From positions 1 through 21,493 of the IMG/VR virus record IMGVR_UViG_3300013212_000017: a stretch of DNA of 21,493 nucleotides; one strand, 5' to 3'. Source of the DNA: a virus. The translations under genes were made by a program, and so were the position numbers. Each line of letters opens with the position of its first letter. The first letter of the stretch is position 1. The notes beneath the pieces are model-generated. The model made no database searches. It saw nothing but the letters and a program-made list of their open reading frames with translations, and had not been told where the DNA came from. Positions 1 through 21,493 of this stretch are shown here, one piece after another.

Positions 1-859
1 CAGCACCTGAGATAAGAGTACCGGATGAACCTAGCCAAGCACATTCGAATTCCTGTGCAAACTTTTCATGGTCGAAATCCATCGCTGCGAGCGTTTCTTG
101 CTTCCACTTATCACCACGGCCAGGAACCTGCTGCCAAGGCACTTCAACATATTGATAACCGTTACCCTTGCCGGGGTTTGCTTCCTCTTCTTTAGCGCCC
201 ATGCAGGTCTTATAGAAGTGATTCAGTCCATTTGGGGTGGATGTAAATAGAATCTTGGTTGTTTCACCAGATGAAATAGTTGGGAAAACTGATGCGAAGA
301 AGTCATCCCAGTTCTCAACGAAGGCCGCTTCGTCGATGTACAGTAGGTTAACTGACTTACCACGAATAGCGCTTGAGCTGGTTGCTGCAGCGATAACTGA
401 TGAACCATTTTCAAGAAGAATTGAGCCCTTGTTCCATTCCACAACACCCTGCTGTAACCAATCAGGTAGAGATTCAAATGAGATTTTAATACGCTCAAGA
501 ATTTCTCGAGCCGCATCGCCCTTGTTTGCTAGGAGTGCAACGCGCTTAACGTCATTGAATAAAATGTAGTGTAGAATAGCTGTCGCAGCTGTTGTAGTCT
601 TACCCGCCTGACGAGATGTAACAACAGCCACATAACGGTGGTTCGTTAATTTGTTAATGATGTCTTTTTGGTAATCATACAATACAATAGGAATCAGCCC
701 GCGGTCAACGTTAACAATTTTAATGTACTTTTCAGCAAAATAGATCGGGTCGTTTTTGCATTTATGAATTTCTAAAATTTGTTCAGGAGTCCATTCCAGC
801 TGCCTGTTGGTCTTTTTGAGGTTGATGTTACCATTATAACCAATACTACGTTCAGCCAT
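1..859 (-). CDS. gp17: Terminase large subunit, gp17-like (C-terminus outside the window)
   Basis: This is the ATPase/nuclease motor that packages DNA into the prohead. My translation of the minus strand from the ATG at 859-857 stays open to the window edge and gives about 286 residues, roughly the ATPase half of T4 gp17. Visible motifs are a Walker A loop SRQAGKTT near residue 82, a Walker B strand LLYIDEAAF near 175, the coupling motif TSTPNG near 208, and SGTLISG at the cut end, all matching T4 gp17. The nuclease domain lies beyond position 1. The start codon is inside the last codons of the small terminase gene (8-base overlap), so the two subunits are probably translationally coupled. 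The family assignment is very secure; no oddity is seen in the visible part. Confidence 0.97.
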   Translation of the reverse strand, partial: MAERSIGYNGNINLKKTNRQLEWTPEQILEIHKCKNDPIYFAEKYIKIVNVDRGLIPIVLYDYQKDIINKLTNHRYVAVVTSRQAGKTTTAATAILHYILFNDVKRVALLANKGDAAREILERIKISFESLPDWLQQGVVEWNKGSILLENGSSVIAAATSSSAIRGKSVNLLYIDEAAFVENWDDFFASVFPTISSGETTKILFTSTPNGLNHFYKTCMGAKEEEANPGKGNGYQYVEVPWQQVPGRGDKWKQETLAAMDFDHEKFAQEFECAWLGSSGTLISGA

Positions 860-1250
860 CGTTTTGCTTACCCTCAAGCATCTTAAGTATGTCGGCTGTA
901 GAACCCACGAAGAGGTTATTGTTTACAGTCTTTTTACTGTCGTCGCTGCCAGATTTTCCTTGCAGGCGCTGCTTTTTCATTTGCAAATCTACCAGACCCA
1001 TGCTAAGATCAGCATATGTCTTGAGGATGGAGTTTAAGGACTCATATGCCTTTGGGTGCTGAGACTGCTGTGCAATGTTCAGCATATCTTGAACTGCCTG
1101 CTGAGAGACAGCGATGGCATCTTGTATGTTATCACGAGCAGTCTCGACATCATTTGATACCGTTTCATCAATCACTGCTGGTAGTGCATCATCATCCTGA
1201 ATGACAGGTAGAGGATTCAATCCGAGTGCTTTATCTATTGGGTTACTCAT
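852..1250 (-). CDS. gp16: Terminase small subunit, gp16-like
   Basis: This is the small terminase subunit, which forms a ring, recognises viral DNA and regulates the gp17 ATPase. The 132-residue protein is somewhat shorter than T4 gp16 (164). It has an acidic, flexible N-terminus, a predicted helical core (about residues 35-95, rich in Ala, Gln and Leu, with the segment SLNSILKTYADLSMGLVDLQ), then a basic stretch MKKQRLQGKS and a short tail. The identification rests on this architecture and on its position between gp15 and gp17. The start overlaps the gp15 stop as TAATG and the end overlaps gp17, so it belongs to the coupled late operon. Confidence 0.9.
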   Translation of the reverse strand: MSNPIDKALGLNPLPVIQDDDALPAVIDETVSNDVETARDNIQDAIAVSQQAVQDMLNIAQQSQHPKAYESLNSILKTYADLSMGLVDLQMKKQRLQGKSGSDDSKKTVNNNLFVGSTADILKMLEGKQNDG

Positions 1251-2113
1251 TAGTTATTCTCGCTAAAATCAATCATGAAGCCATATGAGCTGTTCGCTGT
1301 CACAGTGTTAGCTGCGACGACAACAGGTCTTGTATTAGCGTCAGGGTCTCCATACCATGAAACGGCTTGACCGTTTGCGTACTGACCTGGAGTTATCTGA
1401 GCTTCAGCATACGGGTCTGCATTTGCAGGGCTTGCTTCTGCGATTGTTTGACCAAATGGTGGTGCATAAAAGTTGAGATCAATCTCTTTAATGATTTTAC
1501 CACCATTCGATTTCGTTGGTCCGAATAGCCAACCTTTCATAGTAAATGTGAGCGTCCATATTAGAGCTCTACGGGTAGTGAAGTCACCTTCATATTGATC
1601 TTCCGATGATACGCTTTCGAGAGTCACAGGTACATCATATTTGAGACCTAAATCTGGATTCAAATTAAGTGTTGCAGTCCAGTCAGGGGTAAAGTATGGT
1701 AGAATTTGTTCGATGATGTAGGTACCATCCTCAGCATTTTTAACCATAATTGAAAGCGTGAATTCAAAATTATACGGCACAGGAGCATATTGATACAGAG
1801 CAGAACCAGAATCAGTTGGATTAGGAGCTGTGATTCTGTTCAGAGTTTGCCCCTTACGAGCCGAATCATAATACATATTTGACATCTCGAAGGACATACG
1901 TGGAAGCTGAATAGCAACCGGTCTATCGAGTTCAGGGTTTCCTTCTACGCGCGCAAGATATTTGTCTCTTGGGCCGTAGTTGAGCGGAACCTTCATTGTT
2001 TGCTTTGCAGTACCGTCCGCGTTAAAGCGTCTTAGGTGCAAGTCATTGAAGAGCGTTCCGAAGAATATAACATATTTGCGAATTGTGCCGTGTCCGAATG
2101 TATTGCCAAACAT
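1250..2113 (-). CDS. gp15: Tail sheath stabiliser and completion protein, gp15-like
   Basis: gp15 forms the terminator ring on top of the contracted or extended tail sheath and joins the tail to the head. The 287 residues are close to T4 gp15 (272). Shared segments recalled from T4 include the start MFG followed by a short aromatic/Arg stretch (TIRKYVIFFGTLFND versus T4 SFRRYATLMGDLF), VPLNYGPRDK versus VPITYASKEH, and the stretch IIEQILPYFTPDWTATLN versus IVEQILPYFQPHFNTTM. RRALIWTLTFTMKGWLFGP also matches T4 RRRIEWSLTFEVNGWMYPP. The C-terminal 60 residues are less conserved. It overlaps gp14 upstream and gp16 downstream by TAATG junctions. Confidence 0.95.
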   Translation of the reverse strand: MFGNTFGHGTIRKYVIFFGTLFNDLHLRRFNADGTAKQTMKVPLNYGPRDKYLARVEGNPELDRPVAIQLPRMSFEMSNMYYDSARKGQTLNRITAPNPTDSGSALYQYAPVPYNFEFTLSIMVKNAEDGTYIIEQILPYFTPDWTATLNLNPDLGLKYDVPVTLESVSSEDQYEGDFTTRRALIWTLTFTMKGWLFGPTKSNGGKIIKEIDLNFYAPPFGQTIAEASPANADPYAEAQITPGQYANGQAVSWYGDPDANTRPVVVAANTVTANSSYGFMIDFSENN

Positions 2114-2793
2114 TATACATTACCCTCGCTGAATGGGTCAACTTGTGACCAGTCGATGATACCATCGCCATCTTCCTGAAACTCATTGTTAGTGGCGAAT
2201 ACATCTCCAAGAGCATTTTCGAACGCTGTATTAGATAGTGCGGTGTTGCCAGTTCCTGCGAATGAGTAGCGGTCTTCGATAGCATCGATTTCAGGTACAC
2301 CTGTATTAAACTTCTCATTAGAGTATTCGAATACTTCGCATGTTAACTCATACATCTGTAGAGCTCCCATCTGATAAAAGACTGGCTTATTGTCTGCATA
2401 TTTAACAATAAACAGTTTCTTCATCATCGTAGAGTAGATTAAATCACCCTCACGTGGGCGAATCATTGTATCGTATTGTGCGACATCTCTATCGAACGTT
2501 CTGTTAGCAACAACAAAGCGAATCTGGTCTCTAATCTCTAGGTTGAACTTAGAAAGGAATGTACCATCGCCTTCGAAACTATCGTAGCTGCGAATGTACA
2601 TGTCGATAAGGAATGCGCTATTGTATTCGCTTACAGTATCTTCGCCATACACTTCGTCTTTATCAAGAAGAACGCGTGGGATGTAATAAATTGAGTGACC
2701 ATATATCGCAATACTTTCCACAATGAGACTCTCGATGAGATCTTGTTCCATCGAGTTTTCAAAGTTTTGAAAGTAAAAGTTAGATGAAGTCAT
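2113..2793 (-). CDS. gp14: Neck protein, gp14-like
   Basis: gp14 with gp13 builds the neck that closes the filled head and accepts the tail. The protein has 226 residues against 256 in T4. It begins MTSSNFYFQNFENSMEQDLI and carries the region ESIAIYGHSIYYIPRVL near residue 30, a typical gp14 segment, followed by the aromatic core ending in TCEVFEYSNEKFNTGVPEID. The C-terminus (WSQVDPFSEG) also looks family-typical. Gene order 13-14-15 supports it. The start is fused to the gp13 stop as TAATG, so translation by reinitiation is likely. Confidence 0.93.
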   Translation of the reverse strand: MTSSNFYFQNFENSMEQDLIESLIVESIAIYGHSIYYIPRVLLDKDEVYGEDTVSEYNSAFLIDMYIRSYDSFEGDGTFLSKFNLEIRDQIRFVVANRTFDRDVAQYDTMIRPREGDLIYSTMMKKLFIVKYADNKPVFYQMGALQMYELTCEVFEYSNEKFNTGVPEIDAIEDRYSFAGTGNTALSNTAFENALGDVFATNNEFQEDGDGIIDWSQVDPFSEGNV

Positions 2794-3536
2794 TAGCCAA
2801 TCATATCCGATACTGGAAGACTGTATGACGAAATCATTTCCTGTTCCATCTTTTGAATTTCACGGTCCGCATCTTCGAGAATTCTCTCGCCGTTGAACTG
2901 AACACCGCCAGGAAGCGACATATTGGTAAACTTAGTTAGATTCGAACCCCATTGATATTTAATCTTAGCAGTCGTATAATTCTGTAACCAGCGGTCCGCA
3001 TATACATCGGTAAAGATTTCCGGGTCAAGCACTTCATATGCTTCAACGATAAAGTACTGGCCAACGCGAACCTTATTCCAGTTCATATCGATGTGCAATC
3101 TGTCTCTGTGGCGAGTATATCTGATTGGAATCTGACCGACGAGAAGCTCGTTGATAAGTGCAAGATGTTCCATTGCCATATAATATGGAACCATGGAAAC
3201 GGATGTGAGCGTGTAGAGGTCATTCAGAGCGATTTGATACTGAATGTTGAATAGGTCACCAGATGTGTATGTCGAACCAGAGAATGGAAAGATTCTTACA
3301 GCGCCAATGATATTTTCTGGCAGCGTGATGTATTTGTTATCGATATCCAGCTGAGTAATCTCATGCTTGTAATATGTCTTCTCAGAACCATCGAAGTGAT
3401 AGTCCCAATAATAACGGAGTGCTTCATCTACGCGGTCTTCAACCTGATCCGGGTCCACGTTGATTTCAATAACAGGAGCACCCAGCTTACGTAAGCAATA
3501 CTGAATAAATTCCTGGCGTGATGTTGGTACAGCCAT
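2793..3536 (-). CDS. gp13: Neck protein, gp13-like
   Basis: gp13 is the head-completion (neck) protein that binds the portal side of the neck. The 247-residue protein starts MAVPTSRQEFIQYCLRKLGA, then PVIEINVDPDQVEDRVDEAL. This N-terminal block is characteristic of gp13 in T4-like phages of marine bacteria. It is shorter than T4 gp13 (309). The C-terminus GERILEDADREIQKMEQEMI is a predicted helix. It is the first of the four TAATG-linked neck/terminase genes. A purine-rich site (AGGGA) lies about 10 bases before the ATG, and a 32-base gap separates it from the oxygenase gene upstream. Confidence 0.93.
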   Translation of the reverse strand: MAVPTSRQEFIQYCLRKLGAPVIEINVDPDQVEDRVDEALRYYWDYHFDGSEKTYYKHEITQLDIDNKYITLPENIIGAVRIFPFSGSTYTSGDLFNIQYQIALNDLYTLTSVSMVPYYMAMEHLALINELLVGQIPIRYTRHRDRLHIDMNWNKVRVGQYFIVEAYEVLDPEIFTDVYADRWLQNYTTAKIKYQWGSNLTKFTNMSLPGGVQFNGERILEDADREIQKMEQEMISSYSLPVSDMIG

Positions 3537-3568
3537 TTTGAGTCCCTAAAATTAAATTACTACTCTAT

Positions 3569-4138
3569 TTAGCGAAACTTAGGCCCCTGAATCCAAGAAA
3601 CGAGTGATCTGCGCGTTCCGCTCGTTACTGGTGTAACTCTATGGTTTAAAAACGATGGAATAACGATAACTGTACCTTTTGCTCTGATTTGAACCGGGTC
3701 CATCTGTGGATATTGCGGGTCAATCTCAAAATCACCACCCTCATATTCGGATGGGTCAGTTAATTGCATAATTATCGAGATTTTACGGTCATACATTGTG
3801 TTGTTACCCCAAAAGGTATCACAATGCCAGTCATATTTTCCTTCGTTTGCTGCTTCGTATTTGGTGTATTGAATATCTTGTAGATAGTTTATATCAAAAC
3901 CAAATGCGTTTCTATTCGCTTCATTTGCATAATACCAGAGTGAATCTACGATAAACTTACAGCTTGGTAAGTAAGGGTCAATCCATCTGATTTCACTAGA
4001 ACGTCTATCTCCGTTTGGTGTTGAACCGTCTATTCCAAGCCCTGCAAATGCAGTTGGAAAGCTATTACCTGTTCGAATAATATCATTGACTGCGCTATCA
4101 TTTAGAGCGGCATGCCAATATTGCCATAATTGATTCAT
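3569..4138 (-). CDS. 2-oxoglutarate/Fe(II)-dependent oxygenase (prolyl hydroxylase-like)
   Basis: This is a non-haem iron hydroxylase of the 2OG-Fe(II) superfamily, 189 residues. Iron ligands are visible as H105-x-D107 (YDWHCDTFW) and H166 (PSFLNHRVTP). The 2-oxoglutarate-binding arginine is R176 or R177 in SGTRRSLVSWIQGP. The double-stranded beta-helix core spans about residues 100-185, with YEGGDFEI in the expected place. The N-terminal region (SSEIRWIDPY near 47-56) also resembles phage members of the family. Such genes are common in T4-like phages of aquatic bacteria; the substrate is unknown. It sits directly upstream of the neck genes on the same strand, so it is probably transcribed late with virion proteins. 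Confidence 0.88.
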   Translation of the reverse strand: MNQLWQYWHAALNDSAVNDIIRTGNSFPTAFAGLGIDGSTPNGDRRSSEIRWIDPYLPSCKFIVDSLWYYANEANRNAFGFDINYLQDIQYTKYEAANEGKYDWHCDTFWGNNTMYDRKISIIMQLTDPSEYEGGDFEIDPQYPQMDPVQIRAKGTVIVIPSFLNHRVTPVTSGTRRSLVSWIQGPKFR

Positions 4139-4156
4139 AATAATTTCACTTTATAG

Positions 4157-4390
4157 TTACGGTTCTACAATAGGAAGAACCTCTTGCGTAGTAATAACAC
4201 CTGATGCGATTTTTTGAGATACACCACGCCCGACTTCTTTTACGCGTTCAAGCGTTGCAACCCTGTCATATTCACCGTCTGTGAATACTGCGTTCACCGT
4301 TCTTTCATGAACAATGTTAGTATCTTCATCGGTGTACACTACAGTTACAGTTGGACCGTTTGTATATTTTTTAATTTTGTGCTTGAGCAT
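4157..4390 (-). CDS. Small hypothetical protein (77 aa)
   Basis: I do not recognise this family. The 77 residues are basic at the N-terminus (MLKHKIKKYTNG) and then look beta-rich (TVTVVYTDEDTNIVHERTVNAVF), ending in a short helix and VITTQEVLPIVEP. The reading frame is supported by a ribosome-binding-like AAAGGAA just before the ATG. It also starts immediately after the upstream stop (TGAATG), inside a dense run of same-strand genes. No signal peptide or membrane segment is seen. Confidence 0.7.
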   Translation of the reverse strand: MLKHKIKKYTNGPTVTVVYTDEDTNIVHERTVNAVFTDGEYDRVATLERVKEVGRGVSQKIASGVITTQEVLPIVEP

Positions 4391-4933
4391 TCACATTCCT
4401 TTAATGTATTTATTAGATAAGAAATTAATCTTTGTAAGTAGAAGACCTTTTGAAGTCCACGTGTCGTAATTTTCAATCACTTCAATATTATCCATAGTAT
4501 CGTACTTTTTAAGTTGATGCTGAAGTGCAGCTGAATTACCGAATGATGAAATTATCATTCCCTTGAACATACGATTGACTAAAAATTGAGTTTGCTGTGG
4601 TGTAATAACAGGATCAAACACCCAAGATTTAGAACCATTAATCGTATTGGCTAAAGCATGAATGTAGAGAAAATAGTTATCTTCGTTTCTTATACCGATA
4701 TTAAAACTTACATCTCTACCATCAACGACTCTTTTAAACGCAAGAGTCTTAGGGCTTACGACATTAGCATTCATAAAACTAAGATAGAACTCTTTACGTT
4801 CTTTATCAGTGGTAATATGCTTAGGCCAGATATATGTACCTGCTTTCATGCTTTCGAAAGAAGCATCAAACATAGAATCTATGTTCACATCTTGTAGTCT
4901 CTGGACTTCTTTTAATTGATCAAAGGTAAACAT
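4391..4933 (-). CDS. Hypothetical protein (180 aa)
   Basis: This is an unrecognised soluble protein. I place the start at the ATG at 4933-4931 (MFTFDQLKEVQRL) rather than the ATG 18 bases upstream, because 4933 forms a TAATG stop/start junction with the preceding gene, the same junction used throughout gp13-gp16. The protein is mixed alpha/beta with no clear catalytic motif that I can name. The central segment VSFNIGIRNEDNYFLYIHAL and the C-terminal region around NIEVIENYDTWTSKGLLL are the most ordered-looking. An acetyltransferase-like fold is possible but I cannot support it. It is probably part of the late structural operon. Confidence 0.75.
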   Translation of the reverse strand: MFTFDQLKEVQRLQDVNIDSMFDASFESMKAGTYIWPKHITTDKERKEFYLSFMNANVVSPKTLAFKRVVDGRDVSFNIGIRNEDNYFLYIHALANTINGSKSWVFDPVITPQQTQFLVNRMFKGMIISSFGNSAALQHQLKKYDTMDNIEVIENYDTWTSKGLLLTKINFLSNKYIKGM

Positions 4934-5505
4934 TATAAGAAAAACTCGCATACATAAGAATTTTGTCCGCTAGTGACATTAGAAAAGATATTGGATGAGC
5001 TCCAGATCCATTGTGTTGAGCCACCTGAGCTGGAGAATGTAGCACTCGCTCTTAACAAACTCGTTACTGTTCCTGAAAAGGTGTGTGTTACTTTCATTCT
5101 AGTCCAACCAGAATTTGAGTAAGTTCCGATTAATTGGAACGCAACAGATGCTAAAAAGTCTTCCCAATAAATTCCGTTAATTGTTGCACCACTATACATA
5201 TTAGATGTTCCGTCAGTAACACTTGAGCTTGGAGTTATACCAGATGAATGCCCATAATATTGAGTATATGTAGGAGCTTTAGGGTCACCGAATTCTTGGT
5301 TCTTATAAGTGGCAACAACGGTTTGAGTATCTTGAAGTACTTCGTTTGATTTACCGTGAAAATCTTGTAAATCAATTGTACCTGAAGATACACCAGCCAG
5401 TGTTCTATAATTAGCATCATTAATAGACTTATTGGCTGTGCCACTAAGACCTAACTCGATGTTAATTGCGTTAAAGCTTATAGTACCTGAACCGGGTAGT
5501 GTCAT
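4933..5505 (-). CDS. Putative tail/virion structural protein (190 aa)
   Basis: The N-terminus has the pattern GTISFNAINIELGLSGTANK followed by SINDANYRTLAGVSSGTIDL and DFHGKS. From memory this block recurs at the start of baseplate- or tail-associated proteins in marine T4-like phages. The remaining 130 residues are Ser/Thr/Gly-rich and beta-type, ending in VCEFFL. Its role is inferred to be a minor tail or adhesion protein. The start has no clear Shine-Dalgarno site: the ATG sits in TAATACATGACAC, 3 bases after the upstream stop, so it probably depends on coupling with the 64-residue gene before it. Confidence 0.7.
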   Translation of the reverse strand: MTLPGSGTISFNAINIELGLSGTANKSINDANYRTLAGVSSGTIDLQDFHGKSNEVLQDTQTVVATYKNQEFGDPKAPTYTQYYGHSSGITPSSSVTDGTSNMYSGATINGIYWEDFLASVAFQLIGTYSNSGWTRMKVTHTFSGTVTSLLRASATFSSSGGSTQWIWSSSNIFSNVTSGQNSYVCEFFL

Positions 5506-5508
5506 GTA

Positions 5509-5703
5509 TTACTGCTGCAGTTGAGCCTGCGCCTGAGCAATAATATTACGTAGAAGCGGATCTACGATACGGTGAGGTAGTTCCTGTAAACCACCAACGA
5601 TAACGTTAAGTTCGTTAACGTTCAGGGTAAGTGTTACAGTTGGTGCCTGTTGAGCGGATACTGATTCGTTTTCTACCATTGGGTCGAGTTCTGGATTAGC
5701 CAT
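5509..5703 (-). CDS. Small hypothetical protein (64 aa)
   Basis: This is a 64-residue acidic protein with a disordered N-terminal third (MANPELDPMVENESVSAQQA). A beta-alpha segment (TVTLTLNVNELNVIVGGLQE) and a helix rich in Ala and Gln at the C-terminus (PLLRNIIAQAQAQLQQ) follow. Similar small proteins occur in T4-like phages of aquatic bacteria, with no function known to me. A strong ribosome-binding site AAGGAGAA precedes the ATG by about 6 bases, which supports expression. Confidence 0.75.
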   Translation of the reverse strand: MANPELDPMVENESVSAQQAPTVTLTLNVNELNVIVGGLQELPHRIVDPLLRNIIAQAQAQLQQ

Positions 5704-5720
5704 TATATATTCTCCTTGAT

Positions 5721-6098
5721 TTATATATTTGCACTTGGTGCTGTTGGTTCAGCCCATGGAAGGGCATCTGAGTCGACTTCAATCTGTGGCTTCTTGATTG
5801 CGTCGATCTGTTTTTGAATTTGTTCTTCGATATGTTCTTTGTATGTCGGGTTATTATTTACAACTTCTTGAATCCAACCGATAACCATAGCTTCAGTCAG
5901 TGTCTCGTATGTTGTAAAGTTTACAGGGTCTACTTGGTCAGGTTCAAACGGGGTTGCTCCAGTAAATGTACCCGAGTTACCTTCTTCATCTGTTCCAGTA
6001 AGCGTCCATCGAGTTTGAACAATAATGTCGTTGAGTTCCACAGATGGGTCATCTGTTTTCTTTAGACTTGTTATTTTCCATTTGTATGTTAGTGTCAT
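5721..6098 (-). CDS. Hypothetical protein (125 aa), conserved in aquatic T4-like phages
   Basis: The protein opens MTLTYKWKITSLKKTDDPSV, with beta-strand segments (NDIIVQTRWTLTGTDEEGNS), then a helical region with aromatic residues (TLTEAMVIGWIQEVV) and a long charged helix (HIEEQIQKQIDAIKKP). This pattern matches a domain of unknown function seen next to fibre genes in cyanophages (I believe DUF7936, from memory). A fibre-associated role is inferred from position only. The ATG overlaps the fibre stop codon (ATGA). Two TATAAATA octamers lie in the last 50 bases of the fibre gene, and the upstream one (6143-6136) is well placed to transcribe this gene late. Confidence 0.75.
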   Translation of the reverse strand: MTLTYKWKITSLKKTDDPSVELNDIIVQTRWTLTGTDEEGNSGTFTGATPFEPDQVDPVNFTTYETLTEAMVIGWIQEVVNNNPTYKEHIEEQIQKQIDAIKKPQIEVDSDALPWAEPTAPSANI

Positions 6099-6448
6099 GT
6101 ATTTATACCCATATTATTGATTTTTTCTTCAAGTCTATTTATATGTAGCTGTTGCTCTTTGATAGCTTCGATGAGTAGTGGGATGATCTTTTCCTTATCT
6201 ACGGTTAGATATTCACTATCATATCCTACAAGTTCTGTTGCATGATTATTGAATGGTGCAAGTACTACAGCGTCAGGAATTACTTCTTGAATTTCTTGAG
6301 CAATAACACCGGTTTCATGCATATTGAGCGGCTTAAATCCAATCTCTTCGATATTATCTACCCAGTCAAATTCAACACCACTAATTCTCATTAGCTTATC
6401 AATAGCATTTGTGATTGGCTTGATATTTGTCTTTAAACGTCTATCGGA
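6095..6448 (-). other. Region encoding the S74 self-cleaving chaperone domain
   Basis: The codon of the predicted cleavage Ser (S1927) is at 6448-6446, within GCT-TCC-GAT-AGA-CGT read on the minus strand. Everything downstream encodes the released trimerisation chaperone of about 13 kDa. The mature fibre would therefore end near residue 1926. The assignment follows from known endosialidase-type S74 domains; cleavage itself is inferred. Confidence 0.8.
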
Positions 6449-9400
6449 AGCATACGCTGTGATGTTACCAGTTGCCCAAATATTACCTGAACCATCAAGC
6501 CAGATTCCACAAACACCGGCAGCGGCAACATACATTCCCCAAGTAGTAGCACCAGATGGGTTAAATGATGCTGCTGTTGCTTCAGAATATCCAATACCAT
6601 ACATGTTTGAAAGTGTTGTAGCTGCTGGATTATACGAAGAACCAATTGTGAAAATTGGGTTGGTGTAAGAGTCAGATGCACCAATATTGTTATATCCACC
6701 TTCAAGGTGACCGGTTTCATGAGTGTATCTTCTGTGATAATATGCTTTAGTTACATTAAGATTTGATGTTCCATTAGGGTCACAATAATAACCGGTGTCA
6801 TTAGAATCATAAAAAATAGAACCATCAACACGACCACCAGAATATAGACCTTCTGGTAAGTAAATATCGAATGCTGCGTTTGTAGCAGAAGTGTTGAATC
6901 CCCAACAAAGATTTGCTTTACTGTAATATTGAGTCCATAATCCAGATGATTCAACATATGAGCCACCGTTTCCAGCAGCATCCCACATTACAGGATGAAA
7001 AGCTCCTGTGACACCTTGTAGGTGGAATCCATAGTAACCGCCCTTAGCACCCACCAATTTATGAGCAGTATATGTGGTTTGATCATTAGCTGCAATTTGA
7101 GCACCGTATGCTGCAAATTGAATGACATTCATTACAGATGTGCTTGCAGGGTCTGTGTAATATGCGGTGTTATTTACATCATAGTAAATAGTAGCATACA
7201 ATGCGCTAGCATTAGCTGTTGAGTCATATAATGCAACATTAAACCAGCTATTAAATGTTCCAGTATCGCCATTACGAGATCTGAATGCTAGACCATTACC
7301 AGGGGCTCCGTATGGCATTGCCATTTGCATGCTATAGTTAACTTCACCAAATCTTGCGATAGGGCCTGTGAAAGGAGAATTTACTGCATAAGAAAACCCA
7401 GTAGAGTTGCCTGGCATAGTATTTGCATCAAGAGTAAATCCAGCATAATAAACAGCTTGATCTGTGCCTCTACCACCAAGCGTAAGAATATTTAATTGAG
7501 ATGTTCCTGCAGCATCAATAAACCAGGCGGTGTTGTCACTATCATAAAAAATTGGTGATCTAAATGACCCAGCAGAATAAGTATGGCTACCATTGCGGAC
7601 CGCAAAGAAACAACCAGCATCAGTTGCTGTACCAAAGTGAATTCCGACAGTATCTGTCCCAATAGCAGATGTCGTGCCCTGAAAATAACTGAGACCAAAA
7701 GCATCGGCGTTATCGAATCTATAAATTGGATTTCTTGAATTAACAGCAAATGTAGTTGCAGAAAAACCACCTAGACCAGAAGCAGTTACCTTACCTAAGA
7801 ACTGAGCATTACCAGCCATTGTTAATTGCATTACGTTTGCAGGAGCTGACCATCCACCAATTCTAAAGATATTATCAGAATCAAGACCCATGTTAACCGC
7901 ATACAATCCGCTTCTGTGGAATGCCATAACAGCACCCTGAGCATTATCATTACTGTATGCTTGAAGGGGAGGTGAGGCACCAGCACCGGTATTATAGTTT
8001 GAGATAAAGTATTTTGGGCCTGTAATATTACTACCGTTACTATCTGTAACAAGAGCTAATTGAGATATAACGTGGGCAGGGCTTGACTTACGATAAAAGC
8101 CATCACCACCATTTGTCGTGATAATGTTCCCGATAGAAGGGTTTTCAGAATTAGCGGTATTAGAGTTGATGTAGTTAAGATAAACATAACCACTACCGTC
8201 TCTAGCAACTACCGTATTGACAGCTTGTGATAATGAAAGATTATAACCATCAAGTAAGTCTGCATCAAGACCAGAACCAGAACCATCATTGCCGGCATTC
8301 CAAATTAACTGGTTGTTGAAATATTTACCTACAGTGATGTTAGTTTTAGTTACCGCGACAGTGCTGAATGAAGTTACATAATCAATATTCCAACCGTCAA
8401 TCCATAACCTAGATTGTTCTTGAGTATAGTTTACACCAACGTCTAAAACTTGGATTCTTGCATAAGCCCAAGAAGTTCCGACATCACCAATGTAAACACA
8501 AAATCTCGACGATGCTTCATCATATCCAAATCTTACTGTATGTTCAGCATTGTTACTAGGATCGCCTACAAGAGAAGCAGAACAGTTAAGCCATCTTGCT
8601 CCAGCGTCATAAGTATAACCAGCCAAATGGAGGTCGAAACTTAACCCAGTCGCATATTGATATACTCTCACGGTGAATGAGATCATGGCGTTCTTATGAG
8701 TAGCATCTCCACCTGGAAGTAGAACTCTAATTGCACCTGTATTTGAAGCTGAACCAGAATAATAGCTTCCGCCTTCAGGTCCGTAGCCTACATAATTTTG
8801 TCCACCACCGCCTTGAGCCGGATGAGTATAGCCTACTTTATCTGAAAGACCAGAAGCAATTTTATACCAAGGGTTCCACGTAGTAGCTTCTCTATTACGA
8901 ACGGAAAGATATCTTGCGCCGCTAGCAGTAGTAGGGCCTTCGATGTCTGAGTATCTACCAATCGCCATTTGAAGCGCATAATCACTATGAGGATAATCTG
9001 CACCAATACCAAGAGCTATACCATAATGTTGAGAAGAGCCGGTAGCTGGTCCGTTAGCAGTTCCTTGAATAAAGAATGAGCCGAAGTTAGGTGTAGCATT
9101 AAAGTCACCAAAGGCACCATGATTAGCTCCCATGTTGTTGAATAGACCAACAGCTTGGATTCCGTCAAGTAAGTCGGCATCAAGACCAGAACCTGAACCG
9201 TCATTACCAGCATCCCAAATTAAGCTGCCGTTATGAGTAAATGTTCCATCAGCAGCAATTCTAACTCGTTCGGTATTATTTGTACCAAACAACAATGGAG
9301 TGTTTCTGGAGTTCCAAATATACATGGCACCAGCAGCAGATTGTAAATATGCTCCAATAGTACCAGAATTGTATAAACCGATGTACGTATCACCTGTTGA

Positions 9401-12226
9401 ATTAAGTCTTACAACTTCAGATATAGCACCAGATTCAACATGTAATTTAACAGCAGGTGATGTACCTATACCTACATCACCTTGATCAGAGATTGTTACA
9501 GCATCAATCCAAGCTGCTGTAGTACCTCTTTGAATCTTGAATAATCCTGCCGCCGTAGCAGATGCATTACTTTGATTGACAATTCTGAAGCCATAAAAAT
9601 TTGCTGGTGTATATCCGAAGTGAAGCGAAGATTCGATTACCGACCCTGCTGCTTGTGTTCCGATAGTCAGATTGCCCCTAGGAGTAGGAGAACCAATAGC
9701 AACATTACCGTTTGTGGCAATGCGCATGCGCTCACCATCTACACCGCCAAAGATATATCCATAAGCTCCACTTTGATTTCCGTAAAAATCAAGTTCACCT
9801 GTGACGGTGTTTCTACCTATTCTGTAGAAATTAGCTCCGGCGCCATTTCGCAATCTTAATGTGTCACTAGAAGCACCAACAATATCCAATGCAGCATCAG
9901 GTGCAAGAGCACCAATACCAACATTACCATTATTATCAATAACGAATCTTGCAAGGTTTGCTGTTACATCGGTAATAGAAAATCCGCTTTGATATGTATT
10001 ATGAACACCGGCTACTATATCCCACGCGCGACCAGTAATTCCTGTATTCTGAATTCTTATTCTAGATTCAGTTTGGTCAGCAGATGTTACATGAAGATAT
10101 TTTTGTGGGGATGTCTCATTGATACCAAAATAACCGGCATTAGTTAATGTAGCTTTAACGTTATTGTTGACTATGAACAATGTTGAATGATTTGTTCTAG
10201 TTCCAAAATATCCTGCTGAACCAGCAGCATACATTGCTGCTTTTACTGCACCACTACCAGTTTGCGTTTGAACAATAGCACCAGAAGTATCTTCAATAAC
10301 TAAATTTCTAAACCCTGCGCCAAGTTCAACAGTATTAGAATTAATTAAAAAGTTACCGTCAGAATTGAAGCGAGCTCTTTCAACATCCCCTGTAAGGAAT
10401 ACAAGAGGTCCAGATGAGATTAATCCAAATGCAGCAAATCCAGCGCCAACAGTAAATCTACCTGAAGCACCTGAGCCGTGAGTAGCTTTAAATTCTGCTA
10501 AAGTTCCGCCGGTAGCATCTAATTGTTCGATTACAGATCTTACGGTGCCAGAGTTGCTAGAAACAACAAGTTTATCACTAGGAACAACTGTTCCAATTCC
10601 TACATTACCACTAGGATATCTTATTGTAAATCTCGGTGTTGTGCCGGCTTCTAAAATTTGAAAATCATCACCTACAGATTTTAAATCATAAAGATAATTT
10701 GTTGAAGAACCGATACGAACATATCTATCAACACCGTTTCCTAGTACTAGATTACCAGCTGCAAGTAAATTACCTGCGGCATTTAAAGATGTTGAACCAT
10801 TAGGGTCCAGATAAAATGAAGTGTTGTCACTGTCATAGAAAATTGGAGCTCTAAAGTCTGCAACCGCAGCAACAGAACCAGAGTTGTTTATAGTCATACT
10901 AGTAACAGCTGCACCGGTACGGAAATAATGATTATCCGCATCGTAATAGTTTTGTGATGCTCCACCAAATCCTATACGAAGTCCTGTATTTGGGCCAGCT
11001 ACATGCAGCATACTATCTGGCACAGCACCAATACCGAAATTTCCGTTATTAAGAAGTCTCATCTTTTCAGAATAAGATGTTCCAAATGTAAGAGGAGTAG
11101 CAGTACCTGTTGCTATTAAAGCTCTTTTATCTGATGTGCCAGTACCAGTAACATATAGAAATAAGTTACTGTCTGATGCATTCGTTAGTGCAATTCCCTT
11201 TTCAAATCCATTAATGCCTGTGTTAATTTCGACTTGCAATTTTTCTGTCGGATTGATAGTTCCGATACCTACGTCACCAGCACTATCAATTCGCATACGC
11301 TCGATACCAAGCGTAGCAAATTTCATGCCAGAATAGCCAGAAAGACCTAAGCCTAATCCACCGAATGAAGTATAATTACCCGCAATCATTCCGTAATTTG
11401 GAGAAACTACACCATCACCCGTATAAGTATCAGCCTCAGGATTATATCCGATATTATTAATCCAAGCTCCGCCACCTGTAAGAAGTACTGGAATTCTACT
11501 ACCACCGCCGGTTAGAGTTGTATCATAACCATCGAGTGTATCTGCATCAAGACCGGAGCCTGAGCCATCATTACCTGAGTCCCAAATCTGTCTATTTTTA
11601 AACAGCGCGTTAGAATCAACTGCTCTTGCTCTGAAAACATCTGTCCACGTAATAGGACTTCCAATTGTTCCAGAAGTAGCTGATTTTACATTGATGCCAG
11701 AATATAGCTCGATAAGCGTCGGTACATCATTAAGACCGTAATTATGTAAATCAGACGTGCTAGTAAATGTAACACCATATCCTAAAGCGCCATAGTTGCC
11801 GCCAGAATAACCAATTGCTACATTTCTTGGATTCCCACCGTTATACGAACCAACTCCAGCTCCCCATTTAATTTCACCGTTACTGTTAATAACTGGAATA
11901 GAAGATGCGGCACCAATTAATGTTGTATTATAACCATCGAGTAAATCAGCATCAAGTCCTGAACCAGCACCGTCATTTCCGGCATGCCAAACTACATTAC
12001 CACTTACGCTAAGTGACCCTGTAAAATTTGCTCCTGCTAATAATGCGAAAGCTGATGAATCATATCCATCTAAAAAGTCAGCATTAATGCCGGAGCCAGC
12101 TCCGCCAGCCCAATATGTTGATGTTCCGTTAGACGCTAAAACATAACCAGCCGTGCCGAGACTACTATTGGCAACGATACCTTTTACGCTGATATTATTG
12201 AAAAAATGCTGCGTCTTTTTAGACAT
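6095..12226 (-). CDS. Giant tail fibre with C-terminal S74 intramolecular chaperone (2043 aa)
   Basis: This is a probable host-recognition tail fibre. The N-terminus (KTQHFFNNISVKGIVANSSL, then ASNGTSTYWAGGAG) resembles fibre attachment segments. The shaft carries five degenerate copies of an ADLLDGY-type motif (residues about 55, 95, 230, 1020 and 1325, usually after NDGSGSG). It also has four copies of an FYDSDNT...DPxGTSxLN motif (about 460, 1555, 1690 and 1810) and many VGIGT..P..KLHV-type repeats. The last 117 residues are a peptidase S74 domain: the SDRRLK motif places the Ser-Lys dyad at S1927 and K1932, with GVIAQEIQEVIPDA downstream and a terminal coiled coil (EQQLHINRLEEKI). In this family the chaperone trimerises the fibre and then cleaves itself off before the Ser. 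The start overlaps the upstream gene by 8 bases. Confidence 0.92.
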   Translation of the reverse strand: MSKKTQHFFNNISVKGIVANSSLGTAGYVLASNGTSTYWAGGAGSGINADFLDGYDSSAFALLAGANFTGSLSVSGNVVWHAGNDGAGSGLDADLLDGYNTTLIGAASSIPVINSNGEIKWGAGVGSYNGGNPRNVAIGYSGGNYGALGYGVTFTSTSDLHNYGLNDVPTLIELYSGINVKSATSGTIGSPITWTDVFRARAVDSNALFKNRQIWDSGNDGSGSGLDADTLDGYDTTLTGGGSRIPVLLTGGGAWINNIGYNPEADTYTGDGVVSPNYGMIAGNYTSFGGLGLGLSGYSGMKFATLGIERMRIDSAGDVGIGTINPTEKLQVEINTGINGFEKGIALTNASDSNLFLYVTGTGTSDKRALIATGTATPLTFGTSYSEKMRLLNNGNFGIGAVPDSMLHVAGPNTGLRIGFGGASQNYYDADNHYFRTGAAVTSMTINNSGSVAAVADFRAPIFYDSDNTSFYLDPNGSTSLNAAGNLLAAGNLVLGNGVDRYVRIGSSTNYLYDLKSVGDDFQILEAGTTPRFTIRYPSGNVGIGTVVPSDKLVVSSNSGTVRSVIEQLDATGGTLAEFKATHGSGASGRFTVGAGFAAFGLISSGPLVFLTGDVERARFNSDGNFLINSNTVELGAGFRNLVIEDTSGAIVQTQTGSGAVKAAMYAAGSAGYFGTRTNHSTLFIVNNNVKATLTNAGYFGINETSPQKYLHVTSADQTESRIRIQNTGITGRAWDIVAGVHNTYQSGFSITDVTANLARFVIDNNGNVGIGALAPDAALDIVGASSDTLRLRNGAGANFYRIGRNTVTGELDFYGNQSGAYGYIFGGVDGERMRIATNGNVAIGSPTPRGNLTIGTQAAGSVIESSLHFGYTPANFYGFRIVNQSNASATAAGLFKIQRGTTAAWIDAVTISDQGDVGIGTSPAVKLHVESGAISEVVRLNSTGDTYIGLYNSGTIGAYLQSAAGAMYIWNSRNTPLLFGTNNTERVRIAADGTFTHNGSLIWDAGNDGSGSGLDADLLDGIQAVGLFNNMGANHGAFGDFNATPNFGSFFIQGTANGPATGSSQHYGIALGIGADYPHSDYALQMAIGRYSDIEGPTTASGARYLSVRNREATTWNPWYKIASGLSDKVGYTHPAQGGGGQNYVGYGPEGGSYYSGSASNTGAIRVLLPGGDATHKNAMISFTVRVYQYATGLSFDLHLAGYTYDAGARWLNCSASLVGDPSNNAEHTVRFGYDEASSRFCVYIGDVGTSWAYARIQVLDVGVNYTQEQSRLWIDGWNIDYVTSFSTVAVTKTNITVGKYFNNQLIWNAGNDGSGSGLDADLLDGYNLSLSQAVNTVVARDGSGYVYLNYINSNTANSENPSIGNIITTNGGDGFYRKSSPAHVISQLALVTDSNGSNITGPKYFISNYNTGAGASPPLQAYSNDNAQGAVMAFHRSGLYAVNMGLDSDNIFRIGGWSAPANVMQLTMAGNAQFLGKVTASGLGGFSATTFAVNSRNPIYRFDNADAFGLSYFQGTTSAIGTDTVGIHFGTATDAGCFFAVRNGSHTYSAGSFRSPIFYDSDNTAWFIDAAGTSQLNILTLGGRGTDQAVYYAGFTLDANTMPGNSTGFSYAVNSPFTGPIARFGEVNYSMQMAMPYGAPGNGLAFRSRNGDTGTFNSWFNVALYDSTANASALYATIYYDVNNTAYYTDPASTSVMNVIQFAAYGAQIAANDQTTYTAHKLVGAKGGYYGFHLQGVTGAFHPVMWDAAGNGGSYVESSGLWTQYYSKANLCWGFNTSATNAAFDIYLPEGLYSGGRVDGSIFYDSNDTGYYCDPNGTSNLNVTKAYYHRRYTHETGHLEGGYNNIGASDSYTNPIFTIGSSYNPAATTLSNMYGIGYSEATAASFNPSGATTWGMYVAAAGVCGIWLDGSGNIWATGNITAYASDRRLKTNIKPITNAIDKLMRISGVEFDWVDNIEEIGFKPLNMHETGVIAQEIQEVIPDAVVLAPFNNHATELVGYDSEYLTVDKEKIIPLLIEAIKEQQLHINRLEEKINNMGINT
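6136..6143 (-). promoter_or_regulatory. T4-type late promoter octamer TATAAATA
   Basis: There is a perfect TATAAATA on the minus strand inside the last codons of the giant fibre gene, 38-45 bases before the ATG of the 125-residue gene. T4 late transcription starts a few bases after this box, which would give a leader of about 30 bases. A second perfect octamer at 6107-6100 is only one base from that ATG and is a poorer candidate. Confidence 0.55.
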
Positions 12227-13430
12227 ATGTTAAACCTATAATGGAAGCATTGCTGAGAATCTCTGGAACATAACTGAACTCTTCAACGGCATTTTCAAAC
12301 CCAAGTTGAAGAGTATTACTATAATATGTAGCAGGTTCCTCGGTCACTAGACTTCCGTTCTTACTATATTTGATAATGTCGCCATCATATGCAAATGCAA
12401 TCTTATTTACTACTTGTTGCGAGCCACAATTGACTGTATTGATAAAAATGTTATTGCTTGCATCAACCTGAATGAGGTTGTTACTTACAGATACGACTGG
12501 ACTTCCTGCTGGGAGTGCATTCCATTTAAAATAGAATGTTCCTTCGAGTTGATTGTATGTATGGAATGGCACATATTCTTTAACAGAGAGATTCTCTATG
12601 AATAGATTTGAACCAAGTGCTCCATAACCAAAACCAATGTAACAGGTATTCCCAGTAGCAGTGAACTGTAGATTGTATAAGGTACTTGTGTCTGTAATAG
12701 CTTTGTAAAGTATGCTCTCATCGCTAATGGACTCCCCTACTGTAATTTTTGTGTTAATGTCAAATGTGTCTTCATTAGCATACACCTTATCGAAAGTATA
12801 ATATGCATTGCATGAAATCAGATATCTAGTTCCAGGAGTTACTTCTAGTTCGAGATAATGATGGTTGCGAAGCTGCCCTGATGAAGTAATGACGATGATG
12901 TCATCCTGAAGTTCTTTTTGACTGTCTTTATAATCAGCGAGATTATCGTATTCATAGAGCTCAGCACGAGTAGTAATTGGACCTAATGTATTACCACTCT
13001 CGAATGTGTTCGCGTATCCAAAGAAGTTATTATCAGCTTGACGAATCGAGAGATTCGTATCGAACATTCCGATACCCTCATTCGCTAAAATAAGTCTTCC
13101 GCTTACAGTATTCTCAGAATATAAGTTGCACTCAACAACGTTTTGTGTTATACTATATTGTGTAGGTGCAACGGTTGGTTGAATCAGAATGACGCCGACA
13201 TTATTGACAATATCAGTTGTAATCTCCGCTGGGCGATTATTAGAAACTGAGATGGCAATCTGTGATTCAGATGTCTCAATTCCGTTGTGATTTATTACAA
13301 CCTCAGACACAGACGATTCATTGCGGTCTAGTGCATGGACTTCACAATGAATCGTTTTCGTTGTAGGTAAATCAAATGTATCGAGAACCTGCAAATCTGT
13401 ATTAGATGCTGTGTAAATAAAATTAGTCAT
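12219..13430 (-). CDS. Putative lectin-like fibre/adhesin protein (403 aa)
   Basis: This is a structural protein, probably involved in adhesion. The middle (about residues 195-290) reads like a carbohydrate-binding jelly-roll: LELEVTPGTRYLISCNAYYT, then YNLQFTATGNTCYIGFGYG and NLFIENLSVKEY. The last 110 residues read like a concanavalin A/laminin G-type fold often placed on phage fibres (EGTFYFKWNALPAGSPVVSV, then NKIAFAYDGDIIKYSKNGSL and YVPEILSNASIIGLTYV). The first 190 residues are beta-rich and unrecognised. These fold calls are by pattern only. There is no Shine-Dalgarno site: the ATG sits in AATAATACATGAC, 33 bases after the previous gene. It lies between two larger fibre-type proteins and overlaps the giant fibre gene. 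Confidence 0.75.
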   Translation of the reverse strand: MTNFIYTASNTDLQVLDTFDLPTTKTIHCEVHALDRNESSVSEVVINHNGIETSESQIAISVSNNRPAEITTDIVNNVGVILIQPTVAPTQYSITQNVVECNLYSENTVSGRLILANEGIGMFDTNLSIRQADNNFFGYANTFESGNTLGPITTRAELYEYDNLADYKDSQKELQDDIIVITSSGQLRNHHYLELEVTPGTRYLISCNAYYTFDKVYANEDTFDINTKITVGESISDESILYKAITDTSTLYNLQFTATGNTCYIGFGYGALGSNLFIENLSVKEYVPFHTYNQLEGTFYFKWNALPAGSPVVSVSNNLIQVDASNNIFINTVNCGSQQVVNKIAFAYDGDIIKYSKNGSLVTEEPATYYSNTLQLGFENAVEEFSYVPEILSNASIIGLTYV

Positions 13431-13463
13431 GTATTATTTATGCAGGCTCACGCTCACAACCTA

Positions 13464-14903
13464 TTATTCGAAATAGCCTTTTACGTTTACCATTCCTTGA
13501 ATAACTTGAGAAGCTGTTGCAGTACCTACAGGCATTCTAAGCATGATTACAAAGATTCTACCTGAGTTAGTCACAAGAGGTGAGTTTGTAAAGTCTCTAG
13601 ATATAGATTTATCTGCGGTTGCGCCGACTACCGAACCAATCGGGAATGAATGAGCACCTAGACCTATTCTTCTGTTAGTAGCTGTAGCTAGTGAGATTGC
13701 AGTTTGATCTGGAGAAGCACCCCAAATAAGCAATGATGGTGTAGTTGCAACAGCAGCACCGGTATTCCAAGCATCGATATCAATACCTGTGCATACGAAA
13801 GTATAAGGAGCTGGCACCGTGAAGCCAAACAGAGCGTAGTCAGTTGCAGCACCAGCAACAGCAGCAAATTGGAATAAACCACCGAGAGTAGTATAACCAG
13901 CAGCAGTGTTAGATAGAGTTGCTGAAGCAGGAGCAGATGAGTTACCCCAGTTTATAGATTGACCAAATGAAGTTGGTAGAACTTCACAACCAAAGCCCAT
14001 GCCAGCTTGTGTTTGACCCCAAGGCTTATTCATGAACGCATCGAGAGAAACAACATCAACAGATGTTAATATCATAGCTGGAGCTGAAGCTGGAGCTGAT
14101 ACGTTATGAAGTCTTGCGTAAACCGGAAGGTGAGTAGCATCCCACAATCTTGTTTGTGTTACGGCAAGGCCAATTTTTCTTTCGGCAAGAATTTGACCAG
14201 TTGCGGTATTTTGAACTGTGAAGATAACTTCATCATCATCTAAAATAATATCATACGTGTAGAAGTTAGACTGCCAACCACCCGGTAGAGAAGGAGCCAT
14301 ATCAGTTGTTGTTGTATCAACAGAGTTAAAAGTTAGAACTCCTTGAAGAACACCAGCAGTTGTAACTTGGAAGAACGCACCTACAGTTGGAGGAACGGTT
14401 TGTGATGCAGGAGCACCAAAACCGATTTCCATAGTTGAGTTTGTAATATGACCAAGTCTTGCTCTAAACTTAGCTTGAAGCGGACATCTTTGCATTTTAA
14501 TGAAACGTTTGTTGGTGTTATGAAGAACAGCAGCAGCAGCAGCGTTTGAGTTACCGTTGTTTAAGTTCAAACCACCTGCAGCTGTTTGAGCTTGCGTAAA
14601 GGTAGTAGTTGTTGTAGCCCATCTGCTCGGCACTGAGATGGTTGTACCTTCAAATGGCTCGTGTAATAGAATATTATTTAGAGCTACAGCTTGTGAACCG
14701 ATTCTATCAACTCTGCTAAATCTATATGAACCGTCATTACGACCACCAGATGGAAGAAAGTGGTCGGTAGCACCTTCATTCTCACCATGATTTTTAGAAA
14801 TACGAGCACCTTCGTGGTCGTATAGTGTTGTTCTTGCTGCTTTACTTGCCGCATCTACAGTAAGTAAATCTGTAGTAGCGCCACTTCTAATTGGTACTGA
14901 CAT
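13464..14903 (-). CDS. Putative virion structural protein (479 aa)
   Basis: This is an unnamed structural protein, Ala/Thr/Gly-rich with almost no charge in its second half, typical of tail or baseplate decoration. The N-terminus (residues 1-60) contains TTLYDHEGARI and SYRFSRVDRIGSQAVALNN. Residues about 80-290 have the look of a beta-sandwich of lectin type (LQAKFRARLGHITNSTMEIG, then YDIILDDDEVIFTVQNTATG and LHNVSAPASAPAMILTSVDV). The C-terminal 190 residues form a second beta domain. A strong AAGGAGAA lies just before the ATG and overlaps the stop of the collagen-like gene (12-base gap), so the two are probably co-transcribed. Confidence 0.75.
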   Translation of the reverse strand: MSVPIRSGATTDLLTVDAASKAARTTLYDHEGARISKNHGENEGATDHFLPSGGRNDGSYRFSRVDRIGSQAVALNNILLHEPFEGTTISVPSRWATTTTTFTQAQTAAGGLNLNNGNSNAAAAAVLHNTNKRFIKMQRCPLQAKFRARLGHITNSTMEIGFGAPASQTVPPTVGAFFQVTTAGVLQGVLTFNSVDTTTTDMAPSLPGGWQSNFYTYDIILDDDEVIFTVQNTATGQILAERKIGLAVTQTRLWDATHLPVYARLHNVSAPASAPAMILTSVDVVSLDAFMNKPWGQTQAGMGFGCEVLPTSFGQSINWGNSSAPASATLSNTAAGYTTLGGLFQFAAVAGAATDYALFGFTVPAPYTFVCTGIDIDAWNTGAAVATTPSLLIWGASPDQTAISLATATNRRIGLGAHSFPIGSVVGATADKSISRDFTNSPLVTNSGRIFVIMLRMPVGTATASQVIQGMVNVKGYFE

Positions 14904-14914
14904 TTATATTCTCC

Positions 14915-17077
14915 TTAAAAACCTAAACATGTAATATTGTGTCTGCCCCAAGTACCTTCTCGTGCATGAACACCTATTGTAAATCCTACGCCTGAATCGA
15001 TGGCTACTACTGTAGCTTCTACACCTTCAAGCAAACTTTCTTCTGGATCGTGGTCAGATGTTGTAGGTAAATCTACATAACAACTAATCTTACTTGTACC
15101 TGTAGCCCACGCAGCAGTTACAACTTCTTCAATATAGAAGTTATCCGCTTCAGAACCAAAGTCCACTTCCACCGTAACTTTATCTACAGAAGCACCTCCA
15201 CCTCCACCGGAACCGGTAAATCCAGTTGTTCCTTGGCTACCTGTAAACCCTGCGCCTGCTGAGCCTGTGAATCCAGTTGGTCCTGCTACAGTTGAGGCGG
15301 AACCGGTGAAACCTGTTGGACCCGCTACAGTTGATGCACTTCCTGTAAACCCTACCGGCCCTGCGACTGTTGAAGCCGAACCTGTGAATCCAGTTGGTCC
15401 TGCGACCGTGGAAGCTGAACCGGTGAAACCTGTTGGACCCGCTACGGTTGACGCGCTGCCAGTGAAACCAATAGGTCCTGCAACAGTCGATGCGGAACCG
15501 GTGAAACCTATATCGCCTTTCGACCCAGTAAATCCAATGACGCCTTGAATGCCTTGGCTGCCAGTAAAGCCGGTTGGACCAGCGACTGTCGACGCACTTC
15601 CGGTGAAACCAGTTGTACCTGTATTACCTAATGAACCTGTGAATCCAGTATTACCAATGTCGCCTTTGGAACCTGTGAATCCTATTACGCCTTGAATACC
15701 TTGCGAACCTGTGAATCCAGTTGGACCAACGACGGTTGAAGCAGAACCTGTAAATCCGATGTCACCTTTTGAACCTGTGAAGCCGATAACACCCTGTATA
15801 CCTTGGCTACCAGTAAATCCTATTACGCCCTGAATACCCTGCGAACCGGTAAATCCAATAATACCCTGCGAGCCAGTAAAACCAATTATGCCCTGCGAAC
15901 CGGTAAATCCTTGTGAACCTACGAAGCCAACGTTACCCTGCGAACCAGTGAACCCAATAATACCCTGTGAGCCAGTAAAACCAATTACACCTTGGATGCC
16001 CTGCGAGCCGGTAAAGCCAACACCCTGCGAACCTGTGAATCCTATTACGCCCTGCGAGCCAGTAAAGCCAAACGAACCAATGAATCCGGTGTCACCTTTG
16101 GAACCAGTGAAACCAATAATGCCTTGGCTGCCAGTAAATCCTAATGAACCAGTGTATCCAATTGGTCCCTGAATAGGTCCAACATCATTCCATGAATCGC
16201 CATCCCATACATAGAGATTGCCGTTAGCTTGGACGATGTAACCATCACCAACGCTACCGCCATATGAGCTTGGAAATCCTGGAAGGTTTGCAGCAGCGGC
16301 AACAGAGCCAAGAATCGTAACTGATGTACCATCAGATCCTCTTGAACCTGTGAATCCGGTTGTACCAGTATTTCCTAAATCACCTTTAGAACCAGTGAAT
16401 CCGATGATGCCTTGCGACCCGGTGAAGCCAAATGAACCAATGAATCCAGTATCGCCTTTGGAACCTGTAAAACCTGTAATACCAAACGAACCAGTGAAAC
16501 CTGTTGTACCGAATGAACCAGTGAAACCGGTAATGCCTTGCGAGCCGGTAAATCCAGTTGTACCGAATGAACCTGTGAAACCTACAATACCTTGGCTACC
16601 AACAAATCCGGTTGAGCCAGTAAATCCGATAATGCCTTGGCTACCAGTGAATCCTGTTATACCTTGGCTACCTGTGAACCCGATAATACCTTGAGTACCA
16701 GTGTCACCCTTGGAACCAACAAAACCTGTTGCGCCTTGAGAGCCAGTAAACCCTGTCGAGCCGGTGAAACCAGTGTCACCTTGACTACCAGCAAAACCTA
16801 CACCAGAACCCCAATATACTTCTTGGCCGTTCGATAGTAATGCTTGACCGCTTGAGCCGATAAAGCCATTAGCAGAAATTGTTTCAACTGTAAGGATAGA
16901 CACATTAGAGCCAACTTCAAACAGTACTGTGCCGTTTGAAGTGTGAACTTTTTGGTCTGTCAAGTTGATGGATAGTTCGCCCGGTTCAATATAACGTGGG
17001 CTGAGAGTATTAGCTGCTTCAGGGAGACGACCAGAGACGCTGGTTCTTTTATGAATAATTGGTCTAGTATTTGCCAA
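14915..17077 (-). CDS. Collagen-like tail fibre protein (720 aa), TTG start
   Basis: This is a trimeric fibre made largely of Gly-X-Y triplets. Residues 1-95 are a fibre-type N-terminus (MANTRPIIHKRTSVSGRLPE, with YIEPGELSINLTDQKVHTSN). From about residue 97 to 635 come dozens of GFTGSQG-type repeats. They are interrupted near residue 250-310 by a globular insert (SVTILGSVAAAANLPGFPSS, with VQANGNLYVWDGDSW), and late in the protein by eight GSASTVAGPT-type units, the last six in tandem. The final 85 residues after GGGGGA are a globular C-terminus. Thr and Ser dominate the Y positions and Pro is scarce. The codon at 17077-17075 is TTG, read as the start because it has AGGGAG 6 bases upstream, there is no ATG in the N-terminal region, and the N-terminal sequence is family-like. 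A late promoter lies 65-72 bases upstream. Confidence 0.9.
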   Translation of the reverse strand: MANTRPIIHKRTSVSGRLPEAANTLSPRYIEPGELSINLTDQKVHTSNGTVLFEVGSNVSILTVETISANGFIGSSGQALLSNGQEVYWGSGVGFAGSQGDTGFTGSTGFTGSQGATGFVGSKGDTGTQGIIGFTGSQGITGFTGSQGIIGFTGSTGFVGSQGIVGFTGSFGTTGFTGSQGITGFTGSFGTTGFTGSFGITGFTGSKGDTGFIGSFGFTGSQGIIGFTGSKGDLGNTGTTGFTGSRGSDGTSVTILGSVAAAANLPGFPSSYGGSVGDGYIVQANGNLYVWDGDSWNDVGPIQGPIGYTGSLGFTGSQGIIGFTGSKGDTGFIGSFGFTGSQGVIGFTGSQGVGFTGSQGIQGVIGFTGSQGIIGFTGSQGNVGFVGSQGFTGSQGIIGFTGSQGIIGFTGSQGIQGVIGFTGSQGIQGVIGFTGSKGDIGFTGSASTVVGPTGFTGSQGIQGVIGFTGSKGDIGNTGFTGSLGNTGTTGFTGSASTVAGPTGFTGSQGIQGVIGFTGSKGDIGFTGSASTVAGPIGFTGSASTVAGPTGFTGSASTVAGPTGFTGSASTVAGPVGFTGSASTVAGPTGFTGSASTVAGPTGFTGSAGAGFTGSQGTTGFTGSGGGGGASVDKVTVEVDFGSEADNFYIEEVVTAAWATGTSKISCYVDLPTTSDHDPEESLLEGVEATVVAIDSGVGFTIGVHAREGTWGRHNITCLGF
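15270..15503 (-). repeat. Six tandem 39-bp units encoding GFTGSASTVAGPT
   Basis: Inside the collagen-like gene, six consecutive 13-residue units encode nearly identical peptide (only the last Thr varies to Ile or Val) while third codon positions differ between units. Two more isolated copies occur upstream in the protein. The four residues STVA break the Gly-X-Y register once per unit. Confidence 0.85.
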
Positions 17078-17089
17078 TGTAGGCTCCCT
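17075..17089 (-). promoter_or_regulatory. Ribosome-binding site AGGGAG and TTG start of the collagen-like gene
   Basis: On the minus strand AGGGAG (17089-17084) is followed after 6 bases by TTG (17077-17075). No ATG exists near this position in frame. The spacing is ideal, which decides the start. Confidence 0.75.
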
Positions 17090-17112
17090 AACAGATATAT
17101 ATCTTATGTAAC

Positions 17113-17126
17113 CAACTATTTAGTTG
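17113..17126. promoter_or_regulatory. 14-bp perfect palindrome CAACTATTTAGTTG
   Basis: This is a perfect inverted repeat in the divergent region between the collagen-like gene and the glycosyltransferase operon. It touches the -35 element of the plus-strand promoter and lies in the presumed 5' leader of the collagen-like mRNA. It could be an operator or a small hairpin; the function is unproven. Confidence 0.4.
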
Positions 17127-17151
17127 ATTTTAATTCTAATCTATTTATAAT
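17124..17151 (+). promoter_or_regulatory. Sigma70-like promoter TTGATT-N16-TATAAT for the glycosyltransferase operon
   Basis: A near-consensus -35 (TTGATT, 17124-17129) and a perfect -10 (TATAAT, 17146-17151) are separated by 16 bases. Transcription would begin near 17158, giving a leader of about 40 bases before the glycosyltransferase ATG. The -10 shares bases with the minus-strand late promoter. Confidence 0.6.
17142..17149 (-). promoter_or_regulatory. T4-type late promoter octamer TATAAATA for the collagen-like gene
   Basis: A perfect TATAAATA on the minus strand lies in intergenic DNA 65-72 bases upstream of the TTG start of the collagen-like gene. It is the only intergenic perfect octamer I found and heads the run of fibre genes. 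It overlaps the -10 of the divergent sigma70-like promoter. Confidence 0.7.
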
Positions 17152-17156
17152 CAACA

Positions 17157-17198
17157 ATGTGGCGACTAAAACATTTATGGGTCGTGTGGGAAGAATAA
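17157..17198 (+). other. Possible 13-codon leader ORF ending in TAATG at the glycosyltransferase start
   Basis: An ATG at 17157-17159 opens a frame encoding MWRLKHLWVVWEE. Its TAA (17196-17198) shares its last A with the ATG of the glycosyltransferase gene. There is no Shine-Dalgarno site, and the ATG coincides with the predicted transcription start, so translation would be leaderless. It may be chance, but the TAATG junction is the type used elsewhere in this window. Confidence 0.25.
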
Positions 17199-19225
17199 TG
17201 AAGATTTGTTTTATTGATACTCTAGGACTGACATATGACGGTTCCACTTTAACTAAACGAGGACTTGGTGGTTCTGAGTCTGCCGTTATTCGTATGGCCG
17301 AAGAGCTATCCAAACTTGGTTTTATAGTCACAGTATTCAACGACTGTGAATCCGACGACTCTATGCCTGGGTTATATGGTCGTGTGCTTTATAGACCTAT
17401 TCGCTTAGTATCAACAGCTGACTATTACGATATTTGTATTGTATCCCGTACTATTAAACCTATTGAAGAACAGTGGAGTGTAGTTGAAAAAGCTAAACAC
17501 GTCATTCTTTGGATGCATGATACGTTCTGCGAAGGTGACAATCAAATAGAATATCTTGTCAATATGGGCAAGATAAACGAAATCTTTACTCTATCCGATT
17601 GGCATACCGCATATGTTACTAACTGTGACCATGGATACAGACGTAACTTTGAAATTCTCAAGCACAAGATATTCCAGACCCGCAACGGTATTAGCATTCT
17701 CCCTGAGTGGATTGATATAAAAGCTAAAGACCCTCATCACTTCGTGTTCAATTCATCCGTTACAAAAGGGATGATTCCACTCGTAACTAAAATATGGCCA
17801 CGTATTCATCATTTCCTTCCAGAGGCAAAGCTGACTGTCATTGGTGGATATTATAAGTTCCGCGAGGGCGCTGCGCCTGACCAGCAAGAGCAGGACTATC
17901 GTAAGCTCGTTGCTGAGTATCCAGAGGTAAACTTCACTGGTATTATCACACAATCTGAAATCTCAGATATCTTACGCGATGCTACTTTCCTATTGTATCC
18001 ATCTGCTTTCCCAGAGACGTTTGGTATCTCTACGCTTGAAGCTCTCGCGCACAACGTCGTACCAATTACCTGTCGCTCTGGTGCGCTGGAAGAGACAGCT
18101 CTAGACATTGCTTCATATAAAATGAACTACACAGTTGAGAAGAACTGGTCTGTTCCTTGGCTGAACGAAGAAGAGCAGATTGAGAAGTTCATCAACCTGA
18201 CATTCGAGGCTGTCAATACACCATACCTCACGCAACAGAAAGCGTATGCATGCAATCAAGTTAAGGATATTTGTACTTGGGATACTGTTGCATTGCAATG
18301 GAAGCAGCATTTTTATAGCGTGATGGGTGAGTTTCTTCCTATCGAAGAGTATAGAAAAGCTCAGCAGATTAACTATAAGGTATGCAAGACGTTTGGTAGA
18401 CGTTTCCGTAACCTCGAGAATCTTCGCATTCCATCAAACAATCAAAAGTACATTGGTATCATTACTGCAGTATACAATGCTGAAGAGTATATTGAGAGAT
18501 GTATTCGTTCAGTTGCATCACAGGATTATGACAACTACCTGATGTACATTGTAGATGATAAGTCAACAGACAATACAGTTGCAGTCGCTAAGCAGACTAT
18601 CGAATCTCTACCTCACAATCTACGCAACAACTTCTGTGTTATTCAGAACGAAGAAAATAAAGGTGCAGTCGCTAACCACTATGATGTGATTAAAGAGTAT
18701 TCACTCGAAGAGGACTTCTTTATTATCTTGGATGGTGACGATTGGCTTGTTAACGATGCTAATATCTTCCATATGTACAACAACCTCTATCACGATGGAG
18801 CTGAGTTCACATATGGTTCTTGCTATTCAGTCGTGGATAATATTCCGCTTATCGCACAGCCATACCCACCTGAAGTGAAAGCTAATAAGAGCTATCGTAA
18901 GTATTTGTTTAATTGGAATATGCCATATACACATCTACGTACATTCAGCGCAACTCTCGTTGAAGATTTAACCGAAGATGATTTAAAGATTGGTTGCTAT
19001 TGGCCGAAAGCTGGTGGAGACACTGCGCTGTTCTACTATCTAATCGAGCGTGCAGACCCTGATAAAGTAATCTGTGTATCTGATGTAGTATACAACTACA
19101 ATGACGCAAATCCTATTAACGATTACAAGATTAATTCGATTGAACAAACGACTAACGCTAGTCAAATTCTAGCCGATAAACCGTCACCCTTTACCCCTGG
19201 ACAGATTGATCTGAGACCTCTATGA
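17198..19225 (+). CDS. Two-domain glycosyltransferase: GT-B (GT4-like) fused to GT-A (GT2-like)
   Basis: This 675-residue fusion carries two sugar transferases. I start at the ATG at 17198 (MKICFIDTLGLTYDG); an in-frame extension upstream would run through the promoter. Domain one (about 1-390) is GT-B: GGSES at 24-28, the sugar-binding region with LTVIGGYYK, and PETFGISTLEAL with the EX7E pair E273/E281 that contacts the nucleotide sugar. Domain two (about 415-640) is GT-A: IGIITAVYNAEEYIERCIRS at its start, VDDKSTDNT, and the metal-binding IILDGDDW at about 509-516. Such fusions usually add two different sugars in sequence. It overlaps the next gene by ATGA, forming a two-gene operon on the strand opposite to the structural genes. 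Acceptor and sugars are unknown. Confidence 0.88.
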   Translation: MKICFIDTLGLTYDGSTLTKRGLGGSESAVIRMAEELSKLGFIVTVFNDCESDDSMPGLYGRVLYRPIRLVSTADYYDICIVSRTIKPIEEQWSVVEKAKHVILWMHDTFCEGDNQIEYLVNMGKINEIFTLSDWHTAYVTNCDHGYRRNFEILKHKIFQTRNGISILPEWIDIKAKDPHHFVFNSSVTKGMIPLVTKIWPRIHHFLPEAKLTVIGGYYKFREGAAPDQQEQDYRKLVAEYPEVNFTGIITQSEISDILRDATFLLYPSAFPETFGISTLEALAHNVVPITCRSGALEETALDIASYKMNYTVEKNWSVPWLNEEEQIEKFINLTFEAVNTPYLTQQKAYACNQVKDICTWDTVALQWKQHFYSVMGEFLPIEEYRKAQQINYKVCKTFGRRFRNLENLRIPSNNQKYIGIITAVYNAEEYIERCIRSVASQDYDNYLMYIVDDKSTDNTVAVAKQTIESLPHNLRNNFCVIQNEENKGAVANHYDVIKEYSLEEDFFIILDGDDWLVNDANIFHMYNNLYHDGAEFTYGSCYSVVDNIPLIAQPYPPEVKANKSYRKYLFNWNMPYTHLRTFSATLVEDLTEDDLKIGCYWPKAGGDTALFYYLIERADPDKVICVSDVVYNYNDANPINDYKINSIEQTTNASQILADKPSPFTPGQIDLRPL

Positions 19226-20535
19226 AAAAAATATTGATTGCTATTCCAACTGCTCGTTACATCGAAGCAGAAACTTTTAAATGTATATATGACCTCGAAG
19301 TGCCAGAAGGGTATGAGGTAACATTTCAATACTTCTATGGATATCGAGTTGACCAAGTTCGCAACTTGATTGCTGATTGGGTTGTACGCGGTTTTGATTA
19401 TCTGTTCTCAGTTGACCACGACATTACCTTTCCACCAGATACACTGAAGAAGCTCTTATCGCATGACCAAGACTTGGTATCAGGCGTGTATCGTCAGCGT
19501 CTTGAGCCACAAGCTCTTGAGATATACGAACCGTTTGGCAATCGTATGACCGCAGAGGAGCTTTTTGCTAAGAACTGGAAGCTTCTTGGAATTGGTGGCT
19601 GCGGCTTTGGTTGCGTACTCGTCAAGCGCGAAGTGTTCGTTGGTGTCGGATATCCGCAATTTGTGTATCATCCAGCTCTCGACCATGGCAATACCATCAG
19701 CGAAGATACAGACTTCTGCAAAAAGGCTATTGCAAAAGGATTTAAACTCTGGTGTGACCCAACTGTGCTCTGTGGACATATTGGTTCAACAACGATGACT
19801 GTTCAAGTACCGCCTATCGTTAAGGTCAATGCGGTTCAAGAGAGACTCAGAGAGCTCTCCAATCAGAGATTACTTCCAAAAGCGCACGTAGATTATCTCA
19901 AGATATTGAGAGATGGTGGTGTTAATCCAAAGGTCATTTATGACATTGGTTCATGCGTTATGCATTGGACGAACGAAGCAAAGCGTGTGTGGCCTGATGC
20001 TCACTATTATTGCTTTGAGGCTATGGATGAGACAGAGTTTCTCTATGACGAAGCGAGACTCAATGGTCTACGCGTTGGAAGCTGGCATGGTGTACTGACG
20101 GATTATGATAATAAGATAATTAAGTTCAATCAGAACCTAGAGCATCCGGGCGGCAATTCTTACTTCGTAGAGAACCCAGAGTTGAGTCCGATGGCAAGAG
20201 AACTTTGGACCAAAGAGAATCAGGTCGAGAAAGTCGGTATGACTCTCGATACGGTCATTGACCAAAACTATGCTATGAATGCGTGGGAATACCCTGACCT
20301 GATTAAAATGGATATTCAGGGAGCGGAGTTAGATGTTCTTCGTGGAGCGTCAACAGCTCTTAAATGTGCTGAGCATCTCATTCTCGAGCTTCAGCATAAA
20401 GATTATAACATCGGCGCACCAAAGGCTGAAGAAGTAATCAGTTATCTAGAGAACCTAGGATGGATTAACCATGGAATGTTCTGTGGAAGCGATCTTGGAG
20501 TTGATGGTGATTATTACTTCTCAAAGAAGCATTAA
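19222..20535 (+). CDS. Glycosyltransferase (GT-A) fused to FkbM-type methyltransferase
   Basis: This 437-residue fusion is probably cytoplasmic. Residues 1-200 are GT-A-like: ILIAIPTARYIEAETF, then YLFSVDHDITFPPDTL with the metal-binding DHD at 65-67. Further GT-A signs are GIGGCGFGCVLVKREVF near 123-139, SEDTDFCKKA at 160-169 and a late His in CGHIGSTTM. Residues about 235-437 are an FkbM-family SAM-dependent methyltransferase: VIYDIGSCV (238-246) as the SAM loop, CFEAMDETE with the acidic residue, GNSYFVEN, and the hallmark IKMDIQGAELDVLRGA (361-376). FkbM enzymes usually O-methylate sugars. The product would be a sugar added and then capped by methylation. The start overlaps the upstream gene (ATGA), so it is coupled to it. 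The stop shares TTAA with the convergent gene. Confidence 0.88.
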   Translation: MKKILIAIPTARYIEAETFKCIYDLEVPEGYEVTFQYFYGYRVDQVRNLIADWVVRGFDYLFSVDHDITFPPDTLKKLLSHDQDLVSGVYRQRLEPQALEIYEPFGNRMTAEELFAKNWKLLGIGGCGFGCVLVKREVFVGVGYPQFVYHPALDHGNTISEDTDFCKKAIAKGFKLWCDPTVLCGHIGSTTMTVQVPPIVKVNAVQERLRELSNQRLLPKAHVDYLKILRDGGVNPKVIYDIGSCVMHWTNEAKRVWPDAHYYCFEAMDETEFLYDEARLNGLRVGSWHGVLTDYDNKIIKFNQNLEHPGGNSYFVENPELSPMARELWTKENQVEKVGMTLDTVIDQNYAMNAWEYPDLIKMDIQGAELDVLRGASTALKCAEHLILELQHKDYNIGAPKAEEVISYLENLGWINHGMFCGSDLGVDGDYYFSKKH

Positions 20536-20771
20536 AACTCGCCGCCATCTAAGGCGCCGCTAATATCATCTAACTGCATGACCTTAGCTTCCCACTTATC
20601 AGTATCTGTATTCCATACTAGGGTTGCTCCTGAAGTATCAACCTGCACATCAACATCTGCAACGTCTGCAATTTTGTTAATTGTCGCAGCAGATTGGCCC
20701 TTAACGATGAGCGCCTGTGTTGGCTGAATTACCCCGTTTGAATTTAATCTCGCTTTAATAACTAAGCTCAT
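20532..20771 (-). CDS. Small hypothetical, probable virion protein (79 aa)
   Basis: This protein of 79 residues starts MSLVIKARLNSNGVIQPTQA and contains ATLVWNTDTDKWEAKVMQLD, a phrase typical of small phage structural or fibre-associated proteins. No enzyme motif is seen. It overlaps the upstream 109-residue gene by ATGA with GGAG before it, so the pair is coupled. Its stop overlaps the stop of the convergent glycosyltransferase/methyltransferase gene by 4 bases. Confidence 0.65.
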   Translation of the reverse strand: MSLVIKARLNSNGVIQPTQALIVKGQSAATINKIADVADVDVQVDTSGATLVWNTDTDKWEAKVMQLDDISGALDGGEF

Positions 20772-21097
20772 CTCGTTACTCCTGGTGTGACTGTTACAAT
20801 TCCCTCAACGAGGCGGGATACAGAGCCGCCTGAAGTTGTGATTTCAACATCATAAACATAACGCCCAGCTGTAAGACTGTTTGTAGCATTAGATGACATT
20901 GCAAGAGTAATAACACCCGTATTCGCTGCAATGGATGTGTCAAATGCATATGATATTACAGATGAATAATGCTTACGCATCTGTGCGTTTGCAGTATACC
21001 CGGTTAAATTAATTGGCAGATCATCTTCGTCTGTAACCGAAACGGTCGTTGAAAACGTAGACCCTTGATCTATAATGATATTACCTTTGATTGCCAT
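20768..21097 (-). CDS. Small beta-sandwich virion protein, BppU/Ig-like (109 aa)
   Basis: The sequence IIIDQGSTFSTTVSVTDEDD followed by LPINLTGYTANAQMRKHY and AGRYVYDVEITTSGGSVSRL has the layout of the N-terminal domain of phage baseplate protein BppU and similar Ig-like domains (GDTFTLTVTVTD...PVDLTGYTA.AQIR). I infer a baseplate or tail decoration protein. A GAGGAA ribosome-binding site lies a few bases before the ATG. A weak late-promoter variant GATAAATA lies at 21127-21120. Confidence 0.7.
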   Translation of the reverse strand: MAIKGNIIIDQGSTFSTTVSVTDEDDLPINLTGYTANAQMRKHYSSVISYAFDTSIAANTGVITLAMSSNATNSLTAGRYVYDVEITTSGGSVSRLVEGIVTVTPGVTR

Positions 21098-21119
21098 ATG
21101 TTCCTCGTCGATTATTCTT

Positions 21120-21127
21120 TATTTATC
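21120..21127 (-). promoter_or_regulatory. Weak late-promoter variant GATAAATA
   Basis: This minus-strand octamer differs from TATAAATA at one position and ends 22 bases before the ATG of the 109-residue gene. That spacing leaves room for a short leader containing GAGGAA. Confidence 0.35.
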
Positions 21128-21139
21128 ATAACAAAACAG

Positions 21140-21168
21140 TTGCACTTTTTATGAAAATAGGTTATAAG
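21140..21168 (+). promoter_or_regulatory. Sigma70-like promoter TTGCAC-N17-TATAAG
   Basis: A -35 TTGCAC (21140-21145) and a -10 TATAAG (21163-21168) are spaced exactly 17 bases apart, about 25 bases before the plus-strand peptidase gene. An AAGGA ribosome-binding site at 21181-21185 follows. This suggests separate, probably early or host-driven, transcription. Confidence 0.55.
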
Positions 21169-21192
21169 AAGATATAGAATAAGGAAATAGAG

Positions 21193-21493
21193 ATGTTGAA
21201 GTATTTTGCATTAGGTTTGGTCGCGCTGGCAACTCCAGTAGCAGCTGCTGATATGAATGACCTCAAGGAAGTTCATAGTCAGGTTAACTCTAAAATCAAA
21301 TACAAAATGGACGACCTGAATAAGGATTCATGGGAACTCCCTACCAAGACTGGTGACTGTGAAGACTTCGCACTTCTTAAGCGCCAGCTTCTTATTGACC
21401 GTGGTTGGGATGCAAACGACCTGTCAATCATTATCGTTAAGCGTGAAATTGATACTAACAAGCCTGCACCAAATGGTAAGCGTTATGTATATG
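21193..21493 (+). CDS. Secreted transglutaminase-like cysteine peptidase, BTLCP/C93 family (3' end outside the window)
   Basis: The first 100 residues of an open frame are present. Residues 1-19 form a signal peptide: a Lys near the start, a hydrophobic core FALGLVALA and an AAA cleavage site before Asp20. The mature part carries GDCEDFALLKRQLLIDRGW, with the predicted catalytic Cys56, then LSIIIVKRE. This is the pattern of bacterial transglutaminase-like cysteine peptidases (DUF920/C93), the family that includes LapG, the periplasmic protease that releases the biofilm adhesin LapA. The catalytic His and Asp would lie past the window end. AAGGA 7 bases before the ATG and a sigma70-like promoter support the start. 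It is transcribed against the structural genes. The exact substrate is unknown. Confidence 0.85.
   Translation, partial: MLKYFALGLVALATPVAAADMNDLKEVHSQVNSKIKYKMDDLNKDSWELPTKTGDCEDFALLKRQLLIDRGWDANDLSIIIVKREIDTNKPAPNGKRYVY

Follow-up and report, generated by a model that had tools for sequence, protein, structure and literature searches.

How can a promoter of early type and one of late type, pointing away from each other, come to use the same base pairs? The question is raised by an intergenic region of the window, the whole stretch of 21,493 nucleotides analysed here, which is a 21-kb fragment of a T4-superfamily phage: gp13, gp14, gp15 and gp17 match Stenotrophomonas phage DLP6, and the neck gene also matches Sinorhizobium phages phiM12 and phiN3 at the DNA level. 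A preliminary description had read a sigma70-like -10 hexamer toward a glycosyltransferase (GT) and a T4-type late box toward a tail fibre gene. It had concluded that only one polymerase form can hold the site, so that sugar enzymes are made before the fibre that they modify. The coordinates given for both boxes proved exact, as did their four-base overlap, TATA (Table 1). We consider it quite probable that the site is a divergent early/late promoter pair in steric competition, located at the border of the late structural module.

Table 1. Features of the promoter region and its flanking genes, in coordinates of the window (GT, glycosyltransferase).
Feature	Position	Strand	Remark
Collagen-like tail fibre gene	14915-17077	-	TTG start at 17077
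Shine-Dalgarno AGGGAG of fibre gene	17084-17089	-	read from the sequence
Palindrome AGATATATATCT	17093-17104		fibre leader, between dyad and Shine-Dalgarno
Dyad ATCAACTAAATAGTTGGT	17111-17128	-	predicted to fold as a hairpin shortly after the 5' end of the late fibre transcript
-35-like hexamer TTGATT	17124-17129	+	sigma70-type promoter facing the GT
Late start (predicted)	near 17136	-	from T4 box geometry
T4-type late box TATAAATA	17149-17142	-	exact octamer, faces the fibre gene
Bases common to late box and -10 (TATA)	17146-17149		
-10 hexamer TATAAT	17146-17151	+	sigma70-type promoter, 16-nt spacer
Sigma70 start (predicted)	about 17158	+	from known geometry
Two-domain GT (GT group 1 + GT family 2)	17198-19225	+	ATG at 17198, protein start MKICFIDTLGL
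Second sugar-related gene	19222-20535	+	N-terminal stretch matches a phage glycosyltransferase family; FkbM methyltransferase domain; probably in the same operon as the GT

Within the window, the counts hardly exceed chance. The late octamer occurs three times (1.95 expected) and sigma70-like sites occur 30 times (28.5 expected); the site facing the GT, TTGATT-N16-TATAAT, scores 10/12 and has p=0.09 against dinucleotide shuffles. Its -35 (4/6, N16) is weaker than that of most of its closest relatives, and many relatives have TTGACA or TTGACT instead. The bare overlap is also cheap, because an AT in front of TATAAATA is enough to give TATAAT on the opposite strand. AT precedes the late box at 11 of 99 non-divergent late promoters of the relatives, with a background AT frequency of 8.9%. 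Since the window counts alone are compatible with chance, relatives were compared, and the case for the promoter pair rests on them.

Whether the two boxes belong to genuine promoter classes was assessed in 13 related contigs together with the window, counting motifs located 8-110 nt upstream of a same-strand gene. Of 89 TATAAATA octamers, 62 are found in this position. The first base of the late box varies, as it does in other T4-like phages: AATAAATA is found 32 times upstream of genes and never in the opposite orientation (GATAAATA: 23 versus 1). Permuted control words are mostly without bias (TATAATA 13/20, TAATAATA 1/9); a directional bias is seen with words, ATAAATAT among them, that hold the greater part of the box. 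The octamer is a true directional upstream element in the related phages. Late boxes also precede gp23, gp18 and gp13 in relatives, and an alignment of 99 late promoters of the group has A-rich positions after the box and no upstream consensus. In box sequence, A/T-rich downstream region, lack of a -35 and directional placement upstream of structural genes, these elements correspond to T4-type late promoters. Homologues of gp55, the late sigma factor, are encoded in the related contigs G003 and G004; none was seen in the window, which is a 21-kb fragment. The other class is likewise real: near-consensus sigma70 pairs occur 16 times upstream of genes, as against 0-2 times for permuted controls, and five of these pairs belong to GT promoters of the composite type described below. 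Measured against TTGACA, a spacer of 16-18 nt and TATAAT upstream of a non-structural gene, the window reaches 10/12 and relatives reach up to 12/12.

Conservation was examined in 80 IMG/VR loci that encode the GT (52-67% amino-acid identity), with ORFs called by a simple procedure in the relatives. Those GT-upstream regions that are long enough to compare form 30 groups at 90% identity, the window included. In 27 of the 30 groups the exact late box lies within 110 nt and points away from the GT, against 1.4 expected from shuffles, and a sigma70-like promoter toward the GT reaches p<0.05 against shuffles in 17 of 30; the relatives are phylogenetically linked, and these counts are not counts of independent events. 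One further locus (L047) has the late-box variant CATAAATA. The late box is absent from two groups (L078 and L081), where a gene on the same strand precedes the GT; neither box is found there. Contigs G001, G006 and G007 carry the 12/12 consensus TTGACA-N17-TATAAT. The preliminary description had assigned the boxes to an early-type and a late-type promoter, each facing its own gene; these figures bear it out and show both boxes to be conserved.

The manner in which the boxes are joined varies. Late box and sigma70 -10 share bases in 19 of 28 relatives. The composite of the window, TATTTATAAT, is found in 14 of the 28 non-redundant relatives with a late box; four groups overlap in another register, TATATTTATA or TATATTTATG, where the -10 is TATATT preceded by TG, and in L052 the boxes have two bases in common. 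In the remaining nine of 28 the boxes are apart, with 0-33 bp between them. Within the TATTTATAAT class 10 of 10 bases are identical and flanking columns mostly agree in 6-11 of 14 sequences, an identity that is partly circular, the class having been chosen by its motif. The sharing of bases is thus real and widespread without being essential. Both promoters are independently kept, being separate yet still within 33 bp where the overlap has been lost. What selection maintains is a pair of promoters that a single polymerase would cover, most often with bases in common. The overlap as originally observed is both correct and beyond chance.

It might be argued that TATAAT merely results from an extension of the late box, ATTATAAATA, so that the late promoter would be the only real one and the GT would be transcribed by read-through or from elsewhere. 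The extended box is indeed also found at late promoters without a divergent gene, namely upstream of gp23, gp18 and gp13, and the window offers only TTGATT at N16 as its -35. The -35 region nevertheless distinguishes the GT loci: at those with TATTTATAAT it matches the consensus at 6, 5, 6, 6, 6, 4 (window) and 3 (G010) of six positions, mostly 5-6/6 at N16-17, compared with only 2-3/6 at nine non-GT sites with the same composite. In addition, four relatives (L065, L049, L045, L057) have a strong sigma70 promoter apart from the late box. The -35 comparison weakens the by-product explanation, which we regard as unlikely. An exact scan of IMG/VR for TAGTTGAC-N11-13-TATTTATAATG returned 12 hits, all of them on contigs already among the GT loci. 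Scanning T4, phiM12, phiN3 and DLP6 for TATTTATAAT gave a single copy, in T4; it lies upstream of gene 20, after the codirectional genes 18 and 19, and not between divergent genes.

For the divergent promoter pair we propose the following sequence of events. Early, host sigma70 polymerase would read rightward from TTGATT-N16-TATAAT into the GT operon; later, a gp55-type polymerase bound to the replication clamp would open TATAAATA and read leftward into the fibre gene. With the central TATA common to both sites, one polymerase would be bound at a time. In T4 the late box lies at -13 to -6 (PMC1524935), and with this geometry the predicted starts in the window are ~22 bp apart around the shared TATA, pointing away from each other. 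Because this distance lies within one footprint, two polymerases should not be able to sit together; judged by the size of a polymerase footprint, the steric exclusion put forward in the preliminary description is likely. The early-then-late order does not require the overlap. In T4 a change of sigma factor brings about the transition from early to late (PMC2988020, PMC3014915), and the overlap should therefore not be called its cause. Timing would probably be set mainly by gp55 replacing sigma70. Once the late promoter has gained strength, binding of the late enzyme to the site probably contributes to silencing of the GT promoter as well; bidirectional promoters of E. coli show mutual interference only if one of their directions is strong (PMC12825309).

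These E. coli promoters (Warman/Grainger; PMC12825309) are among the closest comparisons: they have divergent starts around a shared -10, at which one binding event excludes the other, and the same is predicted here. They use sigma70 in both directions, whereas here the sigma factors are apparently different, which would give a built-in time order. An ordinary symmetric bidirectional sigma70 promoter, with the resemblance to T4 late boxes irrelevant, would agree with the shared TATA and with divergent starts ~22 bp apart, within the 10-23 bp described for E. coli (PMC12825309). It would not explain why a conserved -35 is not required at the minus-strand box, why this box agrees with the motif found ahead of structural genes across these phages, or why it stays exactly TATAAATA even where the GT -10 moves away. 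We hold such a promoter to be highly improbable. A literature search for overlapping early and late phage promoters returned nothing specific.

The identity of the late gene bears on the purpose that had been ascribed to the overlap. Opposite the GT there is usually a fibre gene, with an N-terminal KRT..GR motif. Its place is taken by the neck gene gp13 in L049 and L052, by a tail-associated protein in L053 and by another, probably structural, gene in L045, L047 and L065. This variety of late partners weakens the link from GT to fibre acceptor, and the promoter pair appears, from these arrangements, to belong to the GT cassette at the edge of the late module and not to a partnership of GT and fibre. 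A role of the overlap in having glycosylation enzymes made ahead of the fibre they modify would agree with the adjacency of GT and fibre in most relatives with this promoter. Several relatives with both promoters have gp13 or another structural gene on the opposite side, however, and the acceptor of the GT could equally be a host surface glycan. This part of the preliminary description is not supported, and we give it very little credence.

Past the late box and ahead of the fibre start, the leader of the fibre gene contains a dyad. Read on the other strand, its distal (outer) arm is the GT -35 in the window, and the two often coincide (GTTGAC). The arms change together: across 21 different sequences, which are related and hence not independent events, 93.2% of cells are paired on the fibre strand (86.4% on the other strand), a value favoured in distant clades by the choice of the best dyad in the leader as its centre. 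Six of seven pairs are changed on both sides. The covariation score is 0.650, compared with 0.231 in shuffles (0 of 500 reach the observed value) and 0.05-0.11 when the dyad is slid. The arms differ between phages, and the core TANNTA is invariant. Hairpins are not a general property of such leaders. Over 127 late-promoter leaders the median z is only 0.2, which makes the fibre leader unusual. A search of Rfam with the fibre leader hairpin gave no match.

One could regard the dyad as an operator for a DNA-binding regulator that switches the promoters by covering the GT -35. Its symmetry is held while the arm sequences change, its distal arm is the GT -35, and the invariant TANNTA core includes bases that would sit in an RNA loop. 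Other observations point toward an RNA hairpin. G-U wobbles fit the fibre mRNA in 14 cells and the other strand in 4. The dyad follows the fibre: in G011, where the fibre gene is away from the GT, the leader still has GATAAATA, GATTACATAATC and CTCTATATAGAG, GT loci facing gp13 are without the dyad, and its symmetry is lost in L047 and L053, where the fibre has been replaced. From this distribution the dyad seems to go with the fibre gene and not with the GT. The dyad is also present once per contig, in the five sequences checked. An operator is thus doubtful, if less so than the other alternatives weighed above. We note that the second element of the leader, the palindrome AGATATATATCT, is nearly invariant in the main clade and takes the form CTCTATATAGAG in L035, L044 and L055. 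It occurs once per contig in the window and in the eight contigs holding it. A multi-site regulon was rejected for dyad and palindrome alike, both being single copy in the contigs tested. Leader hairpins are known from T4 genes e and 43 (PMC3014915), where RNA hairpins lie near the translation start and, in gene e, are interleaved with late promoters; the fibre hairpin differs in lying fully inside the late transcript, in having arms that differ per phage and in its TANNTA core.

A more specific form of the competing promoter pair can be offered tentatively, at somewhat less than even chances: a bidirectional promoter shared by two sigma factors would act as a self-timed switch, in which the replication-coupled gp55 polymerase takes the TATA, starts the late gene and thereby evicts the early promoter, while the same few dozen base pairs encode the 5' hairpin of the late mRNA. 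If true, the switch would have been conserved at the border of the GT through replacements of the late gene on the other side. The locus is in any case a compact example of putative steric exclusion between a host-sigma and a phage-sigma polymerase, recurring in many uncultured T4-like phages. It suggests that one set of bases can hold promoters together with the hairpin of an mRNA leader, and that a cassette of sugar enzymes may retain its own early-type promoter beside a late module.

With regard to T4 itself, the late promoters (gp55/gp33/gp45) use the same octamer, which here too is directional upstream of structural genes; they differ in that the late box of the present locus is interlocked with a sigma70 promoter. 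The early promoters of T4 likewise place sigma70 -35 and -10 elements upstream of non-structural genes, with -35 elements of GTTTAC type and UP elements (PMC1524935), while the -35 described here is TTGACA-like. T4 also has a composite of two late promoters, TATTTATAAATA, between genes 26 and 51. Such divergent late-late composites, with the same shared TATA, are found in relatives as well (G001 29111, G004 67342, G005 33426, G002 64087). In G001, G004 and G005 they are flanked by the same pair of genes, encoding a protein of 405-418 aa and one of 114-115 aa; the latter presumably resembles TnsA-like nucleases.

Further observations concern the window. A second divergent intergenic region, 20768-21193, has GATAAATA (-) facing a 109-aa tail-associated gene and TTGCAC-N17-TATAAG (+) facing the gene at 21193, and is a possible second early/late pair. 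Two TATAAATA boxes at 6095-6143, inside the end of a long structural gene, precede the gene 5721-6098 by 1 and 37 nt. In most close relatives (L003, L013, L022, L029 and similar loci) the GT start codon follows TATAAT by only 6-9 nt, and the GT mRNA of these phages may be leaderless or nearly so. The corresponding distance is ~37 nt longer in the window (17157-17198), and this interval holds a 13-codon ORF, MWRLKHLWVVWEE, that ends in a stop overlapping with the start of the GT (TAATG) and possibly encodes a translationally coupled leader peptide.
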